Shown one piece after another: positions 1 to 64,000 of a stretch of DNA of 64,000 bases; within the stretch, counting starts at the first letter, position 1; each line of letters opens with the position of its first letter. The position numbers and the translations under genes are program-made. Under the pieces are notes generated by a model. The model worked only from the letters and a program-made list of their open reading frames with translations. It was not told the origin of the DNA and made no database searches. Source of the DNA: Puia sp. (lineage in GTDB: Bacteria; Bacteroidota; Bacteroidia; Chitinophagales; Chitinophagaceae); NCBI GenBank assembly GCA_031292515.1, contig JARLGZ010000177.1, forward strand, positions 124,001-188,000, given 5' to 3'.

Positions 1-2
1 AA

Positions 3-1304
3 GCCAATTCCGACAACGGCTGCATCGGCATCATCGCCTGGATGCATACCTTCTCCCCGGCCAAAATGTGGATCGGGGGTCTCAAGGCATTGCAAAAACC
101 GCTGGCACACCTCCACACCCAATTCAATCGTGATATTCCCTGGAATACCATCGACATGGACTTTATGAACCTCAACCAAAGCGCTCATGGAGACCGGGAA
201 TTCGGTTTCCTTATGAGCCGTATGAGGCTGAACCGAAAGGTGATCGTCGGTCATTGGCAGGACCCGGAAGTCCGGGACAGGCTCAACGTATGGACAAGGG
301 CCGCGGCGGCCTGGCATGACTGGCAAAATGCCCGCTTTGTTCGTTTTGGAGACAATATGCGACAGGTGGCCGTAACGGAAGGGGACAAGGTGGAGGCCGA
401 ACTGACCTTCGGCTATTCGGTCAATACGCATGGCATTGGCGACCTCGTCAGGACCATCGGCGAAGTCAGCGATGCCGCCGTCGACAGGTTGACGGAAGAA
501 TACGACGACCTCTACACCCTGGCAGAGCCCCTGCGCAAAGGAAAAGCCGGCCGCGTCTCCCTGCGGGAAGACGCCAGGATAGAACTCGGCCTGCGCGCCT
601 TCCTCGAAAACGGTCGCTTCAAAGGCTTTACCGATACCTTCGAAGACCTTCACGGGATGACCCAGTTACCGGGGATCGCCGCACAACGCCTGATGAACAG
701 CGGCTACGGGTTTGCGGGGGAAGGGGACTGGAAGACCGCCGCACTCGTGCGGGCTATGAAAGTCATGGGCGGCGGACTACCGGGAGGCAACTCCTTCATG
801 GAAGATTACACCTACCACCTCGCCCCCGATAACCCGCTCGTCCTGGGCGCCCATATGCTGGAAATCTGCGAATCGATCGCCGCCGGCAGACCTTCCTGCG
901 AGATCCATCCGCTCGGTATCGGCGGTAAAGCCGATCCGGTACGACTGGTATTTAACGCGGGTGGCGGACCTGCCCTCAATGCATCCCTCGTTGACATGGG
1001 CAATCGCTTCCGGCTGCTGGTAAATGAGGTCCTGGCCGTCGCCCCCGAACAACCTCTACCCAGGCTTCCTGTCGCACGCGTTCTATGGAAACCGCTGCCG
1101 GATATGAAGACCGCCTGCGCAGCGTGGATCCTGGCGGGCGGGGCTCACCATACCTGTTACAGCCAAAACCTGACGACCGAACACCTGCGGGATTTTGCAG
1201 ATATCGCCGGGGTTGAATATGCCCTGATAGACAGGACCACAGATTTATATCGATTCCGTAATGAACTTCGATGGAATGAAGTATATTACCAGCTCAATAA
1301 ATAA
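3..1304 (+). CDS. araA: L-arabinose isomerase (5' end outside window)
   Basis: Converts L-arabinose to L-ribulose in the cytoplasm, the first step of arabinose catabolism. The reading frame is open from the window edge. 433 residues are present against about 500 for the family, so roughly the first 65 are missing. Recognisable AraA segments are [31 protein letters not shown] (the region with metal-binding Glu and His) and the GAHHTCYS motif near the C-terminus with the conserved His pair. It is followed 63 bp later by a sodium/sugar symporter and then an AraR-like regulator, which is a classic Bacteroidetes arabinose operon order. The upstream ara genes are presumably outside the window. The assignment is secure. 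Confidence 0.95.
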
Positions 1305-1315
1305 ACCCGGAAAAA

Positions 1316-1354
1316 TTGCTATAAATAGCAAGAATAGTCTAAATAAGAGTCTAA
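1316..1354 (+). promoter_or_regulatory. Inverted and direct repeats between araA and the symporter gene
   Basis: TTGCTATAAATAGCAA at 1316-1331 is a perfect inverted repeat (6-bp arms, TAAA centre). It is followed by AGTCTAA at 1336-1342 and again at 1348-1354, 12 bp apart. The site sits just upstream of the symporter start, in an operon that also encodes an AraR-like repressor. An AraR operator is therefore a reasonable guess, but a small RNA hairpin at the gene junction is equally possible. Confidence 0.35.
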
Positions 1355-1367
1355 TAAGCGTTTGCGT

Positions 1368-3062
1368 ATGAATAAGAACCTGGCCCCGACAGATTACTTC
1401 GTCTTCATCATTTATTTCATCATCGTAGCCTTCTACGGTTACTGGATCTACCAAAGAAAGAAAAAAGCCGTCATCGATACAAAAGACTTCTTCCTCGCAG
1501 AAGGATCCTTAACCTGGTGGGCCATAGGCACCTCCCTGATTGCGTCGAATATTTCGGCCGAACAAATGATTGGCATGAGCGGCTCGGGCTTCCGGCTGGG
1601 CCTGGCGATCTCTACGTATGAATGGATGGCGGCAGCATCCCTGGTGATCGTGGCCGTCTTTTTTATTCCCGTTTACCTGAAGAACAAGATCTATACCATG
1701 CCGCAGTTCCTCAGCCAGCGCTACAATGGCACGGTCGCCATGATCATGGCGATCTTCTGGCTGGCTTTGTACATTGTCGTGAACCTGATGTCGATCCTAT
1801 ACCTGGGCTCTCTTGCCATCAGTGGCATGACCGGAATCAGTATTTACACCTGCATCGTGCTGCTCGCCGTCTTCTCCGTTTTCATCACGCTCGGCGGGAT
1901 GAAGGTTATCGGCTACACCGATGTCATCCAGGTTTTTTTCCTGATCCTGGGAGGGCTCGTAGCCACCTATATCGCGTTACACCTGGTCGCGGAGAAATCC
2001 GGCCAGTCAGGGCTGCTGAACGGGTTTAAATTGCTGACCACGGAAGCCGGCGACCATTTCCATATGATTTTCAAAAAGGACAATCCCAACTATGTCAGTC
2101 TCCCGGGTCTGACGGTGCTCATAGGAGGAATGTGGATCACAAACCTCAACTATTGGGGATGCAATCAATATATCACACAACGCGCGCTGGGAGCCAACCT
2201 CACCACAGCCAGGAGCGGCATCCTCTTTGCCGCATTCCTGAAATTGCTGATGCCGGTGATTGTCGTGCTGCCGGGTATTGCTGCCTATGTCCTTTATCAA
2301 AAAGGGATGTTCCATACGGAAATGCTGAGCTCAAGCGGTGTAGTGGATGTAAACAAAGCCTATCCGAACCTGCTGAGCCTGCTGCCGGCCGGATTAAAAG
2401 GACTTGCATTTGCCGCGCTGACGGCGGCCATCGTGGCTTCCCTCGCCGGAAAGGCCAATAGTATCGCAACCATCTTCACACTGGACATCTACAAAAAAGC
2501 CATTAACCGGGACGCCGGTGAAAAAAAGATGGTAGGAGTGGGTAAGATTACCGTAGTCGTATCTATGCTCCTTGCCATCATTATGTCCCTGATCATCGGC
2601 GAAAAACTGATGGGAGAAGGGAAACAAGGCTTTAACTATATCCAGGAGTATACCGGTTTCTTCTCACCCGGGATCTTCGCGATGTTCCTATTGGGGTTTT
2701 TCTGGAAACGGACCACCTCGAACGCAGCCCTGTTCGCTACCATTGGCGGCTTTGTCCTCTCCTGCGTGCTGAAATTCCTTCCCCAATGGGTCGATCTGAG
2801 TTTCCTGACCCCTTACGGCTTTTATCAACCAAACAATGATAATCACGGCATTTACGAGATCCCTTTTCTCGATAGAATGGGATTCGTCTTCCTCTTCTGT
2901 ATCATAGGAATGGCCATCATCAATTTCGTCGAAAACAAGAGGGGCGTAAAAACCAAGGGTCTGGAAGTGGACCGCAGCATGTTCAGGGTGTCCGGCAGCT
3001 TTGCTACGGGTGCGCTGGTCATCTGCGCATTACTCACAATCCTGTATACCGTTTTCTGGTAG
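1368..3062 (+). CDS. SSS-family sodium/sugar symporter (probable arabinose uptake)
   Basis: A polytopic inner-membrane protein of the solute:sodium symporter family, 564 residues. It has about 14 hydrophobic segments starting with one at roughly residues 8-25. SGLT-like signatures are visible: ASNISAEQMIGMSGSGF, the GGMKVIGYTDVIQVFFL segment and NYWGCNQYITQRALGA, which is typical of sugar transporters of the family. The frame can be extended to a TTG at 1362, but the ATG at 1368 is the better start. Position between araA and an AraR-like regulator suggests L-arabinose as substrate. That is inference from context, since SSS proteins vary in substrate. Confidence 0.88.
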   Translation: MNKNLAPTDYFVFIIYFIIVAFYGYWIYQRKKKAVIDTKDFFLAEGSLTWWAIGTSLIASNISAEQMIGMSGSGFRLGLAISTYEWMAAASLVIVAVFFIPVYLKNKIYTMPQFLSQRYNGTVAMIMAIFWLALYIVVNLMSILYLGSLAISGMTGISIYTCIVLLAVFSVFITLGGMKVIGYTDVIQVFFLILGGLVATYIALHLVAEKSGQSGLLNGFKLLTTEAGDHFHMIFKKDNPNYVSLPGLTVLIGGMWITNLNYWGCNQYITQRALGANLTTARSGILFAAFLKLLMPVIVVLPGIAAYVLYQKGMFHTEMLSSSGVVDVNKAYPNLLSLLPAGLKGLAFAALTAAIVASLAGKANSIATIFTLDIYKKAINRDAGEKKMVGVGKITVVVSMLLAIIMSLIIGEKLMGEGKQGFNYIQEYTGFFSPGIFAMFLLGFFWKRTTSNAALFATIGGFVLSCVLKFLPQWVDLSFLTPYGFYQPNNDNHGIYEIPFLDRMGFVFLFCIIGMAIINFVENKRGVKTKGLEVDRSMFRVSGSFATGALVICALLTILYTVFW

Positions 3063-3118
3063 CCTTTTGCAATACCCTTCCCGGAGCGTGGCTCATTTAA
3101 AAATATAATAAGCAGACT

Positions 3119-3826
3119 ATGATTCGTTATTCGGGACAAAGCCGCCTCCTGATCGCCATCGATTGCATCATTTTTGGATTTGACGGGCACGATATAAAAC
3201 TGCTCCTGATACAACGCGGGCTGAGACCCGAAAAAGGGAAATGGAGTCTGATGGGCGGTTTTCTTGAGCCCGCGGAAAGTCTCGATGATGCAGCCAGCCG
3301 GATACTAAAAAAATTGACGGGTCTGGAAGGCGTATACCTCGAACAGTTGCATGCTTTTGGAGATCCCTTGCGCGACCCGGTGGAGAGGACCATCAGCGTC
3401 GCCTATTTCGCCCTGGTGGATATCCACCGGTACGAGAAACAACTCAGCACCGAATACCATGCGGAATGGTTCCTGCTGAAAGAATTGCCCGAACTGATAT
3501 TTGATCACACCACAATGGTTCGGATGGCCAGGAGGGAACTCCGCTACAAGGCGGCCCTCCATCCCATACTCTTCGAACTCCTCCCGCAAAGGTTTACGAT
3601 CCCCCAGCTGCAAATTCTCTATGAAGGGATCTATGACACTACCTTCGATAATCGCAACTTCAGCCGCAAAGTCCTCTCGACCGGACTGCTGATCAAGCAG
3701 AAAGAAAAAGACAAGGCCAATTCAAAGAAGGGAGCCTTTTATTACAAGCTGGACAAACGAAAGTACAAAGCCAATTTCCAGGCCTTTCTCAACTTCATCC
3801 CGAACCCGGACAAACTGCTCTTGTAA
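3119..3826 (+). CDS. araR: Nudix-related transcriptional regulator, AraR/NrtR type
   Basis: 235 residues with an N-terminal Nudix-fold domain (about 5-150) and a C-terminal winged-helix DNA-binding domain (about 155-225). The Nudix box region starting GGFLEPAESLDDAASR has lost the catalytic REx2EE pattern, reading RILKK instead. Hydrolase activity is therefore unlikely and the domain probably works as an effector sensor. In Bacteroidetes, AraR of this architecture binds L-arabinose and represses arabinose genes. The location directly after araA and the symporter matches. The gene starts 56 bp after the symporter stop and is probably in the same operon. The family call is strong; the specific AraR name rests on context. 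Confidence 0.85.
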   Translation: MIRYSGQSRLLIAIDCIIFGFDGHDIKLLLIQRGLRPEKGKWSLMGGFLEPAESLDDAASRILKKLTGLEGVYLEQLHAFGDPLRDPVERTISVAYFALVDIHRYEKQLSTEYHAEWFLLKELPELIFDHTTMVRMARRELRYKAALHPILFELLPQRFTIPQLQILYEGIYDTTFDNRNFSRKVLSTGLLIKQKEKDKANSKKGAFYYKLDKRKYKANFQAFLNFIPNPDKLLL

Positions 3827-3914
3827 ACGCGCTCTTCCCGGTCCCCCGCTCCATCCACCATCATCGGCCTCCCGAATCAACCGGCCTTCGCCCCTTCGAT
3901 CCCCCTGCCCCTGT

Positions 3915-5279
3915 TCAGCCCCTTATATGATAGGCCTTCGGGTGGACAAAAGCACGAATCCCCTGGTAGGACAAGGTGGAACCCAACCCGGAATGCTTTC
4001 TACCCGACCAGGGCAGGGAAGCGCTCACCCGGTCGCAGCAATTCCAATATACGGTCCCGGTATTGATCTTATTCATGATCCGCTCCGCCCTCTCATAATT
4101 CGCCGAATAAACAGCCGCCGTCAAACCATATTCGGTGTCCGCAAGCAAAGCCAGGGCTTCCGCATCGTCCTTCACTTTCTGTATGCCGATGACCGGGCCA
4201 AATGATTCCTCCGTCATCAGCTTCATCGAATGATTGACATTGACCAGCACCGCCGGTTCCATAAAATAACCTTTCCTGTCCAGCTTTTTGCCCCCCGCCA
4301 AAAGGACAGCCCCCTTCGCTATGGCGTCCTCGACCTGTGATAAGAGGAAGTCCAATTGCGGCTGCCGGCTCAAAGGACCGATTTCAGTCGCGGGGTCCAA
4401 CGGATCTCCGATCACCATCTTCTTCGCCTGCCGGACATACGACTCGACAAAACGATCGTAGATCTTTTCATGCACATAAATCCTTTCCACGGCACAGCAG
4501 CTCTGGCCGTTATTGTACACGACCCCTTCCAGTGCCGCCGCCGCCACCTGATCCAGGTTCTCCACATCTTCCATGACATATAACGGGTCTTTTCCGCCCA
4601 GTTCCAACTGGCAAGGCACCAGTTGAGCAGCTACCTTCTCCGCAATATACCGGCCGGTCCGATAGCTGCCGGTAAAGAAATAGCCGTTTAAGGGCAGTTT
4701 CAACAGGCATTCGCCCACATTACCCTTGCCCAGGACTATCTGGAAACAATCTTCGGGTACCCCGGACTGATAAAGCAGCCGCTGGATATGTATACCTGTC
4801 AGCGCCGAATATTCCGATGGCTTATAGAATACGGCATTCCCCCCGATCAGCGCGGGGATGAATACATTTACCCCCACGAGGTAGGGGTAGTTCCAGGCCG
4901 AAATATTAGCGATGATGCCCAACGGCTCATAACGGATCTTCTCGCGGGTAGCCCCTTCCGCTGTAACCCACTCATCGGAGAGATACCTGGCTGAATTATC
5001 GAGGAAATATTTTATGCGTGCCCGTGCGCCATTGAGCTCATTATAAGATTGCTGCAGCGGTTTACCCATTTCCCCGGTCAGCGTAAGAGCCAGGTCATCC
5101 TTCTGTTCGTCCAGCAATGCATAAAATCTTGCGATGCAGGCGATCCTCTTGTCCACGGACAATGAAGCCCAGACAGGCTGTCCCTTTTTTAGCAACTGAT
5201 ATTTCTGGTCGATGGTTTCCGCATTATCTTCGGCTATCTCCCGGATCACTTCTTCGGTAGCAGGATTAATAATTATCAT
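3915..5279 (-). CDS. NAD(P)-dependent aldehyde dehydrogenase (PuuC-like step)
   Basis: 454 residues, a compact member of the ALDH superfamily. Visible features are the cofactor-fold motif GSYRTG (about 204-209), the general-base glutamate in ELGGK (Glu226) and the nucleophilic cysteine in NNGQSC (Cys261). It is the last gene of a minus-strand operon with a glutamine-synthetase homologue, an iron alcohol dehydrogenase and a gamma-glutamyl hydrolase. The likely reaction is oxidation of a gamma-glutamylated amino aldehyde to the acid. By sequence alone it resembles succinate-semialdehyde-type dehydrogenases, so the physiological substrate is inferred from neighbours. The gene is separated from the hydrolase gene by a 177-bp purine-rich spacer. 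Confidence 0.85.
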   Translation of the reverse strand: MIIINPATEEVIREIAEDNAETIDQKYQLLKKGQPVWASLSVDKRIACIARFYALLDEQKDDLALTLTGEMGKPLQQSYNELNGARARIKYFLDNSARYLSDEWVTAEGATREKIRYEPLGIIANISAWNYPYLVGVNVFIPALIGGNAVFYKPSEYSALTGIHIQRLLYQSGVPEDCFQIVLGKGNVGECLLKLPLNGYFFTGSYRTGRYIAEKVAAQLVPCQLELGGKDPLYVMEDVENLDQVAAAALEGVVYNNGQSCCAVERIYVHEKIYDRFVESYVRQAKKMVIGDPLDPATEIGPLSRQPQLDFLLSQVEDAIAKGAVLLAGGKKLDRKGYFMEPAVLVNVNHSMKLMTEESFGPVIGIQKVKDDAEALALLADTEYGLTAAVYSANYERAERIMNKINTGTVYWNCCDRVSASLPWSGRKHSGLGSTLSYQGIRAFVHPKAYHIRG

Positions 5280-5456
5280 TTCGTCTCTTTTATTTTTTCA
5301 CAGTTCTTTTTACTTTTTCATCCCTCCTCCATTCATGTCCATTCGCCTCATTTTCCCTCACCGCTGGTATTCGCAACGTCTCCATTCGTTTCGTTCGTGT
5401 TGTACTTTTCGCATCCATTTTTCACAACCGCCTTTCGCGTCCGCTTTTTGCGTTCC

Positions 5457-6224
5457 TCACTTTTCACGTTTATTGGCGCTTCCAAGTACTTCTTCAATAT
5501 ACCGGTCACGGATCGACCGGTACAAAAAAGAATCCGCAAACCCGTTGATAAACATCCTCTCCGGATGCCATTGCACCGCAACCATGAATGGCTTCCCTCC
5601 CGGAGCCTCCCATTCGATCCCCTCAATCGTCCCATCCTCTGCCCTGCTGTTGACGACCAGCCCCTCTCCCAGCCGGTCAATGGCCTGGTGATGCGCACTG
5701 TTGGCAATGCCCTTCGGAGTCCCTGCAATGGATGACAATAGAGTCCCCGCTTCAATCAGCACGGGATGACGTTTGTCTTCTTTTACGTTTTCATGTATGG
5801 CATCTCCCTGCTCACCCAGGTCCTGCACCAGGCTGCCACGAAGACAAACATTGATCAGCTGTAACCCCCGGCAAACACCCAATACCGGCAGACCGCGCTC
5901 CCGGGCAAATTCAAAAAGAGACTTTTCAAAAAGGTCACGTCCCTTCTCCCAGCCATCAGCCGGCGCCTTTATATAGACAGGACTGCCTCCATACAGGTCA
6001 GGATGAATATCGACACCACCGGACAAGACCAATCCATCGCACCGGCGGATCTCTTCAAAGTTATCATCCTCAACCGAAAACCTGATTACTTCGATCTCCG
6101 CTCCACGACCCGCTTCTCCGGTTCCGCCGGTCTCCCCTCCCTGCCTTGCGACAGTTCCCTTTATCCAGTCCACATAGTTCTGGTGTTTGGCCGGTGATCC
6201 GGTATAAGTCAATCCTATTTTCAT
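5457..6224 (-). CDS. Gamma-glutamyl hydrolase, class I glutamine amidotransferase-like (PuuD family)
   Basis: 255 residues of the peptidase C26 family that includes E. coli PuuD. The catalytic triad is visible: the nucleophile in LGVCRGLQ (Cys118), and His220 and Glu222 in QWHPE. In the Puu pathway this enzyme releases glutamate from gamma-glutamyl-GABA. Here it probably removes the glutamyl group from the oxidised product (for example gamma-glutamylglycine) at the end of the route. A short insertion rich in Gly and Glu lies near residues 28-42. It lies 89 bp downstream of the alcohol dehydrogenase gene on the same strand. Confidence 0.87.
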   Translation of the reverse strand: MKIGLTYTGSPAKHQNYVDWIKGTVARQGGETGGTGEAGRGAEIEVIRFSVEDDNFEEIRRCDGLVLSGGVDIHPDLYGGSPVYIKAPADGWEKGRDLFEKSLFEFARERGLPVLGVCRGLQLINVCLRGSLVQDLGEQGDAIHENVKEDKRHPVLIEAGTLLSSIAGTPKGIANSAHHQAIDRLGEGLVVNSRAEDGTIEGIEWEAPGGKPFMVAVQWHPERMFINGFADSFLYRSIRDRYIEEVLGSANKREK

Positions 6225-6313
6225 GTCCTGATCGATCTTTTCTTTTATAAGGTCTCTTTACCGCCTCTTCCGCTACAAATCCCCGCAGCGAATCCTCTTC
6301 TACGGGATCCCAT

Positions 6314-7465
6314 CTACATCGCCTCTTCGTACAATCCTTTAAAATCTTCCCGGCTGACAGGCCGCGGATTACTGGGATGACAGAAATCCGCCAGCGCAAG
6401 ATCCGAAAGCGTTTCTATATGTTCCTTCTTTACCCCGATATCGCGCAGACGCAACGGAATATTCAACTCCCCGTTCAGGCGTGTCAGGCGTTCGACAACG
6501 GCCTCTCCTCTTTCATCCTTCAAATCCATCACCCTGGCGATCTTCCTGAACTTGTCTTCGCTGCCCGGGATATTGAATTGCATGCCATAGGGCAGATTGA
6601 CTGCATTGGCAAGCCCGTGATGGGTATCCAGCAGCGAGGACAAAGGATGCGCCAGCGAATGGACTACGCCCAGTCCTTTTTGAAAAGCCACCGCCCCCAT
6701 CAGTGAGGCGATCATCATCTTACTCCGCGTCTCCAGGTCCGGCTTTTTCACGGCGCCTGCAATGGCTTCGTTGATAAGTGCAATCCCTTCCAACGCGATC
6801 CCTTCGCACATCGGATGAAACCCCTTGGCCACAAACGCTTCCAGGTTGTGCGTGAGAGCGTCCATTCCCGTAGCGGCCGTCACGAAAGGCGGCAGGTCCA
6901 TCGTCAGCAAAGGATCGGCAAATACGATCTTTGCCAGCAGTTTCGGCGAAAACAAGATCCTCTTCCTGTGCGTGTCATCCTCCGATATGATGGCACTCCG
7001 ACCCACTTCGCTACCCGTGCCGCTCGTCGTGGGAACGGTTATAAAATAAGGCACTTCTTCGGTCACATACTTGTCGCCGCCGATCAGATCGTCATAATCG
7101 AACAGATCGCGGTGGTGATGAATCCGAAGCACGACGGCCCTCGCCACATCCATCGCCGCGCCCCCGCCAATCCCGATGACACTGTCCCTTCCGGTGGCTC
7201 TAAACAGGTCCCCGCCCTTCAGCACATCTGACTTTACCGGGTTCTTATGAATGTCGGAAAAGACTTCCACGGACATCCCGGCGGTCTGTAAAGATTTCTT
7301 TATCTCCTTCAAAAAACCCAACTGGGCTACCACGGGGTCCGTAACGATTAATGGCTTGCTAAATCCTGCAGAAGCCAGGTGAGCGGGCAGTTCCCTGATG
7401 GCGCCGGCCCCGAACCGGATGATCGTTGGAAAATTGTACTGTCTGATGGTATTAAAATCTGTCAT
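6314..7465 (-). CDS. Iron-containing alcohol dehydrogenase (group III)
   Basis: 383 residues when started at the ATG at 7465. A longer frame back to 7570 adds 35 low-complexity Lys/Arg-rich residues and is not convincing. Visible features are the nucleotide-binding GIGGGAAMD (about 98-106) and the metal ligands Asp202 and His206 in MDALTH, His269 and His283, with the spacing of FucO-type enzymes. The Puu pathway uses an FAD oxidase at this step. An alcohol dehydrogenase instead suggests the gamma-glutamylated substrate carries a hydroxyl, as for ethanolamine, so the product would be the aldehyde for the neighbouring ALDH. The reaction is inferred from the operon. Confidence 0.88.
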   Translation of the reverse strand: MTDFNTIRQYNFPTIIRFGAGAIRELPAHLASAGFSKPLIVTDPVVAQLGFLKEIKKSLQTAGMSVEVFSDIHKNPVKSDVLKGGDLFRATGRDSVIGIGGGAAMDVARAVVLRIHHHRDLFDYDDLIGGDKYVTEEVPYFITVPTTSGTGSEVGRSAIISEDDTHRKRILFSPKLLAKIVFADPLLTMDLPPFVTAATGMDALTHNLEAFVAKGFHPMCEGIALEGIALINEAIAGAVKKPDLETRSKMMIASLMGAVAFQKGLGVVHSLAHPLSSLLDTHHGLANAVNLPYGMQFNIPGSEDKFRKIARVMDLKDERGEAVVERLTRLNGELNIPLRLRDIGVKKEHIETLSDLALADFCHPSNPRPVSREDFKGLYEEAM

Positions 7466-7635
7466 ATCCTTCTTTTCTTTTGTCGTTTTGTTCTTTTGTC
7501 GGTTGCTCTTCTTTCTGGCCGCAGCGCCCTGCCGACGAGATGAAAGTCCGCTGAGCATAGTAGCCGACACCCTCGTTGCTCAGTCAGTTTCGTTCTGCAG
7601 CCAGTTTCGTCCTGCGGTTCTTCTTTTAGCCTGTG

Positions 7636-9006
7636 TTATATAATCTCCAGGTATCGCTTCAGTTCCCAGTCGGTGACTACTTTGGAGAACTGCCTCCACT
7701 CCCATTCCCGGGTACCCGTAAAATGGTCGACAAAGCCCTCTCCGAAAAGCTCCCTGGCGACGGCGGATTCTTTCATCGCCTGTGTCGCTTTCCAGAGGTT
7801 TCCCGGCAGGATCCCATTGGTTTTGTTCGCGTATCCGCTTCCGATAGTAGCAGCCGTCTCCAGCTTCAACCCTTTTTGGATCCCATAGAGACCACTGGCC
7901 AGGCAACCGGCCATGGCCAGGTAGGGATTGGAATCGGAACCCACGACCCTCGTCTCCAGACGGGTAGACCCCGCGCCCCCGGGGAGCGCCCGTAAGGCCG
8001 TGGTACGGTTGTCGATGGCCCAGGTCAGCGTGGTAGGCGCCCAGGCGCCTTCAACCAGCCGTTTGTAGCTGTTGACGGTCGGCGCAAACATCGGGAGAAT
8101 AAAAGGCAGACAGTGCAGCTGCCCGGCAATATAGCTCTCCATCATGCTGCTCAGCCCGGTTTTGGATTTCTTGTCGTAGAAAAGATTCTGCTTTCCGTCC
8201 GCCGACCAGAGGCTCTGATGGACATGACCGCTGCAACCCGGCAGGTTCTCGTTGAATTTAGCCATAAAACTGGCGATGATCCCATGCCGGTGCGCAATCT
8301 CTTTGACGCCCGCCTTGAACAGCACCGCCCGATCAGCTGCTTCGAGGGCCTCGGAATAGAGGATGGCCGCTTCGTATACTCCCGGCCCTGTCTCCGTATG
8401 TATTCCTTCCAGGGGAACGCCAAATTTATTCAGCAGGTCGAAAAGATCATGAAAAAATGCACTCCCCTGCGACGCCCTCAACACGGAATAACCGAACATC
8501 CCATTCGTGATCGGTTTCAATCCGCGAAAAGAATTCTGATAGAGTTCATCGACATTGTTGACGAAATTGAACCACTCGAACTCCTGTGAGAAAAAAGGGA
8601 GGTAGCCCGCGCGGGATGCCCGGCCGATGACTTTTTTCAAAAGCCCCCGCGGACAGATCGGCAGGTCCTCTTTTCCCTCTTCCCTGAAATCAGCCAGGAA
8701 AAAGGGAAGATCCTTCTCCCAGGGTATCTGCCGGTATGTGTCGATATCCACGACGGCCTGTGCATCGGGATACCCCGTATGCCAACCGGTAATTTTTGCG
8801 TTGTCATAGGCCTGGTCGGCGGCATCCCATCCAAATACAACGTCGCAAAATCCAAAACCCTTCTCCACGACGGATTTGAACTTCTCGAAACTGATAACCT
8901 TACCACGCAGCACGCCGTCGATATCCGTGACGGCCAGCTTCACTTTGCCAGTCTCCCGTTCCGTCAGTTGTTGTAAAAGTTCAGGAATTGATTGTTTTTT
9001 CTGCAT
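7636..9006 (-). CDS. Glutamine synthetase-like gamma-glutamylamine ligase (PuuA/GlnA4 type)
   Basis: 456 residues of the type I glutamine synthetase fold. Conserved elements are SGHVHQSLW (ATP/metal region), NSYKRLVEGAWAPT and DNRTTALRA, then ETRVVGSDSNPYLA. The WAPT...DNRTTA pattern and the SEALEAADRAVLFK segment are like PuuA and the gamma-glutamylpolyamine or gamma-glutamylethanolamide synthetases, not housekeeping GlnA. The reaction would be ATP-dependent ligation of glutamate to a primary amine. The start lies inside the end of the permease gene (26-bp overlap), so uptake and glutamylation are translationally linked. Ethanolamine is the favoured amine because of the permease type and the alcohol dehydrogenase. 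Putrescine is less likely, since no PuuB oxidase is present. Confidence 0.87.
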   Translation of the reverse strand: MQKKQSIPELLQQLTERETGKVKLAVTDIDGVLRGKVISFEKFKSVVEKGFGFCDVVFGWDAADQAYDNAKITGWHTGYPDAQAVVDIDTYRQIPWEKDLPFFLADFREEGKEDLPICPRGLLKKVIGRASRAGYLPFFSQEFEWFNFVNNVDELYQNSFRGLKPITNGMFGYSVLRASQGSAFFHDLFDLLNKFGVPLEGIHTETGPGVYEAAILYSEALEAADRAVLFKAGVKEIAHRHGIIASFMAKFNENLPGCSGHVHQSLWSADGKQNLFYDKKSKTGLSSMMESYIAGQLHCLPFILPMFAPTVNSYKRLVEGAWAPTTLTWAIDNRTTALRALPGGAGSTRLETRVVGSDSNPYLAMAGCLASGLYGIQKGLKLETAATIGSGYANKTNGILPGNLWKATQAMKESAVARELFGEGFVDHFTGTREWEWRQFSKVVTDWELKRYLEII

Positions 9007-10396
9007 CAGGAGTTCTTTTAACGAAAAAATGAAACCAAATATAGGACAGTGCCAGTATCGAAAAATAAATAACGGCCAATTTTATGTTCAGCGTGACCAT
9101 CGCGATCAGGGAAATAGCCGCTATGGTCAGGGCCACCAAAGGAAACCAGGGATAGAAAGGCACCCGGAAAGGCCTTGCAAGAGCCGGCTCTCTCCTTCTG
9201 AGCGTCAGCACCGTGATCATCGAAAGGATATAAAGGGTGATTGCGCCAAAAACGGAGATCGTGATGATCTGATCTGTCTTACCGGAAAGCAACGCGATGA
9301 TCCCGATCACCATATTCACCACCAACGCATTGGCGGGTGTCTTAAAGCGGGTATGTATCTTCCCGAAAACGCCGGGTATGTAGCGCACGCGCCCGAATTC
9401 ATAGGTAGCCCTGCTGGCCGCCAGGATGATCCCGTGAAAAGAAGCCACCAGCCCCATCAGCCCGATGGTGATCAGCAGATGATAGACCAGCGTTCCCGTC
9501 CCCGCTATTTTAGACAGAGCCAGCGGAAGAGGGGAGTCGGATGGTGGAGCTCCCAGCGAAGGATAAACGATGGCTTCCCACCCCCCGACACCTATAGATG
9601 AAATAAATACCAACACACAGAGCAGTACGAGAGTTGCCAACGCCGACCCGAAACCCAGCAGTACGTTCCGCTGGGGGTTCACGGTCTCTTCCGCAACGTT
9701 GGCCACCCCTTCCAGTCCCAGGAAGAACCAGATCGCAAACGGTATGGAAGCCCAAACGCCTCTCCATCCAAAAGGGAACGCGTTTTCCCGCAGGTGCTGC
9801 ATACTGAAATGCGGGAGGGTGATCCCCGAAAACAACAACAACTCGAATACCGCCAGCACGGTCACGATGAGCTCAAAGACCGCCGCCGCCTTCACCCCAT
9901 AAATATTCAGACAGGTAAACAGAAGATAAGCCGTGATCGCAATTCCCTGCACGCTGAATCCAGGAAAAAATATATGAAAATAAGCCCCTATTGCGGCTGC
10001 AATAGCCGGAGGCGCGAAAAGGAATTCTATCAGCTGGGCCATACCCGCAATAAAACCGAATTCCCGGTTCAATCCCCTGTTCGCATAATCAAAAACGCCC
10101 CCCGCTTTCGGTATGGCGCAGGCCAGCTCTGTATAAGAGAAAGTGAAGGTGATATACATGATAATGATGACACCCGTGGCGATCGCCAGGCCCAGTGTAC
10201 CGCCCTCCGCCAGGCCGAGGTTCCAGCCAAAGTACATTCCCGAGATTACATAGCCTACTCCCAATCCCCATAACATCACCGGACCCAGCGTACGGGATAG
10301 ATGAGCCCCTTCTGAAGCGTCTTTGGACGAACGGGCTTGTCCGGGATCTTGCTGATGAACATTCCCGGGAGCAGAAGGACGGGTTGGAGGGGGCAT
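8981..10396 (-). CDS. APC-family amino acid/ethanolamine permease
   Basis: 471 residues with about 12 membrane segments, starting at the ATG at 10396; a longer frame begins with a weak TTG at 10414. The first membrane region, LGVGYVISGMYFGWNLGLA, and the segment AQLIEFLFAPPAIAAAIG closely resemble the Eat-type ethanolamine permeases (TIGR00908 family). Eat permeases are H+-linked inner-membrane importers. It is the first gene of the operon and overlaps the gamma-glutamyl ligase gene by 26 bp. The permease type is the main argument for ethanolamine, rather than putrescine, as the substrate. Other small amines or amino alcohols remain possible. Confidence 0.83.
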   Translation of the reverse strand: MPPPTRPSAPGNVHQQDPGQARSSKDASEGAHLSRTLGPVMLWGLGVGYVISGMYFGWNLGLAEGGTLGLAIATGVIIIMYITFTFSYTELACAIPKAGGVFDYANRGLNREFGFIAGMAQLIEFLFAPPAIAAAIGAYFHIFFPGFSVQGIAITAYLLFTCLNIYGVKAAAVFELIVTVLAVFELLLFSGITLPHFSMQHLRENAFPFGWRGVWASIPFAIWFFLGLEGVANVAEETVNPQRNVLLGFGSALATLVLLCVLVFISSIGVGGWEAIVYPSLGAPPSDSPLPLALSKIAGTGTLVYHLLITIGLMGLVASFHGIILAASRATYEFGRVRYIPGVFGKIHTRFKTPANALVVNMVIGIIALLSGKTDQIITISVFGAITLYILSMITVLTLRRREPALARPFRVPFYPWFPLVALTIAAISLIAMVTLNIKLAVIYFSILALSYIWFHFFVKRTPDAEKTINS

Positions 10397-10400
10397 ACCA

Positions 10401-10415
10401 ATTGATTTAATCAAT
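10401..10415 (-). promoter_or_regulatory. Perfect palindrome just upstream of the permease start
   Basis: ATTGATTTAATCAAT is a perfect inverted repeat with 7-bp arms, 5-19 nt before the ATG at 10396. Further ATTGAT/ATCAAT half-sites occur at 10447-10452 and 10482-10487 in the same AT-rich 144-bp leader. This looks like an operator region for the catabolic operon; the regulator is unknown. No regulator gene lies directly beside the operon other than the degenerate LytS-like gene upstream. Confidence 0.35.
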
Positions 10416-10540
10416 GAAGATAAATCAAATATTATTTTAAAAAACTAATTGATCTTTTCTGTCAAAAAAACGATGAAAAATATCAATCAAGCATCAGAAA
10501 AGTAAAAAAATATTAACTACTATCCCTATTCTTAACGATT

Positions 10541-11641
10541 TTATCCCAGTTTAATGGCATTATGAAGGTTGATCTTGCAATCGATCAGGAATTGTGCCGT
10601 CGTGATAAAGACCTTTAGTTCATGACTCTCCGGATAGAGCAGGTCGAGGCGGTTACCGATATGTTGCAGGAAGATATTTCCCCCGTTTGCCAGGGTGGAG
10701 GTATCAATGGGTTTACTCCAGGCTACCTGGAGGTTCAGGGAGCCACTTAATATATGAATGTCGATCCGAAGATATTTATCGGGGAGGTCCAGCAAAGAGA
10801 GCTGCCTGAAACTATTCTCCACAAGAGGTAACAGGATGAACGGAGCGATCTGCTCACCCGAAGGATCGCCCGTGCGTTTGAGCAGGATCCTTGGCCTGTC
10901 CGGGCTGCCCATCTCCTCCAACTCCAGGTATTCTTCCAGCAACCTCAGTTCTTTTTCCAGGCTTACACTAGCCTGGTTATGATCATAGATCACATACAAA
11001 AGCAGGTTCTTGATTTTTTTTATCATAGCCGGGATAACATGCGACTCCCTGACAGACAACATTTCCACCCTATCCAGGGCATTGACCAGGAAGACGGATT
11101 GCAACTGTCCGTCATGTCTGCCCCGCTCCAGCTTCTGTTTCTCCGCCTTTATCAAATCCAGCTCCCGTTGCTTGATAAACCAAAGCTTCCCCAATTTGAT
11201 CGCTGCCGCCAGTCCCCCTTCCATATTGATCTGGTAAAATAAGTTCAGAAAAGCCCAGGACCAGTTTTTTGATAGTTCGACCGGCGGCATGCCCGTCATC
11301 TTCCGTATAACCGGGATCACATAGACGGTATAAGATTGGAAAGCGATGATGAACAACACGCTGAACAACAGCCATAACAAGGTCATCCGGATATAACGAC
11401 CGGTGAAAAGAAATTTTGGCAACAGGAAATAAATAATAGAATAACAAAAGATCATATCCAGGGGCGTTGAAAAAAAGACCTCGGGAAGGATGGAGAAGAA
11501 ACTTCTGACAAAAGGGAATTTACTGCTCCAGTAGAGAGCTCCGAAACTGGTATAGTAGATGATCCACAAACCCCAAAATAAGGAATGCCTGGCAACCCGA
11601 TAGCGGGGGTTGTTGGAAAATATCAATGGATAAACGGTCAT
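10541..11641 (-). CDS. LytS-like membrane protein with a degenerate histidine kinase core
   Basis: 366 residues from the ATG at 11641 (a GTG at 11677 would add 12). There are four hydrophobic segments in the first 160 residues, then a short coiled region and a LytS/YehU-type kinase region. The phospho-acceptor motif, normally NPHFLFN, reads SVFLVN here, so the histidine is gone. The N-box region ILLPLVENSFRQL is partly kept. The protein therefore looks like a pseudokinase rather than an active sensor kinase. It is transcribed away from an intact LytS/LytTR pair starting 218 bp upstream and may modulate that system. It could also be a decaying gene, though the frame is open throughout. Confidence 0.7.
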   Translation of the reverse strand: MTVYPLIFSNNPRYRVARHSLFWGLWIIYYTSFGALYWSSKFPFVRSFFSILPEVFFSTPLDMIFCYSIIYFLLPKFLFTGRYIRMTLLWLLFSVLFIIAFQSYTVYVIPVIRKMTGMPPVELSKNWSWAFLNLFYQINMEGGLAAAIKLGKLWFIKQRELDLIKAEKQKLERGRHDGQLQSVFLVNALDRVEMLSVRESHVIPAMIKKIKNLLLYVIYDHNQASVSLEKELRLLEEYLELEEMGSPDRPRILLKRTGDPSGEQIAPFILLPLVENSFRQLSLLDLPDKYLRIDIHILSGSLNLQVAWSKPIDTSTLANGGNIFLQHIGNRLDLLYPESHELKVFITTAQFLIDCKINLHNAIKLG

Positions 11642-11858
11642 CGGGACAAAAGTAGGAAAGCAGGTGGTAGAAACCACCCGCGGGTCACATGAGAAAAATA
11701 GAAACTCTTGATATTTTGATCACTCATACCTTCCGTTCACAATAAATTAACTTTTCTATGACAGGTGAAATTGGGTAATTGCGGCATCTATCTTCGCATA
11801 GATTCCCTCAAACACGAAAAATCATTACCGAAACGGCATTTCGCTAACCCAAACTGCT

Positions 11859-12893
11859 ATGGACAATCAACAGATCGTCGATGATAGGATGGTTAAATCG
11901 ATAGTCATCCCGGTTTTAGGGATCACCATTCCTAATCTGGCAGGGCTGATTACCAACTCGCAATATGGCCCATCGGAGCTCCTGGCCAGCTATGCTTTTT
12001 TTATCCTGACAGCCTGGATGATTTGGCAGGGGAACGTACGATTGATGTATTTTATGAGGAAGAAGATCAGGTGGTCTTATAAATACTATTACCGGATCAT
12101 CGTCTCTTTGTTCCTTGCAAACATCGTATATTCAGGTACAGTCTCCGGTCTTCTGCTCAGCGGATGGAGGCGTTTCTCCAGGGAAAACCAGCCGGGCAAC
12201 AGCCCCATCGTCAGCACCGTTCTGATCATTATTATCGCGGCCTGCTTCATCACCAATATTTACGAGATCCTGTTTCTCAACCAGGAGAGAGAATACAACC
12301 AATCACGGGTGGACCAGTTGAACATCGCAAAAGCACAAGCCGAATTGGAAGCTCTGAAAAACCAGATCGATCCGCATTTCATCTTCAACTCCCTGAATAC
12401 CCTCTCCTTTCTCATCACCCGGGATCCGCCAAGCGCAAGGCTATACAATGATACACTCGCAAAAGTCTACCGGTACATTCTAAGCAATAAGGAAAAAGAC
12501 CTGGTATTGCTCAGAGAGGAAATAGAATTTATCAGCAACTATTTCTACCTGCTCAAAATCCGTTTTGGCGATGCCGTCAGCATGGTCATAGAGATCACAG
12601 ACTTCCTGGCCGAAGACTTCCTGATACCTCCGATATCCATGCAAGCACTGGTGGAAAACGCGATCAAACATAACGAGTTCAACGACAAAGGCCCCCTTAC
12701 GATCAACGTGGCCATCTCATCGAACTATGTGATTGTGAAAAATGCCATCAACCCGAAAAGCTTCCCTGCGACGGGATCGAGAATAGGCCTGGGCAACCTG
12801 GATAACCGATACAAGTTGATAACGAGACGGAACATCCTGATAGAGGACAACTCAAAGACTTTTATGGTCAAACTGCCCGTCATAAAATTTTAG
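11859..12893 (+). CDS. LytS/YehU-family sensor histidine kinase
   Basis: 344 residues with four predicted membrane segments (about 14-32, 42-58, 78-101 and 117-140), a short coiled region, then the His-kinase domain. The phospho-acceptor His173 lies in QIDPHFIFNSLNTL and the ATP-binding N-box in SMQALVENAIKHNEF. It is a membrane sensor that phosphorylates the LytTR regulator encoded 42 bp downstream. The ligand is unknown. The catalytic residues are intact, in contrast to the divergent LytS-like gene next door. Confidence 0.9.
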   Translation: MDNQQIVDDRMVKSIVIPVLGITIPNLAGLITNSQYGPSELLASYAFFILTAWMIWQGNVRLMYFMRKKIRWSYKYYYRIIVSLFLANIVYSGTVSGLLLSGWRRFSRENQPGNSPIVSTVLIIIIAACFITNIYEILFLNQEREYNQSRVDQLNIAKAQAELEALKNQIDPHFIFNSLNTLSFLITRDPPSARLYNDTLAKVYRYILSNKEKDLVLLREEIEFISNYFYLLKIRFGDAVSMVIEITDFLAEDFLIPPISMQALVENAIKHNEFNDKGPLTINVAISSNYVIVKNAINPKSFPATGSRIGLGNLDNRYKLITRRNILIEDNSKTFMVKLPVIKF

Positions 12894-12935
12894 TTATAAA
12901 TTTTATAAACTATTCTGGTTTAAAACCTATACGCC

Positions 12936-13691
12936 ATGAGAGTATTGATTATCGAAGATGAAAAGCCGGCCTATGAGAACCTGGCCGGTGAATTGCTCGC
13001 GATCGATCACAGCATTTCCGTCATCGCCGGCTGCGACAGCGTGCAGGAATGCATCCGCTGGCTCAACAGGAATCCGCAGCCCGATCTCATCATGATGGAT
13101 ATCCAGCTGTCGGACGGTCTCTCCTTTAACATATTCGGCGCCTGCTCCATCACCTGCCCGGTGATCTTTACGACCGCCTATGACAAATACCTGACGCAGG
13201 CCTTCGAATACAGCAGCATTGATTACCTGCTCAAACCGATCAACCCGGAGAAGCTGAAAAATGCGATAAAAAAATACAAAAACTTACAGAACCATTTCGT
13301 GAATAATCACGCCTCGCTGCTGGAATTCCTGAACAATCACGACAAAAAGAAATCCCGGATCCTCGTGAAAAAGGGAATAGAATACCAAACAGTCCGGGTA
13401 GAAGACATCGCCTATTTCTTTACAGAACACAAGCTTGTCTTCCTCGTGGACAAGGAAAACCGGAAATATCTCGCCGAGAAGAACAACCTGGGGGAACTGG
13501 AAGAAGAGCTCGACAGAAACCTTTTTTACCGCGCCAACCGGAAATTCATCATCAACGCCAATTATGTCAGGCGGTTTAAGCCGCTGGAACGCAGCAAAAT
13601 CTCGGTGGAACTCGCCCTCCCGGCTAACGAGGAAATCATTATCAGCCAGGAGAATGCGGCCTCTTTCAAAAAATGGATGGGCGACTGCTAA
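12936..13691 (+). CDS. LytTR-type response regulator
   Basis: 251 residues: a receiver domain (about 1-120) with acidic residues in IIEDE, the phospho-acceptor Asp55 in MMDIQLSDG and the KPI switch lysine. It is followed by a LytTR DNA-binding domain (about 140-248) containing NRKFIINANYVRRFKP. It is the cytoplasmic partner of the LytS-type kinase just upstream, and the two genes form an operon. Targets cannot be read from the sequence. Confidence 0.92.
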   Translation: MRVLIIEDEKPAYENLAGELLAIDHSISVIAGCDSVQECIRWLNRNPQPDLIMMDIQLSDGLSFNIFGACSITCPVIFTTAYDKYLTQAFEYSSIDYLLKPINPEKLKNAIKKYKNLQNHFVNNHASLLEFLNNHDKKKSRILVKKGIEYQTVRVEDIAYFFTEHKLVFLVDKENRKYLAEKNNLGELEEELDRNLFYRANRKFIINANYVRRFKPLERSKISVELALPANEEIIISQENAASFKKWMGDC

Positions 13692-13754
13692 CTGCCAAAA
13701 TCCCGGAATCCTCCTAAACACGAAACCGGCCCCGGACTAAATACCGTATCCGGC

Positions 13755-14882
13755 CTAATAGAAGAACTGCCGGCTGATATTGCGCGTGCCGTCGGAAAGC
13801 GTAAGTACATAGACCCCATGCGAATGATCCCCGAATGGAATGTCAATGACCAGACTGCCGGACGCGCCGCCAATAGCCTGTTTTAAGATCGCTTTCCCGT
13901 CCATCGTATACATGCTGAGACGATAGGTGCCGTCTGCGGGCAATTTCATATTCGCTCTCAAAGAAGAAGGTCCCGCAACAATGCCCTGTATCTGCAGTGC
14001 CGATGCGGCATCTATATTGACCACTAAAATGGGAGACCTGAAAACGCTGCCATCGGGCCCCCGGGCAATGATCCGGTAGTAAATGGCAGCCGCCGGAGGC
14101 GCAGATGCATCCTGATAGGCATAGGAAGCGTCACTCCCCGAAGTACTTTGCAGGCTATGGATGGGCGTAAAGCTGCTCCCATCCGTAGAGCGCTCAACTA
14201 CAAAATCGGTGCCGGCGCCAAAGCCGGAGGCAGACCACTTCAGTCCGACGACACCTGATGACGCCATTTGCGACGAAAGGACGATGTCCTGCTGCGCCAA
14301 CAGACTGGATATCGCCTGACCCTTGACGCTGATGTTGCTATATACGAACCGGTTAAAACCTCCCGAAGTAGTAACGGAGTTATAACCATATAGGCGGAAA
14401 GTCACCGCAGACGTAAGACTTTGAAAACTTGTCGAAAGAGGCACGGTAAAGGTGGCATAGGTAGTACTCAGCGTGCCGGTGCTGATATCACTGGTATAAC
14501 CATCCAGGCTGGACCGCAGGCTCCATGTCATCGGTCCCGAACCCGCGGCGGTCCCGGTGGTGCTGTGGCGAATGATCAGGGTCACCGAATTGAGCACCAG
14601 ATAATAGGAAGAGGCGGGAGCCAATGAGACCTGAAGATAAGCATTGGAATTCAACCCACCGGCAGGCCATCCGTCCTGCCCGAAATATTCGCCGTTATAG
14701 CTGCTGCTGCCAATGGCTGATCCGAACGAAGCGGTAGTCACCGTAATATTCGTTCCGGCCGTGCCTGCCAGGGTATTATTGAAATTCCAGTTGCCGGCCG
14801 TTTGCGCCCTCGCCGGGATCGCCTGTGCAAAGGCGAGTGTCGTCAAAAACAGGGTCATTTTCAGCGCAGATACCGTTTTCAT
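13755..14882 (-). CDS. Secreted protein with type IX secretion C-terminal domain
   Basis: 375 residues. An N-terminal signal peptide ends around ARAQ (residues 24-27). The body is rich in Ser, Thr, Gly and Tyr. The segment at about 28-190 looks like a beta-sandwich domain, followed by a fibronectin-III-like stretch (about 195-290, VGLKWSASGFGAGTDF...). The last 70 residues fit the T9SS sorting domain, with YRLSMYTMDGKAILK and GVYVLTLSDG. The protein is probably exported across the outer membrane and attached to the surface or released. No enzymatic motif was recognised. It stands alone, converging with the LytTR regulator gene 63 bp away. Confidence 0.78.
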   Translation of the reverse strand: MKTVSALKMTLFLTTLAFAQAIPARAQTAGNWNFNNTLAGTAGTNITVTTASFGSAIGSSSYNGEYFGQDGWPAGGLNSNAYLQVSLAPASSYYLVLNSVTLIIRHSTTGTAAGSGPMTWSLRSSLDGYTSDISTGTLSTTYATFTVPLSTSFQSLTSAVTFRLYGYNSVTTSGGFNRFVYSNISVKGQAISSLLAQQDIVLSSQMASSGVVGLKWSASGFGAGTDFVVERSTDGSSFTPIHSLQSTSGSDASYAYQDASAPPAAAIYYRIIARGPDGSVFRSPILVVNIDAASALQIQGIVAGPSSLRANMKLPADGTYRLSMYTMDGKAILKQAIGGASGSLVIDIPFGDHSHGVYVLTLSDGTRNISRQFFY

Positions 14883-15044
14883 AGATACAGATTGTACTCC
14901 TACTATTCAATTCAATTGCCATTTTTTCAAACAATTGATTATAAACAGTTTATACATCTACCAGCTTACCCGAATTTCCAAGAAATGGACATTTTTCTCT
15001 TTTTGACAGGGAAGATAACCGTCTGATAATGGGAATAGCCGCCT

Positions 15045-16391
15045 TTAGAAATGGAGCAGGAAAGAACTCCCCTCTCCCTCCACCGAATGGACCTGGATAT
15101 TGCCCTTATGCAGGAGCATGATCTGTTTGCAAAGACTCAGGCCGATCCCGCTTCCACTCTTCTTGGTGCTGAAAAAAGGCACAAAGATATTATCCATTAC
15201 TTCCGGGGACATGCCGGCTCCATTATCGGCTACCTTAATCACCGCCCGGTTATTCGAAGTCAGGAAAGCCGACAGGATGATCCGCGGGTCGGGCCGGTCT
15301 TTCACCGCCTCGATCGCATTCACCACAAGGTTGATCAGCACCTGTTCGATCAGGTTCGCATCGGCATCCAGCGAAAGATCGGGGTCTTTCAGGATGATCT
15401 CCATATCGATATTCTTTTGCTCGAGCGTAGGCTGCATCAGATGATGCAGGGTCTCAAACAAATCGCGGGCATATATTTTTTTCAGGTTGGGCGCCGTGAT
15501 CTTATTCAGGTTCCGATAAGTCTCGGCAAATTTCAGCAGCCCTTCGCTTCTGCGTTTTATGGTCTGAATACCCAGTTCAAGATCGTCGATCGAAGACGAT
15601 GTCTGGCCTTTCAAATGGCTGAAGGTAGTATGAAGACGATGCAACATGGTCTCCGCCAGGGAAGAAATCGGCGCGATCGAATTCATGATCTCATGTGTCA
15701 TGACACTAAGCAGTTTCTGCCAGGCTTTTGATTCGGTTTCATCGAGGGCCTCATCCACATCCTGGAATGCGATCAGCTTATAGACCTTGCCATCCGTCTG
15801 GAAAGCCGTGGCCGCCATCAGGGTTTTCAACAGATTATTGTCCCTGTTGATGGAGACGACCTTATTCTCGCCAGGGCGTAATTCCAGCAGTTCATGATAC
15901 AAAACCGCATCCCTTCGTTCCAGCGAATGAATCGTCTTTAGATAAGGGATCCCGAGCATCTTCTTAAAGGATTCGTTCATCCAGCCAATATCCCCACTCT
16001 TGTGCTCATAGGAGAGTATTCCCGTGTTGACCAATTCCAGTATCTTCTGAAGGTATTGGTACTGGGTCTCCTTTTCCCGGCTGATCAGTTTGAAAGTGGA
16101 ATTGATCTCGTTAAATCCCTGCCGCAATCCCTGCAATTCCAGGGGTGCCTCTTTCACCTCGAAATGGCGGGAGAAGTCGCGATAGTGGATGGACTCCACA
16201 AATTGCTCCACTTCGTGCTGGGCCTTCCTGTTGAAATTATAGAAGTCCGCCAGTTGTCCCAGGATGACCGGGATGACGATCGCCAGATACTGGAACATCC
16301 CCTTTACCAACAGGAACGAGGCGCAGGAGAGCGTCATAAAAAGCAGCAAAACCCTCACGAGAATCCTTTCCTGGTAGCGTTTAAATATCAC
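15045..16391 (-). CDS. NtrB/NtrY-like sensor histidine kinase
   Basis: 448 residues from a GTG start (no better ATG is in frame nearby). Two hydrophobic segments lie at about 10-30 and 34-50, then a linker, a PAS-like domain (about 110-215, with NTGILSYEHKSGDIGWMNESF), the H-box MTHEIMNSIAP with His233, and an HATPase domain with NLVVNAIEAV and the G-boxes DNGAGM and GSGIGLSLC. It lies 98 bp downstream of the sigma-54-type response regulator gene on the same strand and is its evident partner. The pair is divergent from a large HlyD/MacB/TolC export locus, which is probably its target. Confidence 0.9.
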   Translation of the reverse strand: MIFKRYQERILVRVLLLFMTLSCASFLLVKGMFQYLAIVIPVILGQLADFYNFNRKAQHEVEQFVESIHYRDFSRHFEVKEAPLELQGLRQGFNEINSTFKLISREKETQYQYLQKILELVNTGILSYEHKSGDIGWMNESFKKMLGIPYLKTIHSLERRDAVLYHELLELRPGENKVVSINRDNNLLKTLMAATAFQTDGKVYKLIAFQDVDEALDETESKAWQKLLSVMTHEIMNSIAPISSLAETMLHRLHTTFSHLKGQTSSSIDDLELGIQTIKRRSEGLLKFAETYRNLNKITAPNLKKIYARDLFETLHHLMQPTLEQKNIDMEIILKDPDLSLDADANLIEQVLINLVVNAIEAVKDRPDPRIILSAFLTSNNRAVIKVADNGAGMSPEVMDNIFVPFFSTKKSGSGIGLSLCKQIMLLHKGNIQVHSVEGEGSSFLLHF

Positions 16392-16489
16392 TTATGTTTT
16401 TTAAGATGGTACTGCGTAAATATTTTTCTGGTCCCGATAGTACTGTCCCCGCACAATTATCCTATTCCCGTTCAGATAATACGTGTCGC

Positions 16490-17848
16490 TCAAATATCAT
16501 ACTTGCTCAGACGACGGTATAGCGCCGTCCTGGTCAACCCCAATTCCTTCGCGGCTTTTGAGATATTGCCGTTATGCTTCTCGATGACCTTCAGGATGGC
16601 ATTCTTTTCTATGGTGCTCAACTTAAGCTCCTGTGGCTCGTCCGGGATACTGCCGGACGATTCGATAGGCGAAAAGATCAGGTCCTTGGCCTGCAGGACA
16701 TCGCCGTCTGCCATGATTACCGCCCTTTCGATGGTATATTGCAGCTCGCGGACATTCCCCGGGTAATGATAGGATTTCAGCTTCTCAATGGCCTTGGCGT
16801 CAAAGTCATTGGAAGGTTTCATATATTTATTCGTGTAGATACGTGCAAAATGACGGGCCAGCAGCACGATGTCTTCCTCCCGTTTACGAAGGGGGGGCAC
16901 CATGATCTCCACCGTATTAATCCGGTAGACCAGGTCCTTGCGGAACCGGTTCTCATTGGCCAGTTCGCTCAAAGGCAGATTCGTTGCGCAAATGAGCCGG
17001 ATATTGATAGGGATCGGCTGGTTGGTTCCCAACCGTGTCACCTGGCGGTTTTGCAACACCGTAAGCAGTTTGGCCTGCTGGTGAAGGGATATATTGCCGA
17101 TCTCGTCGAGGAACAGGGTCCCTCCTTCGGCCCCCTCAAAACGGCCCGTCCGGTCCTCCCGGGCGTCCGTAAAAGCTCCCTTCTTGTGCCCGAACAACTC
17201 GCTTTCAAAAAGTGATTCTGTAAGGGCTCCCACATCGACCTTTACAAAGGCCTTGTCCGCACGCAGAGAATGCTGATGAATCGCCTTGGCTATCAAATCC
17301 TTACCGGTCCCATTTTCGCCCAAAATGAGGATATTCGCATCGGTGGGAGCAATCTTTTCCACCTTGAAAAAGATATCGTTCATCACCTCGGATTCTCCGA
17401 TCAGTTCGGAACCAATGATCGAATCCGAAGCCAGGTGACTGGCGCTGCCCTTTTTAATCTCATTCTTTTTGAGGGCATCCTTGATCGTCGTGATCAATCT
17501 TTCATTATGCCAGGGTTTTACCACGAAATCCGCGGCGCCTTCTTTCAGCGAGCGGACGGCCAGGTCGATATCCCCATAGGCAGTGATCATGATAACGGCG
17601 GCATCGGAGCCGAATTCCCGCAGCTTCCGCAGCCAGAACAGCCCTTCATTGCCGGTGTTGATCGAGCTGTTGAAGTTCATATCCAGCAGGACAATATCGA
17701 AAGGACGCTTGGACAGGAGTGAACGCATATTCTCCGGGTTCTTTTCTGTCACTACTTCCGCCGCCTCTGTCTTCAAAAGTAATCTGACAGCCGTGAGGAC
17801 ATCCGGATCGTCGTCTATCGCCAAAATCGAAGCATTCTTGAGTATCAT
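16490..17848 (-). CDS. Sigma-54-dependent response regulator (NtrC family)
   Basis: 452 residues in the usual three parts: a receiver domain (phospho-acceptor Asp56 in LLDMNF), an AAA+ domain with Walker A GENGTGKD (177-184) and Walker B GTLFLDE, and a C-terminal Fis-type helix-turn-helix (NISKAAKELGLTRTALYRRL). The sigma-54 contact loop reads GAFTDA (224-229) rather than the textbook GAFTGA. It activates transcription from sigma-54 promoters by ATP hydrolysis. The gene is divergent from the HlyD-led export operon, and repeated candidate binding sites lie in that intergenic region and before the second ATPase gene. Confidence 0.93.
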   Translation of the reverse strand: MILKNASILAIDDDPDVLTAVRLLLKTEAAEVVTEKNPENMRSLLSKRPFDIVLLDMNFNSSINTGNEGLFWLRKLREFGSDAAVIMITAYGDIDLAVRSLKEGAADFVVKPWHNERLITTIKDALKKNEIKKGSASHLASDSIIGSELIGESEVMNDIFFKVEKIAPTDANILILGENGTGKDLIAKAIHQHSLRADKAFVKVDVGALTESLFESELFGHKKGAFTDAREDRTGRFEGAEGGTLFLDEIGNISLHQQAKLLTVLQNRQVTRLGTNQPIPINIRLICATNLPLSELANENRFRKDLVYRINTVEIMVPPLRKREEDIVLLARHFARIYTNKYMKPSNDFDAKAIEKLKSYHYPGNVRELQYTIERAVIMADGDVLQAKDLIFSPIESSGSIPDEPQELKLSTIEKNAILKVIEKHNGNISKAAKELGLTRTALYRRLSKYDI

Positions 17849-17889
17849 AATCTAAACAAAGTTTTTATCTATGCAACAAAACACTGCTA

Positions 17890-17920
17890 CAAGTATACCT
17901 TAAATATAATCCTATGACAA
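17890..17920 (-). promoter_or_regulatory. Bacteroidetes-type promoter for the response regulator/kinase operon
   Basis: On the minus strand the -7 box reads TATACTTG (complement of 17890-17897), 7 of 8 to TAnnTTTG. A TTG -33 element (complement of 17918-17920) lies 20 bp further upstream. It is placed about 45 bp before the regulator's ATG at 17848. It overlaps no other feature in this 341-bp divergent intergenic region. Confidence 0.5.
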
Positions 17921-17954
17921 TTAATTTTTTAGCCCAAATTTACGAAAAATGCAG

Positions 17955-18059
17955 GTGTATCGAAACCGGACACTCCCTGTATCGAAAATGAACTGTCCAA
18001 CTGGCTCTTATACTCTAATAAACTGTAAATCATAGATATTGCATTCTGGCACATGATTG
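17955..18059 (+). promoter_or_regulatory. Candidate activator sites and -24/-12-like element before the HlyD gene (copy A)
   Basis: A 40-bp block (17955-17994) contains TGTATCG twice, at 17956-17962 and 17978-17984, exactly 22 bp apart. The first copy is part of TGT-N11-ACA, a dyad typical of enhancer-binding proteins. TGGCACATGATTG at 18047-18059 resembles a sigma-54 promoter, but the gap between GG and the downstream G is one base shorter than the canonical arrangement. An equivalent block with 34 of 40 identical positions and the same layout precedes the second ABC ATPase gene. The most likely reading is binding sites and a promoter for the neighbouring sigma-54 activator. Confidence 0.6.
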
Positions 18060-18120
18060 TAAGGAGAGTAAGAAGTTTTTTGTTTCTCATGTTGCAGTGA
18101 GAAGTGAGTAGTAGAATAGC

Positions 18121-18154
18121 CCACCCGGTTTTTTTAAGCAGGGGTGGTTTTTTT
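18121..18154 (+). terminator. Hairpin plus T-run in the leader of the export operon
   Basis: CCACCC (18121-18126) pairs with GGGTGG (18142-18147) and is followed by seven T residues, with another T7 run in the loop. It sits between the candidate promoter and the GTG start at 18190. It may therefore act as an attenuator of the exporter mRNA or block read-through from upstream transcription. The hairpin is short, so confidence is moderate. Confidence 0.45.
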
Positions 18155-18189
18155 AAACTATAATAGTAATAAATAATAAACATTTCATC

Positions 18190-19446
18190 GTGGACAGAGC
18201 CATACCAAAAAAGAGATTTACAACAAAACGCCTGTTGACCATCGGGGGCGTTATTGGTCTAATTGCCTTAATTTCAGCGAGTTATTATTTCACGTCTGGA
18301 AAATCGAGGTTGACTGTCCCCATCGAGCGCCTGACGATCAGCGAAATCAAAAAAGCCCCCTTCAAGGTCACTATCCCGGTAAACGGCCAGGTCGCACCTC
18401 TTACCACCATTTATCTCGACATCCAGGAGGGCGGCCGGGTAGAAGAGCGATATGTAGAAGACGGAGCCATTGTGAAAAAAGGCGACCCCATCCTGCGGCT
18501 CTCCAATACGGATCTGGAACTGACCCTGGCCAACCAGCAGACCCAGGTATACAATCTTTATTCGCAGATGCAGCTTGCAAAAGTCAATGCGCAGCAGAAT
18601 ACGGTCAGCAAACTGACTTCCATGGCAGACGTGGAGAGCTCTTTCAAAGAGGCGGAAAGGGTATACAACCTGGATAAAAAGCTCTATGCGCAAAAAGTGA
18701 TTGGCGCCCAGGAATTTCAATCTGCAAAAAATAACTATGACTATTATAGCCAGAAACGTCAGCTGTCCCAAACCATTCTCCAGCAGGATAGCGTCTCCAC
18801 CAGCCAGCAGGCGGCTCAGGATAGGCAATCTTATCAGGGCGCGCAAAATACCCTGAGCATCCTCAAGAAAAAAGTTGGCGACCTTGTCCTAAGGGCGCCC
18901 GTTGACGGCCTTCTCACATCACTCGATGCAGAAATTGGCGCCAATAAGACTATCGGCGCCCGTCTCGGCCAGATCGATGTGATCAGCGGATACAAAGTGG
19001 TAGTTGGCATCGACCAGAACTATCTGCCCAAGGTATTTACGGGCCTGACGGGAACCTGGGATTTCAACGGAAAGACCTATACCCTGACTATCAAAAAAAT
19101 CTATAGCCAGGTGACTGCGGGCCGTTTTAACGTAGATATGGTCTTTGTCGGAGAGACACCGAAGGGCATCCGTCGCGGACAGGACATGTCGATCCTCCTG
19201 GCGCTCAGCGACGAGACGCAGGCGGTGCTGGTTCCCCGGGGAGGCTTCTACCAGAAGACAGGAGGAAACTGGATCTTCAAGGTGAGCGATGATGGCAAAA
19301 TGGCCTATAAAGTGGATATCGTGCTCGGTCGCCAGAATGTCGAGTATTACGAGGTCATGAGCGGCTTAAAACCAGGCGACAAGGTAGTCACCTCCAGCTA
19401 CGACAACTATGGAGACATGCAGGAACTGGTCTTTAAAAACGAATGA
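18190..19446 (+). CDS. HlyD-type periplasmic adaptor of an ABC exporter
   Basis: 418 residues. The only plausible start is the GTG at 18190. One N-terminal membrane anchor (about 17-34) is followed by a lipoyl/barrel-sandwich half (PVNGQVAPLTTIYLDIQEGGRV), a coiled-coil hairpin (about 110-215, Gln-rich), the second lipoyl half with VLRAPVDGLLTSL, and a beta-barrel region. It links inner-membrane permeases to a TolC-like channel. It is the first gene of the export locus and is preceded by a 130-nt leader with a hairpin. HlyD/MacA family membership is clear; the cargo is unknown. Confidence 0.9.
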   Translation: MDRAIPKKRFTTKRLLTIGGVIGLIALISASYYFTSGKSRLTVPIERLTISEIKKAPFKVTIPVNGQVAPLTTIYLDIQEGGRVEERYVEDGAIVKKGDPILRLSNTDLELTLANQQTQVYNLYSQMQLAKVNAQQNTVSKLTSMADVESSFKEAERVYNLDKKLYAQKVIGAQEFQSAKNNYDYYSQKRQLSQTILQQDSVSTSQQAAQDRQSYQGAQNTLSILKKKVGDLVLRAPVDGLLTSLDAEIGANKTIGARLGQIDVISGYKVVVGIDQNYLPKVFTGLTGTWDFNGKTYTLTIKKIYSQVTAGRFNVDMVFVGETPKGIRRGQDMSILLALSDETQAVLVPRGGFYQKTGGNWIFKVSDDGKMAYKVDIVLGRQNVEYYEVMSGLKPGDKVVTSSYDNYGDMQELVFKNE

Positions 19447-19511
19447 TAAACCCATAAAATATTCTACATTCATAAACAAAAAGCTCCACCAAACACTCAA
19501 ACAGCATTAAC

Positions 19512-20189
19512 ATGATAAAAATCAGCGAACTCCAGAAGTACTACCGCACGGAAGAGGTAGAGACGATCGCCCTGAACAAGCTCTCCTTCGAAGTCAAGGA
19601 AGGTGAATTTGTCGCGGTAATGGGCCCTTCCGGCTGCGGGAAATCGACCCTCCTCAATATCCTCGGATTGCTGGATGATCCCGATGGAGGCAGCTTCCTG
19701 TTCAATGGCACCGAAGTCGCCCATTTCAACGAGCGGAAAAGAGCCGACCTGCGGAAGAGAAATATCGGTTTTGTGTTCCAGAGTTTCAACCTCATCGACG
19801 AGCTTACCGTTTTCGAAAACGTGGAATTGCCGCTGATCTACCTGGGTGTGAAAGGACCGGAAAGGAAACAAAGGGTCGAAGTAGTGCTCGACAAAATGCA
19901 GATCATGCATCGCCGCAATCACTACCCCCAACAGTTGTCGGGTGGTCAGCAGCAGCGTGTAGCCGTTGCCCGGGCCGTCGTCAATAATCCGAAACTGATC
20001 CTGGCCGATGAACCGACGGGTAACCTGGACTCTTCCAACGGGAACGAAGTCATGCAACTGATGACGGACCTGAATGAACAGGGCACCACTATTATCATGG
20101 TCACTCACTCCGAACACGATTCACGTTACAGCCATCGTATCATCCGGATGCTCGACGGCCAGACGGTTACGGAGAACATACTGGTTTGA
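19512..20189 (+). CDS. ABC transporter ATPase of MacB/LolD type (first copy)
   Basis: 225 residues with Walker [10 protein letters not shown], the signature [14 protein letters not shown], Walker [14 protein letters not shown] and an H-loop in MVTHSEHD. It energises FtsX/MacB-type permeases, three of which are encoded directly downstream. The gene lies 65 bp after the HlyD gene. All catalytic motifs are canonical, in contrast to the second ATPase at 28170. Confidence 0.93.
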
Positions 20190-20384
20190 CGGGCGCGAAG
20201 GTTGTTCGAAGATCGTTATGACGAGACGCTCCTGGTAATGAGATGCCTGTGGCGCAGCACCCTGGTCACGTGACAATGCGGCAGCCTGCTTCCGGCAATG
20301 TTATAAGGCCGGCAGAAGCAGGGTTTTATACCCGTATACCCAATCATAGAGAACCGGAGATCACTCACTGTTAAACCGACTTAT

Positions 20385-22823
20385 ATGCTTAGGGGCTATT
20401 TCAAGATTGCCTTTCGCAACCTGGCGAAACACAAGTTCATTTCCTTTATCAATCTGTTTGGCCTGACCGTCGGCCTGACCTGCTGCCTGCTCATCCTCAC
20501 CTACATCCTCCACGAGCTGAGCTATGATAAATACAACACAAAAGCAGACCGGATCTACCGGGTCAGCCGCAGTTTCTTAAACGGCAATGGAGAAGTGTCC
20601 CTTCATCTCGGCGCCGTGGCGCCTCCCTTCGGCCCGCTGCTGCAGCACGAATTCCCCGATATCCAGCAGGCCGTGAGGCTGCTCTCAACGGGGCATATCC
20701 CCCTCCGCTATGAGGACAAAATCTTTTCCGAGACCAATACCTTTTTTGCCGAACAAAACGTTTTCGACGTCTTCGACATCGGCCTCTTACAGGGAAACCC
20801 CAAAAAAGCCCTGGCAGACCCTTTCTCCGTCCTGCTCACGGAAGAAGTCGCCAAAAGATATTTCGGCAATGCCGATCCCATCGACAAGATCATTCGCATG
20901 AACGACCAGTTTAATTTTAAGGTCACCGGTATCTTCAAAGAACTTCCCGAAAACTCCCACTGGCACCCGAAAATCCTGATGTCTTTTAATACGCTGAAGG
21001 ATACGGCCCTCGTCGGAGAAAAAAATTTAACCACCAACTTCAGCAGCAATAACTATTTCACTTACCTGCTGTTGCCGAAGGGCTACCCGGCCCGGAACAT
21101 CGAAGCCCGGTTCCCTGCTTTCCTTGACAAAGTGATGGGTTCACCCGGGCAAAAGCCAGGCACCGGCCCCTCGACCTGGACACACCTGTATTTGCAGAAA
21201 CTCACGGACATCCATCTCCGGTCTCATCTCGATTCCGAGATCGAGGACAATGGGGATATCAAAAGAGTCTATATATTTTCTGCCATCGCGCTCTTCATCC
21301 TGCTGATCGCCTGTATAAACTATATGAACCTGTCCACGGCCAGATCGGCACTCCGCGCCCGCGAAATCGGGATACGCAAGGTGTCCGGCGCCCGGAAAGG
21401 CGAGCTGATCACCCAATTCCTGAGCGAATCGGTCCTGACCGCCTCCATCGCCATCGTCATGGCCGTTATACTGGCCAGGTTCGCGCTTCCTCTTTTGAAT
21501 ACTTTCACCGGACAGACACTTTCCGCGGAGGTCCTGTTCACATGGCGGATCGGGCTGCCGATCCTGCTGACACCCTTAGTCGTGGGCACCCTGTCAGGTC
21601 TTTATCCTGCCCTTTTTATGTCCTCCTTCCAACCCGTAAAGACCCTGAAGGGATTGTTCAAGGCAGATGGCAGCAGCATCTCTTTCCGTAAAGTGCTCGT
21701 CGTCGCCCAATTCTCTATTTCCATCATCCTCCTCATCAGCACCGCCATTGTATTCGGGCAGTTGCGTTATATGCAGCAAAAATCGCTGGGTTTCGACAAA
21801 GAACAGATCCTCACGATGAACTATGCAGATCAGCTTGATCCCGCTTATAAAGCCTTCCGGACGGAATTGATGCAAAACAGCTATATAAAAAATATGGCGC
21901 GCTCTTCCCGCATACCTACCGGAAGACTGCTCGATAACCAGGGAGCGTCCAGTGAAGCGGGTGATTCCATGCGACCCGTAAATGCCGATATAAAATATCT
22001 CGCCGTTGACTATGACTTCGTACCGACCTATGGCATTTCTATTGCAGCCGGCCGGAATTTCTCCCGTGATTTTGCGTCTGATACCGCGGGCTTCGTCCTG
22101 AATGAAACCGCGGTAACGGCGATAGGATGGAAAAATCCGCGCGAAGCCATCGGGAAAACCATGAAATATGGGGATACCAAGGGTAATATCATCGGAGTCA
22201 TCAAGGACTTCCATTTCGAGTCCATGCACCAGAAAATCGTGCCGCTGATCATGGTCTTACCCCCCGCAAGCTGGACCGGCAATTCTTTCGGCGATCTGTC
22301 CATAAAAATCACCGGCAACAATCTACCCGCCGCATTGGCCCATATCGAAAAAACATGGAAACGGTTCCTGCCCGGAATTCCCTACCGGGCCAGCTTCCTG
22401 GATGAACGGTTTGATGGATTGTACCGCTCCGAGCAAAGACAGGGTAGCCTGTTTACGGTTTTTTCGGGCATTGCTATCCTGATCGCCTGCCTGGGGCTGT
22501 TCGGTCTTTCCGCATTCGCCATTATCCAAAGAACCAAAGAGATCGGGATCCGGAAAGTCCTCGGCGCCAGTGTGACCGGTATCATCGGCCTTTTGTCGAA
22601 AGATTTCCTGCTGCTGGTGGGAATCGCCGCCCTGATCGCTTTTCCGGTTGCAGGATACGCTATGCACAGTTGGTTACAGGATTTCGCGTATCGGGTTCAA
22701 CTGTCCTGGTGGATATTTCTCGCCGCGGGATTTATCGCGGCGGCGGTGGCCCTGCTGACGATCGGCCTGCAGGCCTTTAAAGCGGCGACGGCCAATCCTG
22801 TCTCAGCGTTACGAAGTGAATAA
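20385..22823 (+). CDS. MacB/FtsX-type ABC permease 1
   Basis: 812 residues. The order is: a cytoplasmic N-terminal stretch (FKIAFRNLAKHKFISFINLFG), a first membrane helix, a large periplasmic MacB-core domain (about 50-280), three helices forming FtsX domain 1 (about 285-420), a short LKG-containing linker, a second membrane helix and periplasmic domain (about 435-680), and FtsX domain 2 (about 690-810) ending in NPVSALRSE. The duplicated architecture means one chain supplies two FtsX modules. A 195-bp gap without a recognised gene separates it from the ATPase gene. The substrate is unknown; MacB relatives export peptides, lipoproteins or antibiotics. Confidence 0.9.
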   Translation: MLRGYFKIAFRNLAKHKFISFINLFGLTVGLTCCLLILTYILHELSYDKYNTKADRIYRVSRSFLNGNGEVSLHLGAVAPPFGPLLQHEFPDIQQAVRLLSTGHIPLRYEDKIFSETNTFFAEQNVFDVFDIGLLQGNPKKALADPFSVLLTEEVAKRYFGNADPIDKIIRMNDQFNFKVTGIFKELPENSHWHPKILMSFNTLKDTALVGEKNLTTNFSSNNYFTYLLLPKGYPARNIEARFPAFLDKVMGSPGQKPGTGPSTWTHLYLQKLTDIHLRSHLDSEIEDNGDIKRVYIFSAIALFILLIACINYMNLSTARSALRAREIGIRKVSGARKGELITQFLSESVLTASIAIVMAVILARFALPLLNTFTGQTLSAEVLFTWRIGLPILLTPLVVGTLSGLYPALFMSSFQPVKTLKGLFKADGSSISFRKVLVVAQFSISIILLISTAIVFGQLRYMQQKSLGFDKEQILTMNYADQLDPAYKAFRTELMQNSYIKNMARSSRIPTGRLLDNQGASSEAGDSMRPVNADIKYLAVDYDFVPTYGISIAAGRNFSRDFASDTAGFVLNETAVTAIGWKNPREAIGKTMKYGDTKGNIIGVIKDFHFESMHQKIVPLIMVLPPASWTGNSFGDLSIKITGNNLPAALAHIEKTWKRFLPGIPYRASFLDERFDGLYRSEQRQGSLFTVFSGIAILIACLGLFGLSAFAIIQRTKEIGIRKVLGASVTGIIGLLSKDFLLLVGIAALIAFPVAGYAMHSWLQDFAYRVQLSWWIFLAAGFIAAAVALLTIGLQAFKAATANPVSALRSE

Positions 22824-22901
22824 GTATTACCCCTGACAGAGCAACGATAGCGTGATGGAGCAACAACAGAATGTCATTGTCACAATAAAAAACTTCGCGA
22901 C

Positions 22902-25328
22902 ATGCTGACCAATTATTTAAAACTTGCCTGGAGAAATCTTAAAAAAGACAAGGGCTTCTCCGCCATCAATATTTTCGGGCTGGCAGTCGGCCTGGCTACC
23001 TGTTTGCTCATCACCCTGTTCGTGGTCGACGAATTCGGCTATGACCGTTATAATAAGAAGGCCGACCGCATCTTCCGTATCGTCCAGGATGTTCACTTCA
23101 ATGGCGCCGGCAACCAGGGAATCTACACACCGGCTCCTATGGCAGCAGCCATGGTCAGGGACTTCGCCGCAGTTGAAAATGCCGCACGTGTCCTGAACGC
23201 GGGTGATATGCTCGTCAAAAAAGGCGAAGAGACGCTTTCCGAACCCCGTTCAGCTTATGCCGATTCTTCATTTTTTGACATCTTCACCGTCCCTTTCATC
23301 ATCGGCGACCCTCATACGGCGCTGAAGGAAAACCATTCCATGGTGCTTTCTGAGAGTATGGCGAAAAAGTATTTTAACAGCACGGACGTACTCGGCAGAA
23401 CCCTCCTGACCAATAACACCGAGACCTACCGGATCACCGGTGTCTATAAGGACTTCCCGGCCCAGTCGCATTTCCATTTCAATTTTATCAAGACCACGGC
23501 CGATCTGGACATGCTAAAAAACGACAACTGGTTGAGTAATGACCCGGTCACCTATCTCCTTGCAAAACCGCATACCACGCAAACTGAGATCGATAAAGAC
23601 CTGGAAGCCGCCGTCAAAAAACACCTCGATCCCCAGATCCGGCAATTGCTCCACAGCGGACTGGATGACCTGGCAAAGAACGGCGACTACCTGAGATATT
23701 CTACCATCCCGCTCACGCAAATACACCTCCATTCAAATGTTAAAGGAGAATTTGAACCTAATGGGAATATGCGGTATGTTTATATTTTCATCATCATCGC
23801 CGTGTTCATCCTGCTGATCGCCTGCGTCAATTTTATGAATCTTTCTACCGCCCGTTCCGCGGGCCGTTCCCGGGAGGTCGGCGTCCGCAAAGTGCTGGGA
23901 TCCCTTCGCGCAAACCTGATCAGCCAATTCCTCGTAGAATCGGTAATGACCAGCGTCATTGCGCTCATCCTGGCCCTCGGGATTGCCACGCTTCTCCTGC
24001 CCTATTTTAATCAATTGTCGGGAAAAGAGATTTCGGCATTTCTCTTTTTCTCGGGATGGAACATCCCTATCCTCCTGGCCGCCACACTCATCGTGGGCCT
24101 CCTCGCCGGAAGCTACCCTGCTTTTTATCTATCCGCCTTCCAACCGATCCAGGTACTAAAAGGCAAGCTGAGCGCAGGATTTAAAACGGGTTGGTTCCGC
24201 AATAGCCTGGTCGTGTTCCAGTTCGCCACTGCCATCATCCTGATCATCGGCACCCTCGTGATCTATAGTCAGCTGAATTATATCCGCAACAAGGAGGTCG
24301 GTTACAATCGCCAGCAGGTCATCACCATCAGCAATACCTATTCCCTCGGATCTCATGCCAAAGCCTTTAAACAGGACATACAAAAACTGTCAGGGATCGT
24401 AGGCGGCACGATGACGCCGGATCTGCCCAATTCCATCCACAACCAGACCGACGGTTATCTGAAAGAACCTACCGCCAAGGCAAGCCAGGCCTTTCTTCTC
24501 GGCCATTGGGTCATCGACGCGGATTACATACCGACCCTGGGTATCAAGATGGCCGCCGGTAGAAACTTCTCACCGGATATGATCACCGACACTTCCGGCG
24601 TCCTGCTCAACGAAACCGCCGCGAAACTGATGGGCTATACCCATCCGCTGAATCAACTTATCTACACATTCGAGGGCGATAGCTCCAAAATGGTGTCCTA
24701 TCGGATCCTGGGTGTCGTAAAAGATTTTATCGCCGGCACCCTGCGCAACAAAGTAACCCCCATGGCATTCCACCTGGGTGATAACCATGGAGCGATCTCC
24801 TTCCGCATCGATACAAAAAACATCTCCGGTCTTATCGGGCAGATCAAAGACCGCTATCACGCGGTAGACCAGATGAGAGGCCAGCCTTTTGTTTATTCTT
24901 TTATGGATGACGACTTTAACAAGCTCTACCAGGCAGATGAACGTACCGGCCGCATCTTCATCTCGTTTGCCGTCTTTGCCATCCTGATAGCCTGTCTGGG
25001 TCTCTTCGGGCTGGTGACCTATGCCGCAGAACAACGTACAAAGGAAATCGGCATCCGAAAGGTACTGGGCGCTTCCGTGGGAAGCGTCGTCGGTCTGCTG
25101 TCGAAAGAATTTCTGGGTCTCGTCGCCGTGGCTGCCCTGATCGCTTTCCCGCTAGCCTGGTGGGTCATGCACAACTGGCTGCAGGATTTCGATTACCGCA
25201 CGAAGATCGGGTGGTGGATATTTGCGGTCGCGGGTCTCTCCGCCCTCGCGATCACCCTGCTGACCGTCAGCTTCCGCGCGGTGAAAACGGCCCTCCGGAA
25301 CCCTGTCAACAGCCTTCGGACGGAATAA
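22902..25328 (+). CDS. MacB/FtsX-type ABC permease 2
   Basis: 808 residues with the same double MacB-core/FtsX architecture as its neighbours. The N-terminus KLAWRNLKKDKGFSAINIFG and the first FtsX domain (LLIACVNFMNLSTARSAGRS, about 305-325) are clearly paralogous to permease 1. The second FtsX region contains TKEIGIRKVLGASV. It starts 79 bp after permease 1. The tandem copies most likely arose by duplication and may form heteromeric export complexes with one or both ATPases of the locus. Confidence 0.9.
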   Translation: MLTNYLKLAWRNLKKDKGFSAINIFGLAVGLATCLLITLFVVDEFGYDRYNKKADRIFRIVQDVHFNGAGNQGIYTPAPMAAAMVRDFAAVENAARVLNAGDMLVKKGEETLSEPRSAYADSSFFDIFTVPFIIGDPHTALKENHSMVLSESMAKKYFNSTDVLGRTLLTNNTETYRITGVYKDFPAQSHFHFNFIKTTADLDMLKNDNWLSNDPVTYLLAKPHTTQTEIDKDLEAAVKKHLDPQIRQLLHSGLDDLAKNGDYLRYSTIPLTQIHLHSNVKGEFEPNGNMRYVYIFIIIAVFILLIACVNFMNLSTARSAGRSREVGVRKVLGSLRANLISQFLVESVMTSVIALILALGIATLLLPYFNQLSGKEISAFLFFSGWNIPILLAATLIVGLLAGSYPAFYLSAFQPIQVLKGKLSAGFKTGWFRNSLVVFQFATAIILIIGTLVIYSQLNYIRNKEVGYNRQQVITISNTYSLGSHAKAFKQDIQKLSGIVGGTMTPDLPNSIHNQTDGYLKEPTAKASQAFLLGHWVIDADYIPTLGIKMAAGRNFSPDMITDTSGVLLNETAAKLMGYTHPLNQLIYTFEGDSSKMVSYRILGVVKDFIAGTLRNKVTPMAFHLGDNHGAISFRIDTKNISGLIGQIKDRYHAVDQMRGQPFVYSFMDDDFNKLYQADERTGRIFISFAVFAILIACLGLFGLVTYAAEQRTKEIGIRKVLGASVGSVVGLLSKEFLGLVAVAALIAFPLAWWVMHNWLQDFDYRTKIGWWIFAVAGLSALAITLLTVSFRAVKTALRNPVNSLRTE

Positions 25329-25412
25329 CGATGCCCAAACGTCCATAGTACAGTCATTCCCGGAAGTGCAGGCCTTTGCAATATTGAGGTCGCAAAAAAA
25401 ACTCCTTATAAT

Positions 25413-27872
25413 ATGCTCCAGAACTATTTCAAAACAGCGTGGCGAAACATCCGGAAAAGCAAGACCTTTTCCTTTATAAATATAGCAGGCCTTTCGATCG
25501 GCATGGCTGCCTGCCTGCTGATATTGCAATATGTCAACTTCGAACTGAGCTTCGACCAGTTCAACGCCCACAAGAACGATCTCTACCGCGTAGTGAACGA
25601 CCGGTACCAGAACGGGAAATTGATCCAACACGGCACCATCACCTATTCCGGGATCGGCAAAGCCATGCAGGACGACTTTCCGGAAGTGGTCAACCATACG
25701 AGAGTAGAACCCGGCAGCGGTCTGATCGTCACCTGTAATGACAAAAAGTTCGGGGAACAACAGGCGCTTGCCGTAGATAACTCCTTCCTGACCATGTTCT
25801 CCTACCCCTTTCTCGCAGGAGATCCGGCAACGGCGCTGAAGGAACCTTATAGTGCGATCATCACCCGGGTGACGGCCGACAGGTATTTTAATGCCCGCGA
25901 TCACGACTTCAGTTCGCTGATCGGGAAGACCCTGGTCCTGGGAACGGACTCGATGCCTTACAAAATCACCGGGATCTGCCGGGACATTCCCGAGAACTCC
26001 CACCTGCAGTTCGACGTACTCATATCTTATCTGACCCTCTACTCCGGCAAATACCCTTATATACAGTCAAATTATGATTTTACGAATTCGAATTTCTGGC
26101 ACTATATACAACTCAGACCAGGTACAGACTACAGGAGTTTTCAAAAGAAATTCGAGGCATTCAGCCAGAGACATTTTGAAGGCAATAAAATTTCAGGGAG
26201 CGTCGAGAAATTCTATCTGCAGCCTCTCGAGCAGGCACACCTCTATTCGGATTTTGAATACGAGATAGGCCGCACAGGGAGCGCCACCGTTGTCTGGGGC
26301 CTGCTCATCATCGCCCTGTTCATCATCGTCATCGCCTGGGTGAATTATATCAATCTATCCACGGCACGATCGGCGGAAAGGGCACGGGAAGTGGGCGTCA
26401 GAAAAGTCACGGGCGCCACACGAAGCCAACTGATCCGCCAGTTCCTGACCGAGTCCCTCCTCATCAATATGATCGCACTGGTATTTGCAATCCTGCTCGT
26501 CCTGGCCCTTCAAACTCCTTTCAATGCATTGGTCCGGCACCAGCTGTCATTATCCTTTCTGCTGCAGAGAAGTCTTGGGGGATACAGTGTCAGCATCGGG
26601 CTTCTCGCTCTAATCCTCACCGGGATTCTGGTCTCAGCCTTTTATCCTGCATTCGTTTTATCCTCCTTCCGGCCCATACTGGTGCTGAAGGGAAAATTCA
26701 GCGCATCCAAAAAAGGGATCGCGCTCAGAAAAGGCCTGGTAGTCGGGCAGTTCGCCATTACCGTCGTACTGATCATCGGCTCACTGGTCGTCTATCACCA
26801 GATGAAATATCTTAACGAACAGGAGCTCGGGATGAACATCGATCAAATCCTGATTGTCAAACCTCCTATGCTCACGAATTTCGATTCCTCGTTTATGGCC
26901 AGCGAGAATAGTTTCAAGGAAGAGACAAAACAAATCGCGGGTATCAGGGGTGTCACCTTCGCCAATACGGTTGCAGGTGATGAAATGAGCCGTGATTTCG
27001 ATGTCAGCCGGGTGAGCGATAACAGCGGCAATCATTTCACCGTGCGCAATATGGGTATCGATTATGAGTACCTGAATGTATATGGAATTAAGCTACTGGC
27101 GGGCAGGAATTTTACACCGCAGGATTACAATGCCGACTATAACAAGTTGCATACCGTCATCCTCAACGAGTCGGCTGTAAAAATGCTGGGCTTCCCTGCT
27201 CCCGCCGCGGCGATCGGAAAACAAATTATGCGGGGAGGCAGCCGCTGGGACGTGGTCGGCGTAATCGGAGATTTTCATCAGAAGTCGCTTCGCTACCCAT
27301 TGGAACCGACCACTCTTGTTCCGTCATACAGCACCTACAGCCCCCTGTCAATAAAGATCAATCCGATGAACCTCGCTGCGACCATGGCTTCGGTGAAGGC
27401 AAAATATGCACGGTTCTTCCCCGGCAACCTGTTCGACTACTATTTCCTGGATGAAAAATTCAGTGAGCAGTACAAAAACGACCGTCTCTTTGGCAAGTCC
27501 TTCGGCATCTTCGCCGGCTTCGCTGTTTTCATAGCCTGCCTCGGCCTGTTGGGTTTGGCGCTCTTTGCCACGACACAACGCACCAAAGAGATCGGGGTCA
27601 GGAAGGTGCTGGGCGCATCCGTTGTCCAGATCGTGCTGCTTCTCTCAAAAGACTTTATCAGGCTTGTGCTGATCGCTTTTATTATAGCCTCCCCGCCTGC
27701 CTATCTCATCATGCAGCAATGGTTACAGGATTTCGCCTATCGTATAAATATCGGTTGGTGGGTCTTCGCGCTGGCAGGTTCGCTGGCCGTGTTCGTCGCA
27801 CTGACAACGATCAGCTTCCAGGCGATCCGGGCGGCGCTCGCCAACCCGGTGAATGCATTGCGGAGTGAGTGA
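25413..27872 (+). CDS. MacB/FtsX-type ABC permease 3
   Basis: 819 residues, the third tandem paralogue. The N-terminus is KTAWRNIRKSKTFSFINIAG. FtsX domain 1 is at about 290-420 with NYINLSTARSAERAREVGV, and domain 2 at about 700-819 with TKEIGVRKVLGASV, ending NPVNALRSE. Periplasmic MacB-core domains lie between. It starts 85 bp after permease 2. Its end runs into a low-complexity GTGAGT-rich spacer and then a second regulatory region, so it probably ends the first transcription unit of the locus. Confidence 0.9.
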   Translation: MLQNYFKTAWRNIRKSKTFSFINIAGLSIGMAACLLILQYVNFELSFDQFNAHKNDLYRVVNDRYQNGKLIQHGTITYSGIGKAMQDDFPEVVNHTRVEPGSGLIVTCNDKKFGEQQALAVDNSFLTMFSYPFLAGDPATALKEPYSAIITRVTADRYFNARDHDFSSLIGKTLVLGTDSMPYKITGICRDIPENSHLQFDVLISYLTLYSGKYPYIQSNYDFTNSNFWHYIQLRPGTDYRSFQKKFEAFSQRHFEGNKISGSVEKFYLQPLEQAHLYSDFEYEIGRTGSATVVWGLLIIALFIIVIAWVNYINLSTARSAERAREVGVRKVTGATRSQLIRQFLTESLLINMIALVFAILLVLALQTPFNALVRHQLSLSFLLQRSLGGYSVSIGLLALILTGILVSAFYPAFVLSSFRPILVLKGKFSASKKGIALRKGLVVGQFAITVVLIIGSLVVYHQMKYLNEQELGMNIDQILIVKPPMLTNFDSSFMASENSFKEETKQIAGIRGVTFANTVAGDEMSRDFDVSRVSDNSGNHFTVRNMGIDYEYLNVYGIKLLAGRNFTPQDYNADYNKLHTVILNESAVKMLGFPAPAAAIGKQIMRGGSRWDVVGVIGDFHQKSLRYPLEPTTLVPSYSTYSPLSIKINPMNLAATMASVKAKYARFFPGNLFDYYFLDEKFSEQYKNDRLFGKSFGIFAGFAVFIACLGLLGLALFATTQRTKEIGVRKVLGASVVQIVLLLSKDFIRLVLIAFIIASPPAYLIMQQWLQDFAYRINIGWWVFALAGSLAVFVALTTISFQAIRAALANPVNALRSE

Positions 27873-27945
27873 AGCAGTGAGTGGTCAGTAATGAGTTGTA
27901 AGTGAAATAGTAGTGAGTAGTGGGTGGCCGGTAGTTTAATAGGGA
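27863..27945 (+). repeat. Low-complexity GTGAGT/AGTAGTG repeat
   Basis: From the last codons of permease 3 (AGTGAGTGA) the sequence continues as degenerate repeats of GTGAG, AGTGG and AGTAG (for example AGTGAGTGGTCAGTAATGAG, later TAGTAGTGAGTAGTGGGTGG). A shorter run of the same character (GTGAGAAGTGAGTAGTAG) occurs near 18095-18113 in the other regulatory region of the locus. The function is unknown. Confidence 0.5.
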
Positions 27946-27978
27946 ATGACTATTGAATGACTATTGGGATGTTTAAAT

Positions 27979-28082
27979 GTGTATCAAAATCGGACACCTC
28001 CTGTATCAAAAAAGAACTATTTTGCAAAGAATTGGCAGCTAGTATCTTGCGTATCATGAACTTGCGTTCTGGCATGCAATTG
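27979..28082 (+). promoter_or_regulatory. Candidate activator sites and -24/-12-like element before ATPase 2 (copy B)
   Basis: A 40-bp block (27979-28018) matches copy A at 34 of 40 positions and keeps the 22-bp spacing of TGTATCA (27980-27986 and 28002-28008). TGGCATGCAATTG at 28070-28082 follows 68 bp after the second repeat, compared with 69 bp in copy A. The one-base-short sigma-54-like spacing is conserved too. This implies a second transcription start for ATPase 2 and the outer-membrane channel gene, under the same activator as the HlyD operon. The 297-bp interval holds no gene. Confidence 0.6.
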
Positions 28083-28169
28083 ACAGTATGCTCACCAAAT
28101 CGACCGGAAGGAGATAGACCCGGAATAAATCAAGGATAAATCAGTAAATGAGTAAATAAAAAATTAGCG

Positions 28170-28838
28170 ATGATTGACTTAAAACACATTTCAAAGTGGT
28201 TCACGATCAGCGGAAAACCGAATTTCATCCTGAAAGATATCAACCTGACCATCCGGGAAGGCGAATTCGTCTCGATCTTGGGACCATCGGGATCGGGCAA
28301 ATCGACCCTCCTGAATGTCATCGGCATGCTGGACGACGCATCCGAAGGAGAATATTATTTCCTGGATCAACCGGTCCACAGCCTGAAGGAAAAACAACGC
28401 TCGCAGCTCTATAAACAGTATATCGGGTTTGTGTTCCAGGCCTATCACCTGATCGATGAACTCACAGTCTATGAGAATATCGAGACCCCGCTGATCTACC
28501 AGAATGTGAAGTCATCCGAGCGGCAGGCCATGGTAGCCGATATCCTGGACCGGTTCCAGATAGTCGGAAAAAAAGATCTCTTCCCCACCCAGCTTTCCGG
28601 CGGACAACAGCAACTGGTAGGCATCGCCCGCGCGCTGATCGCAAAACCTAAGCTCCTGCTGGCCGATGAGCCCACGGGCAACCTGAACAGCAAACAGGGA
28701 GAAGAGATCATGGAACTCTTCAGACAACTGAACAAGGAAGACAAAGTGACCATCATCCAGGTGACCCACTCCGAAAAGAACGCGGAGTATGGCACCCATA
28801 TCATCAACCTGCTGGATGGCAGGATCGAAAACAGTTAA
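28170..28838 (+). CDS. ABC transporter ATPase of MacB/LolD type (second copy)
   Basis: 222 residues with Walker [10 protein letters not shown], Walker [11 protein letters not shown] and an H-loop in VTHSEKN. Two positions deviate. The signature reads LSGGQQQLVGIARA, with Leu for the usual Arg after QQQ. The D-loop reads GNLNS, with Asn for the usual Asp. It may therefore be a less active or asymmetric partner of the canonical ATPase at 19512. It has its own upstream regulatory block and is followed 61 bp later by the outer-membrane channel gene. Confidence 0.9.
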   Translation: MIDLKHISKWFTISGKPNFILKDINLTIREGEFVSILGPSGSGKSTLLNVIGMLDDASEGEYYFLDQPVHSLKEKQRSQLYKQYIGFVFQAYHLIDELTVYENIETPLIYQNVKSSERQAMVADILDRFQIVGKKDLFPTQLSGGQQQLVGIARALIAKPKLLLADEPTGNLNSKQGEEIMELFRQLNKEDKVTIIQVTHSEKNAEYGTHIINLLDGRIENS

Positions 28839-28899
28839 ACCGTAAACAACCGGTAAAATCATCACCAATCGTTAAAACCGTACAGGCAACAAAATAAGT

Positions 28900-30294
28900 A
28901 TGCAAAAGCAATTCCTCTTTCATCTTATCATAACCTTTTTTCTATCGTTTTCGGGCGGCCCGACCTTCGCACAGGGCAGCACTTTTACAAGCGCCCCCAG
29001 CGCCATGACAAAAGCCGACAGCATAGGCAGCCAGCTTTCTCTGCCGCAAGCCGTCAGCATTGCCATCCGGAACAACCTGAACGTCAATACCTACGATCTT
29101 TATTTGCAGCAAGACAAGATATACATGAACCAGTCCTGGCAAAATATGCTGCCGACCCTCAATGCCAGTGCAAGTCAAAATCTGGGTTTCGGCCGTGTCC
29201 TCAACTCGGCCAACTATACCTATATCAACCAGCAAACCGCTTCCGGCAACTACCAGCTATCTACGAGCGTACCTTTGTTCAAGGGATTCTATCTTCAAAA
29301 TACGATCCGGGAAAACACCTATCTCTATCATGCAGGCAAAATGGACCTGCAATACCAGAAGGATCATATCACGCTGGGCATCATCCTGGACTATTTAACG
29401 GTATTGAGCAGCCAGGACCAACTGCGCATTACCCGGGAGCAGGCTGTTGTAGATTCTGTGCTGTTGGGCAGGTTGATTACCCTGAGTAAAGAAGGATGGA
29501 CCGCAACCAGCACTATCTCCGATCTACCCACCCTGCAAGGGCAGTATGCCAGCGACCTGGCGAACATCGCTGCGGCTGACAACACATTCGAGTTGGCGAA
29601 AGTCAACCTTTTCGCCGATCTCAACGTGCCCTACAAAAGAGACGTGGAACTCGACCGGGGAGCATTGGTCATGCAATTGACCGACTACCAGCAGACCCCG
29701 GATAGCATTTTTCAGACGGCCCTGGGTCTTGTTCCCCAGGTAAAAGCCGCCGATCTGCGCGTTCAGGCATACCAGAAATACCTGCAGGCCCAGAGAGGTC
29801 TGTATTACCCTACCCTCTCCTTTTCGGGAAGCATCAACACCTATTACAACAACGCTACCCCCGAGGCATTCAAGGACCAGTTCAATAACAATCAGAGCAC
29901 ATCGCTCGGTCTCACCCTCAGTATACCCATCCTCAATAATTTCCAGGTCAGGAACAATGTCAAACTGGCAAAAATTGCCCTGCGATCTTATGAACTCCAG
30001 GCCAATAACACGAAGCTGCTCTTACAGCAATCCGTGGAAAGCGCCTACCAGAATATGATCCAGGCTTATAGAACCTACAAAGCCGATATTGACCAGGCCG
30101 CTGCCTTCGCCGATGCACTCAGGATTACCGAAACCCGTTTTAAAGAAGGAGTGGCCGGCGTCGACGCAAATATTTACCTGCCCGCAAAAAGATTGGCAGA
30201 TCAGGCAGACTTAAGTTTGATCCTGGCAAAATACACCTATATATTCCGGACAAAAGTACTGGACTACTACCAGGGTAAACTCAATCTGCAATAA
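28900..30294 (+). CDS. TolC-family outer membrane efflux channel
   Basis: 464 residues. A signal peptide covers about residues 1-26 (ends around TFAQ), followed by two OEP repeats typical of TolC homologues: SLPQAVSIAIRNNLNVNTYD near the start, a coiled-coil, then ADLRVQAYQKYLQAQRG and TSLGLTLSIPILNNFQVR. It completes the tripartite exporter with the HlyD adaptor and the MacB/FtsX permeases. It is last in the second transcription unit, behind ATPase 2. Confidence 0.9.
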   Translation: MQKQFLFHLIITFFLSFSGGPTFAQGSTFTSAPSAMTKADSIGSQLSLPQAVSIAIRNNLNVNTYDLYLQQDKIYMNQSWQNMLPTLNASASQNLGFGRVLNSANYTYINQQTASGNYQLSTSVPLFKGFYLQNTIRENTYLYHAGKMDLQYQKDHITLGIILDYLTVLSSQDQLRITREQAVVDSVLLGRLITLSKEGWTATSTISDLPTLQGQYASDLANIAAADNTFELAKVNLFADLNVPYKRDVELDRGALVMQLTDYQQTPDSIFQTALGLVPQVKAADLRVQAYQKYLQAQRGLYYPTLSFSGSINTYYNNATPEAFKDQFNNNQSTSLGLTLSIPILNNFQVRNNVKLAKIALRSYELQANNTKLLLQQSVESAYQNMIQAYRTYKADIDQAAAFADALRITETRFKEGVAGVDANIYLPAKRLADQADLSLILAKYTYIFRTKVLDYYQGKLNLQ

Positions 30295-30299
30295 GCTGA

Positions 30300-30340
30300 T
30301 TATCTAGCTAATTATCAAGTGGTTATCGACAGCGGTTATC
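30300..30340 (+). repeat. Four TTATC motifs at 11-13-bp spacing after the TolC gene
   Basis: TTATC occurs at 30300, 30312, 30323 and 30336, the last two as GGTTATC. The array starts 6 bp after the TolC stop and lies about 70 bp before a small unknown gene. It could be a regulatory array for that gene or chance. Confidence 0.3.
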
Positions 30341-30409
30341 AGCGATGACGCAATGCTGTGCAGTTTCTCCTTTTCGCTTTATCTTGGGAGGAAATCCGAA
30401 ACCCAAACC

Positions 30410-30610
30410 ATGAAAAGCGTGACCACACCCGTCCCCCGATGGACTTCCCTCACCACCCGGGAAACCATGCTCCATAGAGATCGGCATTTCTATTCTATCT
30501 GTATAACATCCCGGCTTGCTGCCGCCGGCTATTCCTATGTCAACTATTCGGATTCGTTGTTTGTTTATCCGATAGCGGACGGACGGGTATGGGTTCTGCA
30601 ATCAAGATAA
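30410..30610 (+). CDS. Small hypothetical protein
   Basis: 66 residues from the ATG at 30410 (the frame opens at 30353). No family was recognised. The sequence is not low-complexity. It has a basic, Thr-rich N-terminus, then RDRHFYSICITSRLAAAGY and FVYPIADGRVWVL, which reads like a small folded domain rather than noise. There is no signal peptide or membrane segment. It overlaps or abuts the next small gene on the same strand, so the two may be co-expressed. Confidence 0.4.
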   Translation: MKSVTTPVPRWTSLTTRETMLHRDRHFYSICITSRLAAAGYSYVNYSDSLFVYPIADGRVWVLQSR

Positions 30611-30858
30611 AAAGAATCAAAAAACACAATGCGATGCAACTGGTAAATGAACTGAAAGGAGAGACTCCTACGGATATAAAATGTAAGATCTGTGGCTCTG
30701 CCATGTACCCCACCGACCGAAGCAACTATGAAATTACTTATCACTGTTCTTCTGCCGAAGCCCGGTTCTGGGATTTTGACCGCGGCACACCCGATCAGAC
30801 CGAGGCAAAAGCCCACTGGGATGGCTCCCTGGAAGAACTATTGTTGAACAGGGGGTGA
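30589..30858 (+). CDS. Small CxxC protein, possible zinc-binding
   Basis: 89 residues from the ATG at 30589, or 74 from the ATG at 30634, which would not overlap the preceding small gene. The first half contains CKICGSAMYPTDRSN followed by a further Cys in YHCSSAEARFWDFDRG. A CxxC plus a single downstream Cys or His could form a zinc ribbon. The C-terminus is acidic. No named family was recognised. It converges with metX 31 bp away. Confidence 0.5.
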   Translation: MGSAIKIKRIKKHNAMQLVNELKGETPTDIKCKICGSAMYPTDRSNYEITYHCSSAEARFWDFDRGTPDQTEAKAHWDGSLEELLLNRG

Positions 30859-30889
30859 CGAATAGCACGGCCAAAGGTCCGGCCGGGCG

Positions 30890-31906
30890 TCACGACCGTT
30901 TTAACCAGTCGCCCAGATATCTTGTGATTTTCTCCGTTTCCACCATAAAACCGTCATGTCCATAGGCGGAATCGATCTCTACCAGTTCCGCCGCCGGCAT
31001 ATGACGAGCCATAAAGCGTTGCTCCTCAAGGGGACACAGGATATCACTATCGATCCCCATGATCAGGGTCTTTTGAGTGATATTGCGAAGGGCCTGTTCT
31101 ATAACCGGGTATCTTCCTCTTGCCAGGTGATGGCTGTCCAGGGCTTTGGTGAGCAGCCAATAGCAATAGGCGTTGAAACGATTCACCAATTTATCTCCTT
31201 GATAATCAATATAAGAAGAGGCTTTATAATGATCCATCTTCTCGGGATCATGATCGCTCTGCTTCTTTACCAGGATGCCATAGTTGCGATAAGTCAGGAT
31301 GCCGATGGCGCGCGCAGCCTTTAGCCCATTTCTGCCGGCTTCCGGAGAAGCATCCCGCCAACTGGGATCGGCCTCGATCGCCAGGCGCTGGGCCGTATGG
31401 ATCGCGATCCCCCAGGCGCTTTCGGTGGGAGAAGTTGCGATCAGGAAAAGCCGCCCGATCACGTCTTTCTCCATCAGTGCCCATTCCAGGGCCTGGTAGC
31501 CGCCCATGCTCCCTCCCATCAACAGGTGTATCCTGCCGATGCCCAGATGCTGTCGGAGTAATATATGGGCCCCTACCATATCCCGGATCGTGAGTCTTGG
31601 AAAATGACTATAATATGGACGACCGGTCTGCGGGTTTTCACTGAGTGGCCCCGTGCTGCCGTAACAGGAACCCAGTATATTGGCACAGACAATAAAATAT
31701 TTTCGGGGGTCTATCAGCTTGTTTACGCCTATCAGGCCGGGCCACCAATGAGCCGTATCGGAGTTTGCCGTCAGCGCATGACAAACCCATACCACATTGG
31801 ATTTGTCTTCATTCAATGCTCCATACGTATTATAAACGATAGTAATACCAGGCAAAGAATCTCCGCTCTCGAGGGTAAAGGGTTGTCCGTAATAAAAATG
31901 GTTCAT
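30890..31906 (-). CDS. metX: Homoserine O-acetyltransferase (MetX family)
   Basis: 338 residues of the alpha/beta-hydrolase fold. The nucleophilic serine lies in GGSMGGYQALEW, and the late catalytic His in SAYGHDGFMVE with the preceding acid in ILCPLEEQ (possibly shifted). It activates homoserine for direct sulfhydrylation in methionine synthesis. It is divergent from an OsmC gene and, beyond that, a MetZ-type sulfhydrylase gene that would use its product. Whether it transfers acetyl or succinyl cannot be decided by eye. Confidence 0.9.
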   Translation of the reverse strand: MNHFYYGQPFTLESGDSLPGITIVYNTYGALNEDKSNVVWVCHALTANSDTAHWWPGLIGVNKLIDPRKYFIVCANILGSCYGSTGPLSENPQTGRPYYSHFPRLTIRDMVGAHILLRQHLGIGRIHLLMGGSMGGYQALEWALMEKDVIGRLFLIATSPTESAWGIAIHTAQRLAIEADPSWRDASPEAGRNGLKAARAIGILTYRNYGILVKKQSDHDPEKMDHYKASSYIDYQGDKLVNRFNAYCYWLLTKALDSHHLARGRYPVIEQALRNITQKTLIMGIDSDILCPLEEQRFMARHMPAAELVEIDSAYGHDGFMVETEKITRYLGDWLKRS

Positions 31907-31975
31907 TGGCCAGATTCTCTATTTCAGGATGCAAAATAAGGGCATCAGTGAATTACATTTGCAAAAATCTTTTTT

Positions 31976-32398
31976 ATGATTAAAATTGAGATAAACCGGG
32001 TGGACGGGGATTTCGGTTTTGAAGCCAAAGACTCCAACGGGCATACCGTCCATATGGACAGCAGTCCCGAAACCGGGGGAAACAATTTTGGCGTACGACC
32101 CATGCAGATGCTCCTGATGGGCCTCGGAGGCTGCAGCGGGATCGATATCGTGTCTATCCTGAAAAAGCAAAGACAACCGGTGGATGGGTTCAGGATATCC
32201 ATTGAAGGAGAACGGGAACCCGGTAAAGAACCTTCCCTCTGGCAAACGGTCAATATCCTCTTCGAATTAAAAGGAAACATCGACCCCGAAAAAGCCAGGA
32301 AAGCCTGTGAACTTTCGATCAACAAATATTGTTCCGTAGCAGCCACCCTGAAAGAGGCCGGCTGCAAGATCCAGTGGGATATCAGGGTCATCGCCTGA
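31976..32398 (+). CDS. OsmC family protein
   Basis: 140 residues. The two reactive cysteines of OsmC/Ohr peroxidases are present, in LMGLGGCSGIDIVSIL and in NKYCSVAATLKEAGC. The family reduces organic hydroperoxides or related compounds with thiol help; the substrate here is unknown. A TACATTTG -7-like box at 31954-31961 lies 14 nt before the ATG, but no good -33 box matches it. The gene sits between the divergent metX and metZ and is 85 bp ahead of metZ, so it may be co-transcribed with it. Confidence 0.87.
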   Translation: MIKIEINRVDGDFGFEAKDSNGHTVHMDSSPETGGNNFGVRPMQMLLMGLGGCSGIDIVSILKKQRQPVDGFRISIEGEREPGKEPSLWQTVNILFELKGNIDPEKARKACELSINKYCSVAATLKEAGCKIQWDIRVIA

Positions 32399-32483
32399 AA
32401 GACGCCTGCAATTGCCATTTTAATATTCACCGGCTTTCCGCCAATCCCAACCCGGATGACTGAAAGTCGAAAAGCAACAATAA

Positions 32484-33653
32484 ATGCCAGAACACAGAAT
32501 TACAAAAGCCATCCGTACGCGGGTCGACCAGACTCCTGAAATGGAACATTCATCCCCCCTCTTCCTCACCAGCAGCTTTTGCTTCGACAACGCCGAAGAT
32601 ATGCGGGCCGCCTTCGCGGACGAGACCGATGATAACATCTATACCCGTTTCAGCAACCCCAATGTTCAGGAGTTTATCGACCGGATGTGCGCTCTTGAAG
32701 GCGCAGAAGACGGTTTTGCAACCGCTTCGGGTATGAGCGCTGTCTTTGCTTCCTTTATGACTTTTCTCAAAGCAGGTGACCACCTCGTCGCCTGCAATGC
32801 CATTTTTGGAAGTACCCATACAATTATTACCAAATACCTCCCGAAATACGGAATAGAATATACTTATGTCGACGCAACAGATCCCGAAAAATGGGAAGCG
32901 GCTATCCGGCCAAATACCAGGATGATCTACCTGGAGACACCGACTAATCCCGGCCTGGAGATTATCGACCTGGAAAAAGCGGGCAAACTGTCCCGGAAAC
33001 ACAACCTGATCCTGAATGTAGACAACTGCTTCGCCACACCCGTCAACCAGACCCCGATTCAATATGGTGCCGACCTGGTTGTCCATTCGGCCACCAAGTG
33101 GATTGACGGGCAGGGAAGGGTGCTGGGAGGCGTCGTTGTCGGAAGGAAGGACTTGATCCATGAAATCTATCTTTTCTGCCGGAGCACCGGGCCCGCACTC
33201 TCTCCTTTCAACGCCTGGATATTGAGCCGAAGCCTGGAAACACTCGATGTTAGAATGGAAAGACACTCCTCCAATGCCCTCCATATTGCCCAAGCCCTGG
33301 AGAACCACCCCAAGATCTCCTGGCTGAAATATCCCTGGCTTACCAGCCATCCGCAGCACGCCATTGCCCTGAAGCAAATGAAGAACGGAGGAGGCATTCT
33401 CTGTTTCGAGTTAAAGGGGGGGCTGGAAAGCGGCCGTAAATTCCTCGACGGCCTGGCTATCCTGTCCCTGACCGCGAATCTGGGAGACACCCGAAGCATC
33501 GCATCCCACCCTGCCAGCACGACCCATGCTAAACTGAGCGAGGCGGAGAGGATGGCCACGGGTATCACTCCGGGATTGATCAGGATATCCGTAGGCCTGG
33601 AACACCGGGACGATGTCCTCGGGGATATCCTGCAGACCCTGGAAAAATGTTAA
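32484..33653 (+). CDS. metZ: O-acyl-homoserine sulfhydrylase (MetZ type, PLP-dependent)
   Basis: 389 residues of the Cys/Met metabolism PLP family. The PLP lysine lies in VVHSATKWIDGQGRVLGG; the DGQGR stretch is characteristic of MetZ-type homoserine sulfhydrylases. Other conserved segments are YTRFSNPNVQ, ATASGMSAVFA and LETPTNPG. It makes homocysteine from activated homoserine and sulfide, completing the step begun by MetX. Cystathionine gamma-synthase activity is an alternative in this family, but the motif and the neighbour favour direct sulfhydrylation. Confidence 0.88.
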   Translation: MPEHRITKAIRTRVDQTPEMEHSSPLFLTSSFCFDNAEDMRAAFADETDDNIYTRFSNPNVQEFIDRMCALEGAEDGFATASGMSAVFASFMTFLKAGDHLVACNAIFGSTHTIITKYLPKYGIEYTYVDATDPEKWEAAIRPNTRMIYLETPTNPGLEIIDLEKAGKLSRKHNLILNVDNCFATPVNQTPIQYGADLVVHSATKWIDGQGRVLGGVVVGRKDLIHEIYLFCRSTGPALSPFNAWILSRSLETLDVRMERHSSNALHIAQALENHPKISWLKYPWLTSHPQHAIALKQMKNGGGILCFELKGGLESGRKFLDGLAILSLTANLGDTRSIASHPASTTHAKLSEAERMATGITPGLIRISVGLEHRDDVLGDILQTLEKC

Positions 33654-33825
33654 AAACGCCGGAGACGGGTCTTCCATTGGCTATTGACAATTTTCAATAA
33701 TCGGGGCTTTTTTCATAAGCGGATCGGGAGAATAAGGGTATTATTTAAACCGATTGTAAGCGATTTCCTATAAAATGAAAATATATTTACATGAATGACG
33801 TTTACATAGGCAACAACCCTGAGGA

Positions 33826-35121
33826 ATGAACCTCCGCAAATATTTACAGCCCCTTTTACATACAGGAGTCGTCAAAGGATTATCCTTTGACGAAAGAAGA
33901 AAAATAATGGCACTCAACTTCGGCATTGTCCTGGGTGTTCCATTCAAAGGCGCCTTTCTGGTACTCAACCTCCTATCCGGGAACTACTTCCTTGCTTTCC
34001 TGAACGGGCTAATGCTATTCGGGAATCTGACGATGTATGCCCTCCAGCGGAAAAAGCAATATGTAACCGCGAGGTTTATGATGGTCATTGGGATCATGAT
34101 ATTCTTCACCTATATCCCCATTTACTTTCATAACAGCTCGGAATACATGCTCCTCCTCGATATGGCGGCCATCCTTATATTATTTGATAGCAAAGCAGCC
34201 TGTATTACGCTGATCGTGCTGGATGCCTGCTGCTTTATCTTTGTAAAGGCAAGTCTGCATTTCGTTACCCCTGTCGATGAAGCGACGACTGTCCGGAATA
34301 TCGTGAACCTGGTTGCCTTTTTTATCTGCCTGACAACAATCCTCTTCTATTACAGGCACCAGCAAAAGATCTACCAGGCCAAACTGGAAAAAATGAACCT
34401 TTATCTGAACGGAAAATCGAAGGGCCTCGAAGACCTGAACAGGTCCAAAGAGAAGATATTCTCCATTCTTTCACACGACCTCAGACAACCGCTGATTTCC
34501 GTGAAGTCGCTTTTACAGTTAATGAACCGGCAGGCGCTGTCAAAAGAAGCATTCAGGGACCTTTCCGCCAATGTGAATCAAAGCCTGGATAGCATCATAC
34601 TGAGTCTGGATAATACACTGAACTGGTCGATCAATCAGCTCAAGGGGATCCGGACCCGGCCCGAGCCTGTCAACCTCTATGAAATAGCGGGGAATGTATA
34701 CGAACTGCTGCAGGAGAATATCTGTAGAAAGAGCATCCTGTTCATCGACAATATCCAGGTACTGGCCAAAGTATACGCCGATAAGGAACAAGTAACCATC
34801 ATTTTGCGCAATCTGGTATCCAACGCGATCAAATTCACCAATACCGGTGGTCTCATCCATCTGTCGGCAAAAGAGAAGAGTACCAGTTGGGAACTGAGCG
34901 TAGAAGACAATGGCATCGGGATGGATGATGAGATGATCCGGAAAATATTCGATGCGGAACAGCACTTCACCCGCCTGGGAACCGCCAACGAAAAAGGTAC
35001 CGGTCTGGGGCTAAGGCTGGTGAAAGAATTGGTGGAAAGAAACGACGGCGATATCTCCGTAACCAGCCTGCCAGGGAAAGGCACTACTTTCTCCCTGCAT
35101 CTTAAGAAAGCCGTCAATTAA
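33826..35121 (+). CDS. Membrane sensor histidine kinase
   Basis: 431 residues. About five to six hydrophobic segments occupy the N-terminal 185 residues, then a coiled linker, HisKA with the acceptor histidine in SILSHDLRQPLIS, and HATPase with NLVSNAIKFTN, DNGIGM and GTGLGLRLVKEL. No PAS or periplasmic sensor domain is visible, so the stimulus is probably sensed within the membrane. No response regulator gene is adjacent, which makes it an orphan kinase here. It converges with the citrate synthase gene. Confidence 0.9.
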   Translation: MNLRKYLQPLLHTGVVKGLSFDERRKIMALNFGIVLGVPFKGAFLVLNLLSGNYFLAFLNGLMLFGNLTMYALQRKKQYVTARFMMVIGIMIFFTYIPIYFHNSSEYMLLLDMAAILILFDSKAACITLIVLDACCFIFVKASLHFVTPVDEATTVRNIVNLVAFFICLTTILFYYRHQQKIYQAKLEKMNLYLNGKSKGLEDLNRSKEKIFSILSHDLRQPLISVKSLLQLMNRQALSKEAFRDLSANVNQSLDSIILSLDNTLNWSINQLKGIRTRPEPVNLYEIAGNVYELLQENICRKSILFIDNIQVLAKVYADKEQVTIILRNLVSNAIKFTNTGGLIHLSAKEKSTSWELSVEDNGIGMDDEMIRKIFDAEQHFTRLGTANEKGTGLGLRLVKELVERNDGDISVTSLPGKGTTFSLHLKKAVN

Positions 35122-35171
35122 TTATTCTATTAAGCCGGTAAACCGTATCCCCGGCGAATATTCCAGGTTTC

Positions 35172-36497
35172 TTAATCCCCCCAGATCTCATCCTTGCCAT
35201 CCAGCCACGACTTGACCAGTTCCGTCGTCACCGATTTGGGTCTTTCGATCGGGAAGCCCAGGGCCCTGTCCCAGCAGAGACTGGCGAGGACGCCCAAAGA
35301 CCTGCTCACACCGAAAAGAACGGTATAGAATTCGTACTCAACCAGTCCATAGTGGACCAGTAGAGCTCCGCTATGAGCGTCTACATTTGGCCAGGGATTC
35401 TTGATCTTACCCAATGACTGGAGGATCGGAGGAACCGTATCGTAAATATTCCATACGGTTTGCACCAGCGGATCGTCGGGCATATGTTTTTTCCCAAACT
35501 CCATCTGCGCGGTGAAACGGGGGTCAGTCTTTCGCAGGACGGCGTGGCCATAACCCGGAACAACCTTCCCTTCATTCAGGGTCTTGCGGACATAGGCATC
35601 GATCTGTTCTTTGGAAGGCAACTCAACGCCCAATTCATGGCGCATTTCCAGGATCCACTTGATCACTTCCTGGTTCGCCAATCCGTGCAAAGGACCGGCC
35701 AGACCGTTCATCCCCGCCGCAAAACTCAGGTAGGGATCGCTCAGGGCGGATCCGACCAGGTGCGTCGTATGCGCGCTCACATTGCCTCCCTCATGATCCG
35801 CGTGGATCGTCATATATAACCTCATCAACTCATGAAAGGTTTCGTCCTCATAACCCAGCATATGGGCAAAATTGCCCGCCCAGTCGAGCAGACCATTCGG
35901 GTGAATATGATCCTCGTTCTTGTATTTCCGGCGGTAGATATACGCTGCGACTCTGGGTAGACGGGCAATCAGATCCATGGTGTCGTCGAATACGGCTTCC
36001 CAGTAATCTTTTTTATTCATCCCTTCCCCATATTGCTTTGCGAACTGGCTCTCCGTCTGCAAGGCCATGATAGCGATGACAAACTGGGTCATCGGGTGCG
36101 TGGAAATCGGCAACGCTTCAATGGCGGCAAATACATGATTCGGCACATGGCTGCGTCGCTGCCAGTTGGCCGTAATATGATGTACATCGTCTTCATTGGG
36201 TAGTTCCCCGAGCAACATCAGGTGGAAAAGACCTTCCGGAAGCGGCTCCGAGCCATTGGGCGCCTTGGGCAGGCTCTTTTGGAGTTCGGGAATGGAGTAT
36301 CCGCGGAAACGGATTCCTTCTTTGGCATCCAGGAGGGACGTCTCGCTCACCAATCCGGTAATCCCCCTCATTCCCTGGTAGATCTGGGAAAGAGTCACTT
36401 CCCCTATTTTCTTATTTCCATGTTCCTTGAGTAAATCTTTGATCTCCGCGGCCACCGTATCCGCTTTCACCTTAAACCTGTCTTTTATCGTTACCAT
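35172..36497 (-). CDS. gltA: Citrate synthase, mitochondrial (eukaryotic-like) type I
   Basis: 441 residues. It condenses oxaloacetate and acetyl-CoA in the TCA cycle. The catalytic elements HGLANQE, GYGHAVLRKTDPR and NPWPNVDAHSG are intact. Long stretches match the animal mitochondrial enzyme as remembered (for example GLVxETSxLDxxEGIRFRG and DHEGGNVSAHTxHLVGSALS), much more than the hexameric proteobacterial enzyme. It belongs to the eukaryotic-like citrate synthase group also known from Geobacter and some Bacteroidetes. The gene is monocistronic with a good promoter upstream. Confidence 0.95.
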   Translation of the reverse strand: MVTIKDRFKVKADTVAAEIKDLLKEHGNKKIGEVTLSQIYQGMRGITGLVSETSLLDAKEGIRFRGYSIPELQKSLPKAPNGSEPLPEGLFHLMLLGELPNEDDVHHITANWQRRSHVPNHVFAAIEALPISTHPMTQFVIAIMALQTESQFAKQYGEGMNKKDYWEAVFDDTMDLIARLPRVAAYIYRRKYKNEDHIHPNGLLDWAGNFAHMLGYEDETFHELMRLYMTIHADHEGGNVSAHTTHLVGSALSDPYLSFAAGMNGLAGPLHGLANQEVIKWILEMRHELGVELPSKEQIDAYVRKTLNEGKVVPGYGHAVLRKTDPRFTAQMEFGKKHMPDDPLVQTVWNIYDTVPPILQSLGKIKNPWPNVDAHSGALLVHYGLVEYEFYTVLFGVSRSLGVLASLCWDRALGFPIERPKSVTTELVKSWLDGKDEIWGD

Positions 36498-36552
36498 TTA
36501 GAAGCAATTTTAAAACTCTTCAGATTGAAGAAGGTTAGCTGATTTGACCCGA

Positions 36553-36583
36553 TAAAGTTAGGTCAAGAACGTAGTACAACAAA
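36553..36583 (-). promoter_or_regulatory. Bacteroidetes-type promoter of the citrate synthase gene
   Basis: On the minus strand the -33 element is TTTG (complement of 36580-36583) and the -7 element TAACTTTA (complement of 36553-36560). The spacing is 19 bp, matching TTTG-N19-TAnnTTTG at all but the last base. It lies about 55 bp before the ATG at 36497. Confidence 0.6.
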
Positions 36584-36700
36584 GGAAAAGCGACAAAGTT
36601 TTATATTAAAATCATATTAACACCAACAGTATCAGGACTGACAGGCAGCCTTCAATCGTTGCCGTCAAACCATTGCTAACAGTTGTTAGTATTGCGGGAA

Positions 36701-37795
36701 CTATTTTGCCGTCCTGTAGTATAACAACAATGCCACCCCGCTGAAGATGATATTGGGAAGCCATGCCGCCAGCATTGGTGGAAAATCTCCCTTTTGGGCA
36801 AAGGTCACGGAAAACTTATCCATCACAACGAAGATCGATGCCGTGACAAGGCCGATAGCCATCTGCAGTCCGCTTCCGCCCCTTACTTTCCGGGAGGCGA
36901 TGATCGCGCCCATCAGGGTCATGATGATCACGGAAAAAGGCGTGGCGTCGCGCCGGTAGCGCTCTACCTTGTAGGTGCTCAACCCTTCGGTTCCCCTGAG
37001 CTTTTCCATGTAGATAAATTGTTTCAGCTCCGGCGAGGTCATTTTGTCCTTGAGATAATCGTCCCGCTTAAGCTCTCTCGGAAGTACGTTTAGATTTACG
37101 TGCAGGGTATCGAGCTTCCGGACGGTCTCGTGCAGGCCATCGATATTTCGCTCTATTATATTACGCAGCTTCCAGTCCTTCTTCACCGGATCCCACTTGA
37201 TGGACTCAGCCCGCATATTATAATAGATCTTGTTCCCCCGGATGCGCTGCATAAAAAAACTGCTGGCCGATTTTTGGGAGGTGTCATAATACCTCATGCT
37301 CACAAAAGTCGTCGAATCGACCCTGAGATAATAGTTGTTGTTTTTGTAAGGGTCGCCGTTGTAAGAACTATTCCGATCGACATAGTTCGCCTGGAAATCG
37401 GTCCTGATCTCATTGGCCCTGGGAACCCAGAACTGACTTGCGACCCAGAACAGGGTAGCGAGCAGCACCGACCCGATTACGTAGGGTCTCAACATCCGGT
37501 TATAACGAACTCCTCCAGCCAGGATGGCGATGAACTCCGACCGGCCGGCCATTTTGGAAGTAAAATAGATCACGGCCACATAAATCATCAAAGGAAAGAT
37601 CATAGAGACGATAAAGGGCACAAAACCAAAATAATAATGGGTTACGAGCTGCCAGCTGCTAAGACCGGACCTCACAAAATCATCGGCTTTCTCGCTGGTA
37701 TCGATCACCACGGCAATCACCGTTATCACCAATATCGTGAAGATGAACGTACTGAAAAATTTCCTGAGTATATACCTGTCTAAAATAGTGAGCAT
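36701..37795 (-). CDS. LptF/LptG family permease (lipopolysaccharide export)
   Basis: 364 residues from the ATG at 37795; the frame opens at 37861 but the added residues do not look like a signal. Three N-terminal membrane helices (about 8-30, 48-75 and 95-118), a large periplasmic jellyroll region (about 120-265) and three C-terminal helices (about 275-360) fit the YjgP/YjgQ family. Together with LptB it extracts LPS from the inner membrane. LptF and LptG cannot be told apart by eye. It lies 313 bp downstream of tgt on the same strand. Confidence 0.88.
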   Translation of the reverse strand: MLTILDRYILRKFFSTFIFTILVITVIAVVIDTSEKADDFVRSGLSSWQLVTHYYFGFVPFIVSMIFPLMIYVAVIYFTSKMAGRSEFIAILAGGVRYNRMLRPYVIGSVLLATLFWVASQFWVPRANEIRTDFQANYVDRNSSYNGDPYKNNNYYLRVDSTTFVSMRYYDTSQKSASSFFMQRIRGNKIYYNMRAESIKWDPVKKDWKLRNIIERNIDGLHETVRKLDTLHVNLNVLPRELKRDDYLKDKMTSPELKQFIYMEKLRGTEGLSTYKVERYRRDATPFSVIIMTLMGAIIASRKVRGGSGLQMAIGLVTASIFVVMDKFSVTFAQKGDFPPMLAAWLPNIIFSGVALLLYYRTAK

Positions 37796-38107
37796 GATGA
37801 CTTTACCGGACTCCCTTAACCATTTTCCGCGGGCATCCGTCAGCGCGCAAAAGTAGTGCAAAAAAAACCGCCAATTATTTTAAAAACCCCAAAAAAAAAC
37901 TAATTTATCGGGGAAAGCCCGCCAAGATACCCCCCTCCGGAAAAACTATCATTTCGGGGTTATCCTGACCGCCCGCCCGGAAATCGCCTCTATACGCAGA
38001 TAAGGCCATTCATGAATACCTAAGAAGATGGGGTGTCCCATACTTTCCTGGCTGGAATTCCTCCATCTCAGCGGAAAAATGGAGAAGGCCACGCGTACAC
38101 GGCATTC

Positions 38108-39247
38108 TCACAGCCTGGTTTGCAGCAATCTGACCTGCTCCTGCTTCCATGAGGTGAAGTCATTCTGAAGAATATGTTCCCGGGCCTGCTTTACAAGGTG
38201 AAGATAAAATGCCAGGTTGTGCACGCTGGCTATTGTAAGGCCCAGGATCTCCTTCGACTTCATCAGGTGCCGCAGGTAGGCCTTGCTGTAATAGTTGCTG
38301 GGAATCGAGTCGATCGCATCGTCAATCGGCGAAAAATCCTTCTCCCATTTTTTATTATCGATATTAATGACGCCACGGGAGGTGAAAAGCATCGCGTTAC
38401 GTCCATTACGTGTGGGCATTACGCAGTCGAATAGGTCCACTCCCCGCGCAATGCATTCGAGCAGATTCCAGGGTGTTCCGACGCCCATGAGGTACCGCGG
38501 TTTGTCGGCCGGCAGATTCTCACAGCAAAGGGCGCAAAGATCATACAGTTGCTCCTCGGGTTCTCCCACACTTAGCCCGCCAATGGCATTTCCTACGGCA
38601 TTCCTGGAAGAGACGAATTCACAGGACGTCTTTCTAAGATCGGTATAAGTGCCCCCCTGTACGATCGGGAAAAGATTTTGGTGAAAGCCATATCTGTCTT
38701 CTGTGTTCGCAAATCTGTCTATACACCTCTCCAGCCACCGGTGCGTCAGTCGCATGGACTTTTCGACATAGGAGTATTCGCTTGGATAGGGAGGGCATTC
38801 GTCGAACGCCATGATGATATCGCCGCCGATCGACCGCTGAATATCCATCACTTTTTCAGGGGTGAACAAATGCCGGGATCCGTCAATATGTGACTGGAAA
38901 AGGACACCTTCTTCCCGGATAGTTCTTGTTCCTGCCAGCGAAAATACCTGGTATCCTCCGCTATCGGTCAGGATAGGCCGGCTCCATCCTGAAAAACGGT
39001 GCAGGCCGCCTGCCTGTTCCAGCACATCCAGTCCGGGCCGCAGGTATAAGTGATAAGTATTACCTAGTATAATCTGCGCTTTTACATCAGTCTCCAATTG
39101 TTGCTGGGTAACTCCCTTGACACTACCGGCCGTACCGACCGGCATAAAAATTGGAGTAAGGATCTCGCCATGATCCGTAGTGATCTTCCCTGCCCGCGCG
39201 GCAGAATCCTTGTTGGTAACTATCAGGTCAAATTGTAATGCAGCCAT
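38108..39247 (-). CDS. tgt: tRNA-guanine transglycosylase lacking the zinc cysteines
   Basis: 379 residues from the ATG at 39247; 57 further in-frame upstream residues look non-coding. It exchanges guanine 34 for preQ1 in tRNAs with GUN anticodons. Substrate and catalytic segments are intact: the Asp in LTDSGGYQVF (about 95) and in DLFDCVMPTRNGR (about 274). The CxCxxC zinc site of the E. coli enzyme is replaced: the aligned stretch SPIDDAIDSIPSNYYSKAYL has Ile, Ser and Ser instead of the three cysteines (about 312, 314 and 317), while the following His (about 343) remains. Confidence 0.9.
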   Translation of the reverse strand: MAALQFDLIVTNKDSAARAGKITTDHGEILTPIFMPVGTAGSVKGVTQQQLETDVKAQIILGNTYHLYLRPGLDVLEQAGGLHRFSGWSRPILTDSGGYQVFSLAGTRTIREEGVLFQSHIDGSRHLFTPEKVMDIQRSIGGDIIMAFDECPPYPSEYSYVEKSMRLTHRWLERCIDRFANTEDRYGFHQNLFPIVQGGTYTDLRKTSCEFVSSRNAVGNAIGGLSVGEPEEQLYDLCALCCENLPADKPRYLMGVGTPWNLLECIARGVDLFDCVMPTRNGRNAMLFTSRGVINIDNKKWEKDFSPIDDAIDSIPSNYYSKAYLRHLMKSKEILGLTIASVHNLAFYLHLVKQAREHILQNDFTSWKQEQVRLLQTRL

Positions 39248-39353
39248 TGTATGCCTAAAACGGTGCAAGATACGGGATTTTAGGAGCTCAAAGTTTATGC
39301 GTATTTTCGTGGCCCGTGAGACGGAATATGCCGGAATAAATCGTAGAATTTTT

Positions 39354-40484
39354 ATGGTTAAAATGTATTCAAATTTACCCTGGAAGGAATTCCTGTTTAT
39401 TGTATTTTGCCTGATCACGTTGATACAACTGTCCTACTACGGCATTTTTTTCCGTCTTCTTGCATTTTTCAAACCGGCCGACAAGGAGCAATCCCAACAA
39501 CATCCGGTAAGCGTTATTATCTGCGCCAGGGATGAAGCGGCTAAACTGGTAACACACCTGACGGGGGTCCTTGTCCAGACCTATCCCAGTACGCACGAAG
39601 TGATCGTCGTCAATCATAATAGCCAGGATGATACCCGTTATCTATTGGACGAATTCAAAAAAACATTCAAGGGTCTTCATATCGTGAACCTGGAGCAGGA
39701 AGCGATCGGAATCCCGGGGAAAAAATATCCGCTCAGCATCGGAATCAAAGAAGCAAAATATGAGATCGTGCTCCTGACCGACGCCGACTGCGTGCCGGCC
39801 AGCGAATTTTGGATCCATAAGATGCAGGACGGCTATCGAAAAGGCATAGAAGTAGTTTTGGGATACAGCCCCCTGCACAAAAGACCGGGGTTGCTCAATA
39901 AGATCATCCGGTTCGATTGTTTCCATACGGGATTGCAATATCTCTCTTATGCCCTGGCCGGACTGCCGTACATGGGTGTTGGCAGGAATCTCTCTTACAA
40001 AAAGGAAGTATTCTTTCGCAATAAAGGATTCTCTTCCATCAATCATGTCCCGGGGGGAGATGACGACCTGTTCGTCAACCGGGTAGCCAACAAGAAAAAC
40101 ACCGCTGTCATGATTGACCCTCAAACCTTTACACTGTCGGAGCCCAAAAAAACCTTCGGAGATTGGATGCGTCAGAAAACACGCCACTATAGCACCGCCA
40201 GATTTTACAAACCCCTGCACAAATTCCTTCTCGGCGGATATGCCCTCACGCATTTCCTGTTCTATCCTTTGTTTTTTTGCAGCTTGTTTTACGATTGGCG
40301 GGCCGCCCTGATTGTATTTGGCATTCGCCTCATTACCCAAGGCTTTATCTATTACAAGTCAATGCAACAATTGGATGAAGAAGACCTCTTTCCCTGGTGG
40401 TGGCTTCTGGATATCTGGATGTTCTTTTATTATTTCATCTTTGCATCTGCATTATGGAAAAAGCCAAGAACCACCTGGAACTGA
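39354..40484 (+). CDS. Family 2 glycosyltransferase, membrane-bound
   Basis: 376 residues from the ATG at 39354. An N-terminal membrane helix (about 12-33) is followed by a GT-A domain with VSVIICARDEA, LLTDADCVP (DxD-type metal/nucleotide site) and GGDDDLFVNRVA. Two or three C-terminal helices (about 290-370) follow. It probably transfers a sugar to a lipid or polysaccharide acceptor at the inner membrane. The acceptor is unknown. It is divergent from tgt and overlaps the start of rsmG by 31 bp. Confidence 0.85.
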   Translation: MVKMYSNLPWKEFLFIVFCLITLIQLSYYGIFFRLLAFFKPADKEQSQQHPVSVIICARDEAAKLVTHLTGVLVQTYPSTHEVIVVNHNSQDDTRYLLDEFKKTFKGLHIVNLEQEAIGIPGKKYPLSIGIKEAKYEIVLLTDADCVPASEFWIHKMQDGYRKGIEVVLGYSPLHKRPGLLNKIIRFDCFHTGLQYLSYALAGLPYMGVGRNLSYKKEVFFRNKGFSSINHVPGGDDDLFVNRVANKKNTAVMIDPQTFTLSEPKKTFGDWMRQKTRHYSTARFYKPLHKFLLGGYALTHFLFYPLFFCSLFYDWRAALIVFGIRLITQGFIYYKSMQQLDEEDLFPWWWLLDIWMFFYYFIFASALWKKPRTTWN

Positions 40485-41122
40485 TCACAAAGTATTTTTC
40501 AGATTTTACTCCGCGGCAGCTGGCACAATTGTCGGCCCTGGACGAATTGTATTCAGACTGGAACAACAAGATCAATGTGATATCCCGCAAAGACATCGAC
40601 AGCCTCTATGAGAAACATGTCCTGCATTCCTTAAGTATCGCAGCCGCGTTTGAATTCCTGCCAGGCATGGAAATCATCGATATCGGCACCGGCGGCGGAT
40701 TTCCCGGCATCCCCCTGGCTATCTTTTACCCTGAAGCCCGCTTCCACCTCGTCGACAGCATCGGCAAAAAAATCAAAGTTGTGGAAGCCGTTCGGAATGC
40801 GATCGGATTAACCAATCTCAGCATGCAGCACGGCCGTGTTGAAGAGATCAGGAACAGGAAATTCGATGTAGCCGTATCGAGGGCTGTGGCCCCCCTGAAA
40901 GACCTGTGGGCCTGGTCAAAACCCCTTCTGCGCAAATCATCGCGCTCCAGGGAGCATACACCGCAGGAAGAGCCGCTGGCTAACGGTCTTATCTGTCTCA
41001 AAGGAGGCGATCTGGCGGCAGAAATCGCGGAAAGCGGATGCCGCCCCCGGGTAATGGAGGTCTATGAGCTTTTCGCCGAGGAGTATTTCCGCGAGAAATA
41101 CCTGCTTTATACCCCTTTATAA
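40454..41122 (+). CDS. rsmG: 16S rRNA (guanine527-N7)-methyltransferase
   Basis: 222 residues from the ATG at 40454, inside the end of the glycosyltransferase gene. The SAM-binding motif IIDIGTGGGFPGIPL and the preceding NVISRKDIDSLYEKHVLHSL are diagnostic of RsmG/GidB. It methylates G527 in the 530 loop of 16S rRNA. A polar insertion of about a dozen residues (KSSRSREHTPQEE) precedes the conserved GLICLKGGDL strand. Confidence 0.93.
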   Translation: MEKAKNHLELITKYFSDFTPRQLAQLSALDELYSDWNNKINVISRKDIDSLYEKHVLHSLSIAAAFEFLPGMEIIDIGTGGGFPGIPLAIFYPEARFHLVDSIGKKIKVVEAVRNAIGLTNLSMQHGRVEEIRNRKFDVAVSRAVAPLKDLWAWSKPLLRKSSRSREHTPQEEPLANGLICLKGGDLAAEIAESGCRPRVMEVYELFAEEYFREKYLLYTPL

Positions 41123-41250
41123 GGCAAGACAACCCTTGTGGCATCCCATCGCTCTTATCTTGTAAAAAAACCATATCCCATCCCATAACTCTTATGACGT
41201 AAAAATCTCTTATAGCGTCCCATAACCCTTATGATGCCAACAACCCTTAT
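41112..41250 (+). repeat. Degenerate 18-19-bp tandem array with a CYCTTAT core
   Basis: Cores CCCTTAT or CTCTTAT occur at 41152, 41189, 41207, 41226 and 41244. Weaker matches occur at 41114 (CCTTTAT) and 41133 (CCCTTGT). Spacings are 19, 19, 37, 18, 19 and 18, so one unit near 41170 has decayed. A fuller unit consensus is about CCCATAACYCTTATGAYG. The array begins at the rsmG stop and ends about 115 bp before the orphan response regulator. Confidence 0.6.
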
Positions 41251-41301
41251 ATTATAAGCTCATTTTTGTGTGCCCGGGGCGACAATTTCACCCGAAAAGC
41301 C

Positions 41302-41337
41302 CCGGACACACAAAAACTACCACAAAATGGTATTTTT
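41302..41337 (+). promoter_or_regulatory. TACCA-N5-TGGTA palindrome upstream of the response regulator (copy 1)
   Basis: The core TACCACAAAATGGTA is at 41318-41332, preceded by CCGGACAC and followed by a T-rich stretch. A second copy of the whole element lies just after the gene, at 42031-42069. The position 34 nt before the ATG suggests an operator, possibly for autoregulation by the LuxR-type regulator it precedes. Confidence 0.5.
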
Positions 41338-41366
41338 ATTTCAGCAATCGGACGGACCTTTAGCAT

Positions 41367-42020
41367 ATGATAATATCGGTGTGTATTGTGGAGGATAACA
41401 AAGATATCCGGTCGGCCCTGGAGCAAATCATTACCATGGCAGATGGATTTGTGCTGGCAGGGGCATTCCCCGATGTGGATCAGGCATTGCAGAAGATCCC
41501 GCTTGCAAAACCGGATATCGTACTGATGGACATTCACCTTGGAGATGGAGAGACCGGCATCGACTGCGTAAGACAACTAAAACCCCTGCATCCGGAAATA
41601 CTCTTCATGATGTGTACAGTCTACGAAGAAGATGAAAAAATATTTGAAGCCCTGACAGCGGGAGCGAACGGCTATATTCTTAAGAAAACCGCTCCCGGCA
41701 AACTGCTCGACGCCATGCGTGAGCTCTATGAAGGAGGAGCGCCCATGAGCAGCCAGATCGCCCGCAAAGTCGTAAATGCCTTCCGGGGCAAGGCCGCCAA
41801 CATTGAAACACAGGACCATAACACCGGAAAATCCATCAGTACCTTATCAAACCGCGAAAACGAAATATTGGAACTGCTGGCAAAAGGTATGCTCTATAAG
41901 GAGATTGCAGGTCGCCTGTTTATCAGTCAGGAGACCGTGAGAAAGCATGTCTATCACATATACGAAAAATTACATGTAAGCAATCGCGTGGAAGCGATTA
42001 ACAAATTCTTCGGCCGTTAA
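41367..42020 (+). CDS. NarL/FixJ-family response regulator
   Basis: 217 residues. The receiver domain (about 1-120) has acidic residues in IVEDN, the phospho-acceptor in VLMDIHLGDG (about Asp54) and the lysine in ILKKTAPG. The LuxR-type helix-turn-helix (about 150-212) contains LSNRENEILELLAKGMLYKEIA and SNRVEAINKFF. No kinase gene is adjacent, so it is an orphan here. It is flanked on both sides by copies of a TACCAC...TGGTA palindrome. Confidence 0.92.
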   Translation: MIISVCIVEDNKDIRSALEQIITMADGFVLAGAFPDVDQALQKIPLAKPDIVLMDIHLGDGETGIDCVRQLKPLHPEILFMMCTVYEEDEKIFEALTAGANGYILKKTAPGKLLDAMRELYEGGAPMSSQIARKVVNAFRGKAANIETQDHNTGKSISTLSNRENEILELLAKGMLYKEIAGRLFISQETVRKHVYHIYEKLHVSNRVEAINKFFGR

Positions 42021-42030
42021 CTAACCTATG

Positions 42031-42069
42031 CCGGACACCGCCTGGAAAACTACCACAAAGTGGTATTGT
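42031..42069 (+). promoter_or_regulatory. TACCAC-AAA-GTGGTA palindrome downstream of the response regulator (copy 2)
   Basis: A perfect palindrome with 6-bp arms at 42051-42065, within a repeat (CCGGACAC ... AAAACTACCAC ... GGTATTGTT) that matches copy 1 upstream of the gene. No gene on the plus strand follows it before the terminator at 42184. Confidence 0.5.
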
Positions 42070-42183
42070 TTTGTCTTTACGGGGTGTTATTTTTGCTCTC
42101 AGGTTGCAATCATCAAATATGGGTTAATCATTTTACCTTGTCCCGATGAAAAATCAGGCAGATCAACCCTTATAGTGGAAGCA

Positions 42184-42215
42184 AAAATAGCAGATAATCT
42201 ATTATCTGCTATTTT
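42184..42215. terminator. Bidirectional terminator hairpin
   Basis: AAAATAGCAGATAA (42184-42197) and TTATCTGCTATTTT (42202-42215) form a perfect 14-bp stem with a TCTA loop. The outer arms provide A/T runs on both sides. It lies between the convergent response regulator (+) and M1 peptidase (-) genes. Confidence 0.85.
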
Positions 42216-42243
42216 GATTTAGCAGCCCTTTGAATCTATCTTT

Positions 42244-44178
42244 CTACCAATTCAGCTCCATCTTATTATTCGTCCGGTCGACATCGGCCATTCGCTGGGA
42301 CGGGTCGATTTCGATGCTTTTCAAATCCAGCAGCTTCCGGCCGACCTGAAAAGTATATTTGGGATCGGTCCATTTCCAGGGATCGAATATAGTCGCCGGA
42401 ACGGAAGGGTCTTCCGCTGCCTTCGCACCGAACATCAGGTATTGGGGAATATAGACCATCTCCTTGCTGCCATCCTTATATTTCAACACCACGTCTACAG
42501 GCATCGGCATTTTGCCGATCATCTTCAATCTTATATTTGTATGGCCGCCCTCTTCCCATAGACTGTCAATTCCATAATCGATCGTTTTGGTCGTGCTTAC
42601 CCAGTACTCCTTGTACCAATCCAGTTGCAGACCGCTGACTTTCTCAGCCACCCTTATAAAGTCCGCAGCATTCGGATGTTTAAACCGCCATTGGCGATAG
42701 TATTCCAACAGGATCCGGTCCCTTACCGGCGCCCCCGTTATATAACCCAGTTGTTCAAGGAACATCTCGCCTTTTGAATAAGAAGCGATGCTATAAGCGT
42801 AGTTCGTATTGAAATGATCCGCATGCGTAGTCAGCGGCTCTTCCAGACCACTCTTCACCAGGGAGAAATACCCTTCATAGGCGTCATAGTGCAGAAAAGG
42901 CAACTGGTGATTCTGCTTCTCCAGCAATTGCGCGATCCCGAGATTGCCGGGATTGCGCCTGGCCATCTCCTCATAATAATAACGCTGCACCAGGCTGGCC
43001 GCATAACTGGTAAAACCCTCGTCCATCCAGGCATAGAGGGATTCATTGGTTCCCAGCATCATCTGGTACCAACTGTGCATCCATTCATGAAATGCAGTCC
43101 CCAGTCCGGGGCCGGAGATCAGGGTACTCATGGGATACTCCATCCCGCCATCTCCTCCATGCACAAAAGAGTATTGCTTATACGGGTATTTCCCAAAATG
43201 TTGCTCAATAAAGGGCAATGCGACAACGGCCGCATCCGCTACCGTATTCCATTCCGAATCCAATTTGGGGTCATTGTCCTTGTTTTTATACAGCACGTTG
43301 ATAACGGGGCCACCGGGTACCTTACGCACCAGGTGATGATATTGCGGATCCGCGGCCCACATGAAATCATGAACATTGGGAGCCGAGAAATTCCAGACAA
43401 GTTTGCTACCTTCCGGCCGCAGGACCCTGGCACCTTTCGCCTCATAACCATACCCGACCTGGTCGGCATTCTGAAGATAGCCCGTCCCTCCGATGATATA
43501 GGTTTTGTCGATGGATATCTTCACTTCATAGTCTCCCCATACGCCATAGAACTCTCTCGCCACATAAGGGGTAGGATGCCATCCCTCATAATCGTATTCG
43601 CAGATTTTGGGATACCACTGGCTCATGGAATATCGAACGCCTGTCCTGGGATTATCCCTACCGCTCCTGCGTACCTGGAGAGGCACCTGCGCTTCAAAAT
43701 CCATGTCGAATACAACGGAAGACTTCGGCAGAATGGGTTTGCTGAGCGATACTTCGAGGATGGTTTCATCGACCTTCCAGTGCTGGACCACACCGTTCAT
43801 GCTGAGGGATAGCACCTTCTGGTAGCCGATCTCATCGGGTTTTAAATGTTCGATACGGTCCTTTACCCGGCTGTCCCAGTCCAGTTGTTCATGGCCGTCA
43901 CGTCCTTTGCCATAGGAGATTTTGCCCAACTCACGACTGCGCGCGTCCATCATACTACCGGGTTGAAACGCATTCCAGTAGAGGTGATAAAACACTTTGC
44001 GCAGCGTATCCGGAGAATTATTCGTATACACCAACCGCTGTTTGCCGGTGAAACGATTGGTCGTGACATCCATGTCGATGTCCATACGGTATTTCACGCG
44101 TTGCTGCCAGCGATCGGGCTGAGCATACAATGGATATCCGGCGACACATATAACAAACAGGAAAAGGATCCGTTGCAT
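42244..44178 (-). CDS. M1 family metallopeptidase, secreted
   Basis: 644 residues. A signal peptide covers about residues 1-20 (ends around LYAQ). An N-terminal beta domain (about 25-230) precedes the gluzincin domain with the zinc site HEWMH (His364 and His368) followed after 18 residues by Glu387. The exopeptidase motif GGMEY (about 344-348) stands in place of the common GAMEN. It cleaves N-terminal residues from peptides, probably in the periplasm or outside the cell. It is longer at the N-terminus than minimal bacterial M1 enzymes and lacks a recognisable T9SS tail. Confidence 0.9.
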   Translation of the reverse strand: MQRILFLFVICVAGYPLYAQPDRWQQRVKYRMDIDMDVTTNRFTGKQRLVYTNNSPDTLRKVFYHLYWNAFQPGSMMDARSRELGKISYGKGRDGHEQLDWDSRVKDRIEHLKPDEIGYQKVLSLSMNGVVQHWKVDETILEVSLSKPILPKSSVVFDMDFEAQVPLQVRRSGRDNPRTGVRYSMSQWYPKICEYDYEGWHPTPYVAREFYGVWGDYEVKISIDKTYIIGGTGYLQNADQVGYGYEAKGARVLRPEGSKLVWNFSAPNVHDFMWAADPQYHHLVRKVPGGPVINVLYKNKDNDPKLDSEWNTVADAAVVALPFIEQHFGKYPYKQYSFVHGGDGGMEYPMSTLISGPGLGTAFHEWMHSWYQMMLGTNESLYAWMDEGFTSYAASLVQRYYYEEMARRNPGNLGIAQLLEKQNHQLPFLHYDAYEGYFSLVKSGLEEPLTTHADHFNTNYAYSIASYSKGEMFLEQLGYITGAPVRDRILLEYYRQWRFKHPNAADFIRVAEKVSGLQLDWYKEYWVSTTKTIDYGIDSLWEEGGHTNIRLKMIGKMPMPVDVVLKYKDGSKEMVYIPQYLMFGAKAAEDPSVPATIFDPWKWTDPKYTFQVGRKLLDLKSIEIDPSQRMADVDRTNNKMELNW

Positions 44179-44191
44179 CGTTATTTTTTTA

Positions 44192-44641
44192 CTAAAGAGT
44201 GATATTATCTTTCAGCAACTGACCTTCCGGAGAGAACAACAGGTTCCTTTTCTGAAGATCGCTCTTCGATACCAAAATATGATACTGAATGACACTTCCC
44301 GGAAGATAGACCTGATAAACGGTTTTTATCTTCCAATCCGCATATTTACTTTTCCGGAGACCATCGTTTACAGGAGCGGGCAGCGCTGCCTGTCCGATCG
44401 TTTTTTCCGTGCTGACCCAGGTTCCGTTCTTCCTGAACCGGGCTTCGTATTTTGATGTGTCGATCATAAAATTGGCCTGGGCATAGCCGATCCTGTCCTT
44501 CCAGGAAACCTTGGAGGCGTTAGGATATCTGGCTTTCAACGAATCTGTCACCTGGGAGGGGAGACTCCCGATCTGGGCCTTTACGGAATGACCCGCCATC
44601 AGCATTCCGCCTGTCAATAATAGAAAGAATAGTCGTCGCAT
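44192..44641 (-). CDS. PepSY-like secreted protein
   Basis: 149 residues from the ATG at 44641, where the signal peptide begins (RRLFFLLLTGGMLMAGHSVKA). The mature part resembles the PepSY-like (PF11396) domain common in Bacteroidetes: SLKARYPNASKVSWKDRIGYAQANF followed by a strand-rich repeat with DWKIKTVYQVYLP and a C-terminal LLFSPEGQLLKD. Such proteins are periplasmic; their function is not established. It lies 13 bp upstream of the M1 peptidase gene and is probably co-transcribed. Confidence 0.75.
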   Translation of the reverse strand: MRRLFFLLLTGGMLMAGHSVKAQIGSLPSQVTDSLKARYPNASKVSWKDRIGYAQANFMIDTSKYEARFRKNGTWVSTEKTIGQAALPAPVNDGLRKSKYADWKIKTVYQVYLPGSVIQYHILVSKSDLQKRNLLFSPEGQLLKDNITL

Positions 44642-44761
44642 ATAAATATGAATTTTAAGGTTGCTTATATCAAATCTCGATTGAATTTCCTTTTTTGCGC
44701 CGACCCTCTTTTTTCCCACCGAATCCCCTTTCCCCGGTTTGTCCTCATCTTTTCATCCGTA

Positions 44762-45430
44762 TCAGCATTCCACGCCCGCTACTACGATCACGATCTCACC
44801 TTTGACGGCCTTTGCAGAAAAATAATCGCATACCTCCCGCAACGTGCCCCGCCTGTTCTCTTCATACATCTTCGAGATCTCGCGGCTGACGCAGCAAAGC
44901 CTGTCCGCTCCGAAATAACCGGCGAACTCTTCCAGGGTCTTTACCAGTCTCATGGGTGATTCATAAAACACCAGGGTACGCTCCTCAAGAGCCAGTTTTT
45001 TCAAAAGGCTTTGCCTTCCCTTCTTGAGGGGAAGAAACCCCTCGAAACAGAAACGGTTTGTCGGCAAACCGCTATTTACAAGAGCGGGTACGAATGCGGT
45101 AGCGCCGGGCAAACACTCCACCCGCACGCCCACCTTGATGCACTCCCTGACCAACAAAAAGGCCGGATCAGAGATCCCCGGAGTCCCCGCATCGGTAAGA
45201 AGCGCCATCGTCTTTCCCTGGAGCAACTGATCGGCCAAATGGTGCAGAATCTTATGCTCATTATGCTGGTGGTAAGGAGTCAGCGGCTTAATGAGTTGAT
45301 AATGATTTAACAACCGTGATGAGTTCCGTGTATCCTCCGCAAGTATGAGGTCCACCTTTTTCAGCACTTCCAATGCCCGGAGAGTAATGTCCTGGAGGTT
45401 ACCGATGGGGGAGGGAACAATATAGAGCAT
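44762..45430 (-). CDS. rsmI: 16S rRNA (cytidine1402-2'-O)-methyltransferase
   Basis: 222 residues of the tetrapyrrole-methylase fold. SAM-site segments are visible: LYIVPSPIGNLQDITLRA at the N-terminus, LILAEDTRNS, LLTDAGTPGISDPAF and GATAFVPALVNSGLP. It methylates the 2'-OH of C1402 in 16S rRNA. It is the last gene of a run with purS, pssA and pepP, and starts 3 bp after the purS stop. It is slightly short compared with proteobacterial RsmI, lacking the C-terminal extension. Confidence 0.93.
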   Translation of the reverse strand: MLYIVPSPIGNLQDITLRALEVLKKVDLILAEDTRNSSRLLNHYQLIKPLTPYHQHNEHKILHHLADQLLQGKTMALLTDAGTPGISDPAFLLVRECIKVGVRVECLPGATAFVPALVNSGLPTNRFCFEGFLPLKKGRQSLLKKLALEERTLVFYESPMRLVKTLEEFAGYFGADRLCCVSREISKMYEENRRGTLREVCDYFSAKAVKGEIVIVVAGVEC

Positions 45431-45433
45431 AGT

Positions 45434-45679
45434 TTAATTGACGACGATCTCAAAGGTTTCCATGACCGGGTTAGCCAACAATTTACGGCTCGCCTCTTCC
45501 GCTATCTGCCGGGCCTGCTCCGCCGAACCGGCTTCCACCTGAAGGGTAATATTCTTACCGATCCTGACGTCTGCGATGCTGCTTATGCCCAGGTTCCGCA
45601 AACCACCCATCACCGCTTTACCCTGAGGATCCAACAATTCTTTCAGCGGCATTACTTTTACCTGGACAGAGAAGGTCAT
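45434..45679 (-). CDS. purS: Phosphoribosylformylglycinamidine synthase subunit PurS
   Basis: 81 residues, full length for PurS. Typical segments are VKVMPLKELLDPQGKAV, LGISSIADVRIGKNI and the closing VMETFEIVVN. It bridges PurL and PurQ in the small-type FGAM synthase of purine biosynthesis. No purQ or purL gene is adjacent; instead it lies between pssA (24 bp away) and rsmI. Confidence 0.9.
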   Translation of the reverse strand: MTFSVQVKVMPLKELLDPQGKAVMGGLRNLGISSIADVRIGKNITLQVEAGSAEQARQIAEEASRKLLANPVMETFEIVVN

Positions 45680-45703
45680 ATTATTTGTTTTGAAGGGACA
45701 AAT

Positions 45704-46489
45704 TTACGAATTTTTTTTTTCCGCTGTGAATTTAGCCGCGAACAGGGAAACGAGGATATAAAAGAAGAAGACAACAGGCACGGCAAGCCATTTGAAAAAG
45801 ATAGCAGAGATCAGCGCAATGAATAATAAGACGAGCTTGGGCCAGTTGCTCCTGACGGAGTAATCCTTAAATTTCAGCGCCATCAAAGGCAAATTGCTGA
45901 CCATAAGCCAGGATGCAACGAGAATAATGGCATATAGCACCCATTTGTTCAGCAGCATCGCCGCAGCAAGCTGATCGCTATTGGAAGGCGAATAGTAGAT
46001 GAGCGGTAGGGAGGCAACCAATAACCCGGCTGCGGGCGTCGGCAAACCCTTGAAACCGAATTGCTGCGAATCGTCCAGGTTGAATTTGGCCAGCCGGTAG
46101 GCTGCGGCGCAGGGTATGATCATGGCGGGCAGTATCCAGAACACGGAAACATCCAACCCATTCATCTGCCGGGAATAGCTGATTCTGAGGAATTGATAAA
46201 GGATCATTCCGGGTGCTACGCCAAAACTAACCACGTCGGCCAGTGAATCCAATTGTTTGCCCATCGGCGTGGCCGCTTTGAACAAGCGGGCCACGAAGCC
46301 ATCCAGGAAATCCACCAGGCCGGCAAGTCCCATAAAGAGGGAAGCCATCCAAATCCTTTCAGGTATATCCACATATTGGTTGCCATCGCTGCTGTATAAA
46401 ATGACGACACCATTTTGCAGGATAAAAATTATGGCGAGACATCCGAAGAAGAGATTGAGCAAAGTAAACAGATTCGGTATATGTTTCAT
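45704..46489 (-). CDS. pssA: CDP-diacylglycerol--serine O-phosphatidyltransferase
   Basis: 261 residues from the ATG at 46489 (the frame extends to a TTG at 46501). Six to seven membrane helices. The CDP-alcohol phosphotransferase motif DGx2ARx8Gx3Dx3D is complete in the region starting DGFVAR and ending DSLAD (about residues 63-85). It makes phosphatidylserine, the precursor of phosphatidylethanolamine. It precedes purS and rsmI on the same strand. Confidence 0.92.
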   Translation of the reverse strand: MKHIPNLFTLLNLFFGCLAIIFILQNGVVILYSSDGNQYVDIPERIWMASLFMGLAGLVDFLDGFVARLFKAATPMGKQLDSLADVVSFGVAPGMILYQFLRISYSRQMNGLDVSVFWILPAMIIPCAAAYRLAKFNLDDSQQFGFKGLPTPAAGLLVASLPLIYYSPSNSDQLAAAMLLNKWVLYAIILVASWLMVSNLPLMALKFKDYSVRSNWPKLVLLFIALISAIFFKWLAVPVVFFFYILVSLFAAKFTAEKKNS

Positions 46490-46568
46490 GATGAAAGGCA
46501 AATATAATAAAGTTATCTTCCGGGTAAAGTTAATTAGAGCGGCTACCGGCCGGGATTTTCCCTGTTAA

Positions 46569-47867
46569 CTAAACATTATGACTGGCCATCAGCGTTTCAA
46601 TCTCCTCGGCAGTAATAGGAATATCAGCCATAAGATCTTTGTTGCCATCTTCGGTAATCCACACGTCATTTTCAATTCGGATACCTATTTGCTCCTCTTC
46701 GATATAGATGCCCGGTTCGACCGTCAGCACCATTCCGGCCGAGATAGGTTCGGTGCGCGTACCCAGGTCATGAACATCTATGCCCAGGTGATGGGAAACT
46801 CCGTGATACATGTATTTCCACCAGGCAGGATTCTCCGGTGTCTGGTTCCTGATATCGGTCTCCGAAACCAGGCCGATCTTCTGAAGAACCACATTCATCT
46901 GTTCACCCACTTTTTTATGGTATTCGGATATTGTAATGCCCGGCTTAAGCAAGGATTTAGCGTAATTATGCACTTGCAAACAGCCGTTATAAACCTCCTT
47001 TTGTCGTTTTGTGAACCGGCCGTTGACGGGAACCGTTCGGGTAAGATCGGCGCAATAGCCGCCGTATTCCGCTCCAAAATCCATCAGAATCAGCTCCCCA
47101 TCTTTACACTCACCGTTGTTAGCAACATAATGCAGCGTTCTCGCCCTGTCTCCGCTGGCAATGATACTACCATAGGCAGGTCCCGGGGAACGTTGAGATA
47201 AGAAGCTGTGATAGATCTCCGCCTCGATCTCATATTCCATAACCCCCGGTCTGATAAATTTCAATAAACGGGTAAAGGCCCTATGCGTGATAGCGGCAGC
47301 CTCTTCAAGGACCGCAACTTCCAGGGGGGTCTTAACGGCCCGCAACTTCTTCATAATCCTGGCAGCGCGCTGATACTGATGAAGCGGGTAACGCTTTTTC
47401 ATCTCTTCTATGAATTTGTACTCCCTCGTTTGCACCAGACTGCCCTTGCGATCGTTCTCGTTTGAATCCAGGTAGATATGATCGGCCATATGTACCCAAG
47501 GCTGCAACAACGAATCGACGCTCTCCAGCCATACGATGGTCTGAATTCCGGACAACGCCTTTGCCTCGTCCGCCCTCAACCTTTTACCATCCCATTTTTC
47601 CTTCAGCTCATTGGGCTTCACCAATACCAAGACCTCCCTGTATTTAGGCTCCGGATGGTCCGGGAACAGGATCACCATGCTATCTTCCTGCGTGACACCG
47701 GTTAGCCAGAAAAGATCACTGTTTTGCTTAAAGGTGTAAAGCGCGTCACCATTGGAAGGCATTTCATCATTGCTGACAAAGATGGCGATGGAGCCCGGAA
47801 GCATCTCTTTTCTGAAACGGCTCCGGTTCGTAATAAAAAGTTCCGGACAAATTGGAGAATATTTCAT
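46569..47867 (-). CDS. pepP: Xaa-Pro aminopeptidase (aminopeptidase P, M24B)
   Basis: 432 residues. An N-terminal aminopeptidase-P domain (about 1-145) precedes the pita-bread catalytic domain. Metal ligands are in LMDFGAEYGGYCADLTRT (two Asp), SHHLGIDVHDLG (His), TVEPGIYI (Glu) and IRIENDVWI (Glu). It removes N-terminal residues preceding proline. It is probably cytoplasmic, as no signal peptide is visible. It is the first gene of the pepP-pssA-purS-rsmI run. Confidence 0.92.
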   Translation of the reverse strand: MKYSPICPELFITNRSRFRKEMLPGSIAIFVSNDEMPSNGDALYTFKQNSDLFWLTGVTQEDSMVILFPDHPEPKYREVLVLVKPNELKEKWDGKRLRADEAKALSGIQTIVWLESVDSLLQPWVHMADHIYLDSNENDRKGSLVQTREYKFIEEMKKRYPLHQYQRAARIMKKLRAVKTPLEVAVLEEAAAITHRAFTRLLKFIRPGVMEYEIEAEIYHSFLSQRSPGPAYGSIIASGDRARTLHYVANNGECKDGELILMDFGAEYGGYCADLTRTVPVNGRFTKRQKEVYNGCLQVHNYAKSLLKPGITISEYHKKVGEQMNVVLQKIGLVSETDIRNQTPENPAWWKYMYHGVSHHLGIDVHDLGTRTEPISAGMVLTVEPGIYIEEEQIGIRIENDVWITEDGNKDLMADIPITAEEIETLMASHNV

Positions 47868-47908
47868 CCTTGATTTTTTCTTTTAATGGGTAATTCCCTG
47901 ATTGCTGA

Positions 47909-47959
47909 TTTTACAGCGGGTCCTGATCCGGACGGGCTGTAAACAGGTCTGCTGTAAAA
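47909..47959 (-). promoter_or_regulatory. Triple TTTACAGC/GCTGTAAA inverted repeats upstream of pepP
   Basis: TTTTACAGC at 47909-47917 faces GCTGTAAA at 47936-47943 and GCTGTAAAA at 47951-47959. The sites lie 42-92 bp before the pepP start in a non-coding stretch. They may be protein-binding sites or alternative hairpins; no regulator is suggested by the sequence. Confidence 0.3.
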
Positions 47960-48117
47960 ATAACGAATGATTTAGTTGAGGGGCAGGATAGTTTTGAAAG
48001 GAACGAAACTAACAAGTGATAGTTAAATATATATTCACAAAAACAAATTATATTAGATACTATCAAATACAAGGCCATTTTAAAACCATTAATTAGATAA
48101 AATTCAAGTATAGCTTA

Positions 48118-48555
48118 ACCGGCGGTACAATCTCTTTTCGTCAAAAAATGGTACTCGTCGCGGGCACCGGATACACCGGGGAAATGAAAAAAGCGGTATT
48201 CTCCGTTCTGAACTACCTGTCGCCATTTGAAAAAAAGGCGCTGCTTATGCATTGTTCCGCCAATATCGGTCCAAAAGGAGACACTGCTATTTTCTTCGGT
48301 CTGAGCGGAACCGGTAACACGACCCTGAGCGCCGATCCCCGAAGAAAATTGATCGGAGAAGAGATCCGGCCGGACGGAGTAAAGGCCTGGCTGATTAAAC
48401 ACCATCGGACTTACTAAACCCGGGAAACACCTGGTTGGATAAAAAGGCCCATGAAATGGCAGCCCGGCAACTGACGGCCCGCTTTACCCAATTTTGGAGA
48501 ATATTCCGGTTGCGTCCCGGGAGGGGTTTTGGAGGCTGGCCCGCGCCTATCTTGA
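48118..48555 (+). pseudogene. pckA: Remnant of ATP-dependent phosphoenolpyruvate carboxykinase
   Basis: Three pieces of PckA in order. Piece 1 (from about 48130 to 48365) covers the core with [37 protein letters not shown] and [11 protein letters not shown]. The Walker A lysine is changed to Asn. Piece 2 (about 48376-48396) is KAWLI, from near the C-terminal third. Piece 3 (about 48399-48555, partly shifted by one frame) reads [21 protein letters not shown] and later GVLEAGPR, the C-terminal end. The N-terminal 200 or so residues and most of the middle are deleted, and at least two frameshifts are present. It cannot encode an active enzyme. A working copy may exist elsewhere in the genome. 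Confidence 0.85.
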
Positions 48556-48698
48556 AATAATTCCTCTGCAAAAAGGAGAGATTTCGAAAAAAATTAAAAA
48601 AATGTTAAAAAAAATGCGGAATTAAAAATAAAATACTGAACTTGGCAAACTAATTTTCAGCTAAAGGACCGATCTCTGACATTGTTTGCCAAAACAAA

Positions 48699-48736
48699 AA
48701 GACTCTATCAGAACGATTTGATGGGGTCTTCTTTTT
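48699..48736 (+). terminator. Terminator hairpin between the pckA remnant and the kinase gene
   Basis: AAGACTCTATCA (48699-48710) pairs with TGATGGGGTCTT (48719-48730), 12 bp including two G-U pairs, followed by TTCTTTTTT-like sequence on the plus strand. On the minus strand the stem has two mismatches but is followed by a T-rich run. It probably served pckA and may also end the deoxynucleoside kinase transcript. The rest of 47868-48775 shows nothing else recognisable. Confidence 0.7.
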
Positions 48737-48775
48737 TAAGTCAGTCCATGATTTTAAGACTTCCGGATTAGCCCC

Positions 48776-49411
48776 TTAGAACAACCCATAAAGCTGAGAA
48801 TCAATCCTTGTTATTATCTCACCCAGATGTTCTTCGTTCTCTGCGAATTTGTTCTTATCGATATCTACGATGAGCAGAGGGCCCTCCTTATATCCTTCAA
48901 TCCACTTGTTGTAGAAATCGTTCAGCCGCTTCAGGTAATCAAGACGGATATTTTCTTCATATTCTCTCCCCCTTTTCTGTATCTGAGCGACCAGAGTCGG
49001 CACAGATGCCTGCAGATAGATAAGCAGATCGGGCGGTTGTACCATCCTTTTCAGGGTCTGGAAAAATTGAAAATAATTATTGTAATCCCGTTTGCTCATG
49101 AGGCCCATCTCATGAAGATTCGGCGCGAAGATATGTGCATCCTCATAAATGGTCCGATCCTGTATCACCGTTTCGGTTCCACTATGTATCTCCAGCAGAT
49201 TATTCAGCCTCCCGTTCAGGAAGAATATTTGCAAATTAAAACTCCACCTCGGCATATCTTCGTAAAAATCATTCAGGTATGGGTTGTGATCCACATCTTC
49301 GAACTGGGGGATCCACCTGTAATGCTTGCTCAACATCTCCGTAAGCGTAGTCTTTCCCGCCCCGATGTTCCCTGCAATCGCTATATGTTTTGGTTTCTTA
49401 TTTTTTGCCAT
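48776..49411 (-). CDS. Deoxynucleoside kinase
   Basis: 211 residues of the dNK/dCK-dGK family. The P-loop is AGNIGAGKTTLTEML near the N-terminus, the DR(S/T) motif in VIQDRTIYEDAHIFA and the lid region in KRGREYEENIRLDYL. It phosphorylates deoxynucleosides (often dA, dG or dC) in the salvage pathway. The exact specificity cannot be read. It lies downstream of trpS on the same strand with an 83-bp gap. Confidence 0.9.
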   Translation of the reverse strand: MAKNKKPKHIAIAGNIGAGKTTLTEMLSKHYRWIPQFEDVDHNPYLNDFYEDMPRWSFNLQIFFLNGRLNNLLEIHSGTETVIQDRTIYEDAHIFAPNLHEMGLMSKRDYNNYFQFFQTLKRMVQPPDLLIYLQASVPTLVAQIQKRGREYEENIRLDYLKRLNDFYNKWIEGYKEGPLLIVDIDKNKFAENEEHLGEIITRIDSQLYGLF

Positions 49412-49494
49412 TGTCGTATAAATGCTTCTCCTGTTCTGAAAAGGAATTAAGATATCAATTCTTTTTGGAATTCGGCTTGCAGGAGACCGGATTT

Positions 49495-50499
49495 TTAAAA
49501 ATAGTTGAGCCCGATCGCTTCCTTAACCAACCGCATGGTTCCCTGTGCGCTGCTACGTGCTTTAGATGCTCCCTTTTCCATCACCTCCTTCAGGTATTTC
49601 TCATCATGAGTGATCGCCTCGGTCTTCTCCCGGATGGGAGCTATAAACCGGACCATGTCCTCTCCCAATTGCTTTTTCATATCTCCATAGCGGATCACAC
49701 AACGATCGTAATCTTCTTCGAACTTGCGGATAGTGTCTTCCGCACTGACAAGTTTCATCAGCCCGAATAAACCGCTGATATAATCGGGCTTGGGTTGCGA
49801 GGGCTCTGTAGGACCACTGTCAGTTTTCGCCTTTTTGATCTTGCTGCGAATCGTATCGTCATCGTCTGTAAGGTAAAGGGTTGCGAACTGGTTTTCACTT
49901 TTGCTCATTTTTCCGGCGCCATCAAGACTCGGCACTTTTACCAGTTCCTCGCCATAGTTAAACGCCCTGGGTTCCGGGAAGACCTCTCCGTAACGGTGGT
50001 TAAACCGTTTGACAAAATTGCGCGCCATTTCCAGATGTTGTTCCTGATCCTTGCCGACAGGCACCAGCGTGGCTCTGTGCAGAACGATATCGGCAGCTTG
50101 CAGGACCGGGTAGGTCAATAAGCCCGCATTGATATTTTCGGGTTGCTGGCGTGCCTTCTCTTTGAATGTCGTAGTCTTTTCGAGTTCTCCCATATAGGCC
50201 ATCATATTCAGAAACAGATACAGTTCAGCTGTTTCGGGTACGTGGCTTTGGCAATACAGGGCAACCCGATCCGGATCCAGGCCGCAGGCGATATTTTCTG
50301 CCATCACATGTCTCACGTGATTCCTGAGCTCTTTGGTATCCGGATGAGTAGTCAGGGAATGCAGATCCGCGACCATAAAATAACAGTCGTATTCGTCCTG
50401 CATTCTTACGTAATTGCGCAGCGCCCCGAAATAATTTCCCAGGTGCAGATAACCCGTGGGGCGGATCCCGCTCATGACTATTTCTTTCTTTTTTTCCAT
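49495..50499 (-). CDS. trpS: Tryptophanyl-tRNA synthetase
   Basis: 334 residues, class I aminoacyl-tRNA synthetase. The HIGH-type motif is in GYLHLGNYFGAL, the KMSKS motif in GAGKMSKSENQ, and the tryptophan-site segment in TYPVLQAADIVLHRATLVP. It charges tRNA-Trp. It is divergent from gatC, whose ATG lies 95 bp away. Confidence 0.95.
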   Translation of the reverse strand: MEKKKEIVMSGIRPTGYLHLGNYFGALRNYVRMQDEYDCYFMVADLHSLTTHPDTKELRNHVRHVMAENIACGLDPDRVALYCQSHVPETAELYLFLNMMAYMGELEKTTTFKEKARQQPENINAGLLTYPVLQAADIVLHRATLVPVGKDQEQHLEMARNFVKRFNHRYGEVFPEPRAFNYGEELVKVPSLDGAGKMSKSENQFATLYLTDDDDTIRSKIKKAKTDSGPTEPSQPKPDYISGLFGLMKLVSAEDTIRKFEEDYDRCVIRYGDMKKQLGEDMVRFIAPIREKTEAITHDEKYLKEVMEKGASKARSSAQGTMRLVKEAIGLNYF

Positions 50500-50594
50500 C
50501 GGACCGCGAAGATAGCAAAACTAGCCTTAGCGCCATAGCTTTTGGCGGATAGCAATTTTCCATCGAATTGATTACTTTTGTTCAAACGGCATAC

Positions 50595-50897
50595 ATGGAA
50601 GTAACCGATAAAATGATTGAAAACCTCTCCGACCTGGCCCGGCTGGAGTACAGCCCTTCGGAGAAAGCTTCTATAAAAAAAGATCTGCAACGAATGATTC
50701 ATTTCGTAGAGAAGCTGAATGAACTGGACACGACAGGGATAGAGCCGCTTTTGCACATGAGCCCGGAAATTAATGTATTACGTGAAGACCGGTTGAGGGG
50801 AAGCATAAGTCGTCAGGAGGCGCTGTCAAATGCCCCGGCAACGGATGGCATCTACTTTAAAGTGCCTAAAGTGATCAAAACACCTTCCCGGCCCTGA
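50595..50897 (+). CDS. gatC: Asp-tRNA(Asn)/Glu-tRNA(Gln) amidotransferase subunit C
   Basis: 100 residues from the ATG at 50595. Typical GatC features are NLSDLARLEYS near the N-terminus, IHFVEKLNELDT in the middle and the tail segment GIYFKVPKVIKTP. It stabilises the GatCAB complex that makes Gln-tRNA and/or Asn-tRNA by transamidation. A TACTTTTG -7 box at 50573-50580 lies 14 nt before the start. It is followed 63 bp later by an ABC ATPase gene rather than gatA/gatB. Confidence 0.92.
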   Translation: MEVTDKMIENLSDLARLEYSPSEKASIKKDLQRMIHFVEKLNELDTTGIEPLLHMSPEINVLREDRLRGSISRQEALSNAPATDGIYFKVPKVIKTPSRP

Positions 50898-50960
50898 TGG
50901 CCGGGGTGGCAGACCCGGCTCCCGGATTTAAACACATCCCCTTAGTTAATAAGGAATTAT

Positions 50961-51668
50961 ATGACTACACCCATTATTCATCTCGAGGATATACAGAAGA
51001 GCTATATGATGGGTAAACAAGCTCTCCCGGTATTGAAAGGGCTGAATCTGGAAATTTTCAAGAACGAATATGTCGCCTTGATGGGACCCTCAGGATCGGG
51101 GAAAAGTACGCTGATGAACATACTGGGATGTCTGGATTCGCCTACTGCAGGCAGGTATATTCTGAATGGTAAAGATGTCAGCACAATGCCCGATGACGAC
51201 CTCGCCGAAGTCCGGAATGTAGAGATCGGGTTTGTATTTCAGCAATTCAACCTGCTGCCCCGGTTGACGGCGGTGGAAAATGTAGCCCTTCCGCTCGTCT
51301 ATGCGGGCATACCCAGGAAAGAACGTATCGAAAAAGCGATGACCGTATTGGAGAAAGTCAGCCTTACGGACCGAAGTCATCACAGACCCAATGAATTGTC
51401 CGGCGGCCAATGCCAGCGGGTGGCAATCGCACGGGCACTCGTCAATAACCCTTCCCTGATCCTTGCGGACGAACCTACCGGTAACCTGGACACCAAAACT
51501 TCCATCGAGATCATGGATATCTTCTCCAGCATACAATCAGCCGGCAATACCGTCGTGCTGGTGACACACGAAGAGGATATCGCCCATTACGCGCACCGGG
51601 TCGTCCGCCTGCGCGACGGCCTTATAGAAAGCGACAGGAATCAATTGCCGCTCGTAATGAGCCATTAA
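50961..51668 (+). CDS. ABC transporter ATPase of MacB/LolD type
   Basis: 235 residues with Walker [10 protein letters not shown], the signature [14 protein letters not shown], Walker [14 protein letters not shown] and an H-loop in LVTHEEDI. It is of the LolD/MacB group that drives FtsX-like permeases. No permease gene is adjacent, so it must serve one encoded elsewhere. It lies between gatC and the cobalamin adenosyltransferase gene. Confidence 0.9.
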
Positions 51669-51691
51669 AACGGATGCAACTACAAGCTACT

Positions 51692-52300
51692 ATGACCCAA
51701 AAAATATATACGCGGACTGGTGACAAAGGAAAGACCTCCCTGATTGGAGGCACCAAGGTTCCAAAAAGTCATATCAGGATAGAATCCTATGGAACGATCG
51801 ACGAACTAAATTCCTTTATAGGCCTCCTGAGCGACCAGGTGGCGGCCCTTCCTATCAAAACACTCCCGGATTCCCATTTCGGGAATTCATTGACGATGAC
51901 GGTCTCCGACCTTCTTAAAGAGATCCAGGACCGGCTGTTCACCATCGGGGCGTCCCTGGCTTGTGATCCCGGGAAGGATGCCCGGATGAAAATACCCGAT
52001 TTAAAAGAGGAGGATATCGGTCTGCTGGAAAGAATGATTGATTTTATGAGTGAAGAGCTGCCACCCATGAAGTCATTTATTCTGCCGGGTGGTCATGTGG
52101 CCCTGTCTACGGCCCATATTGCCCGTTGCGTCTGCAGGAGGGCCGAAAGGCTCTGCGTCGGCATGCAGGAGAGCGATTTATACATAGAACCCCTCGTGAT
52201 CAAATACCTGAACCGCCTGAGCGATTACCTCTTCGTATTGGCAAGATGGCTGGGATTTCTCATGCATATCCCTGAAATACCCTGGAAACCACGGACCTGA
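51692..52300 (+). CDS. Cob(I)alamin adenosyltransferase, PduO/MMAB type
   Basis: 202 residues from the ATG at 51692; the frame also allows 51674. The ATP-binding N-terminus IYTRTGDKGKTSLIGG, ESYGTIDELNSFIG and the late CRRAERLCV helix are diagnostic. It attaches the 5'-deoxyadenosyl group to cobalamin, supplying coenzyme for enzymes such as methylmalonyl-CoA mutase or ribonucleotide reductase. No B12 riboswitch or B12-dependent gene is seen nearby. Confidence 0.92.
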   Translation: MTQKIYTRTGDKGKTSLIGGTKVPKSHIRIESYGTIDELNSFIGLLSDQVAALPIKTLPDSHFGNSLTMTVSDLLKEIQDRLFTIGASLACDPGKDARMKIPDLKEEDIGLLERMIDFMSEELPPMKSFILPGGHVALSTAHIARCVCRRAERLCVGMQESDLYIEPLVIKYLNRLSDYLFVLARWLGFLMHIPEIPWKPRT

Positions 52301-52309
52301 TCCGGCGAG

Positions 52310-52960
52310 TCAGACGATCTTCCCGTCCTTCATATGAAGGATCCGATCGCTCATGCGTGCGAGTTCCTCGTTATGTGTGACTATGAGAAAAGTCTGTTGA
52401 AATCGCCCGCGTAAATCGAAGAATAGCTGATGCAATTCCCTGGCGTTGGCGGTATCGAGATTACCCGTAGGCTCATCAGCAAAAACAATGGCCGGGTTAT
52501 TAATCAGGGCACGCGCCACCGCCACTCTCTGCTGTTCCCCGCCCGATAAGGCATTGGGTTTATTCTCCAGCCGGTGCCCGACGCCGAGCGTATTTAGGAG
52601 AACACGGGCCCTGTCCTCTACTTCCTTTTTCCGCTGGCCGGCTATCCAACCGGGTATGCAAACGTTTTCCAGGGCACTGAACTCTGGCAGTAAATGATGA
52701 AACTGGAATACAAAACCTATATTCCGGTTACGAAAGGCTGCCATCTGTTTACCCTTTAATCCATCGATCTTTTTCCCCTGAAGGAAGATTTCGCCGGAAG
52801 CAGGTTCGTCCAGGGTACCCAATATGTGCAGAAGAGTGCTTTTACCGGATCCCGAAGGGCCGGCGATGCTGACGATTTCCCCCTTTTTTATCTCTACCCC
52901 CACCCCTTTCAGGACCTGCAAATCGCCGTAATTCTTTTGTATATTCCTGGCTATTAACAT
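52310..52960 (-). CDS. lolD: Lipoprotein-releasing ABC ATPase LolD
   Basis: 216 residues with Walker [10 protein letters not shown], the signature [14 protein letters not shown], Walker [14 protein letters not shown] and an H-loop in IVTHNEELA. The FQFHHLLPEFSALENV segment is typical of LolD. Together with LolC/E it releases lipoproteins from the inner membrane; the permease genes are not in the window. It is convergent with the adenosyltransferase gene (9-bp gap). Confidence 0.85.
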   Translation of the reverse strand: MLIARNIQKNYGDLQVLKGVGVEIKKGEIVSIAGPSGSGKSTLLHILGTLDEPASGEIFLQGKKIDGLKGKQMAAFRNRNIGFVFQFHHLLPEFSALENVCIPGWIAGQRKKEVEDRARVLLNTLGVGHRLENKPNALSGGEQQRVAVARALINNPAIVFADEPTGNLDTANARELHQLFFDLRGRFQQTFLIVTHNEELARMSDRILHMKDGKIV

Positions 52961-53083
52961 GCTAATAAAATTATATATAAATTTCCGGACGCTGCAAACC
53001 TACGAAATACCGTTGGGACAGGTCGGCGAAGGACGAAATATAGAGGATTACATTGAGTATTGAAGGTTAAATTTTAGCAGTTA

Positions 53084-53114
53084 TTTGGTGGTTTCGTTTT
53101 AAAAATTACTTTTG
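53084..53114 (+). promoter_or_regulatory. Bacteroidetes-type promoter of the DUF2795 gene
   Basis: The -33 element TTTG (53084-53087) and -7 element TACTTTTG (53107-53114) are separated by 19 bp, an exact match to TTTG-N19-TAnnTTTG. The predicted start is near 53121, leaving a leader of about 40 nt before the ATG at 53161. Confidence 0.75.
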
Positions 53115-53160
53115 CGGAAAATTAGGGTAGACATTTAGCAAAATTAAATTTACCGAAAAG

Positions 53161-53382
53161 ATGTTCTGGACACTTGAATTAGCCAGCTATTTGGAAGATG
53201 CGCCCTGGCCCGCCACCAAAGACGAGCTGATAGACTATGCCATCCGGTCGGGAGCCCCTATCGAAGTAGTCGAGAATCTGCAGGAGTTGGAGGATGAGGG
53301 AGAGATCTATGAAGGCATCGACGACATATGGCCCGACTATCCTTCTCAGGAAGATTTCTTTTTTAACGAAGACGAGTACTAA
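53161..53382 (+). CDS. DUF2795 family protein
   Basis: 73 residues, very acidic (many Glu and Asp in the second half). The first part (ELASYLEDAPWPATKDELIDYA) matches the DUF2795 family of small bacterial proteins of unknown function. It has no signal peptide or membrane segment. It has its own strong promoter and no operon partner, suggesting steady independent expression. Confidence 0.85.
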   Translation: MFWTLELASYLEDAPWPATKDELIDYAIRSGAPIEVVENLQELEDEGEIYEGIDDIWPDYPSQEDFFFNEDEY

Positions 53383-53490
53383 GAACGTGAAATACAGCTA
53401 GTTATAACGATGCGCTCGGCTCGTAACAGAAGAGATGGTCCGTCCCGGCAGACGTCCTTATGGAGTCACCAGGACGGATTTCTGTTTGAC

Positions 53491-54306
53491 CTACTCAGCC
53501 CCCAATTCCGTAAGGATCTCCGCACTTACTCCCGTTGAAGAATAACCGCCATCATGAAACAAATTCTGCATGGTGACCATACGCGTGAGATCTGAGAACA
53601 AGGCTACGCAGAAATTGGCGCAATCTTCGGCGCTGGCATTCCCCAAAGGAGCGATGGCATTCGAATAGTCATAAAAATCGCCGAATCCCTTGATGCCCGT
53701 TCCAGCCGTAGTCTTGGTAGGAGATTGTGAAACGGTATTGATGCGGACTTTCTTTTTTAACCCATAATGATACCCGAAATTGCGGGCGATGGATTCCAAC
53801 ATCGCCTTTATGTCCGCCATGTCCGTATAGAAAGGCAGCACCCGCTGGGCAGCCATATACGTCAGCGCAACCACGCTTCCCCATTCGCTGATCGCATCCA
53901 GTTTCTGAGCGACGTGCAGCATTTTATGCAGGGATAGCGCGGATATATCGATCCCTTTTTGAAAATAATCATAATTCGAATCCATATAGGGCACATTCTT
54001 GCGGATGTTCACACTCATGCCAATCGAGTGAAGCACGAAATCGATCTTCCCGCCGAGGATTTCCTGGGACTTTGTGAACAGGTTGGTCAGCTCATCAATG
54101 CTTGTAGCGTCTGCCGGCACGATCTCGGAGCCGGTTTTTGCGGCCAACACCTTGATTTCACCCATCCGCATGGCGATCGGCGCATTGGTAAGCACAAATG
54201 TCCCCCCTTCCTCATGAACTTTCTCGGCTACTTTCCAGGCGATCGAATTTGCATCCAGGGCTCCCGTTATGATCCCTCTTTTACCTTTTAGCAAGTTGTA
54301 AGACAT
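53491..54306 (-). CDS. fabI: Enoyl-[acyl-carrier-protein] reductase (NADH)
   Basis: 271 residues, short-chain dehydrogenase fold of the FabI type. It starts with KGKRGIITGALDANSIAW (divergent glycine motif) and has the VLHSIGMS strand. A tyrosine pair with FabI-like spacing is seen around LTYMAAQRVLPFYTDM and the following Lys of the active site. It reduces enoyl-ACP in the last step of the fatty-acid elongation cycle and is the target of triclosan and isoniazid-type inhibitors. Confidence 0.92.
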   Translation of the reverse strand: MSYNLLKGKRGIITGALDANSIAWKVAEKVHEEGGTFVLTNAPIAMRMGEIKVLAAKTGSEIVPADATSIDELTNLFTKSQEILGGKIDFVLHSIGMSVNIRKNVPYMDSNYDYFQKGIDISALSLHKMLHVAQKLDAISEWGSVVALTYMAAQRVLPFYTDMADIKAMLESIARNFGYHYGLKKKVRINTVSQSPTKTTAGTGIKGFGDFYDYSNAIAPLGNASAEDCANFCVALFSDLTRMVTMQNLFHDGGYSSTGVSAEILTELGAE

Positions 54307-54379
54307 AGATTGAATTTTATAAGTTGATTTTTACGGAATTTATCGTCAAATATATGCGATTAAATATTTCCCGGAATTT

Positions 54380-54595
54380 TTAGTGGGTTAACGGCAATGG
54401 AAACAGCCTGGTCACCAGCCCGACAAGGAAAATGGTATAAACCACCACCAGCAAAAAGCATCCCATAAAATAGAGAAAAAGCCGCGCCGGCGACTGACGG
54501 GGTTGGATCACCCGCTGCATAAACTTCAGCAGGAGCCACGCGGGGACTAGCAATAGCCCGATGATAAGAAATATGGCCAGGGAGCGAAACTTCAT
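54380..54595 (-). CDS. Small membrane protein of unknown function
   Basis: 71 residues with two hydrophobic helices (about 5-24 and 39-63) separated by a basic loop (QRVIQPRQSPARL). No family was recognised. It lies between recN (19 bp downstream of the recN start side) and fabI on the same strand. It is probably a genuine gene given the clean start and composition. Confidence 0.55.
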   Translation of the reverse strand: MKFRSLAIFLIIGLLLVPAWLLLKFMQRVIQPRQSPARLFLYFMGCFLLVVVYTIFLVGLVTRLFPLPLTH

Positions 54596-54614
54596 GTGTA
54601 ACGGTTAATTTGTA

Positions 54615-56270
54615 TCAATTCATCACCATCTCCCTGGCATTTTCGAGAGCTGCAGCGGTAGGCTTTTCGCCACTGAGCATTTTGGCGATGGCGGTGATCC
54701 GCTCGTCTCTGTCAAGGATCCGGATACCGGTCTTGATGGCTTCTCCCCGGATCTCCTTATAAACGAAGTAGTGCGCGTCCGCCTTGCCTGCAATCTGGGG
54801 CTGATGAGTAATACAAATAACCTGGCGGTTTTTCGAAAGATCTTTCAGAATGATCCCCACCTGCCTGGCCGCTTCTCCCGAGATGCCCGTGTCGATCTCA
54901 TCGAATAACAGGGTTGGCAGATCCATCGAACGGGCCACCAGCGATTTAATGCAGAGCATCAGACGGCTTAGCTCTCCGCCCGATGCCACTTTCCGGATAG
55001 GCTCGAACCGATTGCTCTTGTTGGCATCGAACAGGAACTCGATGGAGTCCGATCCCGAGCTCCCCAATTCGACGGTTTCCATCTGCACCTTGAGTCTGGC
55101 ATTCGGCATACCAACCTGTTGCAACAAAGCATTCACCTGCTTCTCCAGTGGCCCGCACTGCGCACGACGATTGGAGGAGAGGCTGGCGGCCATCTTCCCG
55201 GCCTCGTGAGACAGCTTTTCCAATTCTTTCTCCCTGACACCGATCTGTTCGTCGATATCCAGTACGGCTTTCAACTTATTACCTAACTGATCCCTGATAA
55301 TAAGCAGTTCCGAAGTCGCACCCACCCCATGTTTCTTCAGCAGCCTGTATCCCGTAGAAATGCGTTCATTGATCTGCACGATCCTCTGCGGATCATACTG
55401 GACCTGATCATTGATCGTTTCGATCTCTCCTGCTATGTCCTGCAATTCTATGTGCACGGATCTCATCCTCTCCAACAAAGCGGAAATCCCGGGATGATAT
55501 GCCGAAAAACCATTTAATTGATTGAGAAAGACCTTTAACTGCTGGACGATCGGTTGTTCTCCTTCCTTCAAATCATAATATACTTTCGACAAAACCGTCT
55601 TAATGCCTTCGGCGTTGTTCAACAAGGCCAGTTCATTGTCCAGTTCTTCAAGCTCATTGTCTCTGAATCCAGCCTCTTCCAGCTCATCAAAAAGGAATTT
55701 GTTATAGTCATACTCCCGGGTGAATTGTACTTTCGTCTCTTTCAAAGCCGCAACGTCCCTTGTGGCTGCGGATAAGGCCCGGTATTGTTCCCTGTATTTA
55801 TGCAGGGCTTGAAATTGCCCCGCCAGGGCGTCCAATACTTCCCGCTGAAAATCCGACTCTCCGAGTTCAAAGGTGTCGAACTGCCTGTGTAAATCCACCA
55901 ACAAGGAAGAAAGCGTTCTCAATTGCTCAAGGTTTACGGGCGTGTCGTTTACGAATGCCCTTGATTTTCCACTAATCGAAATTTCACGCCTGATGACAAC
56001 CTCTTCTCCCCCATCCAATTCATGGGTCTTAAAAAAAGCAGCCACTTCCTTTTTTGCGCCGGCCAGAAACACCCCCTCCACATAACATTTTTTCTCCCGG
56101 TTCCTCAATACGCCCGTATCTGCCCGATCACCGAGTATCAGGGACAAAGCTCCCATCAATATGGATTTTCCCGCTCCCGTTTCTCCGGTGATGATATTCA
56201 GCTTACCGGAAAACTCGACCACCAGTTCATCGATGATCGCATAATTTTGTATGTGCAGCTTCTGAAGCAT
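54615..56270 (-). CDS. recN: DNA repair protein RecN
   Basis: 551 residues of the SMC-like RecN family. The N-terminal Walker A is in IITGETGAGKSILMGALSL, followed by two long coiled-coil arms (about 155-365), and the C-terminal signature and Walker B are in LSRLMLCIKSL and TLLFDEIDTGISG. It acts in recombinational repair of double-strand breaks. Length and domain order are normal. Confidence 0.95.
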   Translation of the reverse strand: MLQKLHIQNYAIIDELVVEFSGKLNIITGETGAGKSILMGALSLILGDRADTGVLRNREKKCYVEGVFLAGAKKEVAAFFKTHELDGGEEVVIRREISISGKSRAFVNDTPVNLEQLRTLSSLLVDLHRQFDTFELGESDFQREVLDALAGQFQALHKYREQYRALSAATRDVAALKETKVQFTREYDYNKFLFDELEEAGFRDNELEELDNELALLNNAEGIKTVLSKVYYDLKEGEQPIVQQLKVFLNQLNGFSAYHPGISALLERMRSVHIELQDIAGEIETINDQVQYDPQRIVQINERISTGYRLLKKHGVGATSELLIIRDQLGNKLKAVLDIDEQIGVREKELEKLSHEAGKMAASLSSNRRAQCGPLEKQVNALLQQVGMPNARLKVQMETVELGSSGSDSIEFLFDANKSNRFEPIRKVASGGELSRLMLCIKSLVARSMDLPTLLFDEIDTGISGEAARQVGIILKDLSKNRQVICITHQPQIAGKADAHYFVYKEIRGEAIKTGIRILDRDERITAIAKMLSGEKPTAAALENAREMVMN

Positions 56271-56331
56271 AATAAGTCTTTTAGTGGCGGATGGATAGCA
56301 AATTAAATAATTTCATTCACTACAAACAATT

Positions 56332-57841
56332 CTATTCACTGCACCTGGCGATGCCTGCTTTTGCCTTTTGGTCCAGGGAATTTTTGTATTCATGATCCTT
56401 GAGGGAAAGACATTTCCGGAACCAGCCGGTCGCAGACTTACAGTCTCCATTCTTTTCACAGATCATACCCATTTGCAATGCCGCCCGGGCTGCATAATAA
56501 GCCGTTAACGTTTCTCCGTCTCTGATCGTGCCCGCATAGGCTGTCATCGCCTCTTCCTTCCGGCCGAGGCCATCATAGATGCGCCCGATGCGGTAACTGA
56601 ACTCCACTTTCTCCCCGGGGATCCTGAAATTGTCGGGCTGCCCGCCCTGCAGATATTGCAGTGCTTCCTGGTAGTATCCGCCGTCACAAAGCAGTCTTGC
56701 CCGTAATAATCTTTTATCCGGCCAGACCCCGCTTCCCGCCTCCCGCATTGCCTGTTTATCCGCATCTGAAACGGAGCCCCCCCCCCTTCCCGATCAGGCT
56801 CCTGCATTTTTCGGCCTGGGCCTGATCCCCCTGCAGATAATAAAACCAACTGAGCTTCTGCAAGGCGTCTTTCACATAGCAGCTGCCACGAAACCGCCGG
56901 ACAAAACGCTCCAGGTAGACATATGCATCATTGTCCAGGTGATCTGCCCGGGCATATCCCATTTCGAGGTCCCATATCGGCATGTCGAGATGCCCGGGTT
57001 CGTTGCTCTTATGCCGGATGATCTCCTGGGCATAGAGGGATTGCTGGTCATTTACCGCGAGGTTAGAAGCAAGATACGCATATAGATGATTGCGTCTGAG
57101 ATCGAGTTTGTTTTGCCGGATATAAGAGAAAACCGCGGCCTTTTTGTTTTCGATATAGAATTCCAGGTATAAGAAATAGAATACGGCTTCATCATGATAG
57201 AGCATAGCCATCGGATCGCGAAAGTCAAGAAAATTATCCAAATCCCGCATACCTGCGCCGATGCCTCCCTTAATCCCCAGCAAATTGCTCAGCCACTTAA
57301 AGCCATCCGGAATTGTACCGCTGACAACCTGCATAGTAGCGCTTAACATCGTATTGGGGGGAAATCCCGGAAATTTCTGCTGATTTTCCTCCACTTCCAG
57401 GAAAGAACGCCTGAACTCCCAACCAGCTTCCCAATTATTCCCAAACTTTATTTTTATAGCCGCCCATTGAAAATGGATGAGCGATTTTGTAAACAGGTAA
57501 AATGGCGAAGATTCCGGACCTTCGCCCATTCGTTCAATTCTTTTGTCCAGATTGTTCTTCCGGGTTTTATATTCGGCAGGATCCTCATTGAAAAAGAGGA
57601 TAAAAAAATCAACATAATTGTCCAGGAAATAAGGGATCAGGTTCTCAGGATCCCTCTTTTTCTCGCTGTCCAGGATTGCAAGACCGTCATCCAGCCTTAA
57701 TCGGATGATCTCTTCGTATGCATGCCTGCAACCACTGTTATAGTCAAAATGTTTTTGCCCCCGGGCGGGGCCTGCTTGTATAAGAAGATAAAAGATGACA
57801 ACGATCCGGGCAAATGAGGAGATTTTTTCAAGGTGCTGCAT
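56332..57841 (-). pseudogene. TPR-like secreted protein, frame broken at a G10 run
   Basis: The first part (56756-57841) is 361 residues with a signal peptide (ends near PARG). The body is rich in helices and ends in KCRSLIGKGGG followed by an out-of-frame tail. The second part (56332-56748) is 138 residues with tetratricopeptide-like helices (YYQEALQYLQGG, FSYRIGRIYDGLGRKEEAM). The junction is a run of ten C on the plus strand (56777-56786). With nine, the reading frame joins cleanly as KGGGSVSDADKQAM. The full protein would be about 503 residues, probably periplasmic and structural. Either a sequencing error or a phase-variable or true frameshift is possible; no enzymatic motif was recognised. 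Confidence 0.75.
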
Positions 57842-57866
57842 AGATCATACATCATCTCTCTGCTAT

Positions 57867-58622
57867 TTACTTCACCTCGATCGCGTCGTTGAGTTCGTTA
57901 TCTACGAGGATGCGACCACAGTTTTCGCATACGATGATTTTCTTACGCTGCCGGATTTCGCTTTGGCGTTGTGGGGGAATTGCGTTGAAGCAGCCACCGC
58001 AGGCATCCCTGACAACCGGAACGACAGCCAGTCCATTGCGATAATTGCCGCGGATACGGTCGTAAGAATGCAGTAACCTCGGCTCTACTTTTTCCCTGGC
58101 ATCCGAGGACAACTTATTGAAGTGTTTTTCTTCTTTCTCGGTCGTGGAGATGATCTTGTCAAGTTCATCTTTTTTGTTCTTCAGCACACCTTCTTTGGTT
58201 GCTATATTTTTCTTGGCCTTTTCCAGCAGCACCACCTTTTCGGCGATCTCCTCGTTGGCGTCTTTAATGTGCTTCTCAGCCAGCTTCACTTCCAACTGCT
58301 GCATTTCGATCTCTTTGTTGATCGCTTCAAATTCACGGCTGTTTTTTACATTCTGGCTTTGCTTGTCGTATTTCTTAATAAGCGCGTCCGCTTCCTTTAT
58401 GACTTCTTTCTTCTGATTGATAAATTCCTGGATTCCATTGATCTCTTCCTCCACCCGTGTCTGACGGGCATGCAGCCCCTGGATTTCGTCTTCCAGATCA
58501 CTTACTTCCATAGGCAATTCGCCCTTCAGGATCTTGTACTCGTCTAACTTAGATTCAATTTTTTGGAGGGTCACCAGTGAAGTGAGCTTTTCCTCTACAG
58601 AGAATTCTTTTACGTTCGACAT
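57867..58622 (-). CDS. Coiled-coil zinc-ribbon protein (C4-type, PF02591 family)
   Basis: 251 residues. Residues about 10-190 form a long coiled coil rich in Glu and Lys, and the C-terminal part has four Cys in two pairs, ACGGCFNA and VCENCGRIL, forming a zinc ribbon. The family is widespread in bacteria and implicated in nucleic-acid-related roles, but its function is not established here. It lies 38 bp downstream of the Nif3-like gene on the same strand, a pairing common in Bacteroidetes. Confidence 0.85.
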   Translation of the reverse strand: MSNVKEFSVEEKLTSLVTLQKIESKLDEYKILKGELPMEVSDLEDEIQGLHARQTRVEEEINGIQEFINQKKEVIKEADALIKKYDKQSQNVKNSREFEAINKEIEMQQLEVKLAEKHIKDANEEIAEKVVLLEKAKKNIATKEGVLKNKKDELDKIISTTEKEEKHFNKLSSDAREKVEPRLLHSYDRIRGNYRNGLAVVPVVRDACGGCFNAIPPQRQSEIRQRKKIIVCENCGRILVDNELNDAIEVK

Positions 58623-58659
58623 AGCTTAAGCTTAATTTTATTAACCCAGCCCCGGCGGC

Positions 58660-59769
58660 TTATGAATAATAGTTGACCGGATTCGTTTTTGTATCCGATT
58701 TAAGGACGGCAAAGTTAGGGAATTTTTCCCGTAAAATCTCATAAAGCAGATCCGTGGTGAACTGTTCGCTCTCAAAATGACCGATATCTGCCAATACCAG
58801 CCGGCCGTCTGCCTGAAAGAATTCATGATACTTGAGATCTGCGGTTATAAAGAAGTCGACTTTTGCAGATAAAGCATTGGATATCAGGAAACTACCAGCT
58901 CCTCCACAGACGGCGCAACTCCTCACCGGCCGACCCGTTAAAGCGCTATGACGTATCACAGAGGTCCTGAACGCGTTTTTGACCTTTTCCAGGAATACCG
59001 TTTCTTCCAGGGGCTCCGGCAGTTGGCCGATCAGACCGGATCCCGTCTCCGGATGCCGGTTGACAAGTTCTACGAGGTCGTAGGCCGGCTCCTCGTAGGG
59101 ATGGGCCGCGATCATCGCCGCGACAACGGCGCCGGAACGGTGAGCAGGCAGAATGACTTCGATTTTTAACTCCTTTTCAACATGACGGATGCCCGGCTGT
59201 CCGACAAACGGGTGCGTACCCTCGCCGCCTCTAAAAGTACCGGCGCCTTCCGTCTGGAAGCTGCATTCGCTGTAATTTCCGATTTCTCCCCCTCCGGCAG
59301 CAAAAATGGCATTTCTGACCTGTTCAGATTGCCCGGCAGGCACAAAACAATATAGTTTCTGCAGATTGCCCTTCCCGGAAGCCAGCGCGATCCGACCCGT
59401 TTTCTGCAAACCCAACCTGTCGGCAATCCTTCCATTCACACCCTGCAAAACGTTATCCAGGTTGGTGTGAATGGAATAAACCGCTATATCGTGCCTGATG
59501 GCAGCTATTACCGTGCGTTCCACCGCATTTTCGCCGGTTATCCTTTTCAGCCCCCCGAAAATGACCGGATGATGTGCTACGATCAGGTTGCATCTCTTTT
59601 TGATAGCCTCCTCTACCACCTCCGGAGTGATATCCAGGGTCGTCAGTACCCCGCTGCAATCCCGGTTCCGATCCCCGGTCAGCAATCCCGCATTATCATA
59701 GTGTTCCTGGTAGGCCAGTGGCGCCAGCGATTCGAGAGGTGACAGAATGGACGCTATTGCAATCGACAT
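58660..59769 (-). CDS. Nif3-like dinuclear metal-centre protein with PII-like insert
   Basis: 369 residues, the YqfO-type long form of the Nif3 family. The N-terminal metal-binding half contains CNLIVAHHPVIFGG (His pair), and the C-terminal half has HFESEQFTTDLLYEIL (His and Glu ligands). Between them (about 130-230) lies a PII/CutA-like domain with KLYCFVPAGQSEQVRNAI and HPYEEPAYDLVEL. The proposed role is as a GTP cyclohydrolase-like or regulatory protein; it is not settled for the family. Confidence 0.9.
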   Translation of the reverse strand: MSIAIASILSPLESLAPLAYQEHYDNAGLLTGDRNRDCSGVLTTLDITPEVVEEAIKKRCNLIVAHHPVIFGGLKRITGENAVERTVIAAIRHDIAVYSIHTNLDNVLQGVNGRIADRLGLQKTGRIALASGKGNLQKLYCFVPAGQSEQVRNAIFAAGGGEIGNYSECSFQTEGAGTFRGGEGTHPFVGQPGIRHVEKELKIEVILPAHRSGAVVAAMIAAHPYEEPAYDLVELVNRHPETGSGLIGQLPEPLEETVFLEKVKNAFRTSVIRHSALTGRPVRSCAVCGGAGSFLISNALSAKVDFFITADLKYHEFFQADGRLVLADIGHFESEQFTTDLLYEILREKFPNFAVLKSDTKTNPVNYYS

Positions 59770-59820
59770 AACATGTATGAATAATAAAGGACGACCTTAT
59801 ATGAATATATATGAATAAAA

Positions 59821-62244
59821 TTATTGCAATATCTTCACGATCCGGCTCAGTTTACCGTCCTCATTGATCCCTTCAAGCACGATCCTGAGCTTTTTCGAGA
59901 CATCATTGTTATAGAACTGAATGGTGACTTTCCTGTTGTCCTTATCAGTAAGCACATAGGGTTTCCAGTAAAGCGTCGAACGCACATCTTCTATCTCGTT
60001 CAACGGGTTGCCATCGCTATAGTCCGGGACAGGGAACTCCCTGACCGGTGAATAACCCGTGAGGAGGGTATGCTCCAGTCCTTTCAGGGAGGGGTCGTTT
60101 CGATGCTCGTCGCCGCCTTTTTTTGTATAGATAGCGATCGTACCACCGCCACCACCGCCAAACCCGATTCCTGAACCCGGCCTGAAAACCTTCACCATCG
60201 CAATATCCGTTACCGGCGTACTTTGTATCGCGGAGACATCGACCTGCATTTCGTTGAGATATAATGCCGGTGTGGAACCTCTCCATGACATACTGGGCGT
60301 CGGGCCTATCGTACTGATCTGCAGACCTGCCACTTTCCCTTGCAGGTAAGCGAATATATCTGTATACGAATTGGCGAAAGGATCATTCACCAGGTCATAG
60401 CTGTAGGCATCTCCGCCGCTGAAAAGACCGGACGTGTATTTCTCATCGAGCTTCTGGGCATCGGTCTTCGTTCTTCCTACTACGGTGACGGAAGCAAGCG
60501 TTTTTATTTTCTTGTCAAGTGTTGGCTGGATCCGGGCGGCTTCGTCTGCCAGGAACCTGTTACGGGTGAGAAAGGATGAGTCATTGGCTGCCCAGCCGCC
60601 GTAAGCCGCCGTTAAGGGTTTCGCCGAGCGGTTTCCCCGGTAAAGACCCGTGCTGAATGTTATGGCGGCTTCATTCGACAGATTCCTGTTCGTATTGAAC
60701 TGGTAGAAGGTCCTGACCGAATCATAAAAAATCAGACCGCTTACTCCGAATTTACTGCCCGATAAATGGGGAAGGAACAGCATCTGTGTGCTGGAGTCCT
60801 TTTTATTCAGGATTAGATTGAGCGACTCATCCTTGGCAATTTTGTAAGGGTCCACGCCGAGTACGTCTACTTTAATGGAGAGATAGTCCTGCTCCGGGTA
60901 CTTGATGACGGGCGTCTTACCCCTTGCCAACTGCTCCCATTTGAAACGGCGCCAGCCATGTGTCATCATGACCAGGTCGAGCTGCTGAATCAGGCTATCG
61001 GCCTCCTTAGCGAAATAATAATAAGGGTCGTGAACATACCCCCGTATATCACCTGTCAGCAAAAGCCTGGAGATGATATTATCATCATTGGCGTTCACCC
61101 CGTCTGCATCCCCGTCCGTGACTGCAAGCGAAAGATTTGCCCGGAGCGTATCGGGAACTTCTACTTCGATGGTGTTTTTCCCACGCTTATTGACATTTTG
61201 GGTGACGACTTTCAAATTCGGGGAAAATCTGAATTCATGGTTGTTCACAAAAACCACCCGCTCGGCGACCGGCCGGTCATCCGACGTAAAAAGCGTTAGC
61301 TGCAGAACGCCGCTTGGTAGTTGTGACACAGGTATCGTTCCGCCACTCATGAAATTATCCTCCAGGTTGACCCGCGCCTTGTAGACGAGGTGCTGGTGCA
61401 TATGGCCGATGATCGTAAGATGCTTGTATTCCGGATCCGCATCTCCGGACCTGGCTATGGAAAACAATATTTTCTCTTTAGCGGTGATGGCACGCAATAC
61501 CGCACCGGCTGGCTTAATGGACGGAAGCCCTGTGCTATGCTCGATGCCGAGGTCATCCTTCCAAACCACATACAATGAGTCTCCCTTGACGGGGGTCACC
61601 GGGAATCTGCCCATACCGTCATGTTCGGATTCAAACACCAGCAGGTCCTTACCGCTTGCGTTCCGGAGAATGCCCTTGACTGCTATCGGAAGCCCATACA
61701 GGTCTGCGGCTTTAAAGGCAACCATATTTTCGAGCCCTGCTACGAGGTCTCCCCCCTCCGGGAAAAACTGGATCCGCCGTTCTGCTTTGACAGAGGCAAT
61801 ACCGGAATCCCCTTTCCTGTTGAAAATCCGGATATCTTTTTCGTAGAAAAAAGCGGTGTCAAAATTCAGCATCCAGGTGGTAAAAGCCCGTATATGAACA
61901 TGGTTTCCCTTGATAGTCTGGGGAAGGTCGATATTGCCGGCCGTGGAGGATTCTGTGATGGGCTCCGATCTGTGTTGCAAAATATTCCCATCTGCATCGG
62001 AAACTTCCAGGTAGAAATTCCTGCTGAAAGTCGACGGATCGGGGCCGGCAAATATATAAGCCTTAAACCAAATGGTCGATCCCGGCGTATAGATCGTCTT
62101 GTCGAAGTGGATATGAATCTTCTCCTGGGGGTAACCGTTCGCATAGATATTCATCATGGAATCTATCTTCTGTGCTTGCGACAGGACGGGAAAAACCAGA
62201 AACGGAAGAATGACTATGATAAAAAGGAACCGAAATTTATTCAT
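59821..62244 (-). CDS. MG2-domain and TonB-plug protein, secreted
   Basis: 807 residues from the ATG at 62244. A signal peptide (ends near SQAQ) is followed by a macroglobulin MG2-like domain (KIHIHFDKTIYTPGSTIW, about 40-120), further beta domains and a C-terminal TonB-receptor plug-like domain (about 610-700) with a Gly-rich stretch (GFGGGGGG). The outer-membrane beta-barrel of TonB receptors is absent. Such proteins are frequent in Bacteroidetes; their role is unknown, possibly outer-membrane or surface assembly. Confidence 0.8.
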   Translation of the reverse strand: MNKFRFLFIIVILPFLVFPVLSQAQKIDSMMNIYANGYPQEKIHIHFDKTIYTPGSTIWFKAYIFAGPDPSTFSRNFYLEVSDADGNILQHRSEPITESSTAGNIDLPQTIKGNHVHIRAFTTWMLNFDTAFFYEKDIRIFNRKGDSGIASVKAERRIQFFPEGGDLVAGLENMVAFKAADLYGLPIAVKGILRNASGKDLLVFESEHDGMGRFPVTPVKGDSLYVVWKDDLGIEHSTGLPSIKPAGAVLRAITAKEKILFSIARSGDADPEYKHLTIIGHMHQHLVYKARVNLEDNFMSGGTIPVSQLPSGVLQLTLFTSDDRPVAERVVFVNNHEFRFSPNLKVVTQNVNKRGKNTIEVEVPDTLRANLSLAVTDGDADGVNANDDNIISRLLLTGDIRGYVHDPYYYFAKEADSLIQQLDLVMMTHGWRRFKWEQLARGKTPVIKYPEQDYLSIKVDVLGVDPYKIAKDESLNLILNKKDSSTQMLFLPHLSGSKFGVSGLIFYDSVRTFYQFNTNRNLSNEAAITFSTGLYRGNRSAKPLTAAYGGWAANDSSFLTRNRFLADEAARIQPTLDKKIKTLASVTVVGRTKTDAQKLDEKYTSGLFSGGDAYSYDLVNDPFANSYTDIFAYLQGKVAGLQISTIGPTPSMSWRGSTPALYLNEMQVDVSAIQSTPVTDIAMVKVFRPGSGIGFGGGGGGTIAIYTKKGGDEHRNDPSLKGLEHTLLTGYSPVREFPVPDYSDGNPLNEIEDVRSTLYWKPYVLTDKDNRKVTIQFYNNDVSKKLRIVLEGINEDGKLSRIVKILQ

Positions 62245-62387
62245 ACTGTAAAAGATTATCACAAACCTACATAAAATGCAAATAAACAAATAGATACTTG
62301 CTTATTACGGAGAATTTCAGACTATGTGGGCAAACTGATCAAAATTTCGGAATGTTTTGGATCTTGCAGTCAGAAAAAATTGTTAAC

Positions 62388-63908
62388 ATGAAGATAAAAG
62401 CTTCTTCTGCCGACTTATATGCAGATTATGTTTCTCGTATGCGAAAAATTGCCGATATAAAGAACTCGTCAGCGCTTCTTCAATGGGACCAGGAGACTTA
62501 TTTGCCGCCAAAAGGGGCCGGTTTCCGCGGGCAACAGATCGCAACGCTGGCAGAAATCGCCCATGAGCTTTTTACGAGCCCCGATCTGGGCAACCTTCTC
62601 GAAGAACTGAACTGCCGGGATGATCTGGGAGACGCCGGGAAAAGAAATGTAGAACTCAGCCTCGAGGATTTTACAAGGCAAAAAAAATTCAGCCCCGCCT
62701 TTGTCCGCCAGCTTAGCGAATGTGTCTCCCGCAGCTTTCACAGCTGGATCGAAGCCCGGAAAGCGAATTCTTTCGCCGTTTTTGAAAAGGACCTGTCCAT
62801 TTTACTGGATCTCAAAAAACAGGAGGCAGCGCTCGCCGGTTATTCGGCACACCCTTATGACGCACTCCTGGATGAATTTGAAAAAGGCAGCACCGTAGAA
62901 AAGCTCGATAAAGTCTTTGCTCAGGTAAGAGATCCGCTAAAAGAGCTCCTGGACCGGATCCTTGCCCAGGGCCCCATCGACGACTCCTTCCTGCATAAAT
63001 GGTATCCCCGCGCGAAGCAATGGGAACTCGGACTCGAGCTGATCAGGGATCTGGGCTTCGATTTTGAAGCCGGTAGGCAGGATCTGTCCGAGCACCCTTT
63101 TACCACCAGTTTTAACCGGGATGATGTGCGCATCACCACCCGTATTGATGAATACAACCTGGCAAATATGACCTGGAGCTGTATCCACGAAACGGGTCAT
63201 GCTCTCTACGAACAGGGTCTGCCCGCGGAGTACTACGGGCTGCCTCTGGGAGAATATGCTTCCCTCAGTATTCATGAGTCCCAATCCAGGCTATGGGAAA
63301 ACAATGTCGGGAGAAGCAGGAGCTTTTGGAAATATCGTTTTGCTTTGTTGCAGCAGCACTTCCCCGACCCGCTGGGCAAGAGCACCCCGGAGGATTTCTA
63401 CAGAGCTATTAACAAGGTGCAACCTTCCCTGATCCGTACCGAATCAGATGAGCTCTCTTATCATTTCCATGTGCTTATCCGCTATGAGCTGGAGAAGGGT
63501 TTGATCGGCGGGACGATCAGTGTCCGGGATATTCCCGCCTTTTGGGAAGAATCATATATTAAGTATTTGTCTGCCAAACCATTAGATGACAGAACGGGTT
63601 GTCTCCAGGATGTGCATTGGAGCCATGGCAGTTTTGGCTATTTCCCGACTTATAGTCTGGGAAGCTTCTATGCCGCCCAGTTCTTTGCCACTGCCTCTAC
63701 GGGCATACTCGCTTCCGAGCTGGAGGCGGGAAATACGCGCGGTTTGCTCGATTGGCTTAGAAATCATATACATAGCTATGGAAGGAGGTTCACCGGCGAG
63801 GAGTTATGCCGGAAAGCCACCGGAGAATCTTTAAATACCCGTTATTTTCTGGATTATGCCCTTGCTAAATATGAGAATATTTACAAACTTCAAGGCAATG
63901 CATCTTAA
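62388..63908 (+). CDS. Carboxypeptidase M32 (Taq/Pfu type)
   Basis: 506 residues from the ATG at 62388. The frame opens with a TTG at 62298, but the added residues are not family-like and 506 is the usual length. The zinc site is HETGH in TWSCIHETGHALYEQ, followed by the family motif IHESQSRLWEN with the third ligand, and the late motif GLIGGTISVRDIP. It removes C-terminal residues from peptides in the cytoplasm. It is divergent from the MG2/TonB-plug gene. Confidence 0.93.
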   Translation: MKIKASSADLYADYVSRMRKIADIKNSSALLQWDQETYLPPKGAGFRGQQIATLAEIAHELFTSPDLGNLLEELNCRDDLGDAGKRNVELSLEDFTRQKKFSPAFVRQLSECVSRSFHSWIEARKANSFAVFEKDLSILLDLKKQEAALAGYSAHPYDALLDEFEKGSTVEKLDKVFAQVRDPLKELLDRILAQGPIDDSFLHKWYPRAKQWELGLELIRDLGFDFEAGRQDLSEHPFTTSFNRDDVRITTRIDEYNLANMTWSCIHETGHALYEQGLPAEYYGLPLGEYASLSIHESQSRLWENNVGRSRSFWKYRFALLQQHFPDPLGKSTPEDFYRAINKVQPSLIRTESDELSYHFHVLIRYELEKGLIGGTISVRDIPAFWEESYIKYLSAKPLDDRTGCLQDVHWSHGSFGYFPTYSLGSFYAAQFFATASTGILASELEAGNTRGLLDWLRNHIHSYGRRFTGEELCRKATGESLNTRYFLDYALAKYENIYKLQGNAS

Positions 63909-63934
63909 ATTTCTACGTTATATACCAGGCTCTT

Positions 63935-64000
63935 ATGAAACCATTTTTAATCTTTTTACTGGTCCTTTCCGCCGCCGCGCCTTCCTGCAGGAAATTCATC
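63935..64000 (+). CDS. Start of a probable lipoprotein gene (cut by window end)
   Basis: Only 22 codons are visible, beginning MKPFLIFLLVLSAAAPSC. A hydrophobic stretch followed by APSC fits a lipoprotein signal peptide with Cys18 as the lipid-attachment site. The 26-bp gap to the carboxypeptidase gene suggests one operon. The function cannot be inferred. Confidence 0.55.
   Translation, partial: MKPFLIFLLVLSAAAPSCRKFI

Follow-up and report, generated by a model that had tools for sequence, protein, structure and literature searches.

The whole chain of ethanolamine degradation through gamma-glutamylation is laid out for Phaeobacter sp. MED193, and cited as demonstrated for Chromohalobacter salexigens and Agrobacterium tumefaciens, in one report (PMC10132767). 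Clusters of this EtoX type resemble the locus described below in combining a ligase, two dehydrogenases, an amidohydrolase and a dedicated importer, and in their proposed intermediates (PMC10132767). They differ from it in a TRAP importer instead of an Eat permease, a hydrolase annotated as N-formylglutamate amidohydrolase instead of a Peptidase C26 enzyme, an RpiR regulator and a ligase of another clade (35% identity). The EtoX-type layout of Ruegeria sp. B32 includes an iron-containing alcohol dehydrogenase (Fe-ADH) that is 37% identical to ours, and the aldehyde dehydrogenases (ALDHs) of our locus and the EtoX-type cluster share 37% identity over 411 residues. In the Streptomyces coelicolor GlnA4 pathway gamma-glutamylethanolamide is the first intermediate; the final gene is likewise of the glutamine-amidotransferase type and the permease is annotated as an ethanolamine/amino acid permease in some species, but a short-chain dehydrogenase takes the place of the Fe-ADH (PMC6529630). 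The Ipu pathway starts from isopropylamine, involves a P450 step, places hydrolysis before alcohol oxidation and has gamma-glutamylalaninol as a later intermediate (PMC6776027). It shares an amidotransferase-type hydrolase with our locus and contains the nearest named ligase group; a P450/ferredoxin system was present in both IpuC loci inspected and in none of our five genes. The Escherichia coli Puu pathway follows the same logic of ligase, oxidation, ALDH and PuuD-like hydrolase, whereas its oxidation step relies on the amine oxidase PuuB. Finally, the short eut operon (Eat-EutBC) uses the same importer family, but together with EutB and EutC.

The window, that is the whole stretch of 64,000 nucleotides analyzed here, contains a genuine cluster of five genes:

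3915..5279, minus strand: aldehyde dehydrogenase, proposed gamma-glutamylaminoacetaldehyde dehydrogenase (Aldedh PF00171, 425 bits)
5457..6224, minus strand: class-I amidotransferase-fold hydrolase (Peptidase C26, PuuD-like), proposed gamma-glutamylglycine hydrolase (PF07722, 151 bits)
6314..7465, minus strand: Fe-ADH, proposed gamma-glutamylethanolamide dehydrogenase (PF00465/PF25137, metal-ligand motifs)
7636..9006, minus strand: glutamine-synthetase-like gamma-glutamyl amine ligase (PF00120, Gln-synt_C; residues; tree)
8981..10396, minus strand: Eat-type APC permease of the ethanolamine permease family (AA_permease_2 and TIGR00908)

Family searches and coordinates, which agreed exactly with those of the first-pass annotation, bear out the gene order and the 26-base overlap between ligase and permease (8981-9006) that it had reported. 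The remaining gaps measure 170, 89 and 177 bases, and together with the overlap they make co-transcription of the five genes likely. Promoter-like sites (10 against 7.9 in shuffled sequences) and terminator-like sites (9 against 9.3) occurred at about shuffle level. The permease starts at an ATG at 10396 (alternative upstream TTG at 10414) and the Fe-ADH at an ATG at 7465 (alternative upstream GTG at 7570). Among the NCBIfam matches listed for the four enzymes (in the case of the ALDH, the 25 top-scoring of 43) none exceeded its cut-off. The Fe-ADH carries the motifs DALTH, AHPL and THHG, which we take to be metal ligands; Cys118 and His220-Pro-Glu of the hydrolase, like Cys261 and Glu226 of the ALDH, presumably represent the active-site motifs. 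The cluster is thus predicted to encode a ligase, an alcohol dehydrogenase, an ALDH, an amidohydrolase and, judged by family membership, an ethanolamine importer.

The order of the genes recurs at 19 of 30 related ligase loci fetched from the same bacterial family (16 complete, 3 cut at contig ends); the arrangement is thus more than chance. One locus counted as non-operon (L061) has its ligase at a contig start with the downstream side cut, and falls into the operon branch of a quick tree. A further locus of the same order is L100, and the order is also found in named Chitinophaga, Pedobacter, Sphingobacterium, Flavihumibacter and Aquirufa genomes. All four partners were matched at 19 of 80 named loci (the best 80 of at least 590 relatives, a few being genomes already counted in the other locus set), including the Burkholderiales locus L172, whose more distant permease scores just below the TIGR00908 cut-off. 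At a distant proteobacterial locus (L207), an Eat scoring 587 bits stands together with the ligase, the ALDH, the Fe-ADH and a gene resembling amidotransferases. Several operon-branch ligases have fewer partners: L150 and L162 stand without an Eat match beside them, L148 and L158 without any of the four partners, L138 with the permease and no alcohol dehydrogenase, and L159 without the hydrolase.

The permease reaches 434.5 bits against TIGR00908 ("ethanolamine permease"), above the curated cut-off of 381.75; the next-best place in the window genome, among the matches listed, scores 104 bits. Across 117 family genomes, 36 places exceed the cut-off, and these adjoin either the ligase (19) or EutB (16) with one exception, which constitutes the strongest new support obtained here. 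The lone unlinked Eat (G072) has an M28 peptidase downstream. EutB occurs in none of the 19 operon genomes (3.4 expected, p=0.016, relatedness ignored) and in 3 of the 11 genomes whose ligase stands outside the operon. Within the sampled family genomes the operon is linked to Eat to the exclusion of EutB. Ligase-linked Eats form a separate branch of the permease tree (SH-aLRT 92), from which eight permeases with a stop in the aligned stretch were omitted (L136, L037, L043, L048, L140, L141, L151 and L138), and the window Eat is 42.5-47.1% identical to eight EutB-linked Eats; given this separate branch and this identity, a shift of substrate is possible. Two family operons contain broken permeases, one with two stops (L043, genome G038) and one split with one stop (L046, genome G045).

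The ligase retains the metal, ATP and glutamate-site residues in an alignment of 14 sequences, in which its Trp322 stands at the position of GlnA Glu327; IpuC has the same Trp. In GlnA, Glu327 is the catalytic residue. PF00120 matches the window genome twice, once at the cluster ligase and once at a glutamine synthetase of type III. Since Glu327 is replaced and a separate type III enzyme is present, a role of the cluster ligase in glutamine synthesis was ruled out. Identity is 39.7% to IpuC, 35.4% to the EtoX-type ligase and 28% to PuuA. The phylogeny proposed in the first-pass annotation was run with PuuA, IpuC and ligases from GlnA4-like contexts (quick tree, 101 of 162 sequences; careful tree, 57 of 162, rooted on PuuA, itself a long branch, with GlnA4 itself absent). 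The careful tree places the window subfamily next to IpuC and on its side (100/95), with IpuC as a neighbouring branch outside the subfamily (100/99), so that the ligase does not lie inside the IpuC clade. Ligases from EtoX-type and GlnA4-like contexts group together in a clade of their own (100/99) without the window ligase, and the tree rules out orthology to them. The label "PuuA/GlnA4-like" does not hold by descent.

Searches of the window genome addressed the absence of a Eut microcompartment and of a PuuB step, both claimed earlier. EutB, EutC and BMC shell proteins (PF00936) each gave a match in an E. coli control and none in the window genome, in agreement with the first claim. An E. 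coli PuuB query, run without a positive control, gave no window-genome match at E<=0.001; in a comparison with 10 of the 26 DAO-family places, PuuB showed no more than weak similarity (the top score was 37 bits over 43 residues, and the longest alignment covered 211 residues at 24%). These results support a route that has no recognizable PuuB.

Taken as a whole, the cluster probably serves cytosolic ethanolamine catabolism by gamma-glutamylation. Eat would bring ethanolamine into the cell, where the ligase would use ATP to join it to glutamate, giving gamma-glutamylethanolamide. The Fe-ADH would convert the hydroxyl of this compound to an aldehyde, the ALDH would oxidize the aldehyde to gamma-glutamylglycine, and the C26 hydrolase would release glycine and glutamate. 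The glutamyl group would thereby act as a reusable handle and nitrogen would be gained as glycine; as no free acetaldehyde or ammonia would be made, no microcompartment would be needed. Ethanolamine is our best guess for the substrate, which we infer from sequence, as we do each reaction and co-transcription. The earlier proposal of an amino-alcohol route, most likely for ethanolamine, gains support from the permease score and the neighbourhoods of Eat with ligase or EutB.

Outside the family, the same ligase family was found at 32 of 33 fetched loci of the phylum in a cassette (lig-kin-had) whose other genes encode a HAD phosphatase and an orphan protein resembling kinases; we know of no description of this cassette. 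Its ligases have the same aligned active-site residues as the operon ligases, and the sole consistent difference between operon (42) and cassette (47) ligases, at the thresholds used, is position 262 (V versus I), so that sequence gives no clue to specificity. Two orphan proteins had no match in NCBIfam and Pfam and one had none among PDB sequences, a profile giving one chance-level PDB match (E 0.66). A weak AlphaFold model (pLDDT 61) retrieved aminoglycoside and choline kinases in Foldseek, only at E 1.2e-3 and above. Together with the invariant residues K60, D219, N224, D238 and D240, which we read as kinase motifs, this provides a lead towards a possible kinase fold. It is conceivable, if rather doubtful, that Bacteroidota share an intermediate, either ethanolamine in gamma-glutamylated form or a close amino alcohol so modified, which the operon burns, while the widespread cassette phosphorylates and dephosphorylates this intermediate or its product, one ligase being able to serve both.

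Other readings of the operon were weighed against ethanolamine catabolism. The same chemistry could act on another amino alcohol (alaninol, 1-amino-2-propanol or 3-aminopropanol) and yield alanine or beta-alanine instead of glycine; the position of the ligase beside IpuC, its higher identity to IpuC than to the EtoX type and the Ipu route of P. aurescens, which runs via gamma-glutamyl-L-alaninol (PMC6776027), point this way. This is unlikely, as the importer belongs to the ethanolamine-permease family, with members beside EutB in sister genomes, and the cluster contains no P450 or ferredoxin gene. It is very improbable that gamma-glutamyl amino alcohols are produced by the ligase chiefly for a different pathway, for instance the one to which the cassette belongs, and are no more than recycled by the operon. 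In favour of this reading, ligases of both contexts differ consistently at one position at the thresholds used, and 4 of the 19 genomes with the operon have kin-had at another place, compared with kin in 2 of the 87 genomes that lack a ligase. Against it, the window genome gave no kin match, and the operon encodes both an importer and the complete oxidation chain.

Use of putrescine or polyamines along the lines of the Puu pathway, suggested by the PuuD-like hydrolase and the glutamine-synthetase-like ligase, has hardly any probability. Equivalog scores lie far below their cut-offs (PuuA, NF045547, 199 of 650 bits; PuuC 239 of 850; PuuD 63 of 266), and gamma-glutamylputrescine offers no hydroxyl to an alcohol dehydrogenase; the model scores and the absence of a clear PuuB ruled this reading out. 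Equally remote is the breakdown of an amine derived from aminophosphonates. Four Burkholderiales loci do have orthologous ligase, alcohol dehydrogenase, hydrolase and ALDH genes beside a 2-aminoethylphosphonate (AEP) importer and transaminase (PhnW), and an annotated AEP transaminase lies upstream of a distant Rhizobium ligase (L064). However, the four AEP genes of locus L171 were absent by tblastn from the Bacteroidota operon loci, except for an ABC ATPase match (32%) at L034/L134, which are on the same contig.

The pathway, called little described in the first-pass annotation, is less unknown than stated there, the whole chain being described for Phaeobacter (PMC10132767). A literature search that covered few subscription papers found no published description of the route for Bacteroidota. 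The chemistry is already known in other bacteria; what differs here is the ligase lineage, the PuuD-like hydrolase and the Eat importer. If the shared-intermediate idea holds, a further lineage of ethanolamine ligases, apart from GlnA4 and EtoX, would feed a pathway not yet known. The shared ligase opens the cassette to direct testing, as identifying the substrate of this enzyme would constrain operon and cassette alike. If the ethanolamine reading of the operon is true, microcompartment-free ethanolamine use, known in marine Proteobacteria and Streptomyces, would reach Bacteroidota such as Chitinophaga and Pedobacter. The same chemistry would then have been assembled more than once, from different ligase lineages and different hydrolases, and the Eat importer would be a module placed beside either EutBC or the ligase.

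The proposed gamma-glutamylation operon occupies positions 3915-10396 of the window, exactly where the first-pass annotation had put it, and the overlap claimed between its ligase and permease genes is likewise present. In transcription order, its five genes are:

minus strand, first gene: APC permease
minus strand, second gene: glutamine-synthetase-like ligase, overlapping the permease by 26 bases
minus strand, third gene: iron-containing alcohol dehydrogenase (ADH)
minus strand, fourth gene: Peptidase C26 (PuuD-like) hydrolase
minus strand, last gene: aldehyde dehydrogenase (ALDH)

The permease scores 434.5 bits against the ethanolamine-permease (Eat) model TIGR00908 (cut-off 381.75) and, among the matches shown, is the sole operon protein above a curated NCBIfam cut-off. 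Each of the four enzymes carries catalytic motifs. Adjoining the operon, a sugar-type cluster (42-3826) comprises an isomerase, L-arabinose isomerase-like as judged by eye, a sodium/solute symporter and a NUDIX-type regulator that scores under its model's cut-off. Upstream, at 10541-13691, a pair of PF06580 histidine kinases is found together with a LytTR response regulator. In genome G035 the operon likewise has symporter and NUDIX genes at its flanks and again adjoins the first of the two kinases.

The absence of a Eut microcompartment was borne out in the 99%-complete window genome, in which neither EutB nor EutC (ethanolamine ammonia-lyase) nor a BMC shell protein was detected by searches that were each positive in an E. 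coli control. The first-pass annotation had also called for a search for puuB. The E. coli PuuB oxidase, run without a positive control, had no match in the genome at E<=0.001, and its similarity to 10 fetched of 26 DAO-family places was weak: the best match reaches 37 bits over 43 residues, and the longest spans 211 residues (24%).

A scan of 117 Chitinophagaceae genomes (E<=1e-60 for the ligase, E<=1e-20 for partner genes) found the ligase in 30 genomes at 31 places, and the 30 places besides the window were fetched. The same four partners in the same order accompany 19 of them; 16 have all five genes and three (L040, L048, L053) end at contig edges. The permease is broken in two of the 16 complete operons, by two stops at L043 (G038) and by a split and a stop at L046 (G045). 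The remaining 11 loci have none of the four partners at E<=1e-20; one of these, L061, has lost its downstream side at a contig end, and its ligase falls in the operon branch of a quick tree. The genome of L061 (G090), in which this ligase lies at a contig start, also contains L077, where a sub-cut-off Eat-like permease (322 bits) adjoins an ALDH 52% identical to that of the window. G081 carries the operon twice (L037 and L040, the second copy ending at the contig edge), and its two ligases share 73% and 66% identity with that of the window.

In a wider genome scan the best 80 named loci among the matches listed were analysed, some of which lie in the same genomes as unnamed loci. Matches to all four partners were found at 19, including Chitinophaga, Pedobacter, Sphingobacterium, Flavihumibacter, Aquirufa and the Burkholderiales locus L172, whose permease (368.5 bits) is barely below the TIGR00908 cut-off. 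Eleven loci had ADH, hydrolase and ALDH with no match to Eat, 22 had ADH and ALDH without that full three-gene set, 10 had ADH without ALDH (some cut), 7 had a cassette of ligase, kinase-like orphan and phosphatase (lig-kin-had) and 11 had none of these layouts. Four ligases that the quick tree places among those of the operon, at L138, L148, L158 and L061, are exceptions with no ADH observed.

Gene linkage points to the substrate. Among 36 permeases above the TIGR00908 cut-off in the 117 family genomes, 19 have this ligase and 16 have EutB at a distance of at most 3 kb, and one has neither nearby; the importer therefore adjoins either degradation module. That single permease, L076 (G072:C19:4832-6109), has an M28 peptidase as its downstream neighbour. 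EutB is present in 21 of the 117 genomes (in one as a fragment alone). Not one of the 19 operon genomes has it, against 3.4 expected (hypergeometric p=0.016, relatedness ignored), and 3 of the 11 genomes whose ligase is outside the operon do. On a distant branch, the proteobacterial L207 combines ligase, ALDH, Fe-ADH and an amidotransferase-like gene with an Eat permease (587 bits). The ligase-linked permeases form their own group, separate from the eight EutB-linked ones compared, and at four Burkholderiales loci (L169, L171, L179, L180) a 2-aminoethylphosphonate (AEP) importer and the transaminase PhnW lie upstream of orthologous ligase-ADH-hydrolase-ALDH genes, the AEP genes at L171 scoring above cut-off; a literature search listed no paper on this link. 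Because of these two observations other amino alcohols have to be considered. That some amino alcohol is the substrate is highly probable, and the linkage makes ethanolamine itself the likely one. The main line of the first-pass annotation, gamma-glutamylation of ethanolamine or another amino alcohol, is thus retained, whereas the ancestry of the ligase and the extent of novelty need correction.

In a 14-sequence alignment the window ligase keeps the GlnA residues that serve metal, ATP and glutamate binding, and has Trp at the position of the catalytic residue Glu327 of GlnA. The equivalent residue is Phe in GlnA4-context examples and those from published ethanolamine clusters (EtoX type), Tyr in PuuA and Trp in the isopropylamine-pathway ligase IpuC. 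Beside the window ligase, the genome's sole PF00120 match is a type III glutamine synthetase, so this ligase is not needed for glutamine. The ligase had been called PuuA/GlnA4-like; in a 57-sequence tree with PuuA, a long branch, as its root, it instead groups on the IpuC side (100/95), apart from the clade of ligases from EtoX-type and GlnA4-like contexts (100/99). The window subfamily itself has 100/99 support. Within it, Bacteroidota operon and cassette ligases are joined at 100/99, the cassette ligases at 96/88 and the operon ligases at 81/85, the last including Betaproteobacteria MAG L150 and Bacteriovoracaceae MAG L162. The window ligase is 40% identical to IpuC and 35% to the EtoX-type ligase of Ruegeria sp. 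B32, which is very close (794 bits) to PDB 5dm3, presumably the C. salexigens ethanolamine-cluster enzyme. The Ruegeria cluster has an Fe-ADH and ALDH 37% identical to those of the window; its hydrolase carries the annotation of a family other than C26, N-formylglutamate amidohydrolase.

The novelty is smaller than first claimed. On phosphorylethanolamine, Phaeobacter MED193 is reported to make larger amounts of the products of one operon: a ligase, two dehydrogenases, an amidohydrolase for gamma-glutamylglycine and a TRAP binding protein for ethanolamine. The authors of that study describe the genes as close relatives of the ones demonstrated for C. salexigens and A. tumefaciens (PMC10132767). 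GlnA4 of S. coelicolor is a proven gamma-glutamylethanolamide synthetase, with subsequent steps predicted (PMC6529630), and ethanolamine binding by Csal_0678 of C. salexigens is cited elsewhere (PMC4646407). The accessible part of a review contains no word starting with 'Bacteroid' (PMC9397018), and a literature search leaving most subscription papers aside did not bring up an account of this route for Bacteroidota. The chemistry itself is thus on record, and the operon found in Bacteroidota is a novel variant of it.

A scan of 395 Bacteroidota genomes (ligase E<=1e-100) found the ligase in 41, with 33 loci outside the family. The operon occurs at only one of these, L100; the other 32 have the order ligase, kin (an orphan of ~345 residues) and HAD-IIA phosphatase. 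Among the 11 non-operon family ligases, kin is nearby at nine and the phosphatase at eight. The Bacteroidota lig-kin-had loci are:

outside the listed family loci: L101-L132, L153, L156, L157, L161, L163, L164, L168
family: L051, L054-L060

The kin proteins tried had no sequence match in Pfam, NCBIfam or PDB. Lys, D....N and Asp residues of the kind typical for APH/choline kinases are kept in 16 aligned kin sequences, and a weak structure model also hints at a kinase-like protein of this type. Operon and cassette ligases share the aligned active-site residues and differ consistently at only one position at the thresholds used. Of the 117 family genomes, 16 encode kin, and 14 of these 16 also have the ligase. 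Four operon genomes carry kin-had elsewhere, without an adjoining ligase; at two of these loci, L214 and L215, kin-had is flanked as at the cassette locus L059, by glnII, GS III and a membrane protein (33% identical), and the ligase alone is missing. Kin is present in 4 of 19 operon genomes; among genomes that lack a ligase the figure is 2 of 87 (p=0.009, one-sided and uncorrected). This higher frequency and the missing ligase at L214 and L215 suggest that kin may act on what the ligase makes, whatever place in the genome the ligase gene has, and the lig-kin-had cassette is the more novel lead.
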